The notes under the pieces were generated by a model that made no database searches, was not told the origin of the DNA, and worked only from the letters and a program-made list of their open reading frames with translations. A program made the position numbers and the translations under genes. From positions 1 to 64,000 of the forward strand of contig NZ_MBLO01000216.1 of NCBI RefSeq assembly GCF_001854805.1: a stretch of 64,000 bases of DNA. The letters run 5' to 3'. Of this stretch, positions 1-64,000 are shown in pieces. Every line of letters starts with the position of its first letter. Position 1 is the stretch's first letter. This DNA comes from Pseudofrankia coriaricola. GTDB taxonomy: Bacteria > Actinomycetota > Actinomycetes > Frankiales > Frankiaceae.

Positions 1-1640
1 CCGACCTGCTCACGCAAGCCCTGACCACCGCCACCGCAATCGACGAGCCGCACTACCGGGCCCAGGCATTGGCCGGGCTGGCACCGCACCTGCCCGGCGA
101 CATGCTCCCGCAAGCCCTGGCCGCCGCCACCGCAATCGACGAGCCGTTCGCCCAGGCAGAGGCGTTGGAGGGGCTGGCACCGCATGTGCCCGCAGATCTG
201 CTCCCGCAGGCCCTGAACGCCGCCACCGCCCTCGACGAGCCGTACTCCCGGGCCCGGGCGTTGGCCGGGCTGGCACCGCACCTGCCCGACGACCTGCTCA
301 CGCAAGCCCTGAACGCCGCCACCGCCCTCGACAACCCGTCCGCTCGGGCCCGGGCGTTGGCCGGGTTGGCACCGCGCCTGCCCGCCGACCTGCTCCCGCA
401 GGCCCTGGCCGCCGCCACCGCGATCGATGAGCCGCACTACCGGGCCCGGGCGTTGGCCAGGCTGGTCGGGCACCTGCCCGACGAGCAGCGCGGCCCCGTC
501 CTGGCCCAGGCCCTGGCCGCCGCCACCGCGATCGACCGGCCGGACGTCCGGGCCCGAGCGTTGGCCGGGCTGGCACCGCACCTGCCCACCGACCTGCTCA
601 CGCAAGCCCTGACCACCGCCACCGCGATCAGCGACCCGTACGACCGGGCAGAGGCGTTGGCCGGGCTGGCACCGCACCTGCCCGCCGACCTGCTCCCGCA
701 AGCCCTGAACGCCGCCACCGCCCTCGACAACCCGTCCGCTCGGGCCTGGGCGTTGGCCGGGCTGGCACCGCACCTGCCCGACGACCTGCTCACGCAAGCC
801 CTGACCGCCGCCACCGCGATCGACCGGCCGGACGCCCGGGCCCAGGCGTTGGCCGGGCTGGTACCGCACCTGCCCGACGAGCAGCGCGGCCCCATCCTGA
901 CCCAGGCCCTGGCTACCGCCACCGCGATCGACCGGCCGGACCTCCGGGCCCAGGCGTTGGCCGGGCTAGCACCGCATCTGCCCGCCGACCTGCTCACGCA
1001 GGCCCTGAACGCCGCCACCGCCCTCGACGAGCCGTACTACCGGGCCCAGGCATTGGTCGGCCTGGCACCGCACCTGCCCGCCGACCTGCTCACGCAGGCC
1101 CTGACCACCGCCACCGCGATCGGCGAGCCGTACAACCGGGCCCAGGCGTTGGCCGGGCTGGCACCGCACCTGCCCGCCGACCTGCTCACGCAGGCCCTGG
1201 CGACCGCCACCGCCACCGCCACCGACAACCCGTACGTCCGGGCCCGGGCGTTGATCGGCCTGGCACCGCACCTGCCCGCCGACCTGCTCGCGCAGGCCCT
1301 GGCCGCCGCCACCGCGATCGACGTGCCGTCCGACCGGGCAGAGGAGTTGGCCGAGTTGGCACCGCACCTGCCCGCCGAACTGCTCACGCAGGCCCTGGCC
1401 GCCGCCACCGCGATCGAGGAGTCGGACGACCGGGCCCAGGCGTTGGTCGGGCTGGCACTGCACCTGCCCGCCGAGCGGCGTGGCCCCGTCCTGGCGCAGG
1501 CCCTGGCCGCCCGGTCCTCGGCGGGTCGGGGGGCCGTGATGGATGTTCTTCCCGCCGTGCTCTCGATCGACGATGGGCGTGGGGTGATCGGCGCGGCGGT
1601 CGTCTCGGCGGTGACGCGGGTCTACCGCTGGTGGCCCTGA
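1..1640 (+). CDS. Helical-repeat (HEAT-like) protein, 5' end outside window
   Basis: The reading frame is open from base 3 to the TGA at 1638-1640, so the start lies upstream of the window. About 16 copies of a 32-residue unit are visible, with consensus ALAGLAPHLPADLLTQAL followed by NAATALDEPYxRAQ. Two units are 36 residues long because they carry a DEQRGP insertion, and one is 34 residues long because of a GCCACC slippage. Two amphipathic helices per unit fit a HEAT or TPR-like solenoid. The last ~45 residues leave the repeat pattern and end VTRVYRWWP. Near-identity of units at DNA level points to recent expansion or gene conversion. In actinobacteria such arrays often form the sensor end of large STAND NTPases, but no such domain is visible here, so that role is inference. 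The gene ends 27 nt before an integrase remnant. Confidence 0.75.
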   Translation, partial: DLLTQALTTATAIDEPHYRAQALAGLAPHLPGDMLPQALAAATAIDEPFAQAEALEGLAPHVPADLLPQALNAATALDEPYSRARALAGLAPHLPDDLLTQALNAATALDNPSARARALAGLAPRLPADLLPQALAAATAIDEPHYRARALARLVGHLPDEQRGPVLAQALAAATAIDRPDVRARALAGLAPHLPTDLLTQALTTATAISDPYDRAEALAGLAPHLPADLLPQALNAATALDNPSARAWALAGLAPHLPDDLLTQALTAATAIDRPDARAQALAGLVPHLPDEQRGPILTQALATATAIDRPDLRAQALAGLAPHLPADLLTQALNAATALDEPYYRAQALVGLAPHLPADLLTQALTTATAIGEPYNRAQALAGLAPHLPADLLTQALATATATATDNPYVRARALIGLAPHLPADLLAQALAAATAIDVPSDRAEELAELAPHLPAELLTQALAAATAIEESDDRAQALVGLALHLPAERRGPVLAQALAARSSAGRGAVMDVLPAVLSIDDGRGVIGAAVVSAVTRVYRWWP

Positions 1641-1667
1641 TGGGGCCTGAGGTCGCACTGTGGGTGA

Positions 1668-1817
1668 GATCCCGGGGTGTCTCCTCAGCAGGTCGCCGAG
1701 TGGGCCGGGCACAGCATCGCCGTCCTGCACAAGACCTACGCGAAGTGCGTGGACGGGGACGACGTCACGGCCCGCAAGCGGATCGACGCCATGTTGGCGC
1801 TGGAACCGGGGTCGTGA
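1668..1817 (+). pseudogene. Integrase C-terminal remnant
   Basis: After an in-frame TGA at 1665, the frame reads DPGVSPQQVAEWAGHSIAVL and continues through HKTYAKC to a TGA at 1815-1817. It is nearly identical to the last ~50 residues of the intact integrase ending at 16417. It contains the final His (WAGHS) and Tyr (TYAKC) of tyrosine recombinases but nothing upstream of them. The same terminator and tRNA-Tyr 3' copy follow as behind the intact gene. It is most simply the right end of an older, mostly deleted element at the same tRNA. Confidence 0.85.
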
Positions 1818-1890
1818 TCGCGTCCGCGCATTGTCCACGATCTTCCGGCAACAGCCGTGATCGGCCGGGATGGGCCGGGGGCAGGAGAAA

Positions 1891-1914
1891 GGCCCCGGTG
1901 ATCGATCCGGGGCC
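1891..1914. terminator. Hairpin behind integrase remnant
   Basis: GGCCCCGG and CCGGGGCC flank the 8-nt loop TGATCGAT. A copy with one loop change lies behind the intact integrase at 16491-16514. No T-run follows, which is usual in high-GC actinobacteria. Confidence 0.6.
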
Positions 1915-1939
1915 TGTGACCTGCTGCTTCGCAACTAGA

Positions 1940-1998
1940 TCGGGGTGGTGGCAGGTGATGGATTCGAACCATCGTAGGCTGAGCCGACGGTTTTACAG
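1940..1998. repeat. att site, left copy (59 bp)
   Basis: These 59 bp are identical to 16540-16598. They cover the 3' half of tRNA-Tyr in minus orientation, from the anticodon loop through the T-arm, acceptor stem and encoded CCA. Identity stops inside the anticodon region at 1998/1999. The copy lacks the 5' half of the tRNA and is therefore not a functional tRNA gene. Direct duplication of a tRNA 3' half is the standard att structure of AICEs. Confidence 0.92.
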
Positions 1999-2071
1999 GC
2001 TGTCACCGTCCCGCACGGAAAGTCACGCCTACCTGCGTCGATGCAGTCCTGCTGCGGACGGGTCCGCGCGA

Positions 2072-2091
2072 CGTGCACGTATGGTGCACAG
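2072..2091 (+). repeat. End-proximal 20-bp repeat, left copy
   Basis: CGTGCACGTATGGTGCACAG matches 16421-16440 at 19 of 20 positions in the same orientation. It contains two half-sites around GTGCAC. The copies lie 74 bp inside the left att and 100 bp before the right att. Arm-type binding of integrase or excisionase is a reasonable inference. Confidence 0.55.
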
Positions 2092-2327
2092 ACAAGATCG
2101 TTCGCGGTGCGCCGCTCCGACGCGGGCGGGCGGGTGGCGGCTCGACGCGCCCGCCGAGCACGGCCCGCCAGGGCCGCGCGCAGGCGGTTGCGTGGCGGGA
2201 CGTCGGGTCCTGGCCGTGCGTGGCGTGTGCGGCGCACCGCGCCCGTGTGCTTGAGGGCCTGGCCCTCATGGCTGGGGCGAGCGTGATCCCTCCGGAGAGC
2301 TGGCGGGCTTGTCCCTACCGCCGGGTT

Positions 2328-2491
2328 CTCGGCCGTGCAAGATCCGCCAACGGGCCCTACCGACGGAGCTCGGCCGTGCAAGATCCGCCAACGGTGCTTA
2401 CCCTCATCCTCCGCCATGCGGATCTTGCGCGGGCGGGGCTCCGGCGGTCCCCAGCGCCAGCCGTGCGGATCTTGCGCGGTCGGGGTTCCGG
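2328..2491. repeat. Four-copy GCAAGATCCGC cluster, two direct and two inverted
   Basis: Two direct 26-bp copies lie at 2328-2353 and 2369-2394, with core GCAAGATCCGC. They are followed by two inverted 31-bp copies at 2414-2444 and 2461-2491, with core GCGGATCTTGC. A fifth partial copy (GCAAGATCCG) lies at 2711-2720. The 1999-2750 stretch has no convincing gene, so the left end of the element is occupied by this array plus hairpins. Integrase arm sites, a replication or transfer locus, or regulator sites are all possible. Confidence 0.7.
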
Positions 2492-2613
2492 TGGTAGCCC
2501 TCAGGCGCCAGATCTGCGGAGTGATCACGCGGACGTGTCCTCGTTCTTCCCCTCCCTCTGGATCTGGCCGGGGGGTTCGGGGGGCAGAGCCCCCTGAGGT
2601 CTTCCCCGCACAC

Positions 2614-2649
2614 AACCGCCCCGTGCCGATCATCCGGCCCGGGGCGGTT
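2614..2649. terminator. Hairpin downstream of Nudix gene
   Basis: AACCGCCCCG at 2614-2623 is perfectly complementary to CGGGGCGGTT at 2640-2649, with a 16-nt loop. It lies ~100 nt beyond the stop of the minus-strand Nudix gene and would serve as its terminator. Confidence 0.55.
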
Positions 2650-2750
2650 CTGCTTGTCCGGCCGAAGGCCGGCCTTGAAGGAGCAAGGAAAGTTGGCACA
2701 GGGCAGTCGGGCAAGATCCGAACGGTGGTCAGCATTCGCCGCCGCGACTG

Positions 2751-3185
2751 CTACCCAGCGACGATGAGGCTCCGACCGTCGTGGGAGCGAATGGCCGGCG
2801 GACCGTCGCGAAGCGCGTCGAGGAGGCGGACGGCATATGCCTGGTCCATGTGGTTCTCGACCTCGGTGGGGCTCATCCACCGGACGGCGCTGGTTTCGTC
2901 GCTCGTTCGCGCGGCGCCCCCGGTGATGCGGCAGCGGAACACGAGCGCGACGACGCCAATTCGCATGTTCTTGTAGACGCCGGTGAGTGCCTCAGGCTGG
3001 ACGTGGTAGCCAGTCTCTTCCTCGACTTCGCGGCGTAGGCCGTGATGGATGTCCTCGTGCAGTTCGAGGACTCCACCGGGTAGTTCCCAGTGGGCGTTGT
3101 CGCGGCGCTGGATCGTGAGGATCTGGCCGTCGCCGTTTATGACGGCGGCGCCGACGCTGACGGAGTGACACGGCGCGGGGCTCAT
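2751..3185 (-). CDS. Nudix hydrolase
   Basis: This is a 144-residue Nudix pyrophosphohydrolase, which cleaves nucleoside diphosphates linked to another group. A complete Nudix box (G-x5-E-x7-REVEEETG) spans residues 38-59, beginning GGVLELHE. The start MSPAPCHSV is chosen because a longer upstream reading would run through the operator and the divergent GntR start. Nudix genes beside the GntR repressor are a recurring AICE module, probably producing or removing a signal for the transfer switch. The substrate cannot be told from sequence. It shares the 3186-3240 promoter region with the GntR gene. Confidence 0.88.
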   Translation of the reverse strand: MSPAPCHSVSVGAAVINGDGQILTIQRRDNAHWELPGGVLELHEDIHHGLRREVEEETGYHVQPEALTGVYKNMRIGVVALVFRCRITGGAARTSDETSAVRWMSPTEVENHMDQAYAVRLLDALRDGPPAIRSHDGRSLIVAG

Positions 3186-3201
3186 GGGTGATCCTCCGAT
3201 G

Positions 3202-3231
3202 TACAGTGGTCCACTGGACTGGACCAGTGTA
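3202..3231. promoter_or_regulatory. GntR operator in divergent promoter
   Basis: TACAGTGGTCCA (3202-3213) and TGGACCAGTGTA (3220-3231) are inverted arms around CTGGAC, matching at 11 of 12 positions. The site lies between the Nudix start (3185) and the GntR start (3241) and overlaps where both promoters must be. Autoregulation by the GntR protein is inferred from position and symmetry. Confidence 0.75.
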
Positions 3232-3240
3232 GGAGCGTTC

Positions 3241-4014
3241 GTGACCCTGGGCATCGACCACGCAAGCGACCGCGCTGCCTTCCGGCAGATCGCGGATCGT
3301 CTACGTGGTGAGATCGAGTCCGGCGAGCTACTCCCCGGCGCCAAGCTCCCGAGCGAGCGCACCCTCATGGACGCCTATGGGACTGCGCGGGGAACGATCC
3401 GCGAGGCAATTGCACTGCTTCGCTCCGAGGGCCTCGTCACCGTCGAACACGGCCGAGGCGCATTCGTGCGTCGGCGCCCGCCGGTCCGACGGCTGGCTAG
3501 TGATCGATTCGCCCGACACCACCGCGACCGCGGCAAGGCCGCGTACCTCGTGGAGCTTGAGGCAGATGGTCGCCGTCCTGACGTACAGGTTCTGTACGTC
3601 GGCCCTGGTCCGGCGCCATCCGACATGGCCAGCCGACTGGGCGTGGACGAGGGTGCACAGGTACTCGTCCGTCGGCGGATGTACCTGGCGGATGGCGAGC
3701 CCATGGAGACGGCGACGTCGTACGTCCCGTGGGAGATCGCTGAGGGCACCGCGATGACCGAGACCCAGACTGGCCCCGGCGGGATCTACGCGCGGATCGA
3801 GGAGCGGGGCCACCGTCTTGAGCGGTTCTCCGAGGAAGTAACTGCCCGGATGCCCACTGACGAGGAGCGCCGCACCCTGCGGCTGGTACCGGGTACGCCG
3901 GTGATCGCGCTGGTCAGGACCGCCTTCGACGAGTCAGGTATGGCCGTCGAGGTCTGCGACACGGTCCTTGCGGCCGATCGCTACGTGCTGTCGTACGAAC
4001 TGCCCGCGCGCTAG
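3241..4014 (+). CDS. GntR/HutC-family repressor (KorSA-like)
   Basis: This is a 257-residue regulator. An N-terminal winged helix (residues ~14-80, with PSERTLMDAYGTARGTIREA) is followed by a UTRA effector-binding domain (~95-250). GTG at 3241 is the chosen start because AGGAG stands at 3231-3235; the longer reading from 3184 would translate the operator. In pSAM2-type elements the equivalent KorSA represses transfer and replication genes, keeping the element integrated. Operators before this gene and after it (4035-4051) support that role. The ligand is unknown. Confidence 0.88.
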   Translation: MTLGIDHASDRAAFRQIADRLRGEIESGELLPGAKLPSERTLMDAYGTARGTIREAIALLRSEGLVTVEHGRGAFVRRRPPVRRLASDRFARHHRDRGKAAYLVELEADGRRPDVQVLYVGPGPAPSDMASRLGVDEGAQVLVRRRMYLADGEPMETATSYVPWEIAEGTAMTETQTGPGGIYARIEERGHRLERFSEEVTARMPTDEERRTLRLVPGTPVIALVRTAFDESGMAVEVCDTVLAADRYVLSYELPAR

Positions 4015-4034
4015 TTCGCTGTAGGCCATTGCCA

Positions 4035-4051
4035 ACTGGTTCTGTACCAGT
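4035..4051. promoter_or_regulatory. Second candidate GntR operator
   Basis: ACTGGT-TCTGT-ACCAGT is an inverted repeat sharing ACTGGTnC with the 3202-3231 operator. It lies just after the repressor stop and ahead of the transfer operon, where a KorSA-type repressor would act. Confidence 0.55.
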
Positions 4052-4115
4052 CATAGTGGTCTAGGCGAGTGGACGACTAGACCTGCTGGTTGGGTCATCG
4101 CTCCGACAGGAAAGA

Positions 4116-4141
4116 CCCCGGCGGGGTGCCACCCGCCGGGG
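4116..4141. terminator. Perfect 10-bp hairpin before transfer operon
   Basis: CCCCGGCGGG and CCCGCCGGGG flank GTGCCA. It follows the candidate operator and precedes the first small ORF, so it may be the terminator of the GntR gene or a 5' UTR structure of the transfer operon. There is no T-run. Confidence 0.5.
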
Positions 4142-4176
4142 CCGTGGACCGGACCTTTGTGGGAGGCCAGATCCGT

Positions 4177-4299
4177 ATGCAGCATGCCCTGAACTCGGTT
4201 CCGCACGCCGACAACCTGCGTGACGCCACGGCGGAGGCCGTGGAGAAGCTCGCGCGGGAGCTGGTTGGGCGGGGCAAGCAGTCCGGCGGTGGCAAGTGA
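4177..4299 (+). CDS. Small hypothetical protein, 40 aa
   Basis: ATG at 4177 has GGGAGG about ten bases upstream. The predicted product begins MQHALNSVPHADNLRDATAE and ends in a Gly/Lys tail. The stop overlaps the next start (GTGA), so it is probably co-translated with the gene behind it. A predicted amphipathic helix covers most of it. It is first in the transfer operon but no family is recognised. A longer reading from 4090 would cover the hairpin and is rejected. Confidence 0.6.
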   Translation: MQHALNSVPHADNLRDATAEAVEKLARELVGRGKQSGGGK

Positions 4300-4700
4300 C
4301 CCCGTCCGTCTCGGTGGCCGGCCCGGATGTCCGGGCCGGCCGGCCCGGACCCGAGCTGACGGCGGCCGAGCTGGCCGCGGCGCGCGACGAGCTCGACTAC
4401 TACGACGACTACGAGAGCCGCGCGGCCACCGTTGTGGGCGCGTCTCGCTCCGTCATCACGGGCCTGCTGGATGGCTCGATGACGCTGACGAACAAGTACC
4501 ACCGGGGCACGCTTCGCTGGGTCGCCGCGCTGCACGCGGTGCTCTACGAGACGCCGGACCGCCGCCGGGTGCTGAGCCTGCGCCTGGCCCGTGCGGAGAA
4601 GTACCTCGCCGCCGCCTACCGCACCGACGTCTGGGCCCCTGCGGCGGCCCGCTACCGCGCCGAACTCGCCACCCTCGACACCGCCCGGGCCGCGGCATGA
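4296..4700 (+). CDS. Hypothetical protein, 134 aa
   Basis: The gene starts with GTG overlapping the previous stop, and its own TGA overlaps the next ATG. A central HTH-like stretch is visible (AATVVGASRSVITGLLDGS, then TNKYHRGTLRWVAALHAVL), which could bind DNA, but the motif is weak. Tight coupling to its neighbours indicates a role in the transfer or regulation operon. No family is recognised. Confidence 0.7.
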   Translation: MTPSVSVAGPDVRAGRPGPELTAAELAAARDELDYYDDYESRAATVVGASRSVITGLLDGSMTLTNKYHRGTLRWVAALHAVLYETPDRRRVLSLRLARAEKYLAAAYRTDVWAPAAARYRAELATLDTARAAA

Positions 4701-4969
4701 GCGACCTGGAGCCGACCGCCGCTGACCTGGCCGCGATCGAAGCTGAGTGGCCGTTGATCGCCGCCGAGCTGGCGGTTACCGACGCTATCGCCGCGTTCGT
4801 TGCCGAGGGCGGTGGCCCGTTCGCCGCCCGCCGGTTGCGGGTCGCCCGTCGCCGCCTGGCCGCCGTCGCCGCCGGCTTCACCCCGGCCGACCTGGACGCC
4901 ACCACCTACCGCCCGATCATTCCCGCCGTCCCGACCTCTGCCCGCTCGACTCGTCGCCGCTCGGCCTGA
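4697..4969 (+). CDS. Hypothetical protein, 90 aa
   Basis: ATG at 4697 overlaps the previous stop (ATGA). The product is mostly helical and Ala/Glu-rich (start MSDLEPTAADLAAIEAEWPL) and ends in a basic tail RSTRRRSA. It is the third consecutive coupled small gene before the DUF2637 gene. No function can be assigned. Confidence 0.65.
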   Translation: MSDLEPTAADLAAIEAEWPLIAAELAVTDAIAAFVAEGGGPFAARRLRVARRRLAAVAAGFTPADLDATTYRPIIPAVPTSARSTRRRSA

Positions 4970-4981
4970 AGGAGCCCTCTC

Positions 4982-5791
4982 GTGTCCACCCCCACGACGC
5001 CAGCGGCTACGGCCGACCCGGTCGACCCGCGCCAGCTTCGCCGGGTTGCCCGCGCGCTCGATGGCGCGCTGTGGCTCGTCGCCCTGGCGGTCGGGGTCTA
5101 CAGCCTGTCCAACGTCCACACGGTCGCGATCGCCCACGGCACCGCCGACCCGCAAGCCTGGCTCCTGGCCCCGATCGTCGACGTCGCCCTGTTCGGCGCG
5201 ATCACCGCCGACTCCGTCCTGTCCCGCCACAACGCGCCCCGCTCCGGCTGGGGCACCGCGCTGCGCTGGTTCTGCGGCCTGGCGACCTGGACCCTCAACG
5301 CCTGGGACGCTGCCGGCTCCGGCGACGCCGGAGCGATCGTCGCGCACTCGATCCCGCCGATCGTGCTGATCCTGCTGGCCGAGGCCGCGCCGCACTACCG
5401 CGCCCAGTTCGCCAAGCTCGTCCGCACCGCCCCGGACCCGGAGCCAGCAACCACGACCGCTCCGGCCCCGGCGGCTGTGGCTCCGGAGCCAGTGACCCCG
5501 CTGGCTCCGGAGCCAGCCACCACCACCATCCGCCCCCGCGCCACCGAGACCCGCCGCGGCGATGGCTCCGGGGCCGGCCGCCGCGACCCCGGTGCGGGCC
5601 GCCGTCAGATCGCCCGTCTGTACGCCGCGGTCCCTGCGGACGACACCCGTTCAGGCCGCCAGCTCGCCGCCGACCTCGCCGCCGAGGCCGGGCTGTCGCC
5701 CGCGACTGTCCGCCGCTACATCGCCGACATCCACCGCGCTGCCGGCGCCGGCTCGACTCCTGTTCCTGCGACCACGGGTGGTGCGGCATGA
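4982..5791 (+). CDS. DUF2637 membrane protein (SpdB-like) with C-terminal HTH
   Basis: This 269-residue protein has three or four hydrophobic segments in residues ~20-145 (WLVALAVGVYSLSN; LLAPIVDVALFGAITADSVL; IPPIVLILLAEAAP). A Pro/Ala/Thr linker with repeated PEP and PAT words follows, then a C-terminal region resembling a helix-turn-helix (GRQLAADLAAEAGLSPATVR). DUF2637 proteins are typical partners of the FtsK-like transfer ATPase on actinobacterial plasmids and AICEs and are thought to help plasmid spread within the recipient mycelium. The stop overlaps the ATPase start (ATGA), so the two are translationally coupled. Confidence 0.82.
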   Translation: MSTPTTPAATADPVDPRQLRRVARALDGALWLVALAVGVYSLSNVHTVAIAHGTADPQAWLLAPIVDVALFGAITADSVLSRHNAPRSGWGTALRWFCGLATWTLNAWDAAGSGDAGAIVAHSIPPIVLILLAEAAPHYRAQFAKLVRTAPDPEPATTTAPAPAAVAPEPVTPLAPEPATTTIRPRATETRRGDGSGAGRRDPGAGRRQIARLYAAVPADDTRSGRQLAADLAAEAGLSPATVRRYIADIHRAAGAGSTPVPATTGGAA

Positions 5792-8097
5792 CCGACCCGA
5801 ACCTGAGCCACAAGACCGACCCCACGACCCCGCCGGCCGGCGTCGTCCTGCCCGGCCCCTGGACCCCGGAGACCCCTGCCGAGTCCGGGGATCTGATCGA
5901 GCTGGACAGCGCGGTCGAGCTGGACGACGACGGCGCGGCGCCGGCTGAGGTGGTGCTGGAGGGCGACGTTCTCGGTTCGGCGGGGGTGGAGCTCTACCGG
6001 CCCCGCGCGCTGGCGGTGTCGCGGGACGTGGTGTCGCGGACGTGGGTCGTGGTGACCGGGGTGCGTACGGTCGCCACACACCCGCACACCAAGACCGGCG
6101 CGAAGCTGGTCGCCCGCAACCTGTGGTACCCGGTCGCCGGGGCCGGGGTGGCCTACGGCAGGTGGCGGGACACCCATGGGGCGTCGCGGTATGAGCGGCA
6201 GATGCGCCGCGCGGAGGTCGCGGGGGATCAGGAGAGCCTGCGGGAGTGGGAGGCGCGCGACGTCGCCGAGAAGGCGCGCCGCCACGACCGTGTCATGGAC
6301 TGGGTGCGTTCGCCTGTCGAGCTGATCCGGGCCGTCGGGGTGGGGTTGGCCGGGGTCGCCGCGCTGCTGCTCGCGCTCGGCGTCGTCCTGGCGCTGGGCC
6401 ACCACGATCCCGGCTACGTCCTGGCCCCGATCATCGGGGTGATCGCCCTGGTCACGTTCGTGTGCTGGTTTCTCGCCGCCTACGGCGCCGCTCTCCTGCT
6501 CGCCGCCACCGGCGGGGCCGCGGCGTGGCTGTGGCACCTGGGCCGCTCCCGTTCCGAGCTACCCGCCTGGGTGTCGGCCACGACGCCCGCCGACGGCGGC
6601 GGCCGGGACGTGATCCCGGACGAGCGGGCGATCACGAACGCGCTGCGGAACCTGAACCTGCCAGCACTGAACAAGAAGTTCCGCGAGGGCTGGACACCGC
6701 GCTGGATCGATCACCCCGTCCACGACGGCAAGGGCTGGCATGCCCGGCTCCTGCTCCCCGAAGCCGTCCCCGTGGAGATGATCGTCAACAGCAAGCCCGT
6801 GCTCGCGCACAACCTGCTGCGCCTGCCGGTGGAGGTGTGGCCGACCGAGCCCCGCGACAAGCCCGGCGTGCTGGACCTGTGGGTCGCAGACCAGGGCAGC
6901 CTGACCAAGCCGGTGGCGCCGTGGCCGCTGCTCACCGGCGGCGGCGCCGACTACTTCAAGGGTGTGCCGGTCGGCGTCGACCCGCGCGGGAACGTCGTGC
7001 TCGGCCGGCTGTTCCAGGCCAACTGGGGTGTCGCCGGGATGATGGGCTCCGGCAAGTCGACGCTGATCATCACCGCGTTGTTGGGCGCGATCCTCGACCC
7101 GCTCGTCGAGATCGACGTCTACTGCATGGCCGTCAACGCCGACTACGACCCGCTGCGGCCCCGGCTACGGACCTTGTTCGTCTCCGACGACCCCGACGAG
7201 ATCCCGACCGTGCTCGGCGCCCTCAAGCAGCTCATGTCCGAGCTGTCCGACCGCGGCCGCAAGCTCTCGGCGGCCGGCGAGCCGAAACTCACCCGGGCCC
7301 TGGCCGAAGCCGACCCGAGCATGCGACCCCGGGTGGTGGTGATCGACGAGTGCCAGGAGCTGTTCGTCTCCGACGTCGGCGAGGAGGCCGCCGAGCTGGT
7401 GGAGAAGATCGTGGCCAAGGCCCGTAAGTACGGCGTCACCCTGATCTTCGCTACGCCCGTCCCGTCGGCGGACTCGCTGCCCCGCAAGGTCGCCAAGGTG
7501 CTGTCCAACCGGGCATGCTTCGCCATCGCGGACCACCAGGGCAACGACGCGATCCTGGGCACCGGCAAGCACCGCGCCGGGATCTCCGCCACGACGCTTC
7601 GGCCGATGACCGTCAACGCCGACGGCACTGTGGACCTCGGCGACCTCGGCACCGCGATGGCCTGCGGGTTCACCCCTACCGACGGGCTGCTGCGCTGCTT
7701 CTACGTCCGACGCGGCGACGGCGTCGACGACGTCACTCCCGTCGTCGAACGGGCCATGGCCACGCTCGACACCCCACCGGCCGCCGCCGGCGCCGACGGG
7801 CCAGAGCAGGCCGAACACGTCGATCACCTCGCCGACATTCGAACCGTCATCCGCGCCGCCGGACCGGACCCGATCATGCGCACCCAGGAAGTCCTGGCCG
7901 GCCTCGCCGCGCTGCGCCCCCAGCTCTACCGAGGGTGGACGTTCGAACGGCTCCGCAAGGAACTCCCCGACTCCGCCCGCCCCTACAAGACCCGCGGCCA
8001 CATGTGCGTCAACGCCGACCGCGTCACCGCCGCCATGGCCGACCGCGACACCCCCGACCCGGCCGACGAAACAACCGACGAGTTCGACACAGCGTGA
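5788..8097 (+). CDS. FtsK/SpoIIIE-like conjugal transfer ATPase (TraSA/TraB type)
   Basis: This is a 769-residue DNA translocase for double-stranded intermycelial transfer. An acidic N-terminus is followed by membrane segments at ~177-255. The Walker A motif GSGKST is at 420-425 and Walker B VVVIDE at 516-521. The C-terminal ~90 residues form a predicted winged helix (QLYRGWTFERLRKELPDSAR), the part that in TraB binds clt repeats. The start at 5788 is fixed by the ATGA overlap with the DUF2637 gene. A single hexameric ATPase of this kind replaces type IV secretion in actinomycetes. Repeats that may be its target follow at 8107-8250. Confidence 0.93.
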   Translation: MTDPNLSHKTDPTTPPAGVVLPGPWTPETPAESGDLIELDSAVELDDDGAAPAEVVLEGDVLGSAGVELYRPRALAVSRDVVSRTWVVVTGVRTVATHPHTKTGAKLVARNLWYPVAGAGVAYGRWRDTHGASRYERQMRRAEVAGDQESLREWEARDVAEKARRHDRVMDWVRSPVELIRAVGVGLAGVAALLLALGVVLALGHHDPGYVLAPIIGVIALVTFVCWFLAAYGAALLLAATGGAAAWLWHLGRSRSELPAWVSATTPADGGGRDVIPDERAITNALRNLNLPALNKKFREGWTPRWIDHPVHDGKGWHARLLLPEAVPVEMIVNSKPVLAHNLLRLPVEVWPTEPRDKPGVLDLWVADQGSLTKPVAPWPLLTGGGADYFKGVPVGVDPRGNVVLGRLFQANWGVAGMMGSGKSTLIITALLGAILDPLVEIDVYCMAVNADYDPLRPRLRTLFVSDDPDEIPTVLGALKQLMSELSDRGRKLSAAGEPKLTRALAEADPSMRPRVVVIDECQELFVSDVGEEAAELVEKIVAKARKYGVTLIFATPVPSADSLPRKVAKVLSNRACFAIADHQGNDAILGTGKHRAGISATTLRPMTVNADGTVDLGDLGTAMACGFTPTDGLLRCFYVRRGDGVDDVTPVVERAMATLDTPPAAAGADGPEQAEHVDHLADIRTVIRAAGPDPIMRTQEVLAGLAALRPQLYRGWTFERLRKELPDSARPYKTRGHMCVNADRVTAAMADRDTPDPADETTDEFDTA

Positions 8098-8106
8098 CCA
8101 CCCGGG

Positions 8107-8250
8107 CGAGGGAACCCGCGAGGGACCACCCAGGGACCGAGGGAGAACTCCCTCGGCGGCTCCCCCGCCCCCTCCCTCCACCCCGCACCCCGATCTAGCA
8201 GCGCGAACAACCACAGCTCACACCCCGAGGGAGCCAAGGGACCCGAGGGA
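8107..8250 (+). repeat. Five CGAGGGA repeats, clt candidate
   Basis: CGAGGGA occurs at 8107-8113, 8119-8125, 8138-8144, 8226-8232 and 8244-8250, often followed by CC, plus an inverted CTCCCTCGG near 8150. The 8098-8373 stretch has no gene. In pIJ101 and pSVH1 the transfer ATPase recognises short direct repeats at the clt locus near its gene. The position just after the ATPase gene supports the same role here, but the sequence is not the known pSVH1 octamer. Confidence 0.6.
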
Positions 8251-8373
8251 CCCACCCCCACACCAGCACCACCAAAGCCCTGCCACGGGGACCGAGGCAC
8301 ACACCCGCGCCTCCCTCCCCTCTCCACCCATACCCCCATCGAGTCACAGACAGTGACAGACAGGGAGATCGTC

Positions 8374-8610
8374 ATGCCCCGGTACGGGCCGAACCGCCGC
8401 CACACCCCGACCACGATCGACACCTACATCGAGGGGCCATCGGTTGGCTCCGGCCCTGACGTCGTCGCCCGCTACAACCAGGTCTCGGACGGGGCCTGCC
8501 CCTGCCCCGACTGCGGCAAGAAGGACACCTTCGCCGTCACCGGCCAGCCCGGCGCCCGGGTGAAGGTCCGGTTGGCCTGCGGCCACGACGCCTGGTGGAC
8601 CGTCGTATGA
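8374..8610 (+). CDS. Small zinc-ribbon-like protein, 78 aa
   Basis: ATG at 8374 follows GGGAG. The product begins MPRYGPNRRHTPTT and contains CPCPDCGKKDTF followed by LACGHDAWW, giving a likely four-ligand Cys/His metal site. The stop overlaps the next ATG. It is first in the cargo block. Function unknown; DNA or RNA binding is possible. Confidence 0.7.
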   Translation: MPRYGPNRRHTPTTIDTYIEGPSVGSGPDVVARYNQVSDGACPCPDCGKKDTFAVTGQPGARVKVRLACGHDAWWTVV

Positions 8611-9032
8611 GCGCCGCGACCTTCGCCGCCCTGACGATCACCGCCTACGCCGCGCACACGCTGGCCGACCACGTCCTGGGCCAGACCGACCGGCAGGCCG
8701 CAGCCAAGGCCCTGCCCGGCCGGGCCGGCTGGGCCGCGCTCGCCCGCCACGTCGGCGCCTACCACCTCGTCATGGCCGCGATGTGCACCGTCACCGTCGC
8801 TGCACTCGCCCTGCCTATCAGCCCGGCCGGCGCCGCCGCGGGACTGGCCATCTCGATCGCCACCCACACCGTGTGGGACCGGCGCACCCCGGTGCGCTGG
8901 GTGCTGGAGCACACCGGCGCTGCCCGGTTCGCCGCTCTCGCTGACCACGGGCTCAACGGGATGTACCTCGCAGATCAGGCCCTGCACACCGCATGCCTGT
9001 GGGCCGCCGCCCTGACCGCCACCGCCCTCTAA
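8607..9032 (+). CDS. Small membrane protein, DUF3307-like
   Basis: This 141-residue protein has three or four hydrophobic helices. The pattern AYAAHTLADHVLGQTD near the start, AYHLVMAAM in the middle and a late Asp/His pair resembles the DUF3307 integral membrane family found on phages and plasmids. That family match is from memory and not certain. It overlaps its upstream neighbour by ATGA. Confidence 0.6.
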   Translation: MSAATFAALTITAYAAHTLADHVLGQTDRQAAAKALPGRAGWAALARHVGAYHLVMAAMCTVTVAALALPISPAGAAAGLAISIATHTVWDRRTPVRWVLEHTGAARFAALADHGLNGMYLADQALHTACLWAAALTATAL

Positions 9033-9063
9033 CCCCGCCCTCCCAAACCCGAAAGGACCGCTC

Positions 9064-9315
9064 ATGCTTCGCAGGAACCGCCGCGACGACCGGGACCGCG
9101 ACGAGGTGCTCGACCCCAAGGGCCGTGTCACCCCGTGGGGTGAGCCGCTGACCAAGGCCGACGGCCGGGTCTACGACCTGCGCGACTCCGGCTACAAGGG
9201 CTGGGTCGAATGGAAGGTCGGTGACCGCGTCTCCGACGCCGAGGTCGACGCCCAGATGGGCAAGGGTTTCTCCGCCAAGCTGCGCGCCACCCACCGCCAG
9301 GACGGCAACCAGTGA
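9064..9315 (+). CDS. Hypothetical basic protein, 83 aa
   Basis: ATG at 9064 has a GAAAGGA ribosome site. The product is charged (MLRRNRRDDRDRDEVLDPKG) and has aromatic residues in its core (YKGWVEWKVGDRVS). Its stop overlaps the next start. No family is recognised. Confidence 0.65.
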   Translation: MLRRNRRDDRDRDEVLDPKGRVTPWGEPLTKADGRVYDLRDSGYKGWVEWKVGDRVSDAEVDAQMGKGFSAKLRATHRQDGNQ

Positions 9316-9866
9316 GCGGCCTTGACTGGTCGACGGCCACCACGCTGGCCGAGCTGGGCGAGCTGACCGCCCGCTACCTGTCCGGCGAGGCCGGCGAGTC
9401 GCCGACCTACCTCGGCCCGCCGGACCCGGAGACCGCCGAGATCCTCGAACCGCTGCTCGCGTTGAACCGGGCCGGATTCGTCACGGACCAGTCCCAGCCG
9501 GCCGGGTCCGGCGACGGATGGCAGCAGTGCGCGTTCGTCGAGGGCTTCTGCACGGAGGACCTCGCCAAGCGGATCGCCGACGCCTGCCTGACCGCCGACC
9601 TGTGGGTCCGGTACGTCCCGCCCCACGTACGGCCACGCTGGCGGACCGTCTACCTGTACTCGACCCCGGTGACGACCGAGCGCGGCGTTGCCCACACCAG
9701 GATCGGCGCGATCCCGTCCACCCGAGAGCTGCGCTGGCTCTGGGGCGGCGAGCTGTCCCGCGCCGGCCTGGACACCCTGCTGGGGGCACACCAGGTCATC
9801 GCCTACGACCCGCAGTGGGGGCGGCGCGACCGGCTGTGGCAGACGCTCACCGAGGCCGTCCGGTGA
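9312..9866 (+). CDS. DUF6919-like protein, 184 aa
   Basis: The N-terminal half (LAELGELTARYLSGEAG, then TYLGPPDPET and LLALNRAGFVTDQSQP) matches my memory of DUF6919 proteins in Streptomyces plasmids and AICEs. The C-terminal half carries IGAIPSTRELRWLWGGELS. It is a soluble protein without an obvious catalytic motif. It overlaps both neighbours by 4 bp, so it is expressed together with the M41 peptidase behind it. Confidence 0.65.
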   Translation: MSGLDWSTATTLAELGELTARYLSGEAGESPTYLGPPDPETAEILEPLLALNRAGFVTDQSQPAGSGDGWQQCAFVEGFCTEDLAKRIADACLTADLWVRYVPPHVRPRWRTVYLYSTPVTTERGVAHTRIGAIPSTRELRWLWGGELSRAGLDTLLGAHQVIAYDPQWGRRDRLWQTLTEAVR

Positions 9867-10285
9867 GCTGGCTACGCCACGCCGAGCCCGACCATCGGCG
9901 GATCGTCGCGGTCCACGAGGCCGGCCACGTCATCGCCGGCCGGCAGTACAGCCGCGGCGGTGTCCTGTTCGGCACCGCCTTCCACGCCACGTTGACCGAG
10001 AGCACCCACGGCTGGCGCGGGATGACCACGGCCACCCGCCGCACCTGGAGCGGCACCGACGAGGAGTTCGTCGTCTACCTCCTCGCCGGAGCCGCCGCCG
10101 CTCGGCTCATCACCGGCCAGCCCGGCCTCCACGGCTCGAACGACCTCACCAACGCCCGCAAGGTCTGCCGCGAGATCGGCATCGACCTGGCCCACGCCGA
10201 GAACCTCGCCACCCGCTTCGCCCGCACCCACCACCGCCACATCCAACAGGCCGCCGACCGGCTCTACCGCAACGGCCAGATCTGA
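9863..10285 (+). CDS. Stand-alone M41 (FtsH-type) zinc peptidase domain
   Basis: This 140-residue protein starts with GTG overlapping the previous stop. HEAGH at residues 18-22 supplies two zinc ligands and the catalytic Glu. GSNDLTNARKV (Asp94) aligns with the conserved NDL Asp, the third zinc ligand in FtsH. LAGAAAARLITG aligns with the FtsH GGRAAE region. The AAA+ domain and membrane anchor of FtsH are absent, so unfolding would have to come from a partner, or the protein cleaves already accessible substrates. Its place on an AICE suggests a target in element control or host defence, which is inference. Confidence 0.82.
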   Translation: MSWLRHAEPDHRRIVAVHEAGHVIAGRQYSRGGVLFGTAFHATLTESTHGWRGMTTATRRTWSGTDEEFVVYLLAGAAAARLITGQPGLHGSNDLTNARKVCREIGIDLAHAENLATRFARTHHRHIQQAADRLYRNGQI

Positions 10286-10413
10286 CCCACACCCACACCC
10301 ACCAACCGTCACCGGCCGCATCCCGAACGGCAAGCACCGACGACCCGTCGCCCACCACCGACACCAGCCGCTAGAACACCCCGCCACCCACCCGCTGAAA
10401 GGACGAGCCACCC

Positions 10414-10620
10414 ATGGGCCGATCCCGACCCGGCCGCCTCCAGGTCACCTGGACCCGCCGCGGTACCCGCACCTACTCCGCCCCTGCCGGCTCCGAACTC
10501 CCACCCGGCGCCACCCGCGACATCGACGGCCAGGCCTGCACCCGCTGCGGCAGCCCCGGGCCCCTCTACGTCGCCGGCCGCCGGATGGTCTGCATGCCCG
10601 GCACCGGCTGCCGACAGTAA
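10414..10620 (+). CDS. Small Cys-containing protein, 68 aa
   Basis: ATG at 10414 follows GAAAGGA. A basic N-terminus (MGRSRPGRLQVTWTRRG) is followed by ACTRCGSPG and later a second Cys pair (VCMPGTGCRQ), so a four-Cys zinc site is likely. No family is recognised. Confidence 0.65.
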   Translation: MGRSRPGRLQVTWTRRGTRTYSAPAGSELPPGATRDIDGQACTRCGSPGPLYVAGRRMVCMPGTGCRQ

Positions 10621-10658
10621 CCCGCCCGCTCGGCACGACCACACGACAGGACACCGCC

Positions 10659-10919
10659 ATGGTGCATCACCGCCACCTCGACCCGCGCGAGCTCGACCCC
10701 GACGCCCTCGCCGTCGCCCGCCTCCTCAACCGCAGCCTCGACGTGACGGCCACGGTCGTCAGCCAGGGCTTCATCAACATCCGGCTCTACCGCGAGCGCG
10801 GCGCCTCCGATGAGCAGGTCGACCGCGTCCGCCGCCTCATCGACAGCGCCGGCTTCGACATGACCGACACCCGTGTACGCGGCGGCGGTGACGTCTCCTA
10901 CCAGGTCCGCCGCCGCTAG
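10659..10919 (+). CDS. Hypothetical protein, 86 aa
   Basis: The product (start MVHHRHLDPRELDPDALA) looks like a compact alpha/beta fold with NIRLYRERGASDEQVDRVRR. ATG at 10659 has an ACAGGACA site upstream. It carries no catalytic motif and belongs to the cargo block of the element. Confidence 0.6.
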   Translation: MVHHRHLDPRELDPDALAVARLLNRSLDVTATVVSQGFINIRLYRERGASDEQVDRVRRLIDSAGFDMTDTRVRGGGDVSYQVRRR

Positions 10920-11008
10920 ATCCGCCCGGGGCGCGGCGCCACTTCCGCCAAGAACCACCGCCGCGCCCCGGCCCTCACCACCCCTACAGGGAGCAAGGGA
11001 GTCCCATC

Positions 11009-11173
11009 ATGGCGCACTACACGTGCCCGAACTGCGGAGTCCGCTCGGACAACGTCGTCACCCAGGCCGAGGCCAACGAACTACTCGTCATCCACCGCAA
11101 GTACTTCTGCCGGCCCGTCCGCCGGACCGCCACCCCGACCCCCGCCCCGGCGACCCGAGGCCGGCGCCGGTGA
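11009..11173 (+). CDS. Zinc-finger-like small protein, 54 aa
   Basis: ATG at 11009 has GGGAGCAAGGGAG upstream. The product begins MAHYTCPNCGVRSDNVVTQ and carries a later Cys (YFCRPVRR), then a basic Pro/Thr tail. It overlaps the next gene by 4 bp (GTGA). Nucleic-acid binding is plausible but unproven. Confidence 0.65.
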   Translation: MAHYTCPNCGVRSDNVVTQAEANELLVIHRKYFCRPVRRTATPTPAPATRGRRR

Positions 11174-11973
11174 CCACCCCGACGACCGACCGGGCCGCCG
11201 TGGGCCGCGCCGTGGTCCTACTCGCCCCGATCATGGAAGGCGGGACCGACACCGGCCGCCGCCGCCGAGTCCCGGCGCTGCCCGCCGGCCCGCCCGGGAT
11301 CTACATCAGCCGGCTGCCTGTCTGGCATCCGCGTGCCCCCTGGCACGCCACCACCGGCCACCGCCCCTGGTGGCTCTACGCGCGCTGCGGTCTGCTCCTG
11401 TCCCCCGTGCCGAGTCCATCGCTGGCCGCAGCGCGGGCGTGCGCGGCCGCGATCGGCGCGCTCGACCTCCCGTCCGCGCAGTGGACCTTGACCGATCCGC
11501 ATGCCGCACGAACCGCCGCCCGCGCGCTCACGCCCTGCGAGCGCCGCCAAGTCCTCGATGTCCTACGGGCCTACGCGGCCTGCGACGACTGCGCCGGCCC
11601 GACCGACGGCCACGGCTGGCTCTGCCCGGCCGGCTGCCAGTGCCCGACCTGCGCCCCCACGCACCTGGCCCGCGCGGTGAGCTGGCCGGCCCCGGATCCG
11701 ACCACACCGCCGTGCGACGCCGGGATTCCGACCGGCCTGACCCCGACGACCTGCCCGCACTCCTGGTCCTGCGACGTCATCGCGACCCCGGCCGGCCAGA
11801 CCGGCACCTGGCTGCACTGCAACGTCTGCGACACCGACTACCCCGCCCCGCCGGACAGCGACCTCGTCCACCAGGCGTGCAACACCCTCGCCCGCACCGA
11901 GGACCTGGACGTCATCGCCGCCTGCGTCACCGCCCTCGATGCCGGCAGCGCACCGCCGACCGGGCGGCGCTGA
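11170..11973 (+). CDS. Cys-rich hypothetical protein, 267 aa
   Basis: GTG at 11170 overlaps the upstream stop, and the gene's own stop overlaps the next ATG. The C-terminal half is rich in CxxC words ([27 protein letters not shown]), giving at least two candidate zinc ribbons. The N-terminal half has [20 protein letters not shown], suggesting a small globular domain. No family is recognised. Paired ribbons fit a DNA- or protein-binding role. Confidence 0.6.
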
Positions 11974-12194
11974 TGGCCCGCCCCGACCCGGTGCCCTGCC
12001 CGGACCATCCCCGCTGCGGACGGCCCTGGACCTGGCAGGTCACCGCCCCCGCCCACGGCCTGGACCCCGCCCACGTCAAGGACGGTGGCCCGGTGCGCTC
12101 GGCGCTGACCTGCGATCACCACCTGTCCGAGACCACCCGCTGGGCCCGCCCCGCCGGACAGCCGGCCATCACCGCCATCCCCCCAGCTCGCTAA
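11973..12194 (+). CDS. Small His/Cys protein, 73 aa
   Basis: ATG at 11973 overlaps the upstream TGA. The product contains [15 protein letters not shown] and [12 protein letters not shown], a likely mixed Cys/His metal site. It is the last cargo gene before ssb. Function unknown. Confidence 0.55.
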
Positions 12195-12223
12195 CCCGAC
12201 CGCCCCTGAACGGAGCACCACCC

Positions 12224-12649
12224 ATGGCAGGCGAAACCACTATCACCCTCGTCGGCAACCTCACCGCCGACCCCGAGATCCGCTTCACCCAGAACGCCGT
12301 CCCGGTCGCGAGCTTCACCGTCGCCTCCACCCCCCGCACCCTCGACCGCGCCACCGGCCAGTGGAAGGACGGCGAGCCGCTGTTCCTGCGCTGCTCCATC
12401 TGGCGCCAGCCCGCCGAACACGTCGCCGAATCGTTGACCAAGGGCACCCGCGTCATCGTCACGGGCCGACTCAAGCAGCGCATGTACGAGACCCGCGAGG
12501 GTGAGAAGCGCACCGTTTTCGAACTCGACGTGGACGAAATCGGCCCGTCGCTGCGCTACGCCACCGCCAAAGTAGTCCGCGCCGCTCGCGGCACCACAGC
12601 CACCGGCCCCGACGCCTACACCACCGGCGACGATCGGCCGCCCTTCTAG
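12224..12649 (+). CDS. ssb: Single-stranded DNA-binding protein
   Basis: This 141-residue protein has an OB fold ([18 protein letters not shown] at the N-terminus, [18 protein letters not shown] in the middle). It ends in the acidic tip DDRPPF that recruits replication and repair partners. An element-borne SSB fits single-stranded intermediates of rolling-circle replication by the nearby Rep protein. It stands alone, with a strong hairpin (12664-12705) behind it. Confidence 0.95.
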
Positions 12650-12663
12650 AACCGCGCCCGCGC

Positions 12664-12705
12664 GGGCCGGCGGCCGGACGCATCCACCGTGCCGGCCGCC
12701 GGCCC
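12664..12705. terminator. Terminator behind ssb
   Basis: GGGCCGGCGGCCGG (12664-12677) pairs perfectly with CCGGCCGCCGGCCC (12692-12705) across a 14-nt loop. It isolates ssb from the rep region. Confidence 0.7.
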
Positions 12706-12747
12706 GACACCCCCGGCGGGGCTGCCCACCCCCACTGACCTGGCCGA

Positions 12748-12824
12748 CTCCGGGTTTTCTCCGGGTTTTCTCCGCTTCCACTCCGCGTTTACTCCGTGAA
12801 AACTCCGAGAAAGCTCCGTGCCGC
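12748..12824 (+). repeat. Seven CTCCG iterons at exact 11-bp spacing
   Basis: CTCCG begins at 12748, 12759, 12770, 12781, 12792, 12803 and 12814, so seven 11-bp units follow without a gap. The first two units are identical (CTCCGGGTTTT). The others vary after CTCCG and become A/T-rich. This is the lowest-GC patch in the element. Spacing of one helical turn puts all sites on one DNA face, as in initiator or repressor arrays. It lies 210 bp before rep. An origin or a rep operator are both possible. Confidence 0.8.
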
Positions 12825-13033
12825 CAGGCAGTGACAACCCGGCCGCCGTCGGGGAAAGTCGAATTGACGCCGCAGGCCACCACCCACGCCGCCTGAGCAG
12901 CCCACATACCGGCTTGATGCCGCTCCCGTGCCAGAACCGTGCCGCTTTCCTGCCGGAAATCAGCCTGGATTGTGCGTCGCATTCTGCCACCGGTCAGAGC
13001 AACTATCGCCGTGCCCGGAAAGGAGGAACGCCA

Positions 13034-14677
13034 ATGCTGCCCGACCTGGTGGAAGAAGCCCGGCCGCGTATCGAGGACGGCACGTTCCGCGAGTTCTGGG
13101 CACAGCTCGAACGGATCGCCGGCTGCACCCGGCCCATTCGCCTGTCCGGCCGTAGCAACCACGTCGACCTGCGCACCGGCGAGATCCGGCCGTTCTTCGA
13201 CTCGGCGACGAAGCCGGACGGGACGATCCTCATCGCCTGCGGCAACCGGCGCGCGAGCGTCTGCCCGTCATGCTCCTGGACCTATGCGGGCGACGCCTGG
13301 CAGATCGTGCACACCGGCCTGGCCGGCGGCCGGAGCATCCCCGACACGGTCATCGACCACCCCGGCCTGTTCGTCACCGTCACCGCCCCGAGCTTCGGGC
13401 CGGTCCACACCCGCAACGCCAAGCACGGCCAGCCGGCGAAGACCTGCCACCGACTCAGCGGCTTCTGCCCACACGGCCGGCCCCGCGGCTGCTGGGCCGT
13501 CCACGACGCCACCGACGATCCGGCGCTCGGGCAGGCGCTCTGCCTGGACTGCTACGACTACCTCGGCGCGGTGATCTGGAACGCGACCGCCGCCCGCCTG
13601 TTCAAGCGGACCGTTGATCTCTGCTACCGGCGTCTCGCCCACATGGCCGGGGTGCCGCTGACCAGCGGCGTCCGCAAGGACGGCTCACGGCGGGTCGGTA
13701 TCCGCGAGCTGCTGCGGATCTCGTACGTCAAGGTCGCCGAGATGCAGGCCCGCAGCCTGATCCACTTCCACGGCATCCTGCGGCTCGACGGGTTCAGCCC
13801 GATCCCCGGCGACTACCCACCCCCGCCTGACTGGGCGACCGGCCGGCTCCTTGCGCGCGCCTGGCGCTGGGCGGTCGAACAGGTCAGCGAACCATGCCCG
13901 ACCCCGGCCGCCGCCGGCCTGGCCGCCGCCCGCTGGGGAGAGCAGCACCACGAACGCCACCTGACCGTGGCCGGCGGCGCCGAGCTCGACGACACCACCA
14001 CCGTCGTCCCGGACGGGCCGCTGTCCGCCCGCGCCGTCGGGAACTACCTCGCCAAGTACGTCACGAAGGGCGTGACCGACTCCGGCGTCCTGGACCAGCC
14101 CATCCGGACGTCGGACGATCTGCGCCTGGTCCTGCCGCTGCTCAGCGCGCACCAGGCCGCGATGGTCCGCACCGCCTGGTACCTCGGCGGCCCGGTCCTC
14201 CCACTCCCACGACACCAAGCACGGCGACCGCACACAGACCCGCCACCCGACCCACCCCCGCCCCGGCCGCTCGCCGAACTGCGACTGCGGCAGAACGCCC
14301 ACCAGTTCGGGTACCGGGGCCACTGGCTCACCAAGTCCCGCGTCTACTCGCTGACCTTCGGCGCCTGCCGCCAGGCCCGGCGCGACTGGCAGCGCACCCA
14401 CGACGCCAACGGCAACCCCCGGACCCCGCTCGACGCCTGGGGCCGCCCACTCGAAGCCGACACCGGCGACGAAATCCTCACCATCGGCGAATGGACCTTC
14501 GAGGGCGCCGGCTACCGCCTGGCCGGGGACGCCCAGCTCGCCGCTATGGCCGCCGACCTGGCCCGCTCGCATCGCGAGGCCGCCCGCACCGCTCGGCAAG
14601 GAACCGACCCCGGCGCCAACCGCCAAGAAGCCGCCGGGGCCGGCCACTCCACCCCCTTCAGGAAGGAGCACCCGTAG
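13034..14677 (+). CDS. RepSA-type replication initiator
   Basis: This is a 547-residue initiator of the actinobacterial RepSA family, which starts rolling-circle-type replication of the excised element. AAAGGAGGA at 13019-13027 fixes the ATG at 13034; an open frame back to 12818 would run through the spacer and is rejected. A Cys-rich region (RRASVCPSCSW, CHRLSGFCPHG) is followed by the metal-binding HFH of LIHFHGILRLDG (residues 244-246). A later YLAKYVTKGVTD segment holds candidate catalytic tyrosines. It ends one base before the excisionase start, in an operon rep-xis-int. Confidence 0.88.
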   Translation: MLPDLVEEARPRIEDGTFREFWAQLERIAGCTRPIRLSGRSNHVDLRTGEIRPFFDSATKPDGTILIACGNRRASVCPSCSWTYAGDAWQIVHTGLAGGRSIPDTVIDHPGLFVTVTAPSFGPVHTRNAKHGQPAKTCHRLSGFCPHGRPRGCWAVHDATDDPALGQALCLDCYDYLGAVIWNATAARLFKRTVDLCYRRLAHMAGVPLTSGVRKDGSRRVGIRELLRISYVKVAEMQARSLIHFHGILRLDGFSPIPGDYPPPPDWATGRLLARAWRWAVEQVSEPCPTPAAAGLAAARWGEQHHERHLTVAGGAELDDTTTVVPDGPLSARAVGNYLAKYVTKGVTDSGVLDQPIRTSDDLRLVLPLLSAHQAAMVRTAWYLGGPVLPLPRHQARRPHTDPPPDPPPPRPLAELRLRQNAHQFGYRGHWLTKSRVYSLTFGACRQARRDWQRTHDANGNPRTPLDAWGRPLEADTGDEILTIGEWTFEGAGYRLAGDAQLAAMAADLARSHREAARTARQGTDPGANRQEAAGAGHSTPFRKEHP

Positions 14678-14678
14678 C

Positions 14679-14933
14679 ATGACCGCCCCCGCCCGCCGAG
14701 TAACCCCCGCCCGGGTCGCGACCACACCGGACCACACCCGCCGCGAACTGCTCCCGCTCGCCGTCGTCCTGGCCGAGCTGGGCGACGAACAGGGCCCGCT
14801 CGCCCGGTCGACCTTCGACGACTGGCGCGCCAAGGGCCGCGCCCCACGGGTCATCAAGCTGCCGAACGGCCAACTTCGCGTCGCCCGGCCTGACCTGAAC
14901 GCCTGGCTCGACACCCGGGCACAGGCGGCATGA
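14679..14933 (+). CDS. Excisionase (Xis), HTH protein
   Basis: This 84-residue protein has a MerR/excisionase-like helix-turn-helix (RSTFDDWRAKGRAPRVIKLPN, then RVARPDLNAWLDTR). Proteins of this size directly before the integrase set the direction of recombination toward excision. Its stop overlaps the integrase start (ATGA). Confidence 0.85.
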   Translation: MTAPARRVTPARVATTPDHTRRELLPLAVVLAELGDEQGPLARSTFDDWRAKGRAPRVIKLPNGQLRVARPDLNAWLDTRAQAA

Positions 14934-16417
14934 CCACCGCCTTGGCGATGCCGGACGACCCGGACGACCGGCCGACATCCTTCGAGGTCCGGATCTGGAA
15001 AATCAACGAGATCAAGCGCCAGACGAAGACCACCTACCAGATCCGATGGAGGGTCGGCCCCAAGACGCACAGCGACTCGTTCGCCACGTGGGGGCTGGCG
15101 GACTCGCGGCGCTCCGACCTCGTGGCGGCCTCCCGCCGGGGCGAGGCCTTCGACGTGGAAGACGGCGTGCCGGTCTCGGAGCTGCGGGCCAGGCCCAAGC
15201 CCCCGCCGGCGCCGGTCGCGGTCCGGACGTGGCTCGAGCACGCCCGGGACTTCGCGGATCTCCAGTGGTGGCGGGTGGCGCCCAAGTCCCGGGCGTCCAT
15301 CGCGGACGCTCTCGCGACCGTGACGCCCGCGCTGCTGACCGCCGATCCGCCGGACGTGCACGCCGACGTGCTTCGGGAAGCGCTCTACGGCTGGATGTTC
15401 CGGACGGCTACCCGGACCTCGGACGGTGGAGCGCACCGCCCGCGAGTGGAACGCGAACCGCCCGCACACCTGGCGGACGTGCTCGCGTGGCTCGCGGAGC
15501 ACTCCCGGCCGGTCGTCGACCTCGCCGAACCGGGCGTGGCGCGGGCGGCGCTCGACCGGATCGCGCGCAAGCTGGACGGCCGGCCCGCGGCGGCCACGAC
15601 GGTGGCGCGCAAGCGGGCGGTGTTCTTCGGGGCGCTCGACTACGCGGTCGAGCGGCGGGACCTGGCGGCCAACCCGCTGACCGCGTTGAAGTGGAAGCCA
15701 CCGAAGACGGTGGAGACCGTTGACCGGCGGGTGGTGTGCAACCACCGCCAGGCGCGGGCGCTGCTGGACGCGGCGGGACGGCTGGGCGACACCAGCCGGC
15801 GGCTGGTCGCGTTCTTCGCGGTCGCCTACTACGCCGGGTGCCGGCCTGGTGAGATCGCGGGACTGGACCGCGACACGGTGGAACTCCCGGCCGACGGCGC
15901 GCCGGACCAGTGGGGCGTGCTGCGTCTGGCAACCTCCCGGCCGGCGACCGCGAGCGGCTGGCTCGACGACCGGAAGACCGGCAACCTGGCGCCCGCCCGC
16001 CAGTTGAAGCACCGGGGCGTCGGGGACACCCGGCCTGTGCCGGCCTGCCCGCCGCTGGTCGTGATCCTCCGCCAGCACATCGCGGATTTCGGGTTCGCGC
16101 CCGATGGCCGGCTGTTCCCCGGGGTGCGCGGCGGGGACCTCTCCGACTCGGTGGTGGGCCGGACCTGGGCGGCGACGCGGGCATCGGCGCTGACCCCGGC
16201 GCAAGCGGCCGGGCCACTCGCGCGGCGGGTCTACGACCTGCGGCACGCCTGTCTGTCGGGCTGGCTGAACGCCGGGGTTCCGCCGCAGCAGGTCGCCGAG
16301 TGGGCTGGGCACTCCGTGGCCGTCCTGCACCGGGTCTACGCGAAGTGCGTGGACGGCGACGACGTCACCGCCCGGCGGCGGATCGAGGCCATGCTGGCGC
16401 TGGAGCCGGGCACATGA
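14930..16417 (+). CDS. int: Tyrosine integrase
   Basis: This 495-residue site-specific recombinase acts at tRNA-Tyr. Arg305 (AGCRPGE), Arg438 (YDLRHACLS), His461 (WAGHS) and the nucleophile Tyr470 (RVYAKC) are present. The usual His before DLR is Tyr, which is common in AICE integrases. An N-terminal arm-binding region (residues ~20-60) and a core-binding domain (~130-260) precede the catalytic part. It sits directly against the att site, with a terminator at 16491-16514. The C-terminus matches the remnant at 1668-1817. Confidence 0.95.
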   Translation: MTTALAMPDDPDDRPTSFEVRIWKINEIKRQTKTTYQIRWRVGPKTHSDSFATWGLADSRRSDLVAASRRGEAFDVEDGVPVSELRARPKPPPAPVAVRTWLEHARDFADLQWWRVAPKSRASIADALATVTPALLTADPPDVHADVLREALYGWMFRTATRTSDGGAHRPRVEREPPAHLADVLAWLAEHSRPVVDLAEPGVARAALDRIARKLDGRPAAATTVARKRAVFFGALDYAVERRDLAANPLTALKWKPPKTVETVDRRVVCNHRQARALLDAAGRLGDTSRRLVAFFAVAYYAGCRPGEIAGLDRDTVELPADGAPDQWGVLRLATSRPATASGWLDDRKTGNLAPARQLKHRGVGDTRPVPACPPLVVILRQHIADFGFAPDGRLFPGVRGGDLSDSVVGRTWAATRASALTPAQAAGPLARRVYDLRHACLSGWLNAGVPPQQVAEWAGHSVAVLHRVYAKCVDGDDVTARRRIEAMLALEPGT

Positions 16418-16420
16418 TCG

Positions 16421-16440
16421 CGTGCACGTATGTTGCACAG
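16421..16440 (+). repeat. End-proximal 20-bp repeat, right copy
   Basis: CGTGCACGTATGTTGCACAG differs from 2072-2091 at one position. It lies just after the integrase stop. The equivalent place behind the integrase remnant (from 1820) has a diverged version. Confidence 0.55.
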
Positions 16441-16490
16441 CCACCCGGGAACGACCGTGATCGGTCGGTACTGGCCGTGGGCATGAAAAA

Positions 16491-16514
16491 GGCCCCGGTG
16501 ATCGCTCCGGGGCC
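16491..16514. terminator. Hairpin behind integrase
   Basis: GGCCCCGG and CCGGGGCC flank TGATCGCT. A run of five A precedes it, so on the minus strand it also looks like a terminator with a T-run for tRNA-Tyr. Confidence 0.65.
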
Positions 16515-16539
16515 GGTGACCTGCGGTGTTGCAGCTAGG

Positions 16540-16598
16540 TCGGGGTGGTGGCAGGTGATGGATTCGAACCATCGTAGGCTGAGCCGACGGTTTTACAG
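16540..16598. repeat. att site, right copy (59 bp)
   Basis: Identical to 1940-1998. It forms the 3' half of the intact tRNA-Tyr gene, so insertion leaves the tRNA functional. Confidence 0.92.
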
Positions 16599-16630
16599 AC
16601 CGCTCCCTTTGGCCGCTCGGGCAACCTGCC
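16546..16630 (-). tRNA. tRNA-Tyr (GTA)
   Basis: Read on the minus strand, the gene starts GGCAGGTTGCCCGAG and ends ACCTGCC-A-CCA, with a seven-base acceptor stem. The anticodon loop CTGTAAA gives GTA. A long variable arm makes it a class II tRNA, as expected of bacterial tRNA-Tyr. The T-arm reads GGTTCGAATCC. CCA is encoded at 16546-16548. It is the integration target of the AICE. Confidence 0.96.
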
Positions 16631-16757
16631 GTGTCGTGGATGAGCATACCGGTCGCGGCGGAGGTGCCACCGAGGTGAGGTCCCCGTCATGTGGCCCTGA
16701 CCTTGTGGGCAGCGGCGATTGCCCCTCACAACCGACCCCGACAGGAGGTTCCTCGCT

Positions 16758-17246
16758 GTGGCGGACCCGTCCTTCGACATCGTCAGCAAGGTGGACACCC
16801 AAGAGATCGACAACGCGGTCAACCAGACCGCCAAGGAGATCAAGACTCGCTTCGACTTCCGGGGTACCGACGCCTCCGCGACCCACTCCGGCGACTCGAT
16901 TTCGCTAGTCGCGAACAGCGAGGAGCGAGTCAAGGCGGTGCTGGACGTACTGCAGGAGAAGTTCGTCAAGCGCGGCATCTCGCTCAAGGCGCTCGACTAC
17001 GACGAGCCGAAGCAGGCCGGCAAGGAGTACCGCCTCGCCATCACCGTGACGCAAGGCATCCCGGACGAAAAGGCCAAGGCGATCGCGAAGAAGATCCGCG
17101 CGGACGGCCCGAAGGGCGTGCAGGCCCAGATCCAGGGTGACCAGCTCCGCGTCACCGGCAAGAAGCGCGACGACCTGCAGGCCGTCATTCAGATGCTGAA
17201 GGCCGAGGACTTCGAGGTCTCGCTGCAGTTCATCAACTACCGCTGA
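16758..17246 (+). CDS. yajQ: YajQ-family nucleotide-binding protein
   Basis: This 162-residue UPF0234/YajQ protein starts with GTG after AGGAGG (16743-16748); an earlier in-frame ATG would leave the ribosome site inside the gene. It begins [20 protein letters not shown] and shows two ferredoxin-like halves. Some YajQ homologs bind cyclic di-GMP or nucleic acid; the role in actinobacteria is unclear. It is the first chromosomal gene next to the integrated element. Confidence 0.95.
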
Positions 17247-17305
17247 CGGGTCGAGAGCCCTCCGTCACACGGTCGTCCGGGCGGACGCGGTCGGGCGGTC
17301 GAAGT

Positions 17306-17333
17306 GAAGCTGGCCCCTGGAGGGGCCAGCTTC
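17306..17333. terminator. Terminator behind yajQ
   Basis: GAAGCTGGCCCC and GGGGCCAGCTTC form a perfect 12-bp stem with a TGGA tetraloop. Confidence 0.85.
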
Positions 17334-17459
17334 GCGAACGCGGGAGATCGTCGCCCTGAGGTGAGCGCGGCCGGGTCCCGCGCGGGCCTGGCCGCGCCGG
17401 CTCGGCCATACGGACTGGCCTGGCGGACAGGCCTGGCGGACAGGCCAGATGGACCAGGC

Positions 17460-17477
17460 GGTCCGCCCGGGCGGACC
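17460..17477. terminator. Palindrome at pyrE 3' end
   Basis: GGTCCGCCCGGGCGGACC is a perfect 18-bp palindrome two bases after the pyrE stop. Together with direct copies of TGGCGGACAGGCC just beyond (17421-17446) it probably ends pyrE transcription. Confidence 0.5.
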
Positions 17478-17479
17478 GG

Positions 17480-18022
17480 CTATGCGGCGGCGTCGAGCTG
17501 GGCGCGGGTGAGCGCAGGGTGGAGGGTCAGGCCAAGATCAGCCAGACGTTCGGCGCCGCCTTCCTGGCGGTCGATGACGCAGACGACGTGCTCGACGGTC
17601 GCGCCCTGCTCGCGCAGCACCTTCGTCGCGTCGAGGACGGCGCCGCCGCTGGTGACGACGTCCTCGACGAGGACCACGTACCGGCCGGCGAAGTCGCCGC
17701 CCTCCGCGATCTGGCGGGTGCCGTACTCCTTCGCCTTCTTACGGACGAAGCGGGCCGGCAGTCCGGTACGGGCCGACAGCAGGGTGGCCAGCGGCACGCC
17801 GCCGAGCTCCAGGCCGGCGAGCAGCTCGGCCCGGGCGGGCACGAGCGGGACCATCGCGGTGACAATGTCCGCGAGAAGGACCGGATCCGCCTCTAGCCGG
17901 TACTTGTCGAAATACTCGGTGCTTGTCTTACCGGAACGCAGCACGAAGCTGCCGGTCAACAGGGCCGCCGCCCGAACCCGGGCGGCCAGCGTCGAGGTCT
18001 CAGTCGCGGAGTCGTCGGCCAC
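17480..18022 (-). CDS. pyrE: Orotate phosphoribosyltransferase
   Basis: This enzyme joins orotate to PRPP to give OMP in pyrimidine synthesis. The PRPP loop VVLVEDVVTSGGAV is clear, and KTSTEYFDKYRLEADP matches the family N-terminus. The GTG at 18022 gives 180 residues, the usual length; another GTG at 18058 would add 12 residues. It is a single gene between hairpins. Confidence 0.93.
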   Translation of the reverse strand: MADDSATETSTLAARVRAAALLTGSFVLRSGKTSTEYFDKYRLEADPVLLADIVTAMVPLVPARAELLAGLELGGVPLATLLSARTGLPARFVRKKAKEYGTRQIAEGGDFAGRYVVLVEDVVTSGGAVLDATKVLREQGATVEHVVCVIDRQEGGAERLADLGLTLHPALTRAQLDAAA

Positions 18023-18191
18023 GCCTGCCGACTCTAGCGATCGACGACCCCCGCCCACCGCCGCCCAGCCCCTCCAAGATCGCTTCCGTGAAACGGCAAC
18101 GTCGCGGTGCGGGCGCGTCCGGACCGCGCCCCGCGCCGACGCCCCGCGCTGACGAGCGGGACGAGCGGGACGAGCGGCGAAATCAGCGGCA

Positions 18192-19058
18192 TCAGCGGTA
18201 GGGGTTCAGCCGGGCCATCTCTTCGAGGCGGGCGATGCGCTGGTCCATCGGGGGGTGGGTGGAGAAGAGCTGGACGACCCCGCCGGCCCGGAACGGATTG
18301 GCGATCATCAGCGAGGAGACCGGGGCCAGGCGGGAGCTCTGGGCAAGCGGGCGGGCGGCGGTGCCAGCCTCCAGTTTGCGCAGGGCGTTGGCGAGGCCGA
18401 GCGGGTCGCCGGTCAGCGTCGCGCCGGACTCGTCGGCCTGGTACTCCCTGGCGCGGCTGATGGCCAGCTGGATGATCGTCGCGGCGATCGGGCCGAGAAT
18501 GATCAGGAGTAGCAGCTCGAACATGCCCGGGCCGTCCTCGTTGCGCCCGCCGCCGAAGATCGCCGCGAACTGGGCGAAGTTGGCGAGGTAGACGACCACG
18601 CTGGCGAGCGCGCCGGCGACCGAGGCGATGAGGATGTCCCGGTTGTAGACGTGGCTGAGCTCGTGGCCGAGGACGCCGCGCAGCTCCCGGTCGTCCATCA
18701 GCTCCATGATCCCCTCGGTGCAGCACACCGCCGCGTTCTTCGGGTTGCGGCCGGTCGCGAAGGCATTGGGTGCGCTGGTGGGGCTCAGGTACAGGCGTGG
18801 CATCGGCATGCGAGCGCGCGTCGCGAGATCACGGACGATGGCGTATAGGCGTGGTTGCTCGACCTGGCTCACCTGGTACGCGCGCATGGCGCGCAACGCG
18901 AGTTTGTCCGAATAGAAGTACGAGAAGCCGTTCATCAGGACCGCGAGGACGAGCGCGATGATCAGCCCGTTCCGGCCGAAGATGGATCCCACCGCCAGGA
19001 TCGCGGCCGACAGTACTCCGAGTAGCAACGCGGTCTTGAGACCGTTGAGGTGAGACAT
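18192..19058 (-). CDS. htpX: HtpX-type membrane zinc protease
   Basis: This 288-residue M48 protease degrades misfolded membrane proteins. It has two N-terminal membrane helices ([35 protein letters not shown]), the zinc motif HELSH followed by VYNRD, two further helices and the third-ligand region [27 protein letters not shown] is taken as the start, which gives the usual length. Confidence 0.94.
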
Positions 19059-19250
19059 GGCGTCCCGTTGTCCTGTCGTATTAGAAGGTTGCACCCAGCT
19101 CAACGCCAGAGGTGTCGCGAGGCGTTCCCATCCAGGCCCGTAACGTCGGCAACGCCCGGCTTGTGCGGCCGTCTCCGCGGGCCGACCTGCGTCCTCGGTG
19201 CCCCGACCATCCCCGGGCAGCGCGGCTCTGAACCCTCCGGTCGGCCTGGG

Positions 19251-20300
19251 TCACGGTTCGTCGGAGACGTTCGAGGCGCCGGAGGAGACGGAGGAGTCTG
19301 TGGGGTCTGTGGGGTCGGAGGCTTCGAGCGTGGCGCGGAGGCTCGTGGCCGCGCGAGCAGGGAGAAGGCCGGCGGCCTCCAGGCGCCCGGCCGCGAGACG
19401 GGAGAGCGCGCGGTAGGCGGGGACGACGGCGGGGTCCGCGGCACGGAGCGCCTCCAGGTGGGCGGCGACCGTACCGGCGTCGCCGCGGCGCACCGGTCCG
19501 GTGGTGGCGGCGTCGCCGTCGCGCAGCGCGTTGTCGAGCGACACCCGCAGCAGCGGGGCGAGCGCCGCGCGCGCGTCAGTCACACCCGCCGCGGCCAGCA
19601 GGTCGGCGCTCGCGCCGGCCAGCGCCGCCAGGTAGTTCGCTCCGAACACGATCGCCGCGTGGTAGAGGGTGCGCGCCTCGTCGGCCACCTCGACGAACCG
19701 GCCGCCCACGTCCGCGACCAGCCGGCGGGCGATGGGTGCGGCCGCCGGGTCGGCGGTGACGCCGAAGGTGGCGGCGCGCAGATGGGCGGCATCCGCGGCC
19801 GGGTCAAGGCCGGCCAGGCTCATGATCGGGTGGACCGCCGCGCGGGCCGCGCCGCGGGCCGCGACCGGCGTGAGCGGGGCGAGCCCATGCCGTCCGCTCA
19901 GGTGAACGACGACGCTGCCCGCCCGCGGGCCCGCGGGTTCCGCGGCTTCGGCGATCTCGGTGGCGACGAGAGCGATCATGTCGTCGGGGACGGCGAGTAT
20001 CAGGACGTCTACCAGCGAGGCAAGCTCCGCCACGGGCCGCGGCCGCGCGCCGGGAAGAAGACGATGAACGCGGGCGGCCGAGGCATCGGAGCGCGTGGTC
20101 ACCCCGACGAGGCGATGTCCGGCGTCGGCGAACGCCACGGCGAGCGCCGCCCCGGCGCGGCCGAAACCGACGAACCCGACGGCGAGGGCACGATCACCGG
20201 CGCGGCTGGTCCCACCGGAACCGGCGAGGACTCGATCAGCCGAGATGGGGATGTCCGCGTCCACCCGCCGATTCTCGCGCGGCTGCCCGCTCTCCTTCAT
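19251..20300 (-). CDS. Rossmann-fold/DUF2520 protein
   Basis: This 349-residue protein has an N-terminal NAD(P)-binding motif GFVGFGRAGAALAVAFADAG, AVPDDMIA for the Rossmann core, HPIMSLAGLDP in the linker, and an all-helical C-terminal DUF2520 domain (YHAAIVFGANYLAALAGAS). It resembles pyrroline-carboxylate-reductase-like and ketopantoate-reductase-like proteins, but the substrate is unknown. In many actinobacteria this gene lies before panC; panC is not in this window. The start at 20300 has GAAGGAAGG upstream. The C-terminus has a low-complexity DPTDPTDSSVSS tail. Confidence 0.82.
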   Translation of the reverse strand: MKESGQPRENRRVDADIPISADRVLAGSGGTSRAGDRALAVGFVGFGRAGAALAVAFADAGHRLVGVTTRSDASAARVHRLLPGARPRPVAELASLVDVLILAVPDDMIALVATEIAEAAEPAGPRAGSVVVHLSGRHGLAPLTPVAARGAARAAVHPIMSLAGLDPAADAAHLRAATFGVTADPAAAPIARRLVADVGGRFVEVADEARTLYHAAIVFGANYLAALAGASADLLAAAGVTDARAALAPLLRVSLDNALRDGDAATTGPVRRGDAGTVAAHLEALRAADPAVVPAYRALSRLAAGRLEAAGLLPARAATSLRATLEASDPTDPTDSSVSSGASNVSDEP

Positions 20301-21126
20301 CCTTCCTTCTCGCCGCCGGCACGAGTAGGCGAGGGCGAGAACCTCTCCGGTCACGCGACTCACGGTGCCATCGGCCACGTGGAGCCCGCGGCCGCTCGGC
20401 GACGCCCGGAACGACGGCAGGTCCTGCGGCGGCGGCCACGGCAGCCACTCGGCGACGACCCCGCCGGCCGTGACGCTGGCCGCGCCAGCGCCGCCAGTGC
20501 TAGTGCTAATGGCGCTATCGACACCACACCGATTCCGTCATGCCCGGCGCCCATGGCACGCATCCTGGGCAGGTGGATGCTGACCGGGCGGCGAAGGCCT
20601 CCCGTCGGCGACGTACGCCCGGGTCCGCCAGGCGAAGGGCGGGCCTTTATACCCGGCGGGCACAGCGCTCGGGACGCGCGGGTCTGACCCGCGGGTCTCG
20701 GGAGGCCGCCGCGTCGGTCAAGAGGGAGACGAATCACACACTGTGGGCGAAGTCATCGGATGAAGTGCGCGGCGGCCCGGCGGAATGGCGTCCGCCCCGG
20801 CAGTGTCGGAAGTGGCCGAGGAGAGCCGACTGGTGACAAATACCCGACATCGGCGGCAATCAAGGAGCCGACGTGCGCAATTTCGCCGGTAGGGATGCCA
20901 GCTTGGCCAACCCGGGTACCAGCCCGGACGCCGCTACCACCCGGCAACCCGCAAGCAACACGACAGACAGAGATGCCTCCAACACGGAGCGTGATAGGAC
21001 TACGGACGAGCTGGTGCCACCCCGACCTGCTGGACGGCTCGCCCCCCGGCGGCACAGGCGCCGCTATGCGCGCGCCCAAATAGGCCGACAGGTAGGCTGG
21101 ACCGGTACCTGAGGAGGTTACTGAAG
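20301..21126. other. Intergenic stretch before korA
   Basis: About 825 bp lie between divergent genes. No frame has plausible coding character: readings here are Arg/Ala/Pro-rich and start without ribosome sites. A hairpin GCGGGTC-T-GACCCGC sits at 20678-20692. GAGGAGG at 21111-21117 is the korA ribosome site. No known riboswitch pattern could be recognised. Confidence 0.5.
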
Positions 21127-23013
21127 GTGTCTGAGCAGGTCCGCGAGCAGGCCCGGGAGCGGGAGACCCGCCGGCTCGACCGGGTCGTCGTGCGGTTCGC
21201 CGGCGACTCCGGCGATGGCATGCAGCTCACCGGCGAGCAGTTCACGAGCGAGACGGCGACATTCGGAAACGACCTGTCGACGCTCCCGGACTTTCCCGCC
21301 GAGATCCGCGCCCCAGCGGGTAGCCCGGCCGGTGTGTCCGGTTTCCAGCTGCATTTCTCCGACCACGACATCCTGACGCCCGGCGACGCGCCGGATGTCC
21401 TGGTGGCGATGAACCCGGCCGCTTTGAAGGCCTATTTGAAGGACCTCCCACCGGGTGCCGACCTCATTGTGAACACCGACGCCTTCACAGGTGGAAACCT
21501 GAAGAAGGCGGGCTACACGGCAGACCCGCTGACCGACGGCACGGTGGACAAGTTCCGCGTCCACAAGGTCCCGCTGACCTCGATGACCATCAACGCGGTG
21601 AACGCCGCCGACGGCGTCGCCGGCGCGGTGAACAAGAAGGAAGCCGAGCGGGCGAAGAACATGTTCGCCCTCGGCCTGATGAGCTGGCTGTACCACCGGC
21701 CGACCACGGGCACCGAGGAGTTCCTCCGGCAGAAGTTCGCGAAGCGCCCGGAGATCGCCGAGGCGAACGTCGCGGCCTTCCGCGCGGGCTTCAACTACGG
21801 CGAGACGACCGAGTCCTTCTCGGTTACCTACGAGGTCGCGCCGGCCCGGATGAAGGCGGGCACCTACCGCCGCATCTCCGGCAACCTGGCCCTGTCCTAC
21901 GGCCTGGTCGCGGCCGGCGAGCTCACCGGCCTGCCGGTGTTCCTCGGCAGCTACCCGATCACCCCGGCGTCCGACATCCTGCACGAGCTCTCGAAGCACA
22001 AGCAGTTCGGCGTCCGCACCTTCCAGGCGGAGGACGAGATCGCCGGCATCGGCGCGGCGCTCGGCGCCTCGTTCGGCGGCTCGCTCGGCGTGACCACCAC
22101 GTCCGGCCCGGGTGTGGCGCTCAAGAGCGAGACGATCGGTCTCGCCGTCAGCCTCGAACTCCCGCTGGTGATCGTCGACATCCAGCGCGGCGGCCCCTCG
22201 ACGGGTCTGCCGACCAAGACCGAGCAGTCCGACCTGATGCAGGCGATGTTCGGCCGCAACGGCGAGGCCCCTGTGCCGATCATCGCCCCGCGGTCGCCGT
22301 CGGACTGCTTCGACGCCGCGATCGAGGCCGCCCGGATCGCGACCAAGTACCGCACCCCGGTGTTCATCCTTTCCGACGGCTACCTGGCCAACGGCTCCGA
22401 GCCGTGGCTGCTGCCGACCCGGGACCAGCTGCCGGAGATCCCGATCCAGCTCACGACCGAGCCGAACCACGACGACGACTTCTGGCCGTATCTGCGTGAC
22501 CCGCAGACGCTGGCCCGCCCGTGGGCGGTCCCGGGCACCAAGGGCTTGGAGCACCGGATCGGCGGCTTGGAGAAGGCGGACGGCTCGGGCACGATCTCCT
22601 ACGACGCGAACAACCACGACCAGATGGTCCGGCTCCGCCAGGCGAAGATCGACGGCATCGCCGCCGACATCCCGCCGCTGGAGGTCGACGACGCGTCCGG
22701 CTCGGCCCGCGTGCTCGTACTCGGCTGGGGCTCGACGTACGGCCCGATCGCCGCGGCAGTCCGCCGGGTGCGGGCCAAGGGCCTGCAGGTGGCCCAGGCG
22801 CACCTGCGCCACCTCAACCCGTTCCCCGCCAACACCGGCGAGGTGCTGCGGTCCTACGACCGGGTGCTGGTGCCTGAGATGAACCTCGGTCAGCTGCGCA
22901 CCCTGGTCCGGGCCGAGTTCCTGGTCGACGCGATCGGCTACAACCAGGTCCGAGGCCTCCCGTTCAAGGCGGCGGAGCTCGCGGGCGTTCTGGAGGATGT
23001 GATCAACCAGTGA
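21127..23013 (+). CDS. korA: 2-oxoacid:ferredoxin oxidoreductase, alpha subunit
   Basis: This 628-residue fused gamma-alpha subunit oxidises 2-oxoglutarate (or another 2-oxoacid) with CoA and ferredoxin. The gamma part (VVRFAGDSGDGMQLTGEQ, ~20-200) is followed by the alpha part (GSYPITPASDILHEL, QAEDEIAGIGAALGAS, TTTSGPGVALKSE). GTG at 21127 follows GAGGAGG with a normal gap. It overlaps korB by 4 bp. In actinobacteria KorAB can supply the TCA cycle and reduced ferredoxin; Frankia could use the latter for nitrogen fixation, which is inference. Confidence 0.94.
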   Translation: MSEQVREQARERETRRLDRVVVRFAGDSGDGMQLTGEQFTSETATFGNDLSTLPDFPAEIRAPAGSPAGVSGFQLHFSDHDILTPGDAPDVLVAMNPAALKAYLKDLPPGADLIVNTDAFTGGNLKKAGYTADPLTDGTVDKFRVHKVPLTSMTINAVNAADGVAGAVNKKEAERAKNMFALGLMSWLYHRPTTGTEEFLRQKFAKRPEIAEANVAAFRAGFNYGETTESFSVTYEVAPARMKAGTYRRISGNLALSYGLVAAGELTGLPVFLGSYPITPASDILHELSKHKQFGVRTFQAEDEIAGIGAALGASFGGSLGVTTTSGPGVALKSETIGLAVSLELPLVIVDIQRGGPSTGLPTKTEQSDLMQAMFGRNGEAPVPIIAPRSPSDCFDAAIEAARIATKYRTPVFILSDGYLANGSEPWLLPTRDQLPEIPIQLTTEPNHDDDFWPYLRDPQTLARPWAVPGTKGLEHRIGGLEKADGSGTISYDANNHDQMVRLRQAKIDGIAADIPPLEVDDASGSARVLVLGWGSTYGPIAAAVRRVRAKGLQVAQAHLRHLNPFPANTGEVLRSYDRVLVPEMNLGQLRTLVRAEFLVDAIGYNQVRGLPFKAAELAGVLEDVINQ

Positions 23014-24083
23014 CCGTCACCACCAACGGCAAGGTCGGCGGTGGCCGGGTAACCAACCGGCTGCTCGACCTGGTCCCGGCTGCCCCGGGCCCGCAGAGCC
23101 GCAAGGACTTCGCCTCGGACCAGGAGGTCCGCTGGTGCCCTGGCTGCGGTGACTACGCCATCCTCTCGACCGTGCAGGGCTTCCTGCCGGAGCTGGGGGT
23201 CGCCCGCGAGAACATCGTCTTCATCTCGGGCATCGGGTGCTCGTCGCGCTTCCCGTACTACCTGCAGACCTACGGCATGCACTCGATCCACGGCCGCGCG
23301 CCGGCGATCGCGACAGGCCTCGCCACCTCGCGGCCCGACCTGTCGGTGTGGGTCATCACCGGCGACGGCGACTCGCTGTCGATCGGCGGGAACCACCTGC
23401 TGCACGCGCTGCGCCGGAACGTGAACATCAAGATCCTGATGTTCAACAACCGGATCTACGGCCTGACCAAGGGCCAGTACTCCCCGACCTCCGAGATCGG
23501 GAAGATCACGAAGTCGACCCCGCACGGCTCGCTGGACCGGCCGTACAACCCGACGTCGCTGACGCTCGGCGCGGAGGCGACCTTCGTCGCCCGCTCCGTC
23601 GACTCGGACCGCCAGCACCTCACCTCGGTGCTGCGGGCCGCCGCGGAGCACCCCGGCGCCGCCTTCGTGGAGATCTTCCAGAACTGCAACATCTTCAACG
23701 ACGGCGCCTTCGACACCATGAAGGACCGGGACACCCGCGACGACGTGACGCTGCGCCTGCAACACGGCCAGCCGCTCGCCTTCGGGGCCGACGGGAGCAA
23801 GGCGATCCGCCGGGGTGCCGACGGGAGCCTGGAGGTCGGCGCCGCCGGTGACGCGGGGGTGCTCGTCCACGACGCGCACGCCGTCGACCCGAGCCAGCAG
23901 TTCGCCCTGTCCCGGCTGACCGGTGACACCCACGGTGTCACCCCGATCGGCGTCTTCCGCGACGTCGACGTGCCCAGCTACGACGAGGAGCTCAACGCCC
24001 AGATCGATCGGGCCAAGCAGCGCCAGGGCGATGGCAACCTGATGTCCCTGGTCGCGGGCAAGGAGACCTGGACGATCTCCTGA
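23010..24083 (+). CDS. korB: 2-oxoacid:ferredoxin oxidoreductase, beta subunit
   Basis: This 357-residue subunit binds thiamine diphosphate (GDGDSLSIGGNHLLHALRRN, then ILMFNN) and a [4Fe-4S] cluster (WCPGCGDYAI and GIGCSSRFPYY supply Cys ligands). It starts with GTG overlapping the korA stop. The pair forms the catalytic heterodimer. Two strong hairpins follow. Confidence 0.94.
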   Translation: MTVTTNGKVGGGRVTNRLLDLVPAAPGPQSRKDFASDQEVRWCPGCGDYAILSTVQGFLPELGVARENIVFISGIGCSSRFPYYLQTYGMHSIHGRAPAIATGLATSRPDLSVWVITGDGDSLSIGGNHLLHALRRNVNIKILMFNNRIYGLTKGQYSPTSEIGKITKSTPHGSLDRPYNPTSLTLGAEATFVARSVDSDRQHLTSVLRAAAEHPGAAFVEIFQNCNIFNDGAFDTMKDRDTRDDVTLRLQHGQPLAFGADGSKAIRRGADGSLEVGAAGDAGVLVHDAHAVDPSQQFALSRLTGDTHGVTPIGVFRDVDVPSYDEELNAQIDRAKQRQGDGNLMSLVAGKETWTIS

Positions 24084-24092
24084 TCCCGGGCT

Positions 24093-24174
24093 GACCGAGG
24101 TCGACTTCGTCGGCCTCGGTCAATGGGCAGCGATCTCCCGATGGCCGGGGCGGCACACCAGCCGCCCCGGCCAT
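24093..24174. terminator. Double terminator behind korAB
   Basis: GACCGAGG/CCTCGGTC pair at 24093-24100 and 24114-24121. ATGGCCGGGGCGGC (24141-24154) pairs perfectly with GCCGCCCCGGCCAT (24161-24174) around ACACCA. Confidence 0.85.
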
Positions 24175-24398
24175 CGCCGTTACGGACGGCCATGGCACCA
24201 GATCTCGCGGAGCGTCCCCCGCGACGTCGCGCCGAGTTCTACCGTCTCGTCCGGCAACGGTCAGGCCACGAACTCTGTACGCAACTCACCCGCCGCGGGA
24301 GAGTCGCGGGTATCCGGTGGAACTATGGTCAGTGACAGGTCCGTTCCATTCGCGAACGGCGGCACGACCGGCCCAGGGACGCGGAGGCGCTACCGGCA

Positions 24399-26207
24399 AT
24401 GGATGGCAACCCGGCCCGGTCTGGCGGCGAAGCCGACGGCTTGGGCACAGCCGCCGGCCCGGACAGCGCCGCGTCCGTCCCGGACGACGTCTCCCCGTGG
24501 CCGCGGACCGGTGAGTTCACGTTCTCGTACCAGCCCCCGCCCACCGACTTCGGCGGCGGCTTCCTCGCCAGCGAGACGAGCGCCATCCCGCTGGGCCCGC
24601 TGTATATGCAGACGCCGTACCGCGACCCGGCCGACGACGTCGCGCCCCCGCCGCCGCCCGCCTACCAGGGGCAGGCGCACAGCCAGATAGGCCACCCGCC
24701 ACCGCCGTATCCGGAGGCGCCCACCGGCGACGCCGCCCGTTACGAGCCGGTGCCCTCGCCATGGCTCGAGCAGCCCGCGCCCTGGCCGCCGGCGCCCCCG
24801 GAGCAGCCAGGCTGGCCGCCGTACGGCGACGCCGGGACGTATCCCGCTCCCGGCCAGGCCTCGGTGCCCGCCGGCACCTCCGCCGACTACGGCATCCCTC
24901 CGCCGGCGCCATATGGCCAGTGGGGATACGAGCAGCCTGACCAGGGGGCGGCGTCACCCGATCCGGGAAGTTGGTTCGCTCCCGCCGACACCGGCGCGAT
25001 CCCGATCGGCCCGCCCCACGAGCCAGCGCCGCCGCACACGTCGTACCAGCACCCGACCGGCACGTTCGCCGGGCCACCCACCCAGCCGCTCGGGCCCTAC
25101 CAGGACCAGTTCGCGCCGGGCACCTACGGGCAGAGCGCGTATGAGCAGAGCGCGTATGGGCAGAGCCCGCCCTACACCGGCCAGCCGGACCCGGACCAGC
25201 CTCATCAGGTCGCCGGCTACCAGCTCGAGTTCTACGCCTACCAGCGAACGATCTACCAGCAGCCGCCTGGAGGTACGGGAGGGACACCGTTCCCGGCCGC
25301 GGCGGATCCCGCGACGCAGACCGGCGCGTTTCCGATCTACTACGCGCCGCCGCCGACCGACCTCGGCGGCGGCGGGTTCGCGGCGACGGACACCAGTGCC
25401 ATCCCGATCATGCCGGCGGCGCCCGTCTGGTCCGACGGCCTGTCGCCGGCTCCCACGGCGCCTGACCTGACACAGCCTGACCTGGCCTCGCCTGGCGCGC
25501 CGTGGCCCTATCCGGCGTGGCCAGCGGAGGCGGGCGACCCGTGGCCAGCGACGGCGGCCACGGCTCCGGAGGTTACGGCGGCCTTCCCGGCGGGCGCCTG
25601 GACGGACAGCTCACCGCCCTACGGTCCGGCGGGCGGCGACTCGCCGGCCGACGGTTCGGTGGGGGATCCGCCGGCGAGTGGGACGGCGGCGGACCAGCCG
25701 GCGGCGTCGAACAGCGAACCGGCCAACGGGCCCGCCGTCAGGTCGGCCAGACCCGGTGGGCGGCGAGCCCGGCGCCGTCGCCGTCGGGCCGTGCTGCTCG
25801 TGGTCTGCTGCCTTGTGGCCGCCGCGATCGCGGGCACCGTCTCGCTGCGGCTGGTCGCGACCGGCGACGATCAGGGCGACAAGGACACGCTGGCGGCCGG
25901 TACGCCGGCTCCCGGCGCCGCGCAGCCGCGCGCGACGAGGACCTACCCCTTCCCGGTGATCCCCCTGACCCAACGCGGCGCCGCCAGCGCGCCGAGCCCG
26001 TCGGCGGTCGGGACCCTGCCGCCGGGTGGCGCCTTCGGCCAGGCCGTTGGCTCTCCCGTCTTCCCGCTGTCCGTGGGCGCGACGCCCAGCGTGGGGAAGC
26101 CACCCGCTCCGGCGGAGGGGGCGGCTCCGACGGCGACCGTGACACCGGCGGCGCGCGGCAACTTCCCGCCGGCCCCGCCGGCTCCGTTCCCGGTCCCGGG
26201 AGCCTGA
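24399..26207 (+). CDS. Proline-rich single-pass membrane protein, 602 aa
   Basis: The N-terminal ~450 residues are Pro/Gly/Tyr/Gln-rich and probably disordered. They repeat short words, e.g. TDFGGGF...TSAIPLGP near residue 50, TGAIPIGP, TGAFPIYY and TDLGGGG...TSAIPIMP. A basic stop (GGRRARRRRRRAVLLV) leads into one membrane helix. The outer ~100 residues include YPFPVIPLTQRG and then low complexity. GCGGAGG stands before the ATG. A basic stretch before the helix predicts a cytoplasmic N-terminus. No enzyme motif is present. A surface or cell-envelope scaffold is a guess. Confidence 0.7.
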   Translation: MDGNPARSGGEADGLGTAAGPDSAASVPDDVSPWPRTGEFTFSYQPPPTDFGGGFLASETSAIPLGPLYMQTPYRDPADDVAPPPPPAYQGQAHSQIGHPPPPYPEAPTGDAARYEPVPSPWLEQPAPWPPAPPEQPGWPPYGDAGTYPAPGQASVPAGTSADYGIPPPAPYGQWGYEQPDQGAASPDPGSWFAPADTGAIPIGPPHEPAPPHTSYQHPTGTFAGPPTQPLGPYQDQFAPGTYGQSAYEQSAYGQSPPYTGQPDPDQPHQVAGYQLEFYAYQRTIYQQPPGGTGGTPFPAAADPATQTGAFPIYYAPPPTDLGGGGFAATDTSAIPIMPAAPVWSDGLSPAPTAPDLTQPDLASPGAPWPYPAWPAEAGDPWPATAATAPEVTAAFPAGAWTDSSPPYGPAGGDSPADGSVGDPPASGTAADQPAASNSEPANGPAVRSARPGGRRARRRRRRAVLLVVCCLVAAAIAGTVSLRLVATGDDQGDKDTLAAGTPAPGAAQPRATRTYPFPVIPLTQRGAASAPSPSAVGTLPPGGAFGQAVGSPVFPLSVGATPSVGKPPAPAEGAAPTATVTPAARGNFPPAPPAPFPVPGA

Positions 26208-26371
26208 CATCCGCCCACCGCCCATTGGGTGTCGGTTGGGCGTCCGGATGGTCGCCGATGGCGATACCCCGGTGCGCGAACGTGACTGATGTCCGATACT
26301 GTGTGGGTGCGCGTGGGGGTGCGTGCGGTGTCGCCCGGGGGGGTCCACACCGAACCAAAGCCGGAGGCTCC

Positions 26372-26497
26372 GTGCATCGCCGTAACAGGCACAGTCGTGA
26401 CTGGCACAGGCACTACTTCCGTCACCACGGGTACGAGGTCGGGTGCCCGTTGGTGCTCGTCGGCGCTCTGACGCCCACTGGGGCGCGACGTGGTTAG
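26372..26497 (+). CDS. His/Arg-rich small ORF, 41 aa
   Basis: GTG at 26372 has GGAGG six bases upstream (CCGGAGGCTCCGTG). The product starts VHRRNRHSRDWHRHYFRHHG, with six His and seven Arg in the first 20 residues, then EVGCPLVLVGALTP. Its stop at 26495-26497 overlaps the GTG of the next gene (26490) by 8 bp, so it could couple or regulate translation. A leader peptide or small metal- or RNA-binding protein are possible. Confidence 0.5.
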   Translation: MHRRNRHSRDWHRHYFRHHGYEVGCPLVLVGALTPTGARRG

Positions 26498-28085
26498 CTA
26501 CGTGGCCGGCCAGCAGGGCTGGACCGGTACCCAGGATGCCCCGCGGGCTGAAGAACCCTCGGGGTGGCCGTATGCCCGCGGTCGCGCCCTCGCTCCTCAG
26601 CAGGCCTTCGCCGCGCCGCTTCCGGCACGCCCACCGGTGTTGCCGCCCGGCGAGCTCGACACGGTGACCGGTCCGATCTCCCTCAGCACCTCCGCGCGCC
26701 GGGACCGCGCCGCCGAGCGGCAGGGCGGTAGCTACGGGTACGGATACGAGGGCTACCCGAGCCACACGGACTCCGCCGGCCCCGGCCACTTCGACTATTC
26801 GCGCGGCCACGGCTACGCGGAGGGCTACGAATACCCGGGCGGTGACGGCGGTGACGCCGTCGGCGGCCCGTACGCATACGCGGACGACACCGACTACACC
26901 GACGACGCCGACTACACGGTCCTCGAGGACGAGCCGTTGTACGGCGTGCCGGTCGTCCCGGTGGGCACGACGTTCATCGCCGCCACTCCCGCCGCCTTCT
27001 CGTCACGGGGCATCGACGACACCGGTGGCCTCCCCAGCGGAGTCGGCCGTGAGGCGCGTTCCACCGGCAGGCGGGGCTCGCCGAGCGGTGGCGGTGCCCG
27101 GGCGAGAGGCGAGAAGCCCGAAGGAGGGCAGCGGTCGCCGGGAGCGCACCGAGCGCCCATCGGGCGGCCTGGCAGCGCCAGGGCGAAGCTCGCCATCGCG
27201 AGCACGGCCTCGCTCGCCGGCCTTTCGGCGCTCGTCGGCAGCGCGGTGCTCGCCACGGACACCGGCCCGCTGATCATTCCAGCAGGGCCCGGAGGCGGAA
27301 CGTCGACGGGCCAGTTCCCGTCCGTCCAGTCCACGGGCTCCGACGCGGACACGTCCGCGGCGAGCGCCTCGTCGCCGATCACGCCGGGTCTCACTCCCCA
27401 GGTACCCGTGGTGCCCATGGTGCCCAACCAGTCCGACTCCGGCGGGCAGCAGCCATCGGACACCGGTGGCGGCTACGTCGACGCCGCGGGCGCGTACGAC
27501 CCGCTGGTCGACTCCTACGACCCGACGCACGACCCCACCGTCGACGGCTCGGCGGACTCGCCGTACCCGACGGACGGCCTCAGCAGCAGCGAGATTCCGG
27601 TCATTCCGCTCACCCCGCGGGACGGGTCCGCCACCGACCCGACGACTGGTGCCCCAGCCGCGGCGACGGACCAGCCGGCGACGGGCAGCTCGGTGTTCAA
27701 CTGGTTCGGGATCGGCGGCGTCCCGGCCACCGACACCCCCACCCCGAGCCCATCGCCCACGGACTCGCCGGAGCAGGGCGAGGCGACTCCCCCGCCGGAC
27801 GCCACGGCCGACCCAGGCACCGACCCAACCGCGACGGCGCCGAATGCTGCGCCGCCGAACGACGCGGGACAGCCTCAGGGGACGGACCAGGACCCCGTGG
27901 CCAGCCAGCAGGCCGCGGCGGCCGACCCGACCTCGACCGGCTCAGGGACTCCTTCCGACACGACCGCCTCGACGTCCGCGCCCGCGGATCCGATCACGGT
28001 GACAGACCCCGACCCCGCCCCCGAGCCCGACCCGCTCGAGGACGCCGACTGGTTCACCAAGGCGACGATCGGCTGGCATTCCTAA
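26490..28085 (+). CDS. Proline/Tyr-rich single-pass membrane protein, 531 aa
   Basis: This protein resembles its upstream neighbour in layout: a long disordered N-terminus with SYGYGYEGYP and DDTDYTDDADYT runs, one hydrophobic segment near residue 235-255 (LAIASTASLAGLSALVGSAV), and an extracytoplasmic Pro/Thr/Ser tail holding IPVIPLTPRDGS. The final part is rich in acidic Asp-Pro words (DPDPAPEPDPLED). GTG at 26490 is the start; GTG at 26502 is an alternative. It overlaps a small ORF. No family is recognised. Confidence 0.7.
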   Translation: MVSYVAGQQGWTGTQDAPRAEEPSGWPYARGRALAPQQAFAAPLPARPPVLPPGELDTVTGPISLSTSARRDRAAERQGGSYGYGYEGYPSHTDSAGPGHFDYSRGHGYAEGYEYPGGDGGDAVGGPYAYADDTDYTDDADYTVLEDEPLYGVPVVPVGTTFIAATPAAFSSRGIDDTGGLPSGVGREARSTGRRGSPSGGGARARGEKPEGGQRSPGAHRAPIGRPGSARAKLAIASTASLAGLSALVGSAVLATDTGPLIIPAGPGGGTSTGQFPSVQSTGSDADTSAASASSPITPGLTPQVPVVPMVPNQSDSGGQQPSDTGGGYVDAAGAYDPLVDSYDPTHDPTVDGSADSPYPTDGLSSSEIPVIPLTPRDGSATDPTTGAPAAATDQPATGSSVFNWFGIGGVPATDTPTPSPSPTDSPEQGEATPPPDATADPGTDPTATAPNAAPPNDAGQPQGTDQDPVASQQAAAADPTSTGSGTPSDTTASTSAPADPITVTDPDPAPEPDPLEDADWFTKATIGWHS

Positions 28086-28112
28086 CCAAAGCCTGATAGG
28101 CCGAAGAAGACC

Positions 28113-28150
28113 GGCCCCGCCCCCGAAGCGCGCTCTCCGGGTGCGGGGCC
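28113..28150. terminator. Hairpin behind the membrane-protein pair
   Basis: GGCCCCGC (28113-28120) pairs with GCGGGGCC (28143-28150). It lies 28 nt after the stop, facing the convergent polyprenyl synthase gene. The remaining 28151-28409 holds repeat R2 and no gene. Confidence 0.55.
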
Positions 28151-28255
28151 GCTTCGCGTCCACCGCCGGCCAGTCGCCGCCACCCGGCCGCAAGCGCAAC
28201 CCAGCCCCAGCACGCGACAGCGCCTTAAAGCGCAGCGCCAACGCGACCACGGCCT

Positions 28256-28333
28256 CAGCCCGGCACCACACCAATCACGGCCATACGCCTGTACCCGGCA
28301 CCACGCAGGGAGGGCGCCCTAGGCGCCCGACAG
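28256..28333 (+). repeat. R2 dispersed repeat, copy 1
   Basis: Shared with 52684-52760 (same strand) and 47914-47980 (opposite strand). Conserved words are CAGCCCGGC, CCATA-GCC, CCCGGCACCAC and GAGGGCGC...GCGCCCGACA. Here the hairpin is GGGCGCC-CTA-GGCGCCC. Confidence 0.65.
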
Positions 28334-28409
28334 GCGGCCGGCGCGTCCCGGACCTCCCAGATCGGCTACGCAAGCTCCGCCGATCCGGCAGGAACCCCGG
28401 CCCGGCGCC

Positions 28410-29411
28410 CTAGCCCGTGCGGGCGACGACGAAGTCGGCCAAGCTCTCCAGGGCGGTCTTGGCGGAGCCCTCCGGGAGCGGAGCCAGGCAGTCGCGGGCG
28501 CTTGACGCCCAGGAGTTCAGTTGAGCCCGGGCCTCGTCCATACCGGGGTGGGAGCGCAGGATCTCGATCGCCTCACCGAGCGCCGCGTCGGAGGCGAAGC
28601 CCTCGGCCAGCAGCTCGCGCAGCCGGTCCGCGCCCGCGTCCTGGCCGCGCAGGGCGTACAGCATCGGCAGCGTGCGGACGCCGGCCCGCAGATCGGTGCC
28701 GGGGGTCTTGCCGGAGGCGGCGCTCTCTGAGGCGACGTCGATGATGTCGTCTGAGAGCTGGAAGCCGACGCCGATGCGCTCCCCGAAGGTGGCGAGGATG
28801 TCGGCCGTCACAGGGTCGGCGCCGGCCATCATCGCGCCGAGGCGGCCGGATGCGGCGATCAGCGACGCGGTCTTGCCGGTGACGACCCGAAGATAGTGCT
28901 CGACGGGGTCGTCGTCCGGCATCGGCCCGACGGTCTCGCGGATCTGGCCCTCGCACAGCGTCGCGATCGTCTGCGCGAGGATCCTGGTCGCCTCGGGGCC
29001 GAGGTCGGCGGTGATCTCCGAGGCCCGCGCGAACAGGTAGTCCCCGACGAGGATCGCCACCGTGTTCGTCCACCGGGCGTTGGCGGACGCGGCCCCGCGT
29101 CGGAGCGGGGCCTCGTCCATCACGTCGTCGTGGTACAGGGTCGACAGGTGGGTCAGCTCGATGGCGGCCGCGGCCTGGATCACCTCCGGCGCGGCCGGGT
29201 CGGCGAAGTGCGCCGCGAGCAGCACCACCATCGGACGGAAGCGCTTCCCGCCCGCGTCGGTGAGATGCCGCGATGCCTCCGTGACGAACGTGAACTCACT
29301 GCGGACCGCCTCGCGCAGGAGTCGCTCGACGTCCGTGAGGCCCGCTCGCACGGCGGATTCGAGATCAGGGTCTGCCCTGATCCCCATGGTGTCCAGCCCG
29401 GTTCTGCTCAT
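28410..29411 (-). CDS. Polyprenyl diphosphate synthase
   Basis: This 333-residue trans-prenyltransferase makes the menaquinone side chain. Both Asp-rich motifs are present: LYHDDVMDEAPLRRG and QLSDDIIDVASE. KRFRPMVVLLAA and the GKT motif of the family are also seen. It lies directly after the nuo operon, a common actinobacterial order linking side-chain synthesis with complex I. Chain length cannot be read with confidence. Two R1 repeats separate it from nuoN. Confidence 0.92.
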   Translation of the reverse strand: MSRTGLDTMGIRADPDLESAVRAGLTDVERLLREAVRSEFTFVTEASRHLTDAGGKRFRPMVVLLAAHFADPAAPEVIQAAAAIELTHLSTLYHDDVMDEAPLRRGAASANARWTNTVAILVGDYLFARASEITADLGPEATRILAQTIATLCEGQIRETVGPMPDDDPVEHYLRVVTGKTASLIAASGRLGAMMAGADPVTADILATFGERIGVGFQLSDDIIDVASESAASGKTPGTDLRAGVRTLPMLYALRGQDAGADRLRELLAEGFASDAALGEAIEILRSHPGMDEARAQLNSWASSARDCLAPLPEGSAKTALESLADFVVARTG

Positions 29412-29438
29412 ACCGCCATTTGTGATCCTGGGGGGTAT

Positions 29439-29490
29439 CGGCCGCCGGGCGTGCGAAGAAGGATCATTTTCGCACGCCCTTTGGCCCTCT
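29439..29490 (+). repeat. R1 palindromic repeat, copy A
   Basis: This is a 52-bp element with outer GGCC pairs. Its stem GGGCGTGCGAA (29447-29457) pairs with TTCGCACGCCC (29469-29479). It ends CTTTGGCCCTCT. Copies B to E lie at 29503, 34842, 53000 and 59688. Confidence 0.85.
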
Positions 29491-29502
29491 CACGGAGGAG
29501 TA

Positions 29503-29553
29503 CGGCCGCCGGGCGTGCGAGGAGGATCATTTTCGCACGCCCTTTGGCCCTCT
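29503..29553 (+). repeat. R1 palindromic repeat, copy B
   Basis: Nearly identical to copy A and 12 bp after it. Its final CTCT plus AG supplies the nuoN stop codon (CTA on this strand at 29552-29554). It probably also acts as the nuo terminator. Confidence 0.85.
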
Positions 29554-31138
29554 AGCGTACGAAGCCTGAGGCCGCCGCGTGACTGGCGAGGTCCAACAAA
29601 GGCTGTGGAGCTACACCGAGAAGCAGGGTGACGAGCGCGCCGACGCCCACGGTGGCGTAGGTGAGGCTCGGCCGGGTGACCACGACCGGGCCATCGGCGG
29701 GCGGGTCGGAGAAGAACATCAGCACGATCACGCGCACGTAGAAGAACGCGGCGATCGCGCTGCACACCAGCGCGATGACGACCAGCGGGGTGGCGTCGCC
29801 CTCGATGGCCGACTGGAACACCGCGAACTTGCCGGTGAAGCCGCTGGTGAGCGGGATGCCGGCGAGCGCGAGTAGCAGGAAGGCGAAGATGCCCGCGAGC
29901 CACGGCGAGGTACGTCCGAGGCCCTGCCACTGGGACAGGTCGCTGGCCTCGCCGTCGCCGGTGCGCACCAGGGAGACGACGGCGAACGCGGCGATCGTCG
30001 TGAAGCCGTAGGTCACCAGGTAGAACATCGAGCCGGACAGGCCGTCGGTGTTCGCGGCCGCCAGGCCGACGAGCAGGAAGCCGGCGTGCGCGATGGCCGA
30101 GTAGGCCAGCATCCGCTTGATGTCGCGCTGGGTCAGGGCCAGCACGGCACCGATGGCCATGGTGAGGATCGCGACACCCCAGATGACCGGCCGCCAGTCC
30201 CACCGCAGGCCGCCGAAGGCGACGTAGAAGACCCGCAGCAGGCCGCCGAAGGCGGCGACCTTGGTGGCCGCGGCCATGAAGGCGGTGACCGGCGTCGGCG
30301 AGCCCTGGTAGACGTCCGGCGTCCAGGAGTGGAACGGCGCCGCGCCGATCTTGAAGAAGAAACCGACGGCGAGCAGGCCCATCCCGAGGTAGAGGTAGGT
30401 GTCGTTCGCGCTCGCGCTGCCGGCCGCGTCCGCGATGGCGCCGAGGCGCACGGTGCCGGCGTAGCCGTAGATCATCGCCAGGCCGTAGAGGAAGAACGCC
30501 GACGAGAACGCGCCGAGCAGGAAGTACTTCATCGCCGCCTCCTGCGAGAGGAGCCGCCGGCGGCGGGCGAGCCCGGCCAGCAGGTAGAGCGGCAGCGAGA
30601 GGATCTCCAGCGCGACGAACATCACCAGCAGGTTGTTCGACGCGACGAACATCAGCATTCCGGAGACCGAGAAGGCCAGCAGCGGGTAGGCCTCGGTCTG
30701 GACCTCCTTGGAGGTCTGCATCGCGGTCGACCCCGCCGCGCCGGGCGTGACGGACGCGGAGGCGACGATGGCGCCGCCCGAGGAATCCAGCCGACGCTCG
30801 GCGACCAGCAGCACCGCGAACAGGCCGAACAGCAGGATCGTGCCTTCGAGGAACAGCGTCGGGCCGTCGATGGCGAGCGCGCCGGACACCAGCGTGGCGC
30901 GGCGGGAGTGCAGCAGCACGACGGCGATGAACGCCGCGGCGAAGCCGGCGAAGGCGAGCACCGGCTGAATCCGCCGGCGGGCCTCGGACGCCGCGAACGC
31001 CTCGACCAGGATGCCGGCGAACGCGAGCCCGAGCACGATCAGCAGCGGGCTGATCGAGGAGTACTCGACGTGCGGCGTCTGGATGGGCGCGACGGTCGTC
31101 GCCGACGACGCGGCGAGGACGACGGGAGCGGCGCTCAC
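29552..31138 (-). CDS. nuoN: NADH-quinone oxidoreductase subunit N
   Basis: This 528-residue antiporter-like subunit of the complex I membrane arm takes part in proton pumping. About 14 hydrophobic helices are seen, with the conserved EILSLPLYLLAGL and KIGAAPFHSWTPDVYQG motifs carrying the key Glu and Lys. The start overlaps the nuoM stop by 4 bp. The stop codon lies inside R1 copy B. Confidence 0.96.
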   Translation of the reverse strand: MSAAPVVLAASSATTVAPIQTPHVEYSSISPLLIVLGLAFAGILVEAFAASEARRRIQPVLAFAGFAAAFIAVVLLHSRRATLVSGALAIDGPTLFLEGTILLFGLFAVLLVAERRLDSSGGAIVASASVTPGAAGSTAMQTSKEVQTEAYPLLAFSVSGMLMFVASNNLLVMFVALEILSLPLYLLAGLARRRRLLSQEAAMKYFLLGAFSSAFFLYGLAMIYGYAGTVRLGAIADAAGSASANDTYLYLGMGLLAVGFFFKIGAAPFHSWTPDVYQGSPTPVTAFMAAATKVAAFGGLLRVFYVAFGGLRWDWRPVIWGVAILTMAIGAVLALTQRDIKRMLAYSAIAHAGFLLVGLAAANTDGLSGSMFYLVTYGFTTIAAFAVVSLVRTGDGEASDLSQWQGLGRTSPWLAGIFAFLLLALAGIPLTSGFTGKFAVFQSAIEGDATPLVVIALVCSAIAAFFYVRVIVLMFFSDPPADGPVVVTRPSLTYATVGVGALVTLLLGVAPQPLLDLASHAAASGFVR

Positions 31139-32697
31139 GAGTGGCCTCCGGTGGTGGTCACACCGGCTACCGGGACACTCGGTGCCGGGTCATGGTGCCC
31201 GACATCGGTGAACGTGGCCGTGACCGTCGGGCGGATGATGTCGATCAGAGGCTTCGGGTAGACACCGAGCGCGACGATGAGCGCGACCACCGGGGCGACC
31301 ACGAGCTTCTCCCGCAGCGACAGGTCGGCGACGAGCTTGTTCTCCTCGTGGACCACCGGCCCGGTCATCGTCCGCTTGTACAGATGCAGCACGTAGATGG
31401 CGGCCAGCACGATGCCGCAGGTCGCGACGATCGCCAGCGCCTTGTACTCGGTGAACGTGCCGACCAGGACGAGGAACTCCGACACGAAGCTGTTCAGGCC
31501 GGGCAGCGCCAGCGACGAGAGCCCGGCGATGAGGAACACGCCCGCGAGCACCGGGGTGACCTTCGCCATGCCGCCGTAGGCGTCGACGTCCCGGCTGCCG
31601 CGGCGGGCGACCAGGAAGCCGACCACCAGGAACAGCAGGCCGGTGGAGAGGCCGTGGTTGACCATGTACAGCACCGCGCCGGTGCCGGCCTGCGAGGTGA
31701 AGGCGAAGCAGCCGAGCGCGATGAAGCCGAAGTGGGCGAGCGAGGTGTACGAGACCAGCCGCTTCATGTCACGTTGCCCGATCGCGAGCAGCGCGCCGTA
31801 GAAGATGCCGATCACCGCGAGGGCGAGCACCAGCGGGGCGAAGTAGTCGGCCGCGTCCGGGAACAGCGGGATGCAGTAGCGGAGCAGGCCGAAGGTGCCG
31901 ACCTTGTCGAGCACGCCGACGAGCAGCACCGCGCCGCCGGTGGGCGACTGGGCGCCGGCGTCCGGCAGCCAGGTGTGGAACGGGAACAGCGGTGCCTTGA
32001 TGGCGAACGCGATGAAGAAGCCGAGGAACAGCCACTTCTGCGTGTCCTCGTCGATGTGCATCTGGCGCAGCGCGGCGAAGTCGAACGTGCCATGGCCGAG
32101 CTGGTGCACCGAGACCACGTAGAGGCCGATGACCGCCGCGAGCATCAGCAGACCGCCGAACAGGCTGTAGAGCAGGAACTTGACCGCCGCGTACGAGCGC
32201 TGCGTCTGCTCCTTCGGCGCCCCGTAGCTCCCGATGAGGAAGTACATCGGGATGAGCATCGCCTCGAAGAAGACGTAGAACAGGAACACGTCGGTGGCGG
32301 CGAAGACGCCGACCATGCCGGCCTGCAGCGCGAGCAGCAGCGAGAAGAACGCCCCGACGCCGCGCTTGCCCTCCTCGGCCTCGTGCCAGGACGCCAGCAC
32401 AACCACCGGCATCAGGACCGAGGCCAACAGGATCAGCACGATCGAGATGCCGTCCGCGCCGACCGAGTAGGACACGCCGAACTGCTTGATCCAGTCGTAC
32501 CGCTGGGCGAACTGGAAGCCGGGCTTGTCGGGCTCGTAGGCGATGGTGGCGAGAACCGCGAGCACCAGCTCGACGAGCGTGAGAACCAGGGTGACCTGCT
32601 TGGCCAGCGTGCTCGCACGCTTGGGCAGCAGCGCGACCAGGATCGCGCCCGCGACCGGGATGACCAGCAGGATCGTCAGCCAGGGAACGGTATGCAC
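31135..32697 (-). CDS. nuoM: NADH-quinone oxidoreductase subunit M
   Basis: This 520-residue antiporter-like subunit shows FFEAMLIPMYFLIG with the conserved Glu, KAPLFPFHTWLPDA with the Lys, and QRDMKRLVSYTSLAH. It is separated from nuoL by a single base. Confidence 0.96.
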   Translation of the reverse strand: MHTVPWLTILLVIPVAGAILVALLPKRASTLAKQVTLVLTLVELVLAVLATIAYEPDKPGFQFAQRYDWIKQFGVSYSVGADGISIVLILLASVLMPVVVLASWHEAEEGKRGVGAFFSLLLALQAGMVGVFAATDVFLFYVFFEAMLIPMYFLIGSYGAPKEQTQRSYAAVKFLLYSLFGGLLMLAAVIGLYVVSVHQLGHGTFDFAALRQMHIDEDTQKWLFLGFFIAFAIKAPLFPFHTWLPDAGAQSPTGGAVLLVGVLDKVGTFGLLRYCIPLFPDAADYFAPLVLALAVIGIFYGALLAIGQRDMKRLVSYTSLAHFGFIALGCFAFTSQAGTGAVLYMVNHGLSTGLLFLVVGFLVARRGSRDVDAYGGMAKVTPVLAGVFLIAGLSSLALPGLNSFVSEFLVLVGTFTEYKALAIVATCGIVLAAIYVLHLYKRTMTGPVVHEENKLVADLSLREKLVVAPVVALIVALGVYPKPLIDIIRPTVTATFTDVGHHDPAPSVPVAGVTTTGGHS

Positions 32698-32698
32698 G

Positions 32699-34672
32699 TC
32701 AGCCCGCCCTCACCAACAGCAGGGCACCGACCACGAGGATCGTGCCTCCCAACATCGATAGAGCGTAGGTGCGGACGTAGCCGGTCTGGGTGCGCCGCAG
32801 CCGGCCGGACAGGCCACCGATGGTCGCCGCGGTCCCGCCGACCAGGCCATCAATGATGATCTTGTCGAACCAGACCAGGAAGCGGACCAGGTAGTTGCCC
32901 GGGATCATGAACGCGGCCTCGTTGAAGGTGTTCGCGTACAGATCGTGGCGGGCGGCGACGGTCAGCGGGCTGACCGCGGCGTCGGGCTTGGCCACCGCGT
33001 CCACCGGGCGCAGCTGGTAGCGCAGGACGGCGCCGGCCAGGCCGCCGGCGCTGACGACCAGGGTGAGCAGCGTGAGCACCGTCGGCGAGAGCACGTGGTC
33101 GGCCTCGCCGTGCTCGCCGACGACCGGGGCGAGCCAGTCCTGCAGGGTGCCGCCGACGACGAACAGCGCTCCGGCGGCCACCGAGCCGATGGCCAGCAGG
33201 ATCATCGGGCCGGTCATCGTCGTGGGCGACTCGTGGGGGTGCTTGGCGTCCGCACCCTCGTGCGACCAGCGCGCCTTGCCGTGGAAGGTCATCAGGAACA
33301 GCCGCGTCATGTAGAAGGCGGTGATCCCGGCACCGAGCAGCGCGACGATCCCGAGGATGTAGCCGGACGTCCCGCCCTTGTCGAAGGCCGTTTCGATGAT
33401 CTTGTCCTTGGTGAAGAACCCGGAGAACGGCGGGCAGCCGATGATGGCCAGGTAGCCGAGCCCGAACGTCACCCAGGTGACCTTCATGTACTTCCACAGG
33501 CCGCCGTACCTGCGCATGTCCTGCTCGTCGTCCATCGCGTGGATGACCGAGCCGGAGCCGAGGAACAGGCCCGCCTTGAAGAAGCCGTGCGCGAGCAGGT
33601 GTGCGATGCCCAGGGCGTAGCCCGCCGGCCCGAGCCCGACGGCGAGGAACATGTAGCCGATCTGGCTCACCGTCGAGTAGGCGAGCACCTTCTTGATGTC
33701 GTCGTAGGCGCAGCCGATCACGCACCCGATGAGGATGGTGACGGCGCCGATGATGACGACGACCGTGCGGGCGGCCTGGGTCTCGTTGAAGACCGGGGCG
33801 GACCGGGCGATCAGGTAGACGCCGGCGGTGACCATCGTCGCCGCGTGGATGAGCGCGGAGATCGGGGTCGGGCCCTCCATGGCGTCCGGGAGCCAGGCCT
33901 GCAGCGGGAACTGGCCGGACTTGCCGCAGGCGCCGAGCAGGAGCAGCAGCGCGATCGCGGTGATGGTGCCGTGGCCGATGGCGCCGCCGGCGGCCGCGGT
34001 GAAGACGTGGTCGTAGTTCGTCGAGCCGAGCGTGCCGAACATGAACATGATGGCGATCGCGAGGCCCACGTCGCCGACCCGGTTCATGTAGAAGGCCTTG
34101 TTCGCCGCGGTGGCCGCCGCCGGCTTGTACTCCCAGAACTTGATGAGCAGGAAGCTCGAGAGGCCGACGAGCTCCCAGCCGGCGTAGAGCGCCAGGAAGT
34201 TGTTCCCCAGCACCAGCAGCAGCATGGAGGCGAGGAACAGGTTCATGTAGGCGAAGAACTTCCGCCGGCCGGGGTCGTGCGCCATGTAGCCGATCGAGTA
34301 GATGTGGATCAACGTGCCCACACCGGTGATCAGCAGGACGAAGACGACCGAGAGCTGGTCGACGAGCAGTCCGGCGTCGACCTGGAAGCCGTTTACCGGG
34401 ATCCAGGAGAACAGGTGCTGCGAGACGGCACGGTCGGAGCCGTCCCTGCCGACCAGGGTGAAGAAGATGACCAGACCGACGACAAAGCTCGCGAGTGCCG
34501 CCACCGTGCCGACGACGTGGCCGAACTTGTCGGTGCGCTTACCGCCGAGCAGCAGCACCGCGGCGCCGGCCAGCGGCAGCGCGATGAGCAGCCACGACAG
34601 CGAGAACGCACCGCTGGCCGCGGCGTAGTGGACGGCGCCCCCCTCGGCGCCCGCAGCAACCGCCGGCGTCAT
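32699..34672 (-). CDS. nuoL: NADH-quinone oxidoreductase subunit L
   Basis: This 657-residue subunit is the distal antiporter with the long lateral helix. Motifs: [59 protein letters not shown] at 34672 is chosen over an upstream reading (34771) that starts in low-quality Arg-rich sequence. A 219-bp gap to nuoK, the widest inside the operon, contains R1 copy C. Confidence 0.95.
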
Positions 34673-34841
34673 CGCGGACCGGTCCCGAGGTGCGACGGCG
34701 TCGCGCCGTCGAGGACTTCCAGCTTCACTGCAGTTCGTCCGTTCTTCGCTTAGCCGGCAGCGCGCGCGCATGTCGCGCGGGGCCGCGTCGGCCTCGTCCG
34801 GATCACTTGTGGGCTTTGGCCCTTAGCCGCCCTGGGGACAA

Positions 34842-34893
34842 CGGCCGCCGGGCGCGCGAAAGAAGATCATTTTCGCACACCCTTTGGCCCTTC
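34842..34893 (+). repeat. R1 palindromic repeat, copy C (within nuo operon)
   Basis: Stem GGGCGCGCGAA pairs with TTCGCACACCC, with two mismatches. It shares ~25 bp of upstream flank with copy D (CCCTTAG...CCTGGGG...CAACGG). Its right end touches the nuoK stop (34892-34894). A second partial right half (CTTTGGCCCTTAG) lies at 34814-34826. Confidence 0.82.
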
Positions 34894-35191
34894 AGTACTT
34901 GAGGAGGTTCACGTCGTCGACCGACGCCGACCTGCGCGTTCGGAAGATCGTCAGAATGATCGCGAGCCCGATCACGACCTCGGCGGCGGCCACCACCATC
35001 ACGAAGAACGCGATGACCTGGCCCTCGAGGTTGCCCTGTATCCGGGAGAAGGTGACCAGCGACAGGTTCACCGCGTTGAGCATCAGCTCGACGCACATGA
35101 ACACGACGATCGCGTTGCGCCTGACCAGCACCCCAACCGCGCCGATCGCGAACAGCAGCCCGGACAGCACCAGGTAGTTCCCCGGGTTCAC
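34892..35191 (-). CDS. nuoK: NADH-quinone oxidoreductase subunit K
   Basis: This 99-residue, three-helix subunit has the conserved membrane Glu residues ([24 protein letters not shown]). It overlaps nuoJ by 4 bp. Confidence 0.96.
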
Positions 35192-36072
35192 AGCCCGCTC
35201 CCCTTCCCGGCGCCGACCGGCGCCGCGCCACCAGCCGCGCCCGGCCCCGTGGCGGGCACCGGGCCGGACGGGGCTTTGCCGTCGCCCGCGTCGCCCGCGC
35301 CGGCATCGTCGCCGCGGCCACCGGCCGCGCCACCACCGGGCCCCAGCTCGGACGGCGCGCCGCCGACCAGGCCGTTCGAGCCGCCGGGCAGCGCCGGCCG
35401 CTGGTCGGCCGAGTCGGCCCGCGCGTACACGCCGGGGCCGGGCACCGGGGTGAGCACGGCGCCGCTCTCGATCCGCCTGCGCAGGGTCTCCCGCTGCGAC
35501 GGCTTCGGCCCGGTCCGCTCACGATGGGTGAGGATCATCGCGCCCACGGCCGCGATGACCAGCAGCGCGGACACCGCCTCAAAGGCGAACACATAGTCGG
35601 TGAACAACAGCCGGGCGATCGCGTGGATGTTGCCGCCGCCGGCCTTGTTCACGTCCGCGACGCCGGCCGCGGGCTGCCCCTTGATGACCTTCCCGAGCGG
35701 GAAGACGAGCAGGCCCGCGAAGCCGAGGCCGAGCACGGTCGCCGCCAGCCTCTGCCCGCGCAACGTCTCGACGAGGGACTCGGTGGAGTCGACGCCGATC
35801 AGCATCAGCACGAACAGGAAGAGCACCATGATCGCGCCCGTGTAGACCACGATCTGCACGAAGCCGAGGAACGGCGCATCCTGCAGCAGATAGCAGACCG
35901 CCACGCAGAACAGGTTGGCGACCAGCAGCAGCGCGCCGTGCACGGCGTTCTTGGCGAGCACCATGCCGAGGGCGCCGAGCACCGCGATCGGAGCGATGAT
36001 CCAGAAGGTCAGCGCCTCGCCACCCGAGGTACTGGTGATCGGCGCCGCCGCGGCGAGAAGGTGCGGGTCCAT
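35188..36072 (-). CDS. nuoJ: NADH-quinone oxidoreductase subunit J, long C-terminus
   Basis: This subunit has 294 residues. The first ~175 hold the five helices of NuoJ ([26 protein letters not shown]). The remaining ~115 residues, after [21 protein letters not shown], are Gly/Pro/Ala-rich and likely disordered, a tail longer than usual. The start overlaps the nuoI stop by one base. Confidence 0.95.
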
Positions 36073-36629
36073 CAGTGCTCCGAACCGGACCCGCCGTCGC
36101 GCGCCAGCTCCTGGAAGGCGGGCAACGGTGTGTTCGGGTCCCAGCGGTAGTAGTCGGTCTCGCTGTCACCGAGGTACATCGGGTGGGGCGCTTCCTGCAT
36201 CCCCTCCCGCAGCGGCGCGAGCAGCTGCTCCTTGGTGAAGATCAGGTCGTTGCGGCTGTCGTCGGCGAGCTCGTACTCGTTCGTCATGGTCAGCGCCCTG
36301 GTGGGGCACGCCTCGATGCACAGACCGCACATAATGCAGCGCAGGTAGTTGATCTGGTAGACCTTGCCATACCGCTCACCGGGCGAGTAGCGCTCCTCGT
36401 CGGTGTTGTCGGCACCCTCGACGTAGATCGCGTCCGCCGGGCAGGCCCAGGCGCACAGCTCGCAGCCGACGCACTTCTCCAGCCCGTCCGGGTGCCGGTT
36501 GAGCTGGTGACGGCCGTGGAAGCGCGGCGCCGTCTCCTTCTTCTGCTCCGGGTACGACTCCGTGACCGGCTTGCGGAACATGTTGCCGAAGGTGAGGCCG
36601 AAGCCCTTGAAAAAATCGAAGGAGCCCAT
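36072..36629 (-). CDS. nuoI: NADH-quinone oxidoreductase subunit I
   Basis: This 185-residue subunit carries two [4Fe-4S] clusters (N6a, N6b): [16 protein letters not shown] and [16 protein letters not shown]. It passes electrons between NuoG and NuoB. Confidence 0.97.
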
Positions 36630-36632
36630 GGT

Positions 36633-37955
36633 TCAGCTCTCCTGACGCTGGCGTGGGCCAGCCGGCATGACGATGGGTGAAGCGGCGGGGGTCGCGGCGC
36701 CCGTCTCGGCGGGCGGGGGCCACGGGATGCGCTCGAGGCTCGGCGGCCCGACGTCGTCCTCGTCGTCCTCGTCGATCTCGCCTCGCCGCCCGCCGAACGC
36801 GAACTCGGCGACGACGAACAGGCCGAGGATGACAGCGACGGCTATCAGCCAGGGACGCAGGCCCGAGGTGTTGTTGTCCCGCATGGTCCGCAGCGCCGCG
36901 ATGAACAGCACCCAGACCAGGCCGACCGGGATGAGGATCTTCCAGCCGAAGCTCATGAACTGGTCGTAGCGCAGCCGGGGCAGCGTGCCGCGCAGCCAGA
37001 CGAAGAAGAACATCACGAGCAGCAGCTTGACGATGAACCAGATCAGCGGGACCCAGCCGTGGTCGAGCCCCGACAGCCCCGGAATGGGCGGGGGCTGCCA
37101 GCCGCCGAGGAACAGCGTCGTCATGACCGCCGAGACGGTGACCAGGTTGACGTACTCGGCGAGGTAGAAGAACGCGAACTTGATCGAGCTGTACTCGGTG
37201 AGGAAGCCACCGACCAGCTCGCCCTCGGCCTCGGGAAGGTCGAACGGCGTCCGGTTCGTCTCGCCGACCATCGAGATCATGTAGATCACGAACGACGGGA
37301 ACAGCCCGATGTACCACCAGTCGTGCTGGCTCTCGACGATGCCCGAGGTCGACAGCGTCCCGGAGTACATGAACACGGCGACGAACGCCAGGCCCATCGC
37401 GATCTCGTAGGAGATGATCTGCGCGGCCGAGCGCAGCGACCCGAGCAGCGGGTACGTCGACCCACTGGACCAGCCGGACAGGATCAGCCCGTACACCCCG
37501 AGCGACGCCGCCGACAGCAGGTAGAGCACGCCGACCGGCAGGTCGGCGAGCTGCAGCACGGTGTGGTGACCGAAGATCGAGACCTCGGGCCCGAACGGGA
37601 TGACCGCGAACGCGATCAGTGCCGGGATGACCGACACCAGCGGCGCGAGGAGGAACACCGGCCGGTCGGCCAGCGCCGGGATGATGTCCTCCTTCAGCAT
37701 CAGCTTGACGCCGTCGAAGAGGCTCTGCAGCCAGCCTTTCGGCCCGTGCCGGTTCGGGCCGAGCCGCACCTGCATGCGGGCGACGACCTTGCGCTCGAAC
37801 ACGATGCCGAACAACGTCATGATCATGAGGAAGGCGAAGACCGCCACACCCTTGATCAGGATCAGCCAGAAGGGGTCCGAGCCGAACCTGGTCAGGTCGG
37901 GGTCGGCGCCGGTGCTGCCCGCGGCGAGCAGCACGGTGGTTACAGAGTCGCTCAT
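36633..37955 (-). CDS. nuoH: NADH-quinone oxidoreductase subunit H
   Basis: This 440-residue membrane subunit forms the quinone chamber. Motifs: [21 protein letters not shown] and [20 protein letters not shown]. The start at 37955 is set by the ATGA overlap with nuoG. The C-terminal ~45 residues after [13 protein letters not shown] form an acidic, Pro-rich extension. Confidence 0.96.
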
Positions 37956-40510
37956 GCTGCCCCTCCAGCGGTGACGGGGCCTCCGGCAGTGATAGTGCTC
38001 CTGGTCGTGGCCGCCGCCGGCACCGCGGGCGCCGGCACCGTCCCCGGCGCCTGGGCGGCCGCGATCTTCACGATCCCGCCGGTGGACCCGGCCAGCGCCC
38101 GGCGGACGTGCGAGCCGGGCGAGTGGGTCGGCACCCAGACCACCCGGTCGGGCATGTCGGCGATCTCCACCGGGAGCGTCACCGATCCCCGTTCGGTGCT
38201 GACGGTCAGCAGGCCACCGTCGGCCACGCCCGCCTCCGCGGCGGTCGCCGCCGACAGCAGCGCCGCGGCCGGGCGGGCGGTACCGGCGAGGTAGGGCTCG
38301 CCGGCCTGCAGCGCGCCGTCGTCGATGAGCTGGTGCCAGCTCGCGAGCACGGCCGTACCGACGGGCGGGGTGACCGGCGCCACGGCCGAGGAGGCGGGCG
38401 CGGGCACCCGTGCGACCTCGGCGCCGGCCCGGCCGAGCGCGGCGAGCTCGCGGGCGGCGGCGCCGACGTCCGCGACGCCGAGGTCGATGCCCATCTTCGC
38501 GGCCAGCAGGTGCAGCACCCGCAGGTCCGGCAGCGCCTGGGTCTCCAGCGCCCGCTGGAACGGGCGCAGCCGCCCCTCCCAGTCGACGAACGAGCCGGCC
38601 TTCTCCGCGGCCGGGGCGACCGGGAACACCACGTCGGCCACCTGGGTGATCGCCGAGCGGCGGATCTCCAGCGAGACCAGGAACGGCACGGTCGCGAGCG
38701 TCTCCAGCGCCGCCGCCGGGTCCGGCAGGTCCTCGACGTCGACGCCGGCGACGACCAGGGCGTCGAGCCCGGCGTTCTCGAGTGCCGCGGCGGCGAGGAT
38801 CTCGGCGGTGCTCCGGCCGGGCGCGCCGGGAACCGGCGTCCCCCAGACGGCCTCGGCCTCGGCGCGCGCCGCCGGGTCGGCGACCGGGCGGCCGCCGGGC
38901 AGCAGCGACGGGAAGGCACCGGCGGCGAGCGCGCCGCGCTCGCCCGCCCGGCGCGGCACCCAGCCGAGCCGGGCACCGGTCGCCTCGGCCAGGCGCAGCG
39001 CCGCGGTCAGCGTGCCCGGCGCCTCGACGGCCCGCTCGCCGACCAGGATCACCGCGCCGGGGGCCCGGAGCGCCTCGGAGACGCTCGCCGCGAGCTCGCC
39101 GTCCGGACCGGGCCGCCCGCCGGCGAGGCCGGCGAGCAGGTCGGCCTCGCCGCCCGGCACCACCGGCAGCAGGGTGCCGGCGAGCTTGCCGAGCGCGCGG
39201 GTCGCGACCGGGCCGACGGCGTAGACGGCCGTACGACGCTTCTGGACCGCCTTGCGCAGCCGCAGGAAGACGATCGGCGACTCCTCCTCCGGCTCGAAGG
39301 CGACGAGCAGGACGGTGGGAGCGGCCTCCAGGTCGGCGTAGCTCACGCCGATGCCGGTGCCGGCGACCGCGTGCCCGAGGAACGCCTCCTCCTCGGCCGA
39401 GTGCGGCCGGGCCCGGAAGTCGATGTCGTTGGTGCGCAGCGCCAGCCGGGCGAACTTCGCGTAGGCGTAGGCGTCCTCCCGCGTGAGCCGGCCGCCGGCC
39501 AGCACCCCGACGCCGTAGCGGTCGCGGGTCTCGGCGAGACCCCGCGCGGCGTACTCGAGCGCCTCGGTCCAGCTCGCCTCGACCAGTTCGCCGGTCTCGC
39601 CATCCCGGATGAGCGGGGTGGTGAGCCGGTCGGCCTGGCGGGCGTAGGTGAACGCGAACCGGCCCTTGTCGCAGTTCCACTCCTCGTTCACCGCGCCGTC
39701 GTCGCCGGCGAGGCGGCGCATCACCGTGCCGCGCCGGTGGTCGGTGCGCAGCGAGCAGCCCGACGCGCAGTGCTCGCACGCCGTCGGCGTGGAGACCAGG
39801 TCGAACGGGCGGGAGCGGAACCGGTAGGCGGCGCTGGTGAGCGCGCCGACCGGGCAGATCTGCACCGTGTTGCCGGAGAAGTAGGACGAGAACGGCTCGT
39901 CGCCCGCGACGCCGACCTGCTCGGCGGCGCCCCGCTCGAACAGCTCGATGAACGGGTCGCCGGCGATCTGCGCGGAGAACCGGGTGCAGCGCGCGCAGAG
40001 CACGCAGCGCTCACGGTCGAGCAGGATCTCCGAGGAGATGGCGAGCGGCTTCGGGTAGGTCCGCTTCTCCTCCTTGAACCGCGACTCGCTGCCGCCGTTG
40101 GCCATCGCCTGGTTCTGCAGCGGGCACTCGCCGCCCTTGTCGCAGACCGGGCAGTCCAGCGGGTGGTTGAGCAGCAGGAACTCCATCGTCCCGGCCTGCG
40201 CCTTGCTGGCGACCGGGGAGGTCAGCTGCGTCTTCACCACCATGTCGGCGGCGACGGTCGTCGTGCAGGAGGCGACCGGCTTGCGCTGGCCCTCCACCTC
40301 GACGATGCACTGCCGGCAGGCACCCACCGGGTCGAGCAGCGGGTGGTCGCAGAACCGCGGGACCTCGATGCCCAGCAGCTCGGCCGCCCGGATGATCAGC
40401 GTGCCCTTGGGGACGCTGACCGGCAGCCCGTCGATGGTCAGCGTGACGTGGTCGGGTGGCGGGGCGGGAGGCCCGCCCGGTCCGGCCGCGGCGTCCGCGG
40501 TGACAGTCAT
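37952..40510 (-). CDS. nuoG: NADH-quinone oxidoreductase subunit G
   Basis: This 852-residue iron-sulfur subunit has an N-terminal [2Fe-2S] ferredoxin domain ([21 protein letters not shown]), His/Cys and [4Fe-4S] sites ([37 protein letters not shown]), then a molybdopterin-oxidoreductase-like part without cofactor. It ends in an Ala/Pro-rich tail. Confidence 0.96.
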
Positions 40511-40546
40511 ATTCCGACCGCTTCCATGATCAGTGACGATCCCATG

Positions 40547-41863
40547 TCAGTGCGCTCCCGCCAGGGCGGCAGGCCCGGTGGCGACGCCATTGCTGGAGCC
40601 CTGCGCCTGGTCCGCCGGCCGTGGCTGGGCCGCCGCGGCGAACTCCTCCGGGAAGTGCTTGATGCCGGAGACGATCGGCGAGACCGCGCCGTCGGCGAGC
40701 GCGCAGAACGCCCGGCCGAAGATGTTGTCGCAGGCGTCGGTCAGGGTGTTGATGTCGCTCGGGTCGCCCTGGCCGCGCTCCATCCGGGACAGGATCTGCA
40801 CCATCCAGGTGGTGCCCTCGCGGCACGGCGTGCACTTGCCGCAGGACTCGTGCGCGTAGAACTGGGTGAGCCGGCGGACGACCTTGAGCATGTCCACCGT
40901 GTCATCCATGATCATGAGCGCGGCGGTGCCCAGCAGCGAGCCGGCGGCCATCACGCCGTCGAAGTCCAGCGGGACGTCGAGGTGCTCGGCGGTCAGCATC
41001 GGGGTCGACGAGCCGCCGGGCGTCCAGGCCTTGAGCGCCCGGCCGCCGCGCACCCCGCCGGCCATCTCCAGCAGCTCGCGCAGCGTGGTGCCCATCGGCG
41101 CCTCGTACTGGCCGGGCCGGGTGACGTGGCCCGACAGGCTATAGATCTTGGGGCCGGGCGACTTCTCGGTGCCCATCGAGCGGAACCACTCGACGCCGTT
41201 GTTGACGATGAACGGCACCGAGGCGATCGTCTCGACGTTGTTGACCACCGTTGGCGAGTTGTAGAGGCCATGCGTCGCCGGGAACGGCGGGCGCAGCCGC
41301 GGCTGGCCGCGCCGGCCCTCGAGCGAGTCGAGCAGGGCCGTCTCCTCGCCGCAGATGTACGCGCCGGCACCGGAGTGGATCACCAGGTCGAGGTCGAAGC
41401 CGCTGCCCAGGATGTCCTTGCCGAGGTAGCCGGCCCGGTACGCCTCGGCGGTGGCGTTGCGCAGCCTCCGGGCGGCGTGCACCAGCTCGCCGCGGACGTA
41501 GACGAAAGCCCGGTTGGCACGCACCGCGTACGAGGCGACGATGATCCCCTCGATCAGCGAGTGCGGGTCGATCATCATCAGCGGGGCGTCCTTGCAGGTG
41601 CCCGGCTCGCCCTCGTCGGCGTTGATGACCAGGTAGTGCGGCTTGCCGTCGCCCTGTGGGATGAAGCTCCACTTCATCCCGGTCGGGAAGCCGGCGCCGC
41701 CGCGGCCGCGCAGACCGGAGTCCTTGACCATCTTGATGATGTCGTCCGGGCCCTTGGCGAACGCGGTGCGCACCGAGTCGTAGCCGCCGTGGCGCTCGAA
41801 CGTGTCGAGCGTCCAGATGCCGGGGACCTTCCAGCGCGCGGTGAGAACCGGGGTGACGGGCAT
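40547..41863 (-). CDS. nuoF: NADH-quinone oxidoreductase subunit F
   Basis: This 438-residue subunit binds NADH and FMN (GLRGRGGAGFPTGMKW at residues 50-65; GAGAYICGEETALLDSLEG) and cluster N3 (ESCGKCTPCREG). ATG at 41863 is two bases after the nuoE stop. Confidence 0.97.
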   Translation of the reverse strand: MPVTPVLTARWKVPGIWTLDTFERHGGYDSVRTAFAKGPDDIIKMVKDSGLRGRGGAGFPTGMKWSFIPQGDGKPHYLVINADEGEPGTCKDAPLMMIDPHSLIEGIIVASYAVRANRAFVYVRGELVHAARRLRNATAEAYRAGYLGKDILGSGFDLDLVIHSGAGAYICGEETALLDSLEGRRGQPRLRPPFPATHGLYNSPTVVNNVETIASVPFIVNNGVEWFRSMGTEKSPGPKIYSLSGHVTRPGQYEAPMGTTLRELLEMAGGVRGGRALKAWTPGGSSTPMLTAEHLDVPLDFDGVMAAGSLLGTAALMIMDDTVDMLKVVRRLTQFYAHESCGKCTPCREGTTWMVQILSRMERGQGDPSDINTLTDACDNIFGRAFCALADGAVSPIVSGIKHFPEEFAAAAQPRPADQAQGSSNGVATGPAALAGAH

Positions 41864-41865
41864 CG

Positions 41866-42690
41866 TCACGCCCCCTTTGACTTCGTAGCGGCAGGAGCGG
41901 CCGGTGTCGTCGTCGGAGCGCCGGCGGCCGGGGTGGCCCCGGACCGGGCGCCGTCCGCGGGCACCCTGTCCGGCGGCACGTCCTCGACCGGCACGTCCTC
42001 GACCGGCACGGCGCCGGCCGGACCGGCCGCGGACGAGCCGGCGACCTCGCCGCGCCAGCCGGCCTGCTCCGCGAGGGTGAGGCCGGCCACCGAGGGCTCC
42101 AGGAAGCCGGGGCCGGCGATGCCCTCGGGCCGCGGGTCCTCGAAGCCGGCAAGCTGGCGGGAGACCTCGGCGAACGTGCACAGCGGACCGCCACGGGTGG
42201 GCAGGGGGCGCTCGCCACGCTGGAGGGCCTCGACGAGGCCCTCGGCCGCGCCCTCGTCGACACCGTCGTAGAACTCGTAGTTGACGGTCATCACCGGGGC
42301 GTAGTCGCACGCGGCGAGGCATTCCGCGTGCTCAAGGGTGATCGAGCCGTCGGGCGTCGTCTGGTCGTGCCCGACGCCGAGCTTCTTCGAGATCCGGTCG
42401 TAGACCTCCTGGCCGCCCATCAGCGCGCAGGACAGGTTCGTGCAGACCGAGACCAGCCAGTCCCCGACCGGGCGGCGCTTGTACATCGTGTAGAAGGTCG
42501 CGACCGCGCTGACCTCGGCCGCGGTGATCCCGATCTCGCGCGCGCAGAGGTCGACCCCCTCGGCCGTGACGCAGCCCTCCGCGGCCTGGACCAGGTGCAG
42601 CATCGGCAGCAGCGCCGAGCGCTCCCGTCCCACGGGATAGCGGGCGATGATCTCCCGGGCGGCGGCCCGGGTCTCGTCCGTGAGTGGCAT
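41866..42690 (-). CDS. nuoE: NADH-quinone oxidoreductase subunit E, extended
   Basis: This 274-residue subunit holds the [2Fe-2S] N1a cluster in a thioredoxin fold (VCTNLSCALMGG and HAECLAACDYAPVM). Family members usually have ~165-200 residues. The extra ~80 are a Pro/Ala-rich tail with the repeat VPVEDVPVEDVPPD. The stop and the nuoF start are two bases apart. Confidence 0.95.
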   Translation of the reverse strand: MPLTDETRAAAREIIARYPVGRERSALLPMLHLVQAAEGCVTAEGVDLCAREIGITAAEVSAVATFYTMYKRRPVGDWLVSVCTNLSCALMGGQEVYDRISKKLGVGHDQTTPDGSITLEHAECLAACDYAPVMTVNYEFYDGVDEGAAEGLVEALQRGERPLPTRGGPLCTFAEVSRQLAGFEDPRPEGIAGPGFLEPSVAGLTLAEQAGWRGEVAGSSAAGPAGAVPVEDVPVEDVPPDRVPADGARSGATPAAGAPTTTPAAPAATKSKGA

Positions 42691-44048
42691 CAGCGATCAA
42701 CTCCCCCGAGCACCGGGTCGACCGAGGCGACCGCGACGATCACGTCGCCGATCTGTCCGCCCTCGGTCATCGCGGGCACCGCCTGCAGGTTGACGAAGCT
42801 TGGGTCGCGCACGTGCACGCGGAACGGCTTGGTCCCACCGTCGCTGACGACGTGCACGCCGAGCTCGCCGCGCGGGCCCTCGACGGCCGTGTAGACCTGG
42901 CCCGGCGGCACCCGGAAGCCCTCGGTGACCAGCTTGAAGTGGTGGATCAGGGCCTCCATCGAGGTGCCCATGATCTTGCGGATGTGGTCGAGCGAGTTGC
43001 CCATGCCGTCGGAGCCGATAGACAGCTGCGCCGGCCAGGCGATCTTCTTGTCCGCGACCATGACCGGGCCGGGACCAAGCCTCGAGAGCTTGTCCAGGCA
43101 CTGCTCGACGATCTTCAGGGACTCGCCCATCTCCTCCAGTCGCACCAGGTAGCGCGCGAAGGAGTCGGCCTCGGTCGCCGTCGGCACGTCGAACTCGTAC
43201 GTCTCGTAGCCGCAGTACGGCATGGTCTTGCGCAGGTCCCAGGGCAGGCCGGCGGACCGCAGGATCGGGCCGGTGATGCCGAGGGCCAGGCAGGACGACG
43301 CGTCGAGGTAGTTGACGTCGATCAGCCGGTTCTTCCAGATCGGCTGGCCGGTCAGCAGCCGGTGGTACTCCTTGATCCGCTTCGGCATGTCGACGAGGAA
43401 CTCGCGGATCGCGCGCTCGGCGCCGTCCGGGAGGTCCTGGGCGAGCCCACCGGGGCGGATGTAGGCGTGGTTCATCCGCAGGCCGGTGATCATCTCGAGC
43501 AGGTCGAGAATCTTCTCGCGCTCGCGGAAACCGACGATCATCGCCGTGGTCGCGCCGAGCTCCATACCGGAGGTGGCGAGGCCCACGAGATGAGAGGAGA
43601 TCCGCTGCAGCTCCATCACCAGGACGCGGATGACGGTCGCCCGCTCCGGGATCTGGTCGGTGACGCCGAGCAGCCGCTCCACGGACAGGCAGTAGGCCGT
43701 CTCGGTGAACAGCGGGGAGAGGTAGTCCGCCCTGGTCAGGAAGGTGACCGCCTGCGTCCAGGTGCGGAACTCGCAGCTCTTCTCGATGCCGGTGTGCAGG
43801 TAGCCGATGACCAGCCTGGTCTGGCGGACCGTCTCGCCCTCGATGTCGAGGACCAGCCGCAGGACGCCGTGCGTCGACGGGTGCTGCGGTCCCATGTTGA
43901 TGACGATCTGCTCGGCGCCCTCCTCACCGGCGCCGAGCACCTGCTCCCAGTCCCCGCCGGTGACGGTGTAGACCCGGTTCGCGCCGCCCTCGGTGAAGCC
44001 GGCCTCGTAGGGGGCCGCCCCGGGCGGAGTATGCGTGTCGGCGGTCAT
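42690..44048 (-). CDS. nuoD: NADH-quinone oxidoreductase subunit D
   Basis: This 452-residue 49-kDa-type subunit shapes the quinone site ([21 protein letters not shown]). [10 protein letters not shown] at 44048 is chosen over an Arg-rich upstream reading. A 112-bp gap separates it from nuoC, while its other side overlaps nuoE by one base. Confidence 0.96.
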
Positions 44049-44160
44049 GACACACCTTCGATCGTGGCCAGGGGGGCCGGGAGAACGGTCTTCAACACGT
44101 CTCCAGACGCCCCTGATGACATCGCGAACCTGCTGGTCAGGCATCGCTTCAGGTCGTTGT

Positions 44161-44841
44161 TCACGAGTAGCTCCGACGCTTCTCGGGTGGGGGCACCTGG
44201 GCGCCCTTGTATTCCACCGGGATACCGCCGAGCGGATAGTCCTTGCGTTGCGGGTGGCCCACCCAGTCGTCCGGCATCATGATCCGGGTCAGCGCGTGGT
44301 GGCCCTCGAAGATGATCCCGAAGAAGTCGTAGGTCTCCCGCTCGTGCCAGTCCGCCGTCGGCCACAGCGAGGTGAGGCTCGGCATCACCGGGTCCTCGAC
44401 GGTCACGGACACCTCCACCCGGATCCGGCGCCGGTGGGTCAGCGACGCCAGGTGGACCACGGAGTGCAGCCGCCGCCCGGTCGGATCGTCCGGGTAGTCC
44501 GCGCCGGACTGCGAGGACAGCAGCTCGAAGCGCAGCGCCGGGTCGTCGCGCAGGGTGCGACCGACGGCGAGCAGGTACTCGCGGCGCACGTAAAGCGTCA
44601 GCTCGCCGCGGTCGAACACAACCCGCTCGATCGCCTCGTCGAGGCCGGGGAACGCCCGCTCCAGCGCGTCGTAGACCTTGTCCGCGTCGTCGTCGCCGAA
44701 CGGCCGCTCGCTGGATCCCAGCACCGGCGCCGGGGCGACGAGGCCGCCGAAGCCGGAGGTGTCGCCCGTACCCTTCGCGCCGAACGCGTCCTGCCGGCGA
44801 CCGCCCGCGGCCGCCGATCCGTTCGGTACCAGTTCGCTCAT
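44161..44841 (-). CDS. nuoC: NADH-quinone oxidoreductase subunit C
   Basis: This 226-residue 30-kDa-type subunit shows [19 protein letters not shown] and [11 protein letters not shown]. The first ~45 residues are Gly/Ala-rich and unlike the family. The start overlaps the nuoB stop by one base. Confidence 0.95.
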
Positions 44842-45674
44842 CAGCCCAGGTCCTCGGTGGTCGGTCCGCCGTCCCGCCCGTGTACGTCGTCGGTCGGCTC
44901 GGCGTCGAACAACTCGTCGAGCCTGCCGGTGGTCGACGGCTGCCCGACGACCGGAAGCTGCTTGCGCCGGCCGAAGACCGACGGCGGGACGACCGCGGCC
45001 GGCTTGCGCGCGTCGAGCGCCGCGGGCTCGACGGCACCACGGCCGGCCGGCAGCGGGGCGTCGGCGGGCATCCTGAAGCGCTTGCGGTCGTTGACCGACA
45101 GCGTCCGGGTGTCGAGGCTGCCCGCCGGCAGCGCCGACTGGGCGGTCGCGACCTCGATGGGCTTCGGGTAGGGCGACTCGCCGATCTCGGTGCGGTCCAG
45201 CTTGCCGGACACCGGGCCGGTCTGGATCTTCCGGTGCAGCTTCATGATCGCGTCCATCAGCATCTCCGGACGCGGCGGGCAGCCGGGCAGGTACATGTCG
45301 ACCGGGACGATGTGGTCGACGCCCTGCACGATCGCGTAGTTGTTGAACATGCCGCCGCTGGAGGCACAGACGCCCATGGCCAGCACCCACTTGGGCTCGG
45401 CCATCTGGTCGTAGATCTGGCGCAGCACGGGGGCCATCTTCTGGCTGACCCGGCCGGCGACGATCATCAGGTCGGCCTGGCGGGGGCTCGCCCGGAAGAC
45501 CTCCATGCCGAAGCGGGCAAGGTCGTACCGCGCCGCGCCGGTACCCATCATCTCGATGGCGCAGCAGGCGAGGCCGAACGTCACCGGCCACAGCGACGAC
45601 TTGCGACCCAGTCCCGCGAGCTTCTCGACGCTGGCGAGAAGCACGCCTCCGGGCAGCTTCTCCTCTAGTCCCAT
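44841..45674 (-). CDS. nuoB: NADH-quinone oxidoreductase subunit B, extended
   Basis: This 277-residue subunit carries cluster N2 ([34 protein letters not shown]). Usual length is ~160-190 residues; ~90 extra residues at the C-terminus (after [15 protein letters not shown]) are predicted disordered. The start lies 10 bp inside nuoA. Confidence 0.95.
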
Positions 45675-46027
45675 TCCAGGCCTCCCCGCCGCCAGACGTA
45701 CGCGTAGGCGACGAACACCGTTGCCACGAACAGCACCATCTCGACCAGGCCGAACACGCCGAGCCCGCCGAAGGCCACCGCCCACGGGTACAGGAAGATG
45801 ATCTCGATGTCGAACACGATGAAGAGCATCGCGATGAGATAGAACTTCACCGGGAAACGGCGCGGGCCGGCCTCCTGCGGTGCCGGCTCGATACCGCACT
45901 CATAGGCGTCGAGCTTGGCCCGGTTGAACCGCTTCGGCCCGACCAACATGCTGATCACGATCGACCCGGCCGCGAACGCCGTGGCGATCGCGATCAGGAC
46001 GAGGATCGGCACGTAGTTGGAGAGCAT
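45665..46027 (-). CDS. nuoA: NADH-quinone oxidoreductase subunit A
   Basis: This 120-residue, three-helix subunit is first in the operon ([22 protein letters not shown] with its conserved Asp/Glu). All 14 nuo genes follow in standard order. The 186-bp gap to the next gene must hold the operon promoter; no confident -10/-35 boxes could be picked. Confidence 0.95.
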
Positions 46028-46213
46028 GCCGAGCTCCTCTCCCCAGAGAAAGTGTGGCCGGCGGTGCGCCGGGCTCCCTGCCCCGCCTCCGGCCGGTCAG
46101 GACCGCTTCCCCGGAGGCCTGTCTTGGTGATGCCATGCCGCCGGTCGCGGCGGTGATTCCCGCCGCCACCCGGCGGTGAGTTTCTTCGCTTTCTACACGC
46201 ACGCCCAAGGGCC

Positions 46214-47641
46214 CTACGCGCTCGGTGCCAGCCGGCACAGCGCGTTGATCACCCGGTCGTGCGCATCACCTCCCCGTGGGTCGGTAAGGTTCGCCATGAT
46301 CTTCAACATGAACCTCATCAGCACCGGGTGCGGCAGCCCGTACTTCGTGGCCAGCCGCATCACGGTGGGGTTGCCGATCAGGTTCACGAAGACCCGCCCG
46401 AGCGTGTAGTAACCGCCGTAGCGGGCCCGCACCGCCTCGGGATACTGACGCAACGCCTTCTCCCTGGCGGCGTCGCTCGTCCTGGCCAGCGCCTGCGCGA
46501 CCACCTCGGCGGCAAGCTCGCCGGACTCCATCGCGTACGCGATGCCCTCGCCGTTGAAGGGGTTGACCATCCCGGCCGCGTCGCCGACGAGGAGCACGCC
46601 GTCGGCGTAGTGCGGGGTCCGGTTGAAGCCCATCGGCAGCGCGCTGCCGCGGACCGGGCCGGTCGCGTTGTCCTCGGTGTAGCCCCACTCCGGCGGCAGC
46701 GCCGACAGCCAGCGGCGCAGCAGGTCGCGGTAGTCGGTGTTACCGAAGGCCGGGGTGGTGTTCAGGATCCCCAGACCGACGTTACTCGTCCCGTCACCCA
46801 TGCCGAAGATCCAGCCGTAGCCGGGCAGCAGCCGGCTCGCGTTCGGCCTGCCCTCCCAGAGCTCCAGGTGCGACTCGAGGTAGTCGTCATGGGTGCGCGG
46901 GCTGCGGTAATAGCGGCGGACCGCCACGCCCAGCGGCCGGTCGTCCCGGCGGCGGATGTCCAGCGAGAGCGCGAGCCGAGCGCTGTTGCCGTCGGCGGCG
47001 ACGACCACCGGGGCGCGGTAGGTGACCGGCTCGCGGTCCGCGCCCGAGCGGGCCGTGACGCCTACCACCTGGCCGGTCCGCTCCTCGCGGACGACGCCGG
47101 CGACCGTCGTGCCCTCATGCAACCGGGCGCCGGCCTTCTGCGCGGTGCGGGCGAGCAGCTCGTCGAAGTCGGAGCGCGGCCGGACCAGGCCGTAGTCGGG
47201 GAAGCTCGCCAGCTCCGGCCACGGCAGCTCCAGGCGCAGGCCGCCGCCGACGATCCGCAGGCCCTTGTTGCGCGCCCAGCCGGAGTCCGCCTCGGCCGCG
47301 TCGCCCTTGGTCCCGTCGCCCTTGGTCCCGTCGCCCTTGGTCCCGTCGGCTGGCGCACCACCGGCGCCGGTGCCGCCGGATGCCGCGGGCCTGGCCGCCG
47401 GCGGGCGGGCGGGGCCGGTGTCGATACCCATCCGCACGAGGCTCGCGACCGCCCGCGGCGTGAGGCCGTCCCCGCAGACCTTGTCGCGCGGAAAGGACGC
47501 CTTCTCGAGCAGGAGCACGTCCAGGCCGGTGTTCGCGAGGTGGTAGGCGGCCGCCGAGCCCGCGGGACCGGCGCCGACGACGATCACGTCGGCATCGGCG
47601 CGTGTCGCGCCGTCCGACCGCGTCGTGGTCTCCGTCGTCAC
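46214..47641 (-). CDS. Geranylgeranyl-reductase-family flavoprotein (MenJ-like)
   Basis: This FAD enzyme probably reduces one isoprene unit of the menaquinone side chain, like mycobacterial MenJ; the assignment comes from family and context. It has the N-terminal FAD motif VIVVGAGPAGSAAAYHLA, the PRDKVCGDGLTPRAV motif, and GDAAGMVNPFNGEGIAYAME. GTG at 47641 has GGGGAG upstream; an upstream ATG (47683) is possible. A Gly/Ala/Asp-rich insert with three GTKGD units (a 15-bp tandem repeat at 47301-47345) interrupts the FAD domain. Confidence 0.88.
   Translation of the reverse strand: MTTETTTRSDGATRADADVIVVGAGPAGSAAAYHLANTGLDVLLLEKASFPRDKVCGDGLTPRAVASLVRMGIDTGPARPPAARPAASGGTGAGGAPADGTKGDGTKGDGTKGDAAEADSGWARNKGLRIVGGGLRLELPWPELASFPDYGLVRPRSDFDELLARTAQKAGARLHEGTTVAGVVREERTGQVVGVTARSGADREPVTYRAPVVVAADGNSARLALSLDIRRRDDRPLGVAVRRYYRSPRTHDDYLESHLELWEGRPNASRLLPGYGWIFGMGDGTSNVGLGILNTTPAFGNTDYRDLLRRWLSALPPEWGYTEDNATGPVRGSALPMGFNRTPHYADGVLLVGDAAGMVNPFNGEGIAYAMESGELAAEVVAQALARTSDAAREKALRQYPEAVRARYGGYYTLGRVFVNLIGNPTVMRLATKYGLPHPVLMRFMLKIMANLTDPRGGDAHDRVINALCRLAPSA
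47301..47345. repeat. 15-bp tandem repeat x3 inside MenJ-like gene
   Basis: TCGCCCTTGGTCCCG is repeated three times without change. It encodes GTKGD units on the minus strand. The multiple of three bases allows in-frame length change. Confidence 0.85.
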
Positions 47642-47787
47642 CTGATGCTCCCCACCGACAACCGACTCTCCACCAGGTCCCACACTGATCCGCCTCCCCT
47701 GAGGTTCCGCTGTCCCACCACGGATCCTGGGGCGTGGAGCGATGCGTACTCCAGCCGTTCGCCGGTCGTTGACCGCGCGTTCCTCGC

Positions 47788-47813
47788 ACGCTCGTGAATT
47801 TCTTCACGAGCGT
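47788..47813. promoter_or_regulatory. Perfect 11-bp inverted repeat upstream of MenJ-like gene
   Basis: ACGCTCGTGAA-TTTC-TTCACGAGCGT lies ~147 bp before the GTG. Its symmetry and A/T centre fit a dimeric repressor operator (TetR type, for example). The 47642-48111 interval holds no gene and also contains R2 copy 3. Confidence 0.55.
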
Positions 47814-47913
47814 CCCGCCACGGCCGAGTGTAGGCGCTCACACCGCCATTGGCATCAACCAGGATCCGGCGGGCGCTGGGGGCAGGCGCGGAGCACCCAC
47901 CCCAGCGCCCGTC

Positions 47914-47980
47914 TGTCGGGCGCGAGCGCCCTCTTTAGGTGGTTCCGGGCCGGGGCATGCGGCGGTAGTCAGTCCGGGCC
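47914..47980 (-). repeat. R2 dispersed repeat, copy 3
   Basis: On the minus strand it reads CCGCCGCATGCC, CCCGGAACCAC and GAGGGCGC-TC-GCGCCCGACAG, aligned to copies at 28256 and 52684. The hairpin arms are kept while the loop is TC instead of CTA or CCA. Confidence 0.6.
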
Positions 47981-48111
47981 CGGACCAGCGAGGTGGTCTC
48001 GTTGACGCTGCGTCAAGACGCCGTCACAGTCGGTGGCCAAAGTGACACTTACGAGCGACCGGTAAAACGTCACACCCCGCCTCGCCACCGGACACCCAAA
48101 TGCTGGCGAGT

Positions 48112-48951
48112 TCAGAACGGGGTGAGCCCCTGGTTGTCTCCGTGGTGGAGGGCGACGATGCCGCCGGTGAGATTGCGCCAGCCCACGCCCGTCCAGCCGG
48201 CGGCGCGGAGGGTCTCGGCGAGGTCGGACTGAGCCGGCCAGGCGCGGATCGACTCCGCCAGGTAGACGTAGGAGTCCGCGCTGCTGCTGACGCGGCGGGC
48301 CACCGCGGGCAGCGCGCGCATCAGGTAGCCCAGGTAGACCCGGCGCAGCGGGCCCCAGGTGGGCTGGCTGAACTCGCAGACGACCAGTCGGCCACCCGGG
48401 CGGGTCACCCGGCGCAGCTCGGCCAGACAGCGGGGCACGTCGGCGACATTGCGCAGTCCGAACGAGATCGTGACCCGGTCGAACGCGCCGTCCGGGAACG
48501 GCAGCCGCAGGCCGTCGCCCGCGACCAGCCGGACACTGCCAGTCCTGACGGGCCGCTTCGCCAGCCGTGCCTGGCCGGCGCGCAGCATGCCGACGGAGAA
48601 GTCGCAGGCGACCGCATCGACGCCGGCCGTCGCGAAGGCGCGCGACGAGGTCGCGGTACCGGCGGCAAGATCGAGAACCAGCTGGCCCGGTTCAAGACGC
48701 AGCGCCTTCGCGGTGGCCCTGCGCCAGCCGCGGTCCATCCCGGCCGAGAGCACCGCGTTGGTCACGTCGTAGCGCCGGGCCACCTGGTCGAACATCGCCG
48801 CGACCTCGTCGGGCCGCTTGTCCAGCCCGGCGCGCGCACCCCTGCCCGGCGCCGGCCCCGGCCGCTCGGCCTCGCCGGGCGGTTCGTGTGCGCCGGCCGC
48901 GGGCACCGGCCGCGCGGCCACGTCGGGATCGCCTTGCGGCGCCGCCACCAC
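48112..48951 (-). CDS. menG: Demethylmenaquinone methyltransferase
   Basis: This 279-residue UbiE/MenG-type SAM methyltransferase makes the last step of menaquinone synthesis. The SAM motif [15 protein letters not shown] and the family word [16 protein letters not shown] are clear. The first ~45 residues are Pro/Ala-rich and may not be translated; a start near [16 protein letters not shown] is possible. It lies 6 bp after mqnC. Confidence 0.92.
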
Positions 48952-48957
48952 GGCGGG

Positions 48958-50112
48958 TCAGCTCGCCTGGACGAGCGGGAGGGCGGTGGACGAGAAGTGC
49001 GAGGCGACGCGCTCGTCGAGCGGGTCGTCGGCCGGGTCGCGGTGGACGACCAGGTGGTTGTAGAGGGTGTCGCGCTGGGCGGGGATCCGGTCGGCCGCGC
49101 GGATCAGGTGGATCAGCTCGGCCCGGTTGGTGCGGTGCCGCGCGCCGGCGGAGGAGACCACGTTCTCCTCCAGCATCACCGAGCCCAGGTCGTCGGCGCC
49201 CATGTGCAGCGTGAGCTGGCCGACCTCCTTGCCGGTGGTGAGCCACGAGCCCTGCAGATGGGCGACGTTGTCGAAGAACAGCCGTGCGACGGCGACCAGG
49301 CGCAGGTACTCGAACGTCGTCGCCTGGGTGCGACCGCGCAGGTGGTTGTTCTCCGGCTGGTAGGTCCATGGGATGAACGAGCGGAATCCACCGGTGCGGT
49401 CCTGGACGTCGCGGATCATCCGCATGTGTTCGATGCGCTCGGCGTTGGTCTCGCCGGTGCCCATCATGAACGTCGCCGTCGACTCCAGGCCAAGGCCGTG
49501 AGCGGTCTCCATGACCGACAGCCAGACGTGGCCGGGCTCCTTGAGCGGGGCGATCGCGGCCCGCGGACGCTCGGTGAGGATCTCGGCCCCCGCGCCGGCG
49601 AAGCTGTCCAGGCCCGCGTCGCGCAGCCGGACGATGACCTGCTCGTGTGTCAGCCCGGAGGTGCGGCCGATGTGCACGACCTCGCTCGCACCGAGCGAGT
49701 GCAGCGCCAGCTGTGGATAAGCGGCCTTGATGGCGGAGAAGGCGCTCTCGTACCACTCGATGCCGAAGTCCGGATGGTGACCGCCCTGCAGCATGATCTG
49801 GGTGGCACCCAGATCGACCGCCTCGCCGCACTTGGCGACGATGTCGTCGATGTCGCGGACCCAGCCTTCCGGGTGTTTCGGCGCCCGGTAGAAGGCACAG
49901 AACCTGCAGGCGGTCACACAGACGTTGGTGTAGTTGATGTTGCGATCGATGATGTAGGTCGCGATGCCGTCCGGGAAGCGGCGCCGACGCACGGCGTCCG
50001 CGGCCTGCCCGAGTTCGTGCAGCGGCGCCTGCGTATAGAGCAGTAGCGCCTCATCGGGCGTGATCCGGCCGCCGTCGGCGGCCCGGGCCAGCAAGGATCG
50101 GATCTCGCTCAC
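48958..50112 (-). CDS. mqnC: Cyclic dehypoxanthinyl futalosine synthase
   Basis: This 384-residue radical-SAM enzyme cyclises dehypoxanthinyl futalosine in the futalosine menaquinone route. The cluster motif CVTACRFC is at residues 65-72. NINYTNVCVTACRFCAFYR and PWTYQPENNHL are typical of MqnC. GTG at 50112 gives the usual length; upstream reading is Arg-rich. Its presence indicates menaquinone made through futalosine rather than by the classical Men enzymes. Confidence 0.93.
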   Translation of the reverse strand: MSEIRSLLARAADGGRITPDEALLLYTQAPLHELGQAADAVRRRRFPDGIATYIIDRNINYTNVCVTACRFCAFYRAPKHPEGWVRDIDDIVAKCGEAVDLGATQIMLQGGHHPDFGIEWYESAFSAIKAAYPQLALHSLGASEVVHIGRTSGLTHEQVIVRLRDAGLDSFAGAGAEILTERPRAAIAPLKEPGHVWLSVMETAHGLGLESTATFMMGTGETNAERIEHMRMIRDVQDRTGGFRSFIPWTYQPENNHLRGRTQATTFEYLRLVAVARLFFDNVAHLQGSWLTTGKEVGQLTLHMGADDLGSVMLEENVVSSAGARHRTNRAELIHLIRAADRIPAQRDTLYNHLVVHRDPADDPLDERVASHFSSTALPLVQAS

Positions 50113-50257
50113 CGGCCAGATGCTATCTTCCCCACCCTCGACGCCGGCCTCCTCCGGGAAGGCACGGCGGCCCAGTGGGATCGACCACACAGGCCGAAGG
50201 CATCCCGTTCCGCCCCGGCACAGGCGTGCGCCGGGGCGGAGGGGGCGGATCCGGCGG

Positions 50258-50437
50258 TCAGTAGCGGGGGCCACCACGGTCAGACGAGGACGAGCCGAAG
50301 CTGCGGAGCTTGTCCTTGAAGTGCGTGATCTTTGCCTTGTTTTCCGGCTTGGTGGCCTGCGACTTGACCTTGTTGATCATCTCGTGGGCCTTCGGGTTGT
50401 GCAGCATCTCCGAGACCCGCTGCGTGAAGTTCGCCAT
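50258..50437 (-). CDS. Small hypothetical protein, 59 aa
   Basis: The product starts MANFTQRVSEMLHNPKAHEM and is helical and basic (KVKSQATKPENKAKITHFKDKL), with a Ser/Gly tail. The lack of Arg/Pro bias and lower GC argue for a real gene. A small actinobacterial protein of this kind has no known function. Confidence 0.65.
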   Translation of the reverse strand: MANFTQRVSEMLHNPKAHEMINKVKSQATKPENKAKITHFKDKLRSFGSSSSDRGGPRY

Positions 50438-50520
50438 GACGGGGTTGTACCTGCCAGGCACCTACATCATGCGCCCAGAACACTTTCTGTCTGGACTGTC
50501 GTCACCCAGCGTAGGAGCTG

Positions 50521-52242
50521 TCAGGGCGTCGCCGCCGGCGGCGCGCCGCTGGCGGCACCACTGCCCGCCCTGTCCTCGAACCGGTCTCGCAGCTGGCCCG
50601 GCAGCTGGTTCACCTGGCCCGGCAGGTCGCTGGTCGCCTTGCCGCGCCATTCGTCGATCTGCTGCTCCACTCGGTTCACGACACGGTCCCAGACCGCCTG
50701 GCGCTGCTTATCGATCGCGCTCGCGATCCGATCGGCCGCCGAGAGCAGGAGCAGGACGATCAGTACGAAGAGGATCGTCTTCTTGAACGGGATCCGGAGC
50801 CGGAAACCGCGACGGCGCCGAACGGGACGCTCACGGCGCGGCACCGGCGCGGGAGCGGGCGGCGGCGCTGGCGGCGCCGGGCGAGCCGGCGCGGGCGGCT
50901 GGTACGGGGGCCGGTAGGGCGCCGGCTCGCGGGCGGCCGGCCGCCGGGCCGGCGGGGCGGGCGCGGGAGCCGGTGGCTCCTCGTAGCGGATGTAGCCACC
51001 GCCGCGGGGCTTACGGCCAGCGTCTCGCGCGGCCCTGTCCACCGCGCCGCCCGCATAGCCGGCGCCCTGCCTGCCACCGGCGCGCGGATCCCCAGGCTGG
51101 CCGTAGTGGCCGTCACCGGCGTAGCCAGCGGGCTGGCGCGGGGCGGGCGCCTGTCCGCCCTGGTAGCCGCCGTCGCCGTACCCGGCAGCCGCGCCGGGCC
51201 GGGCCCTCGCGCCCGGCCGGGCCGCGCCGGCACCGCCGTGGCGCGCGGGCGCCTCCGTCGGGCCGCCGATCCGGGTCGGGTCGAGCCCGGCGGCGCCCTG
51301 CTCGACGCCCGGCCACGTGCCGCCGAGCACCCGGGTAGCGGCCGCCCGGACGTTGCCCCGCCCGGTCTCGCCGAGCAGCGTCAGCAGGATCTGATCCGCC
51401 GACGGCCGCAGCCGCGGGTCGCGGCCCAGCGTCGCGGCGACGACGGGGCGCAGGTCGGTCGGGATGCCGGAAAGGTCGGGACTGCCGACCAGCACCCGTT
51501 CGGAGATCTCGTAGAAGGTGCCCTCGCCGTACGGGTGGACGCCCGTCGCGGCGTAGCCGATCAGCAGGCCCCAGGCGAAGATGTCGGTGGCGGGCCCGAC
51601 CGGGCTGCCCTCCATCTGCTCGGGGGCCATCCAGCCAAGCGACCCGAGCACGATGCCGGAACGGGTACGGTTCGCGACCGCGTCCAGCGCGCGGGCGATC
51701 CCGAAGTCGATCACCCGCGGGCCCGAGTAGGACAGCATGACGTTGCTGGGCTTGAGGTCGCGGTGCACGATCCCGGCGCCGTGGATCGCGGTCAGCGCGC
51801 TGGCCACGCCGATGGCCACGCCCTGTAGCGTGGACTTGCCGAGCGGGCCCGACTCCTCGACGACGGTGTCCAGCCGCTTGCCGTCGATGTACTCGGTGAC
51901 GAGATACGGCTGCCGGGCGTCCGGGTCGGCGTCGAGCACCTCCGCGGTGCAGAAGGGCGCGACCCGCCGGGCGGCCGTCACCTCGTCGCCGAAGCGGGCG
52001 CGGAACTCCGGGTCGTTGGCGAGCTCGCCACGGATCACCTTGATCGCGACCCGTCGGCCGCTGGAGTCCAGGGCGAGGTAGACGGCGCCCATCCCGCCGG
52101 CGCCGAGCCGGCTCAACAGTTCGTACCGGCCGATCATGCGCGGGTCGGAGGAGCGCAGCTGATCACCGGGAACCGGTGGGCCCGCGGACCGCTCCGTCCA
52201 GACCGATCGTTCCGACACTGCCACCCCGCTCGTCGACCTCAT
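50521..52242 (-). CDS. Membrane serine/threonine protein kinase
   Basis: This 573-residue Hanks-type kinase shows all catalytic motifs: GAGGMGAV loop (~47-54), AIKV, HRDLKPSNVML, DFGIA, MAPEQ. A linker rich in Pro/Ala/Gly/Tyr follows, then one membrane helix (FKKTILFVLIVLLLLSAADR) and a short outer tail. There are no PASTA repeats, so the external signal is unknown. ATG at 52242 is chosen; the longer reading lacks kinase-like residues. Confidence 0.92.
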   Translation of the reverse strand: MRSTSGVAVSERSVWTERSAGPPVPGDQLRSSDPRMIGRYELLSRLGAGGMGAVYLALDSSGRRVAIKVIRGELANDPEFRARFGDEVTAARRVAPFCTAEVLDADPDARQPYLVTEYIDGKRLDTVVEESGPLGKSTLQGVAIGVASALTAIHGAGIVHRDLKPSNVMLSYSGPRVIDFGIARALDAVANRTRSGIVLGSLGWMAPEQMEGSPVGPATDIFAWGLLIGYAATGVHPYGEGTFYEISERVLVGSPDLSGIPTDLRPVVAATLGRDPRLRPSADQILLTLLGETGRGNVRAAATRVLGGTWPGVEQGAAGLDPTRIGGPTEAPARHGGAGAARPGARARPGAAAGYGDGGYQGGQAPAPRQPAGYAGDGHYGQPGDPRAGGRQGAGYAGGAVDRAARDAGRKPRGGGYIRYEEPPAPAPAPPARRPAAREPAPYRPPYQPPAPARPAPPAPPPAPAPVPRRERPVRRRRGFRLRIPFKKTILFVLIVLLLLSAADRIASAIDKQRQAVWDRVVNRVEQQIDEWRGKATSDLPGQVNQLPGQLRDRFEDRAGSGAASGAPPAATP

Positions 52243-52531
52243 TCTATCGTCCACGATCGTCCAGGCACCCGGACCATGATCCGGATCGCATGCCGTACGA
52301 CTCTCTGGCGGCCCGAAGCCCCGGAGGCCGCGGGACCTGTTCCCGAGCCCCGTGATCCTGGGACCTCTGGCCTTGTACTGGCCGACGGTAACCCGCCAGC
52401 CAGTGGCTTCCGTCAACTTGTCTAAGTTCTGACCCTTCCCGGGCAAACGGCGCGACGATTGTCACAGTCGGCCGACCACCGCTGTCCAACCGCCGACATC
52501 CCATGGGCTCGGATGTCCGGCCGCACGGCGC

Positions 52532-52643
52532 CCCGCGACGCCGCCCCAGCGACCAGTAAGCGCAACTCACCCACACCTGTCCAGTCGCGCCGCGGCCCGC
52601 GACACCGTTCCAGCGACCAGTAAGCGCAACTCACCCACACCTG
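52532..52643 (+). repeat. 48-bp direct repeat, two copies
   Basis: Copies at 52532-52579 and 52596-52643 have period 64 bp and share an identical ~34-bp core with CCAGCGACCAGTAAGCGCAA. They lie in a gene-free stretch upstream of the kinase gene (minus strand). Confidence 0.8.
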
Positions 52644-52683
52644 GCGACAGCGCATCGGCGCAGTACCAACCCGACCACGTCGT

Positions 52684-52760
52684 CAGCCCGGCCCAAGCCC
52701 CACCACCGCCATATGCCAGGGGCCCGGCACCACGCGAGGAGGGCGCCCAGCGCCCGACAC
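52684..52760 (+). repeat. R2 dispersed repeat, copy 2
   Basis: Same family as 28256-28333. The hairpin here is GGGCGC-CCA-GCGCCC. It runs directly into a tandem array. Confidence 0.65.
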
Positions 52761-52850
52761 GGGGCGAGCGCGCCCAGCGCCCGACACGGGGCGAGCGCGC
52801 CCAGCGCCTCGCCCCGACACGGGGCGAGCGCCCAGCGCCTCGCCCCGACT
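52743..52850 (+). repeat. Tandem GC-rich array derived from R2 end
   Basis: Units built on GCGCCCAGCGCCCGACACGG and GGCGAGC repeat about four times with 27- and 33-bp spacing. The array seems to have grown from the right end of R2 copy 2. The whole 52243-53141 interval contains no convincing gene, only repeats and the R1 copy D. Confidence 0.7.
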
Positions 52851-52999
52851 CTCCGACAAGCCGGATCAGGGCACGTGACCCGGACGTCGGGCAGTATGAA
52901 GCCCTAGGAGTACTCCAGTGGCATCGAACCGGAGCCTGGGGCTCGGCCGGGCGGAAGGACTCTGCCGGGCCGGGGCGTTGCCCTTAGATCCTGGGGCAA

Positions 53000-53049
53000 C
53001 GGCCGCCGGGCGTGCGAAGGAAGAGCATTTCGCACGCTCTTGGCCCTCT
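53000..53049 (+). repeat. R1 palindromic repeat, copy D
   Basis: Stem GGGCGTGCGAA pairs with TTCGCACGCTC, with a shorter loop than copies A and C. It is followed by TTGGCCCTCTAG. It lies 92 bp before the reductase start and shares its upstream flank with copy C. Confidence 0.82.
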
Positions 53050-53141
53050 AGGCACGGTCGGGCCATCGGTAGTCCGGGCCCGCCTGGGCCCGCAGTGATC
53101 CTCAGGGCCGGGGCCCGGGTGCCAGCGGATGGAGATACGCC

Positions 53142-54143
53142 ATGGGTGACACGTCCGTCGACCATTCGGTCGACATGCTCATCGTCGGCGCCGGCCCGGC
53201 CGGGCTGTTCGGCGCCTACTACGCGGGTTTCCGCGGCATGTCGGTCGCGCTGATGGACTCGCTTCCCGAGCCGGGCGGCCAGGTGACCGCTATGTACCCG
53301 GAAAAGGTCATCTACGACGTCGCGGGCTTCCCGGCGGTGCGCGGGCGTGAGCTCGTCAACGCGCTCGTCGAGCAGGTGGCGCCGTTCAACCCGACCTACC
53401 TGCTCGACCAGCAGGCCGCCGAGATCGCGCACGAACCAGATGCCATCGTGGTGACCAGCCCGAAGGGCCTGAGGGTCCGCGCCAAGGTCATCATCATCAC
53501 CGGCGGCCTCGGCACCTTCACTCCGCGCCCGCTGCCGACCGGCGTCGAGCACCTGGGGCGCGGCCTGGTGTACTTCGTGCCCCGCCTCGACGACTACCGC
53601 GACCTGGACGTCGTGGTGGTCGGTGGCGGCGACAGCGCGTTCGACTGGGCGCTGGCGCTGGAGCCGCTGGCGAAGTCGGTCACGGTTGTGCACCGCCGGG
53701 ACAAGTTCCGCGCCCACCAGCACACCGTCGACCGGGTGCATGCCTCCTCCTGCGAGGTGCTCACCTTCACGGAGGTCGCCGCCATCAGCGGCGACGAGCG
53801 GATCGAGAAGGTCGAGCTGGTCCACAGCAAGTCCGGCGAGCGCCAGGTCCGCGAGGCCCAGGCCGTCGTCGCCGCGCTCGGCTTCACCGCCGACCTCGGC
53901 CCTCTCACCCGCTGGGGCCTCAACATCGACAAGCGGCACATCGTGGTGGACACGACGATGTACACCGGCGTCGAGCGCATCTTCGCCGCGGGCGACATCA
54001 CCGAGTACCCCGGCAAGGTCCGCCTGATCGCCACCGGCTTCGGCGAGGTCGCGACCGCCGTCAACAACGCGGCCCCGGTCATCGACCCCTCCGCCAAGGT
54101 CTTCCCCGGCCACAGCTCCGACGACGGCACGCCGGCGGCCTAG
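53142..54143 (+). CDS. Ferredoxin-NADP+ reductase, thioredoxin-reductase type
   Basis: This 333-residue FAD/NADPH enzyme has FAD motif IVGAGPAGLFGAYYAG, PEPGGQVTAMYPEK, NADPH motif VVVVGGGDSAFDWALAL, and C-terminal AAGDITEYPGKVRLIATGFGE. The CxxC of thioredoxin reductase is missing, as in YumC-type ferredoxin reductases. It could exchange electrons between NADPH and ferredoxin reduced by KorAB. GGAG precedes the ATG. Confidence 0.9.
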   Translation: MGDTSVDHSVDMLIVGAGPAGLFGAYYAGFRGMSVALMDSLPEPGGQVTAMYPEKVIYDVAGFPAVRGRELVNALVEQVAPFNPTYLLDQQAAEIAHEPDAIVVTSPKGLRVRAKVIIITGGLGTFTPRPLPTGVEHLGRGLVYFVPRLDDYRDLDVVVVGGGDSAFDWALALEPLAKSVTVVHRRDKFRAHQHTVDRVHASSCEVLTFTEVAAISGDERIEKVELVHSKSGERQVREAQAVVAALGFTADLGPLTRWGLNIDKRHIVVDTTMYTGVERIFAAGDITEYPGKVRLIATGFGEVATAVNNAAPVIDPSAKVFPGHSSDDGTPAA

Positions 54144-54273
54144 CCCGCGCGACGCTTGATCGCTGTTTCTGCTCCCTCGTGGGCTGTTCCTCAGCCCGCC
54201 AACGACCACCAGGGAGCAGAGACCCCGATCTTCGCCCGCGCGGCGCGCGGCGACGGGCGGCACGATCTCACTC

Positions 54274-54564
54274 TCAGTAGCGGAACTGGCCGTTGGCAGC
54301 TCCGTCGAGGAAGGCGTGCCATTCTGCCTGGGAAAAGGCGAGTACGGGGCCGAGGTTCACGAGGTCGCGGACGAGGACTCCGCCGATGGCGGCACCGTGG
54401 TCGATCCGGGCGACCTGCACTTTTCCCGTCCTGGCGTCGCTTTGCAGTGACGCGCTCCATCCCAGGGGGTACTGGAGGTAGAAGGCGGGGACTGGTTTGA
54501 CGGGGTTGAGTTGCTGCGCGTTGGTGGCGTTGCCATCCGTGGGTCCCGTGTTGTGATCGCGCAT
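54274..54564 (-). CDS. DUF397 protein
   Basis: This 96-residue protein ends in the DUF397 pattern VRDLVNLGPVLAFSQAEWHA followed by FLDGAANGQF. Such proteins usually sit next to XRE regulators in actinobacteria. No XRE gene is adjacent here; the nearest is at 63051. The start is uncertain, because the open frame continues to 54894. Confidence 0.75.
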   Translation of the reverse strand: MRDHNTGPTDGNATNAQQLNPVKPVPAFYLQYPLGWSASLQSDARTGKVQVARIDHGAAIGGVLVRDLVNLGPVLAFSQAEWHAFLDGAANGQFRY

Positions 54565-54899
54565 GGGAGGTAGTGCCTTCCTCGAAGCCGCGCAGAGTTC
54601 TGCGTTGACGATGTCAGGTGACGGGTGCCGTCGGACGGCGTGGTTCAGACGGTGGCCTGGTGGTAGGGCTCGACGATCGGTGAGCCGGTGGGCGAGTTCG
54701 CGGACGGTGGGGAGCCTCGCCCGATGCGCGATGTTCGCGGCGGTCGTGAACTGGCCAGCGAAGAACGCGAGCGCCGCACGCACGTCAACGACGGAACCCG
54801 CGAGCACCAGCACTCTCCTCAGCGGGTAGCGAATCCTCAGCCGGTCGATGCACTGAGCGGCTGAGTCTGCGCGGCGGCCACAGACTGGGGGCATACCGT
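54565..54899. other. Stretch without assigned gene
   Basis: The DUF397 frame stays open upstream to 54894 but the reading (ALAFFAGQFTTAANIAHRAR, then Arg-rich) has no recognisable domain. It could be a degenerate partner gene or non-coding. Confidence 0.35.
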
Positions 54900-55367
54900 T
54901 TAGCCCACGACGGGCGGCCGAGGCGAATGGTGGGGGCCGCGGGCTTCCGCCGCGTCGCGGAGTCTTGCCGCAATCTTCCTGAGGCGCCCGGCTCCTTCGG
55001 GGAGACGAGGTCTGAAGTCGATGTAGGCATGCCCAGGCGGCGCGCTCTCGAGCACCATCGTGGACTCCGCGTCGTCAATCACCCGAAGATCTTCCGCGGA
55101 TACGTCTCCGACCGACACGGCGTATGAACCCACCGAGGCCAGGCCCAGAACTTCCGTGTGATGCCGATGGGCCCGCTCGGCGGTGACGAGGGCGCTTCGG
55201 GACACCGACAGCTGTCTGGCGTCCTTCTCGGTCGGCGTAAATGCCTGGCTGGTAATCCGTCCTCTGCTCACGAAGGCGGGGTGGACCTGACGCCAGAGAA
55301 GCTCGTCAGCGTCAGACAGTATCTGCTCACCCGGAAGAAGGTCAGGCTCCGAGTCTTTGGACGACAT
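54900..55367 (-). CDS. Unrecognised protein, 155 aa (pair, gene 2)
   Basis: The product begins MSSKDSEPDLLPGEQILSDA and contains ELLWRQVHPAFVSRGRITSQ, SVSRSALVTAERAHRHH and YAVSVGDVSAEDLRV. The beginning of the coding region lies inside the end of the 385-residue gene (26-bp overlap), so they are translationally coupled. I recall similar ~150-residue proteins (DxLWRxVHP) beside proteins ending in a DGGIQLEW domain in scattered bacteria. Function is unknown. Confidence 0.7.
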   Translation of the reverse strand: MSSKDSEPDLLPGEQILSDADELLWRQVHPAFVSRGRITSQAFTPTEKDARQLSVSRSALVTAERAHRHHTEVLGLASVGSYAVSVGDVSAEDLRVIDDAESTMVLESAPPGHAYIDFRPRLPEGAGRLRKIAARLRDAAEARGPHHSPRPPVVG

Positions 55368-56481
55368 CGATCCCCTCGCGAATGAAGGCCACCATCCGGT
55401 CGACGTCCCGCCACGCGCAGGTCAGCTCCCGGTCGTCGCCGTCATTTCTCTTGTTGAAGTAGTACGACACGAGAATATTTCCAGGCTTGATCTCCATCGA
55501 GACTTCACCATGCTCGTGTGGCCATTCGAGCTGGATCCCGCCGTCAGGCATCGGGTACACGTGGTGGCCGTGGACACCGTTCTCAAGCAGTTCCAACAGA
55601 AGCGTCTCTGCCTGTCGAACGGTCAGCCGGGAGATCGGCTCCCCGCTTCCGTCGTACCACCCCGCCGGCATTTCCGCGATCTCCTTCAGCCGCGCGGACC
55701 ACTCCTCGGGCAGCACTGGCTCGACACCGAGAACATCCTTTATTTCAAGGATGTTCTCATCCCTGTCCTGGAGCGCCACGCAGTTGAGCGCAACCGTCGG
55801 CGCCATACTCGAGCTGCCCAGATGGGCAACCAGGTCCGGGAAGACATCGTCAGCCGAATAACCGCCAGCAACCGTCCTCCCGGTGGATGACAGTCTGATC
55901 TCGAAAGCCGACCGGTCAGCGAGCAGCCCGGTAATCTGACCCACTACGACAACCTCGACCTCGAAGAGCACGCGCCTGGTAAAGGCCTGGATCTTCCGGC
56001 GGACCTCGCGGGAATAGGTTGCCTGAGCCGGGGAGCCCTCGTCGAAGACGATGAACTCATCGTCCTTCAGGCTCCGGCCAAACCGTGCGAACTCGCGTAG
56101 AGCAGGTATCGGAAAGTCGCGAGGGAGCGCACCCTCATCGGCGATCATACGGAGAGCGTTCTGTATCAGCAGCCGCGATTCGTCGAAGATCCCATCTGGC
56201 ATCCGGTCGATCTCGTCCTGCTCCGCCAGGATCGGCGTCTCAAGTACCGGAACTACACTACCGTGCCGCACCTCGGTCAGCCGGAGATCAAAACCAGCAG
56301 AGAACCCGCGAGGGATCCGCCGCCGCAGTGGGTGCCGTTGCTTGTAGAGATTCTGGGCGACATCTAGGACCAGTCGCTGGTAAAGCGCGAGCTCCGACAG
56401 CATCTCGACGGGCAGACCGGGCGTGTCGTACCGCCCGCCGCGCAGCCGCCAGCTACCGAAGGGTCGCGTCGCGTCTGCCAT
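55342..56481 (-). CDS. Unrecognised protein, 379 aa (pair, gene 1)
   Basis: Three parts can be seen: an N-terminal alpha/beta part (~1-150), a central beta-rich SH3/OB-like part (VVVGQITGLLADRSAFEIRL, then GGYSADDVFPDLVAHLG), and a C-terminal domain (AGWYDGSGEPIS, ETLLLELLENG, DGGIQLEWPHEHGEVSMEI). Start MADATRPFGSW at 56481; six residues more are possible. GC is lower than that of the neighbours. The C-terminal domain recurs with the small partner gene. An interaction or immunity-like role is speculation. Confidence 0.7.
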   Translation of the reverse strand: MADATRPFGSWRLRGGRYDTPGLPVEMLSELALYQRLVLDVAQNLYKQRHPLRRRIPRGFSAGFDLRLTEVRHGSVVPVLETPILAEQDEIDRMPDGIFDESRLLIQNALRMIADEGALPRDFPIPALREFARFGRSLKDDEFIVFDEGSPAQATYSREVRRKIQAFTRRVLFEVEVVVVGQITGLLADRSAFEIRLSSTGRTVAGGYSADDVFPDLVAHLGSSSMAPTVALNCVALQDRDENILEIKDVLGVEPVLPEEWSARLKEIAEMPAGWYDGSGEPISRLTVRQAETLLLELLENGVHGHHVYPMPDGGIQLEWPHEHGEVSMEIKPGNILVSYYFNKRNDGDDRELTCAWRDVDRMVAFIREGIDVVQRLGA

Positions 56482-56551
56482 GCCCCGACTGTACCGCAAA
56501 TCACCTACTGCTCATGCCGCCAATAGGAGTTTCAGCGGCTCCAGTCATGGC

Positions 56552-56597
56552 ATGACGTCATCATGACACCGGTAAGCGCTCTTCTAGCGCTTACCGG
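56552..56597. promoter_or_regulatory. Two palindromes between divergent genes
   Basis: ATGACGTCAT is a perfect palindrome at 56552-56561. CCGGTAAGCGCT (56569-56580) pairs perfectly with AGCGCTTACCGG (56586-56597) around CTTCT. They lie between the unknown pair (minus) and the chelatase (plus), so one may be an operator. Confidence 0.55.
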
Positions 56598-56792
56598 CAC
56601 CAATGGCGTGCCAGATAAATAGGTCCGAAGTCTGGTCAGCATCCCGGACATGGAGGGAGAGAGCCTCCAGGGCCGGGTTGCGACGCAAGACCTGGAACCA
56701 TGGTGATCGCACTGGACGTGAAGGTCCACGGCCGGCTCGCGGACAGGCCACGCACCGGCCGCGCGGCCCAGATGACGGCGCAGACTAGGGAC

Positions 56793-57182
56793 ATGCGAGG
56801 TCTGCTGGTCATCGGGCACGGGTCGCGGCGGGATGAGGCCAACGCGACCGTGCGGGCGCTCGCGGCGGCGCTGGCGGCGGAGCCGACGGTGGATGCCGGG
56901 GCACCGCCGGCGTGGGCCGCGGTGGAACCAGCCTTCCTGGACGTGTTGCGGCCGGACATCGCGGACGGATACGCGGCGCTGGTAGCGGCCGGCTGTACCC
57001 AGATCGTCGCGCATCCGTTCTTCCTGTTCGAGGGAAAACACACCGCGCGAGACATCCCGGAGGCGCTCGACGCCGCCCGCGCCACGCATCCGGGCACCTC
57101 CTGGACGATGACGGAGCCGCTCGGGCTGCACCCCGGCGTGATCACCACTGTCCGTGCCCGCATCGCCGACCGCCTGGCCTAG
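56793..57182 (+). CDS. Sirohydrochlorin chelatase-like (CbiX/SirB)
   Basis: This ~129-residue protein has MRGLLVIGHGSRRDEA at the start and IVAHPFFLFEGKHTARDIPE, the small CbiX family pattern. It inserts Fe2+ (or Co2+) into sirohydrochlorin. It stands tail to tail with cobA-hemD and near sulfite reductase, which needs siroheme. Starts at 56700 and 56772 are alternatives. Confidence 0.87.
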   Translation: MRGLLVIGHGSRRDEANATVRALAAALAAEPTVDAGAPPAWAAVEPAFLDVLRPDIADGYAALVAAGCTQIVAHPFFLFEGKHTARDIPEALDAARATHPGTSWTMTEPLGLHPGVITTVRARIADRLA

Positions 57183-57203
57183 CGGGGGTCGGCAAGGAAC
57201 CGG

Positions 57204-58931
57204 TCACATCTGGTCGTCGCCCACGCCCGCCAGCCGGCAGATGGCGGTGACGAGGCCGGCGATGCCGGGCTCGTCAGCGACCGCGTCGACCCGGATGCCG
57301 GCCTGGCGACAGGCGACGACCGTTCGCCGGCCCATGGCGGCCACCACGAGGCCGGGCGGCAACGGGCCATAGAGCTCGGCGGTGATCCGGGCGGCCGTGG
57401 ACGAGGCGAACGCGACGGCATGCAGCGCGCCACGGCGCAGCTCTTCCGCGATCATCGGGTCCCGTTCCGCCGGGACGTCGGTCTGCAGGGTGATCCTGCG
57501 GACAGTCCGGACGCCCATCGGCGGCGCCGCACCGGCGCAGACGGCGACCCGCAGACCGGTCACCGGGATGTCGGTTACGACGACATGCGCCACCTGTACC
57601 TGGGCCGAGGGGCGGACGTTCGCGAGCCCGAGCGCGTCCAGCGCCGCCGCGGCCGACTCGGACTCGGACACCAGTGTGAGGCCGGCCAGCGCCCGTACGT
57701 CGCGCCCGGCGGCACGCAGCAGGGCGACCACGGCGCCCACCTCGTCCGCGTCGGCGAGGACCAGCGAGTCCGCGCCCGGCAGCGCCTCCAGCAGCGCGCC
57801 CGCGTCCGGTACCGGCGACAGGCGCGACACCACCGTCTCGACCACGTCGGCGCCCTGGCTGCGCAGGCCGCGCGCGAGCAGGCCGGGGCGGTCCCTGGTA
57901 CGCGGCACCAGTACCCGCATGCCGGCCAGCGGACCGGTGGCGCCGTCCGCCGGCGGGGCGGGCAGCGCCAGCCGCTCCGGCTGGCCACCGAGTCCGTCCG
58001 GGCCGTCCCGCCCGTCCACGTCGTGCTCCTTCCAGCCGCCGTCGGGTCCCGGCCCTGGCCCCGCCCGTGGCCGCGGCCTCGTCCCAGCCGGAGCCGCGAG
58101 GCGGGGCGGAACGAGGCGCGCCGAGGCAGGCCGAGAAGCTGTGCCGCGGGCGTCGATGCGGGCCGCGACGTCGCCGACGACGATCACGGCCGGCGAGCGC
58201 ACTCCCGTCTCGACCGCGTCCGCGCCCAGCGAATCCAGCGTGGTGCGCAGCACCCGCTGGGCGGTGGTGGTGGCACGCTCGACCACGGCGACCGGGGTGC
58301 TCGGCTCACGGCCAGCCGCGAGCAGCGCGTCCGCGATCGCGACCAGGTGCGCGACGCCCATCATGATCACAACGGTGAGCGACGGAGAGGTGAGCGCCGA
58401 CCAGTCGACCGTCGAGTCCGGGTGGCCCGGCGGCAGGTGGCCGGCGACGATCGCGACATCCTGGGCGATGCCCCGGTGGGTCACCGGAATGCCGGCGTAG
58501 GCCGGTCCGGCGAGCGCGGACGACACTCCCGGCACGACTGTCACGCCGATGCCGGCGGCGGCGCAGGCCTCGGATTCCTCGCCGCCCCGGCCCAGCAGGT
58601 AGGGGTCACCGACCTTGAGCCGCACCACGCGGGCGCCGCGCCGCGCGCGGTCGACCAGCACCGCGTTCACCTCGTCCTGGCCGCGCGCGTCGCCGTCAGG
58701 GCCGACTCGCACGATCTCGGCGCCGGCATGGGTGTAGCCGTGCAACGGGGCGTCCGCCGCCAGGTCGCTGACAATCACGTCGGCGCCCGCCAGCAACTCG
58801 GCGCCACGCACAGTGATCAGGCCTGGGTCGCCGGGGCCCGCGCCGACCAGCCAGACGTGGCCGCGGCGCCCTGTCCCCGCGCCGCCAGGGCGCGCCGACA
58901 CTCCGCCGCCATCCAACCCCCCACTGGCCAC
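57204..58931 (-). CDS. Uroporphyrinogen-III C-methyltransferase/synthase fusion
   Basis: This 575-residue fusion has the CobA/SUMT domain first (WLVGAGPGDPGLITVRGAEL, LKVGDPYLLGRGGEE, VVPGVSSALAGPAYAGIP), then a Pro/Arg/Gly-rich linker (~265-320), then a HemD domain (MRVLVPRTRDRPGLLA, AVAFASSTAARITAEL). It gives precorrin-2 for siroheme, and possibly cobalamin. No CysG-type dehydrogenase/ferrochelatase domain is fused; the separate chelatase supplies that. Confidence 0.92.
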   Translation of the reverse strand: MASGGLDGGGVSARPGGAGTGRRGHVWLVGAGPGDPGLITVRGAELLAGADVIVSDLAADAPLHGYTHAGAEIVRVGPDGDARGQDEVNAVLVDRARRGARVVRLKVGDPYLLGRGGEESEACAAAGIGVTVVPGVSSALAGPAYAGIPVTHRGIAQDVAIVAGHLPPGHPDSTVDWSALTSPSLTVVIMMGVAHLVAIADALLAAGREPSTPVAVVERATTTAQRVLRTTLDSLGADAVETGVRSPAVIVVGDVAARIDARGTASRPASARLVPPRLAAPAGTRPRPRAGPGPGPDGGWKEHDVDGRDGPDGLGGQPERLALPAPPADGATGPLAGMRVLVPRTRDRPGLLARGLRSQGADVVETVVSRLSPVPDAGALLEALPGADSLVLADADEVGAVVALLRAAGRDVRALAGLTLVSESESAAAALDALGLANVRPSAQVQVAHVVVTDIPVTGLRVAVCAGAAPPMGVRTVRRITLQTDVPAERDPMIAEELRRGALHAVAFASSTAARITAELYGPLPPGLVVAAMGRRTVVACRQAGIRVDAVADEPGIAGLVTAICRLAGVGDDQM

Positions 58932-58985
58932 CCACGGAACGTTACCGACCTACGGCACTCGCCCCGACACCGTCCCGCTCAACCA

Positions 58986-59657
58986 CTAATGGATTCCGCA
59001 CTCAGTCTTGGTGGAACCCGCCCAGCGGCCGGCGCGGCCGGCGCCGCGCTGGGTGCAGGGCCAGCAGCCGACCGACTCGTAGCCGTCGGACAGCAGCGGG
59101 TTGACGATCACGTTGTGCTCGGCGACATAGCGTTCGACGTCCTCGTCCGTCCAGGTCGCGAGCGGGTGGATCTTCACCTTGCCGCGCCGCTCGTCCCAGC
59201 CGACGACCGGCAGACTGCGGCGGCCGGCCGACTCGGCACGCCGTGACCCGGCCGCCCACGCCTTGTACGGGGCGAGCGCCCGGTCCAGCGGGACGACCTT
59301 GCGCATCCGGCAGCACAGGTCCGGGTCGCTGGCGTACAGGTCCTTGCCGTGGACGGCGTCCTGGCCGGCGACGGTCAGCTGCGGCCGGACGCTGATCAGC
59401 GGCAGGTTGTAGGTCGCGGCCACCGCGTCGCGGGTTCCGACCGTCTCGGCGAAGTGGTAGCCGGTGTCGATGAACACGACCGGCACGTCGGACCGGATCT
59501 TCGCGAGCATGTCGACCAGGACGGCCTCGGCCATCGAGGCGGCGACGACCAGTTTCGTGCCGAACTCCTCGACGGCCCAGCGCAGCACCTCTTCGGCGGG
59601 TGCGTCGGCGAGGTCCCTGTCGGCCCGCTCCGCGCGGGTCTTCAATCCGGCGTCCAT
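58986..59657 (-). CDS. cysH: Adenylyl-sulfate (APS) reductase
   Basis: This 223-residue enzyme reduces APS to sulfite. LCCRMRKV and SVGCWPCTQ are the four Cys of the [4Fe-4S] cluster that marks APS- rather than PAPS-reductases, and ECGIH is the catalytic tail. ATG at 59657 shares one base with the stop of the zinc-ribbon gene (TGATG). Confidence 0.94.
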   Translation of the reverse strand: MDAGLKTRAERADRDLADAPAEEVLRWAVEEFGTKLVVAASMAEAVLVDMLAKIRSDVPVVFIDTGYHFAETVGTRDAVAATYNLPLISVRPQLTVAGQDAVHGKDLYASDPDLCCRMRKVVPLDRALAPYKAWAAGSRRAESAGRRSLPVVGWDERRGKVKIHPLATWTDEDVERYVAEHNVIVNPLLSDGYESVGCWPCTQRGAGRAGRWAGSTKTECGIH

Positions 59658-59962
59658 CAGCCGTTCTCCTCCGGTGCGGTCGTGCTGGAGGGCCAAAGGG
59701 CGTGCGAAAATGATCTTCTTTCGCTCGCCCGGAGGCCGTTGTCCGCGGGATCACTAGTGGTGCCAGGGGCGGTGCCAGGAGTGCTACCGGTGATCGTGGC
59801 GGAGCTGGCGAGCGCGGTGAGGCTCAGCCGGAAGGAGCGCTGGCAGGCGCGGCACGCCCAGTGGCCGTGCCCCTCGCCGGTCGCGCCTTCCGGGATATCG
59901 GGAACGAGGTCCTCTTCGCCGCAGTACGGGCAGTAGAAGGGCACCGCGCGACCCGTGCTCAC
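59657..59962 (-). CDS. Zinc-ribbon protein of the sulfite-reductase operon, with in-frame R1
   Basis: This 101-residue protein starts with GTG overlapping the sulfite reductase stop (GTGA) and ends overlapping cysH. CPYCGEEDLV and CRACQRSF (residues 11-43) form a four-Cys ribbon, the usual extent of the small protein found at this place in other actinobacteria. Residues ~50-74 are Ser/Thr/Gly low complexity, and residues 75-92 (NGLRASERRSFSHALWPS) are translated from the R1 repeat. The frame stays open through it. Role unknown. Confidence 0.8.
   Translation of the reverse strand: MSTGRAVPFYCPYCGEEDLVPDIPEGATGEGHGHWACRACQRSFRLSLTALASSATITGSTPGTAPGTTSDPADNGLRASERRSFSHALWPSSTTAPEENG
59688..59738 (-). 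repeat. R1 palindromic repeat, copy E, in coding sequence
   Basis: On the minus strand it reads CGGCCTCCGGGCGAGCGAAA, then GAAGATCATTTTCGCACGCC and CTTTGGCCCTCC. It keeps the family pattern, including the ACAACGG flank also seen in copy C, while being read through in frame. Confidence 0.85.
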
Positions 59963-61659
59963 TGGTGCGCCATGACCGCGTCGTGGGTGAGGATCGACTC
60001 GTCCACCCGCTCGACCCAGTCGGCGAACGCCTCGCCGTCGGCGCGCTCGGCCTGGTAGGTCTTCAGCAACCCGACGACGTAGTCGACCAGCTCGTCCGAG
60101 GTGATCTTCAGGCCGCGCGACTTGCGGCCCAGCCGCGAGCGGGTGCCGAGGTGGCCGCCGAGGTGCAGCTGGAAGCCCTCGACCATCTCGCCGCCCGGTC
60201 CGGGCACGAGCGACCCCTTCAGGCCGATGTCCGCGACCTGGAAACGGGCGCAGGCGTTCGGGCAGCCGTTGACGTTGATCCCGACCGGCTCGTCGAACTC
60301 GGGCAGCCGCCGCTCCAGCTCCTCGATGAGGGTGGCGGCGTTGGCCTTGGTCTCGACGATCGCGAGCTTGCAGAACTCGATGCCGGTGCAGGCCATCGTG
60401 CCGCGGCGGAACACGCTCGGACGCACCACCAGGTCGAGTGCCGCCAGGTCCTTCTCGAGCGCCGGCACGTCGCTCTCGGCGACGTCGAGGATGACCAGCT
60501 TCTGCGACGTGGTCGCGCGGATGCGGCCCTGGCCGTACTGGTCGGCGAGGTTCGCGACGACCGTCAGCGTGGTCCCGGTGAGACGGCCGGCGCGCGGCGC
60601 GAAGCCGACGGCGAACCTGCCGTCCGCCTGCCGGTGGATGCCGATGTGGTCGCGCCCTTCGGAGCGCGGCGGCGCCGGCGGCGGGCCGTCCGGCAGCGGC
60701 GTGTCGAGGTACTCCTTCTCCAGGGTGGCCCGCACCCACTCCGTGCCCATGTCGGCGACCAGGAACTTCAGCCGGGCGCGGGTGCGCATCCGCCGGTAGC
60801 CGTAGTCGCGGAACAGCGAGGCCACGCCGTGCCAGACCTCGGCGACCCGGTCCGGCTGCACGAACGTCCCCAGCCGGACGCCCAGCTTCGGGTTCGTGGA
60901 CAGGCCGCCGCCGACCCACAGGTCGTAGCCGGGCCCGAGCTCCGGGTGGACGACACCGACGAAGGCGATGTCGTTGATCTCGTGGAGCGTGCAGTGGTCG
61001 ACGCACCCCGACATCGCCGACTTGAACTTGCGCGGCAGGTTCGCCAGCGACGGGTCGCCGACGAAGCGGCGCACAGTCTCCTCGATCGCCGGGGTGGCGT
61101 CGATGATCTCGTCGCCGTCGACGCCGGCCAGCGGGCAGCCGACCATGACGCGCGGGGTGTCGCCGCAGGACTCCTCGGTGGTCATGCCGGCGCCCTCGAG
61201 CGCGCCCCAGATCGCGGGGACGTCCTCGATCCGGATCCAGTGCAGCTGGATGTTCTGCCGGTCGGTGACGTCGGCGACGTCCCGGCCGTAGCGGGTCGAG
61301 ATGTCGCCGATCACCCGCAGCTGGTCGGATGTCATCCGCCCGCCGTCCAGGCGGATCCGCTGCATGAAGTAGGAGTCCTCGATCTCCTCGGGCTCCAGGA
61401 TCGCGGTACGGCCGCCGTCGATACCGGGCTTGCGCTGGGTGTAGAGGCCCCACCAGCGGAATCGGCCGCGCAGGTCCTGCGGATCGATGCTGTCGAACCC
61501 GGTGTAGGGATAACGATTGAGAATCCGGTCACGGACCTCGAGGCCGCCCTGATCCTTCTTCATCCGCTCGTTGGCGTTGAGCGGCTCGGTGTAGCCGAGG
61601 GCCCACTGGCCCTGGCCCTTCGGGCGGGCCGGGCGTGCGGGCCGTGCAGGAGAAGTCAT
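59959..61659 (-). CDS. Ferredoxin-dependent sulfite reductase
   Basis: This 566-residue siroheme/[4Fe-4S] enzyme reduces sulfite to sulfide. Two sulfite/nitrite-reductase repeats are present. The cluster Cys are in MACTGIEFCKLAIVETK and NGCPNACARFQ. Siroheme contacts NIQLHWIRIEDVP and QKLVILDV also fit. ATG at 61659 (MTSPARPARP) is chosen. It heads the operon with the ribbon protein and cysH. Confidence 0.93.
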   Translation of the reverse strand: MTSPARPARPARPKGQGQWALGYTEPLNANERMKKDQGGLEVRDRILNRYPYTGFDSIDPQDLRGRFRWWGLYTQRKPGIDGGRTAILEPEEIEDSYFMQRIRLDGGRMTSDQLRVIGDISTRYGRDVADVTDRQNIQLHWIRIEDVPAIWGALEGAGMTTEESCGDTPRVMVGCPLAGVDGDEIIDATPAIEETVRRFVGDPSLANLPRKFKSAMSGCVDHCTLHEINDIAFVGVVHPELGPGYDLWVGGGLSTNPKLGVRLGTFVQPDRVAEVWHGVASLFRDYGYRRMRTRARLKFLVADMGTEWVRATLEKEYLDTPLPDGPPPAPPRSEGRDHIGIHRQADGRFAVGFAPRAGRLTGTTLTVVANLADQYGQGRIRATTSQKLVILDVAESDVPALEKDLAALDLVVRPSVFRRGTMACTGIEFCKLAIVETKANAATLIEELERRLPEFDEPVGINVNGCPNACARFQVADIGLKGSLVPGPGGEMVEGFQLHLGGHLGTRSRLGRKSRGLKITSDELVDYVVGLLKTYQAERADGEAFADWVERVDESILTHDAVMAHQ

Positions 61660-61721
61660 CTGATCTCTCGCGACGCGGGTAGCGGAGCGCCGAACGGCTG
61701 GACGGCGCCAGGATCCGGGAA

Positions 61722-61779
61722 CGTCCCCGGCGGGCACGACAGGCCCAGGGAACTGGGCTGTGACCGGCGAAAGGGGACG
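61722..61779 (-). promoter_or_regulatory. Candidate attenuator between leader and sulfite reductase
   Basis: CGTCCCC (61722-61728) is complementary to GGGGACG (61773-61779). Between them GCCCAG-GGAA-CTGGGC (61743-61758) forms a small hairpin. The first arm starts just after the leader stop, so ribosome stalling at its Cys codons could change the fold. Confidence 0.4.
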
Positions 61780-61785
61780 GCGGGG

Positions 61786-61881
61786 TCAGCAGGCGCGACG
61801 ACAGCAGGCGCTGGCTACCCGGAGCAGGTCGACGTGCAGACGCGCGACCAGTAGAAGCTCCGGAGCACCCTCAACCGCCAT
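61786..61881 (-). CDS. Cys-ending leader peptide
   Basis: The 31-residue reading MAVEGAPELLLVARLHVDLL continues RVASACCRRAC and stops 126 bp before sulfite reductase. LHVDLLRVAS-C is the known pattern of actinobacterial putative leader peptides before sulfur genes. Three terminal Cys fit cysteine-responsive attenuation as described in mycobacteria. An ATG at 61917 would give 43 residues. Confidence 0.72.
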   Translation of the reverse strand: MAVEGAPELLLVARLHVDLLRVASACCRRAC

Positions 61882-62059
61882 GGCCAGCGGCCGTGTGGTC
61901 GGTTGGGGCGCAGTCATGGGACCTATGGTTTCACAGATGTGACCGACGTGCCGCAGTTGTGGCCTAATCGATCCTCTGCACGCTGAGCTAACGACAATTA
62001 CCCACCAGACGAATCGGGATAGTAGCTCCCGGGCGCCTTGGTGGCGGTTTGTCCGGGGC

Positions 62060-62677
62060 TCAGGCCGCGGGCGCCGGGCGCCGGCAGACGGCGCGCAGGC
62101 GATCGACGAGCGGGCCTGAGCCAAGGCCCTTCTCCATCACGTCGTCGGCGCCAAGGGCCAGCGCCTCGTCACGTACCGTGTGCGCGGAGAAGCCGGTGAA
62201 GACGACGACCCGGGCACCCGGCACCAGCCGGCGCACCTCGGGCAGCGCGGCGATCCCGTCGAGCACCGGCATCGCCACATCGAGGATGACGAGGTCCGGA
62301 CCGGTCTCGGCGACGAGGTCGATCGCCTCGGCGCCGTTGGCGGCCCGGCCCACGATGGTGAAGTCCGGCTCCAGGTCCAGCAGGAGGCAGATCAGGTCAC
62401 GCACGCCATCGGCGTCGTCCGCGACGACTACCCGCAACGGGCCCGACTCGCCGCGAGGCACGGCACCTTCGGCGCCGGCACGGCTCAGGCTCGGGCCCCG
62501 GGAGAGCTCGGCGGCACGGGAGCCGCCCTCTGGACGCACGCCACCGTCCGGACGGACGTCGCCTCCGGTGGGGAAGCTGTCCGGACGGAAGCGAACGGGG
62601 TGGAGCGCCTCGGTCTCTACCGCCTCGGCGCCTGCTTCGAGGTGCCGGTCCACTCGTACCGTTCTACCGGACCACAC
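62060..62677 (-). CDS. Response-regulator receiver protein
   Basis: The C-terminal ~125 residues form a CheY-like receiver: VVVADDADGVRDLIC (acidic pocket), LVILDVAMPVLDGIA (phospho-acceptor Asp), MEKGLG (Lys). No output domain follows. The N-terminal ~75 residues are Arg/Gly/Pro-rich and may be untranslated, so the true start may lie close to LRVVVADDADG. No histidine kinase is next to it. Confidence 0.82.
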   Translation of the reverse strand: MWSGRTVRVDRHLEAGAEAVETEALHPVRFRPDSFPTGGDVRPDGGVRPEGGSRAAELSRGPSLSRAGAEGAVPRGESGPLRVVVADDADGVRDLICLLLDLEPDFTIVGRAANGAEAIDLVAETGPDLVILDVAMPVLDGIAALPEVRRLVPGARVVVFTGFSAHTVRDEALALGADDVMEKGLGSGPLVDRLRAVCRRPAPAA

Positions 62678-63050
62678 AAGGTGTGCCCATCGTCATTCAG
62701 GGTGGTATTCGCGCATGGCCCGGGCGGGCCTCGGCCTCAGCCCGCCGCGAGGGAAACCAATCGCGATGCGCAATCGAATCGCATACACACGGTAATCGAT
62801 GTGACTATACGCGTATGTGACCTTTGGCCTCTAGCCCTGCGTGGTGCTCGACGCAATAGACTGATCACCAACAGTGACACGCACGCGAGTCATGCGACGG
62901 CCAAATCCCGTCAGCGGGGCCCTCTCGACGGAGCCCTTTCAACGGGGCCTCGGCGGTTGGTCTTCGCGGCATGGTTGCCGCACAGCCTGGCTGTGCGGCG
63001 GGCTGCCGCGTGGTGACAGTGTGACCGCGGCCGGGACCAGTGGAGCGCAG
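62678..63050. other. Divergent intergenic region
   Basis: No gene is seen. ATACGCGTAT is a palindrome near 62805-62814. A degenerate CCTTTGGCCTCTAG at 62820-62836 resembles the right edge of R1 but has no stem. Promoters for both flanking genes must be here. Confidence 0.4.
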
Positions 63051-64000
63051 ATGCGGCATTCGGGCAACCGGCAGAGCAGCCGTGGCCCGGAAGACACGGC
63101 CACCGCCGAGGAGATCTTCCATCAGGAGGTCCGTCGTCGCAGGTGCGCCCGCGGACTCTCCCGCGACGATGTCGCGCAGCGAACCGGCTACAGCCGCCAG
63201 TACGTCAGCCAGCTCGAGCAGCCGAGCAAGGGGATTCCTCCCCGGCCCGTGGTCGTCGCCGTCGACGCGGTGCTGTGTGCCGACGGAGCCCTGATCGCGC
63301 TACGTGACCAGGCCATGGTTGCGCGCGCCGAACGGGCCGGCCAGCCGCGCGACCCGGAGCGCGAGTCCCGCCGCCGGGTTCACGACCTGCTGCACAACCG
63401 TCGCCGCGACACCGACCTCGACTACCTGGACCGCATGGTGGGCGAGCTGATCGCGATGGCGGACAGCCTCAGCCCGCGGGACGTCTCCAGCCGGGTCCTC
63501 GACCAGCAGGAGTTCGTCGACTCCCTGCTGCGCACCCCGATGCTGCCGCACCAGCAGTTCCGGCTCTACATGATCGCCGGGCACCTCGCGGGGCTGCTCG
63601 CGATCGCGCAGCTCGACATGGGCGACCTCGCCGGTGCGAGCACCTGCTGCCTGGAGGCCGCGGTCTTCACCGAGCTCACCGGCCATGAGGGGCTGCGGGC
63701 CTGGACGCTGGCGGTCAACCGGCTGGTCGGTGAAACCGCGCGGCACGCGGCGGCGATCATCGACGGTGACGGTGGCGCGAACCCGCCGTACGGGCCCGAC
63801 GCGGCGCGGCTCATCGACAGGGCCGGCCTCACCGACCAGATCGAGCTCCCGGACGAGGCCGAGCTCCCCGACGCTGCCTCGATCTTCCTGGCCGACGGCT
63901 ACGACGAGCCCAGCCGGATGGACTACGCGGCCACCGCGGGCGCCGCGGCCACCGCGGGCGCCGCCGAGGCGTCGTCCGACCCGATCGTGCGGCGCGCGGA
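63051..64000 (+). CDS. XRE-family regulator, 3' end outside window
   Basis: ATG at 63051 opens a frame that continues to the window end. An N-terminal HTH (ARGLSRDDVAQRTGYSRQYV, then SQLEQPSKG, residues ~35-65) is followed by a helical domain (LYMIAGHLAGLLAIAQLDMG, then STCCLEAAVFTELTG), resembling TPR-like sensor regions of actinobacterial XRE regulators. A tail has Ala/Gly/Thr tandem words (AATAGA). Target unknown. Confidence 0.82.
   Translation, partial: MRHSGNRQSSRGPEDTATAEEIFHQEVRRRRCARGLSRDDVAQRTGYSRQYVSQLEQPSKGIPPRPVVVAVDAVLCADGALIALRDQAMVARAERAGQPRDPERESRRRVHDLLHNRRRDTDLDYLDRMVGELIAMADSLSPRDVSSRVLDQQEFVDSLLRTPMLPHQQFRLYMIAGHLAGLLAIAQLDMGDLAGASTCCLEAAVFTELTGHEGLRAWTLAVNRLVGETARHAAAIIDGDGGANPPYGPDAARLIDRAGLTDQIELPDEAELPDAASIFLADGYDEPSRMDYAATAGAAATAGAAEASSDPIVRRA

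Follow-up and report, generated by a model that had tools for sequence, protein, structure and literature searches.

The 64-kb window analysed here (the whole stretch of 64,000 nucleotides) carries a 14.6-kb AICE inserted in a tRNA-Tyr gene and delimited by a 59-bp direct repeat (Table 1). The relatives of this element with named records are from Candidatus Frankia nodulisporulans and Parafrankia, and the host belongs to the same family. The rep product matches PF20199 (E=2.4e-138), so that a first-pass annotation of this DNA was right to recognise a RepSA-type rep in an AICE. Structure models are of low confidence both for the Tra C-terminus (pLDDT 52) and for the Xis-like protein (pLDDT 58; helices and a two-strand wing). 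Array 1, the main subject of this work, lies in the gap between ssb and rep, 210 bp upstream of the rep ATG; the rep, xis and int genes follow it, and tra is 4.6 kb upstream. Just left of attL, the sequence at 1674-1814 matches the C-terminal 47 residues of the element's integrase with 85% identity, and reads as a leftover of a related element that once occupied this tRNA.

Table 1. Features of the element and of its ssb-rep gap (positions in the window).
Feature	Start	End	Strand	Remarks
attL	1940	1998		59-bp copy of the tRNA-Tyr end
GntR/UTRA (KorSA-like) regulator	3184	4014	+	
tra, FtsK/SpoIIIE-type DNA translocase	5788	8097	+	C-terminal region possibly winged-helix
ssb, single-stranded DNA-binding protein	12224	12649	+	
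Extra segment (array 1 and P1) relative to the L042 ssb-rep gap	12744	12890	+	Approximate, edges uncertain
Array 1	12748	12824	+	Seven 11-bp units, each an invariant CTCCG plus 6 A/T-rich bp
Promoter-like site P1	12831	12859	+	GTGACA-N17-GAAAGT; last repeat starts 17 bp upstream
Array 2	12907	12972	+	Six 11-bp units, RCC core: TACCG, TGCCG, TGCCA, TGCCG, TGCCG, AGCCT
Possible promoter P2	12970	12999	+	TTGTGC-N18-TCAGAG; L042 counterpart TTGTGT-N18-TTAGAG
rep, RepSA-type rolling-circle initiator	13034	14677	+	AAAGGAGG ribosome site
xis-like, small HTH_17-like protein, 84 aa	14679	14933	+	E=0.009, under the family cutoff
int, tyrosine recombinase	14930	16417	+	
attR	16540	16598		3' part of tRNA-Tyr (16546-16630, minus strand)

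The seven copies of CTCCG in array 1 start at 12748, 12759, 12770, 12781, 12792, 12803, and 12814, that is, at exact 11-bp steps. The units read, in order, CTCCGGGTTTT (twice), CTCCGCTTCCA, CTCCGCGTTTA, CTCCGTGAAAA, CTCCGAGAAAG, and CTCCGTGCCGC; CTCCG alone is constant among them, the 6-bp remainder shifts from a TTTT to an AAAA type, and the first two units hold TCCGGGT, from which the later ones diverge. When the window was scanned for 5-mers repeated at a fixed period (6-40 bp), array 1 alone reached five or more copies in a row; none of 60 first-order Markov shuffles went beyond 4 (longest runs of 3 or 4, against 7 here), a triple of the CTCCG pattern had no match in 100 dinucleotide shuffles, and no second array of this pattern was found elsewhere in the 11.2-Mb genome. 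The start positions, the shuffles and the genome-wide uniqueness all bear out the gapless sevenfold repeat described in the first-pass annotation, as well as its one helical turn per unit, and the array is confirmed as genuine. Its description as the most A/T-rich part of the element is close to correct: array 1, with a GC content of 58% against 72% for the element, ranks in the bottom 1% of 77-mers, although the minimum of 53% is reached elsewhere, at about 4011. An RNA-element reading was dropped, as an Rfam search gave no match, and a terminator-like prediction at 12749 is explained by the self-complementarity of CCGG. The units stand head-to-tail, without inverted symmetry. Dimeric GntR regulators are expected to bind palindromes, not head-to-tail direct repeats; with no palindrome in array 1, an operator for GntR (KorSA) was rejected, and GntR binding, proposed at first, is equally unsupported by the many array-bearing elements without a GntR relative.

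The array is followed by P1, which was recognised by the comparison of loci; it fits the sigma-70 consensus poorly, and a consensus promoter scan gave no match. An array followed by GTGACW-N17-GAnnGT is found in the window and at loci L057, L182, L190, and L195. The GAAAGT half occurs in the window, L182, and L195, the latter two both reading GTGACT-N17-GAAAGT (GTGACT-N17-GAGTTT in L098), and CTCCGTGAAAACTCCGAGAAARCTCCGTG-N10-GTGAC is common to the window and L057, so that array end and promoter behave as one unit. With a spacer of 17, 5 of 33 regions match the P1 pattern (mean 0.09 and maximum 2 over 500 shuffles), and other spacers give 0-1. Because the bare pattern occurs twice in the 64-kb window, for 0.54 expected, the weight of P1 comes from its position and from this comparison. 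This geometry is a feature of one clade of units. In others the promoter is of the TTGAC type, and the related units of L179 and L180 have, as read by eye, TTGACA/G-N17-GATAGC-like sequences. An array serving an activator or a repressor would be expected just where array 1 stands relative to P1.

The upstream regions of homologous rep genes were then compared for the same 11-bp phase. L040 and L041, whose Rep proteins come closest to that of the window (88-89% and 67-70% identical, respectively), have neither array 1 nor array 2. Another orthologue, L042 (Candidatus Frankia nodulisporulans), is colinear with the window from the ssb end to the rep start, save for the missing array 1 and adjoining promoter. 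Array 2, which is nearer to rep and had been overlooked in the first-pass annotation, is phased at 11 bp (p=0.002 against shuffles) and is common to the window and L042, the latter having 22 bp more, exactly two extra units. Similar GCC/ACC-core repeats are present upstream of rep in L045, L046, and L047. The comparison thus gave a divided answer, array 1 being missing and a different 11-bp array being shared, from which it follows that the ssb-rep region holds two arrays of different history. P2, at the end of array 2, might be a second promoter, although it is a weak candidate.

These comparisons bear directly on replication. It had been supposed at first that iterons are not expected in rolling-circle elements, and that array 1 might be an origin or a rep-control array. 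The premise was mistaken: the bind locus of the pMV158 double-strand origin (dso) is made of three tandem 11-bp direct repeats (PMC9943647). A dso is bound and nicked by the RepSA of pSAM2 (PMC3218068), and array 1 (or array 2) could, by its position before rep, be the bind region of a RepSA double-strand origin; the likeness to pMV158 extends to a GC-rich contact region and to a rolling-circle replicon. We nevertheless hold this to be very unlikely. Array 1 is missing beside the rep orthologues (67-88% identity), and it is shared with L057, whose Rep is only 40% identical to that of the window; no conserved nick hairpin or motif was recognised, whereas the nick hairpin of pMV158 lies 84 bp away from its repeats. 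Arrays are also found upstream of tra with no RepSA within 20 kb (L122 and L124), which makes a replication-origin role less likely and, together with the divergent Rep of L057, excludes Rep as a general reader of the arrays. What stands of the initial proposal is a control array before rep, which is plausible. Array 2, conserved with the rep orthologues, is by comparison a fair candidate for the RepSA bind region. Upstream of rep, conserved blocks of about 100 bp that are not arrays were also seen, each specific to a Rep clade (L094/L091/L054; L051/L092/L103; L056/L105); they are candidate double-strand origins. Repeat arrays of 17-bp and 19-bp period lie near AICE genes at L054:2011 and L046:5575, respectively.

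If array 1 does not follow rep, one has to ask what it does follow. A DNA search of 35 Frankiaceae genomes returned only one clearly similar sequence, at L057, in the same genus: an array of about 20 units with the same first 29 bp as array 1, ending in CTCCGTGAAAACTCCGAGAAAACTCCGTG. Among the proteins of the window element, Rep alone has a counterpart in L057, which carries a serine recombinase. Downstream of the L057 array are genes for small membrane proteins, an OB-fold-like protein (by our reading of its sequence), an FtsK-type Tra, and Rep, and a 161-aa protein is encoded divergently. Pattern scans revealed further arrays in the same place at L052, L055, L090, L093, L096, and L123, arrays before other Tra types at L122 and L124, and an array with a GCCGGGT core at L101. 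The protein divergent from the tra operon, with the array between the two, is about 160 aa long and is called div161 here; homologues are encoded at L057, L098, L090, L093, L096, L101, L052, L055, L123, L122, and L124. At E<=1e-12, div161 is present in 26 of 395 genomes of the class, all of them Frankiaceae. Searches of Pfam, NCBIfam, PHROGs, and PDB gave no match of note and no recognised DNA-binding domain, but we read in the protein a possible helix-turn-helix-like stretch (e.g., TERREEAARHYRVEGDSFRKTHEKKLLKALA) and a proline-rich tail.

In order to compare arrays without a bias towards known repeats, 18 div161 loci were gathered by protein profile alone, blind to arrays. Twelve of them have an upstream 11-bp phase at p<0.05, for a Fisher value of 2e-12 that treats the loci as independent and is overstated, some of the 18 being related; lag 11 is the strongest among lags 7-25. 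The arrays lie between div161 and the tra operon for all three Tra types, with the Tra gene 2-4 kb past the array in most loci. Their cores differ between elements (TCCGGGT, GCCGGGT, GCCGTGT, ACCGAGT, GCCCAGT, and TCCCGTC), and phase and place are constant, a combination that fits a co-evolving regulator. Array 1 shares the xCCxxGT-like 11-bp core of these units (TCCGGGT in its first two) and their GTGACW-N17-GAnnGT promoter at a fixed distance past the array, and its start and end are near-identical to those of the L057 unit; it differs from them in lying between ssb and rep, without an adjacent divergent div161 and without a tra operon directly downstream. No div161 homologue was found in the window element, and the only L057-like copy found in the host genome is truncated and on another contig (L187:9301-9860, contig C147; N-terminally truncated, 53% identical to the L057 protein over the matched part). 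The host genome has, on contig C125 (L182:10900-11300), another array with core ACCGAGT and its own div161 and Tra. A phase of 12 bp, with TGCCCGTTT units, replaces that of 11 bp upstream of the div161 gene at 15201 in L184, which is the same region as L170.

Array 1 is one of four among ten TCCG arrays from the pattern search that lack an adjacent div161. The three others, 11-bp arrays at L087:8279, L088:8673, and L125:517 (minus strand), lack both Tra and div161 over the region covered and possibly belong to non-autonomous elements or relics; that of L088 adjoins xis-int in a tRNA-His. Their genomes (G001 for L087 and L088, G002 for L125) encode div161 with a TCCGGGT array elsewhere (L093 and L177).

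Another explanation would make array 1 a clt, the cis-acting locus where an FtsK-like Tra assembles for conjugation, with one Tra recognition sequence in every unit. The unit AAAACCCGGAG, read on the minus strand, is nearly equal to GACCCGGA, the 8-bp recognition sequence (TRS) of TraB from the Streptomyces plasmid pSVH1 (PMC5133688), and in both cases repeated sites stand on a conjugative element; L057 and L087 units hold GACCCGGA exactly, and two array 1 units match it at 7 of 8 positions, the remaining units less. L087, L088, and L125, with no Tra found in the fetched region, keep their arrays, as a mobilised element would. Core similarity also correlates with Tra similarity (rank r 0.55, partial 0.51, p 2e-4) better than with div161 similarity (0.28), a Mantel test result that is mixed and not decisive. 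On the side of div161, L101 and L180 share the same core with div161 proteins 69% identical and unrelated Tra proteins (25%), and cores differ between L101 and L057, whose Tra proteins are 58% identical. Against a clt, the Tra C-terminal wHTH is nearly identical in L180, L195, L182, and L190, with different cores, and the Tra55/57 types with arrays have no visible wHTH. The Tra of L041 is 88% identical to that of the window over 760 residues, yet no array-1-like array is found there in 20 kb. In 61 Streptomyces genomes, GACCCGGA clusters have no preferred 11-bp spacing and are mostly of short, often 6-bp, period, and array 1 is joined to a promoter at a fixed spacing. We consider a clt possible but unlikely.

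Could the element's own proteins read the array? Rep, Xis, and Int were rejected as universal partners. For array 1 itself, binding by the HTH_17-like Xis, which would control rep-xis-int in the way RdfS controls its own promoter, has in its favour that xis is within the operon that would be driven from the array 1 region, and that head-to-tail polymers are formed by MerR-like/RDF proteins such as RdfS and BldC; in the extended filaments of BldC each protomer takes up one turn of DNA, and RdfS, bound to its own promoter, controls ICE excision and transfer (PMC11963761). The HTH_17 match of Xis is weak, however, the other fetched elements yielded no relative of Xis, and L057 has nearly the same array with a serine recombinase. 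RdfS sites have no consensus motif, in contrast with the strong core of the arrays described here. We see little chance for Xis as the reader.

Known promoter boxes offer another parallel. The SARP core is TCGAGCG; the array 1 core resembles neither this sequence nor the PHO core, and no SARP or PhoP relative was identified as a binder. The SARP/AfsR and PHO boxes of Streptomyces are, like array 1, direct repeats with an 11-bp step at promoters, made of about 7-8 conserved and 3-4 variable bp (PMC10936776, PMC4415409). An afs box, however, has two repeats overlapping the -35, the 3' one lying 8 bp from the -10, whereas the Frankiaceae arrays have 7 to about 20 repeats that end upstream of the -35, the last repeat of array 1 starting 17 bp upstream of the -35-like hexamer. 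In a survey of Frankia AICEs (PMC3218068), we came across no mention of phased arrays.

On balance, we lean towards reading array 1 as a transcriptional operator of head-to-tail sites, part of a promoter-linked unit captured before rep-xis-int; such a capture would fit the absence of the segment from the otherwise colinear L042 gap. The array would offer seven candidate binding sites that recur with every helical turn on the same face of the DNA, along which a small DNA-binding protein would load cooperatively and switch P1 on or off, P1 reading into rep-xis-int. The same kind of unit would control the FtsK-type tra operon of Frankiaceae AICEs from its place between this operon and the divergent div161; set before the replication operon, it would make rep expression depend on a regulator of transfer, which could come from another element or be a local protein not yet recognised as such, Xis being the first candidate. 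In pSAM2, the rep-xis-int operon is activated by Pra, and pra is repressed by KorSA; the choice of AICEs between the integrated state and replication or transfer is understood mainly from this case. For the many AICEs of nitrogen-fixing Frankia and its relatives, a conserved array, a promoter, and an uncharacterised protein would together make a definite switch that can be put to the test. The results also correct the idea that repeats of this kind, when they precede a rolling-circle rep, can only be an unexpected origin.

A broader proposal, which we put forward more tentatively and regard as somewhat doubtful, is that Frankiaceae elements carry an undescribed system in which div161 is paired with a private 11-bp-phased array of fast-changing core, and that the window is a case of array swapping, a foreign tra-operon operator standing before rep. 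If so, specificity groups could make it possible for one genome to harbour several AICEs, and the swap seen in the window would wire replication to the regulator of another element; the matched variants of array and protein would then be a natural set in which to follow the evolution of one-turn-phased DNA recognition.

Other repeats are present in the window outside the element. Positions 1-1474 are occupied by a long 96-bp/396-bp tandem repeat coding array (a repeat protein), and short tandem repeats are found at 17404-17459 (13 bp, CGGACAGGCCTGG) and at 52514-52849 (units of 27-64 bp).
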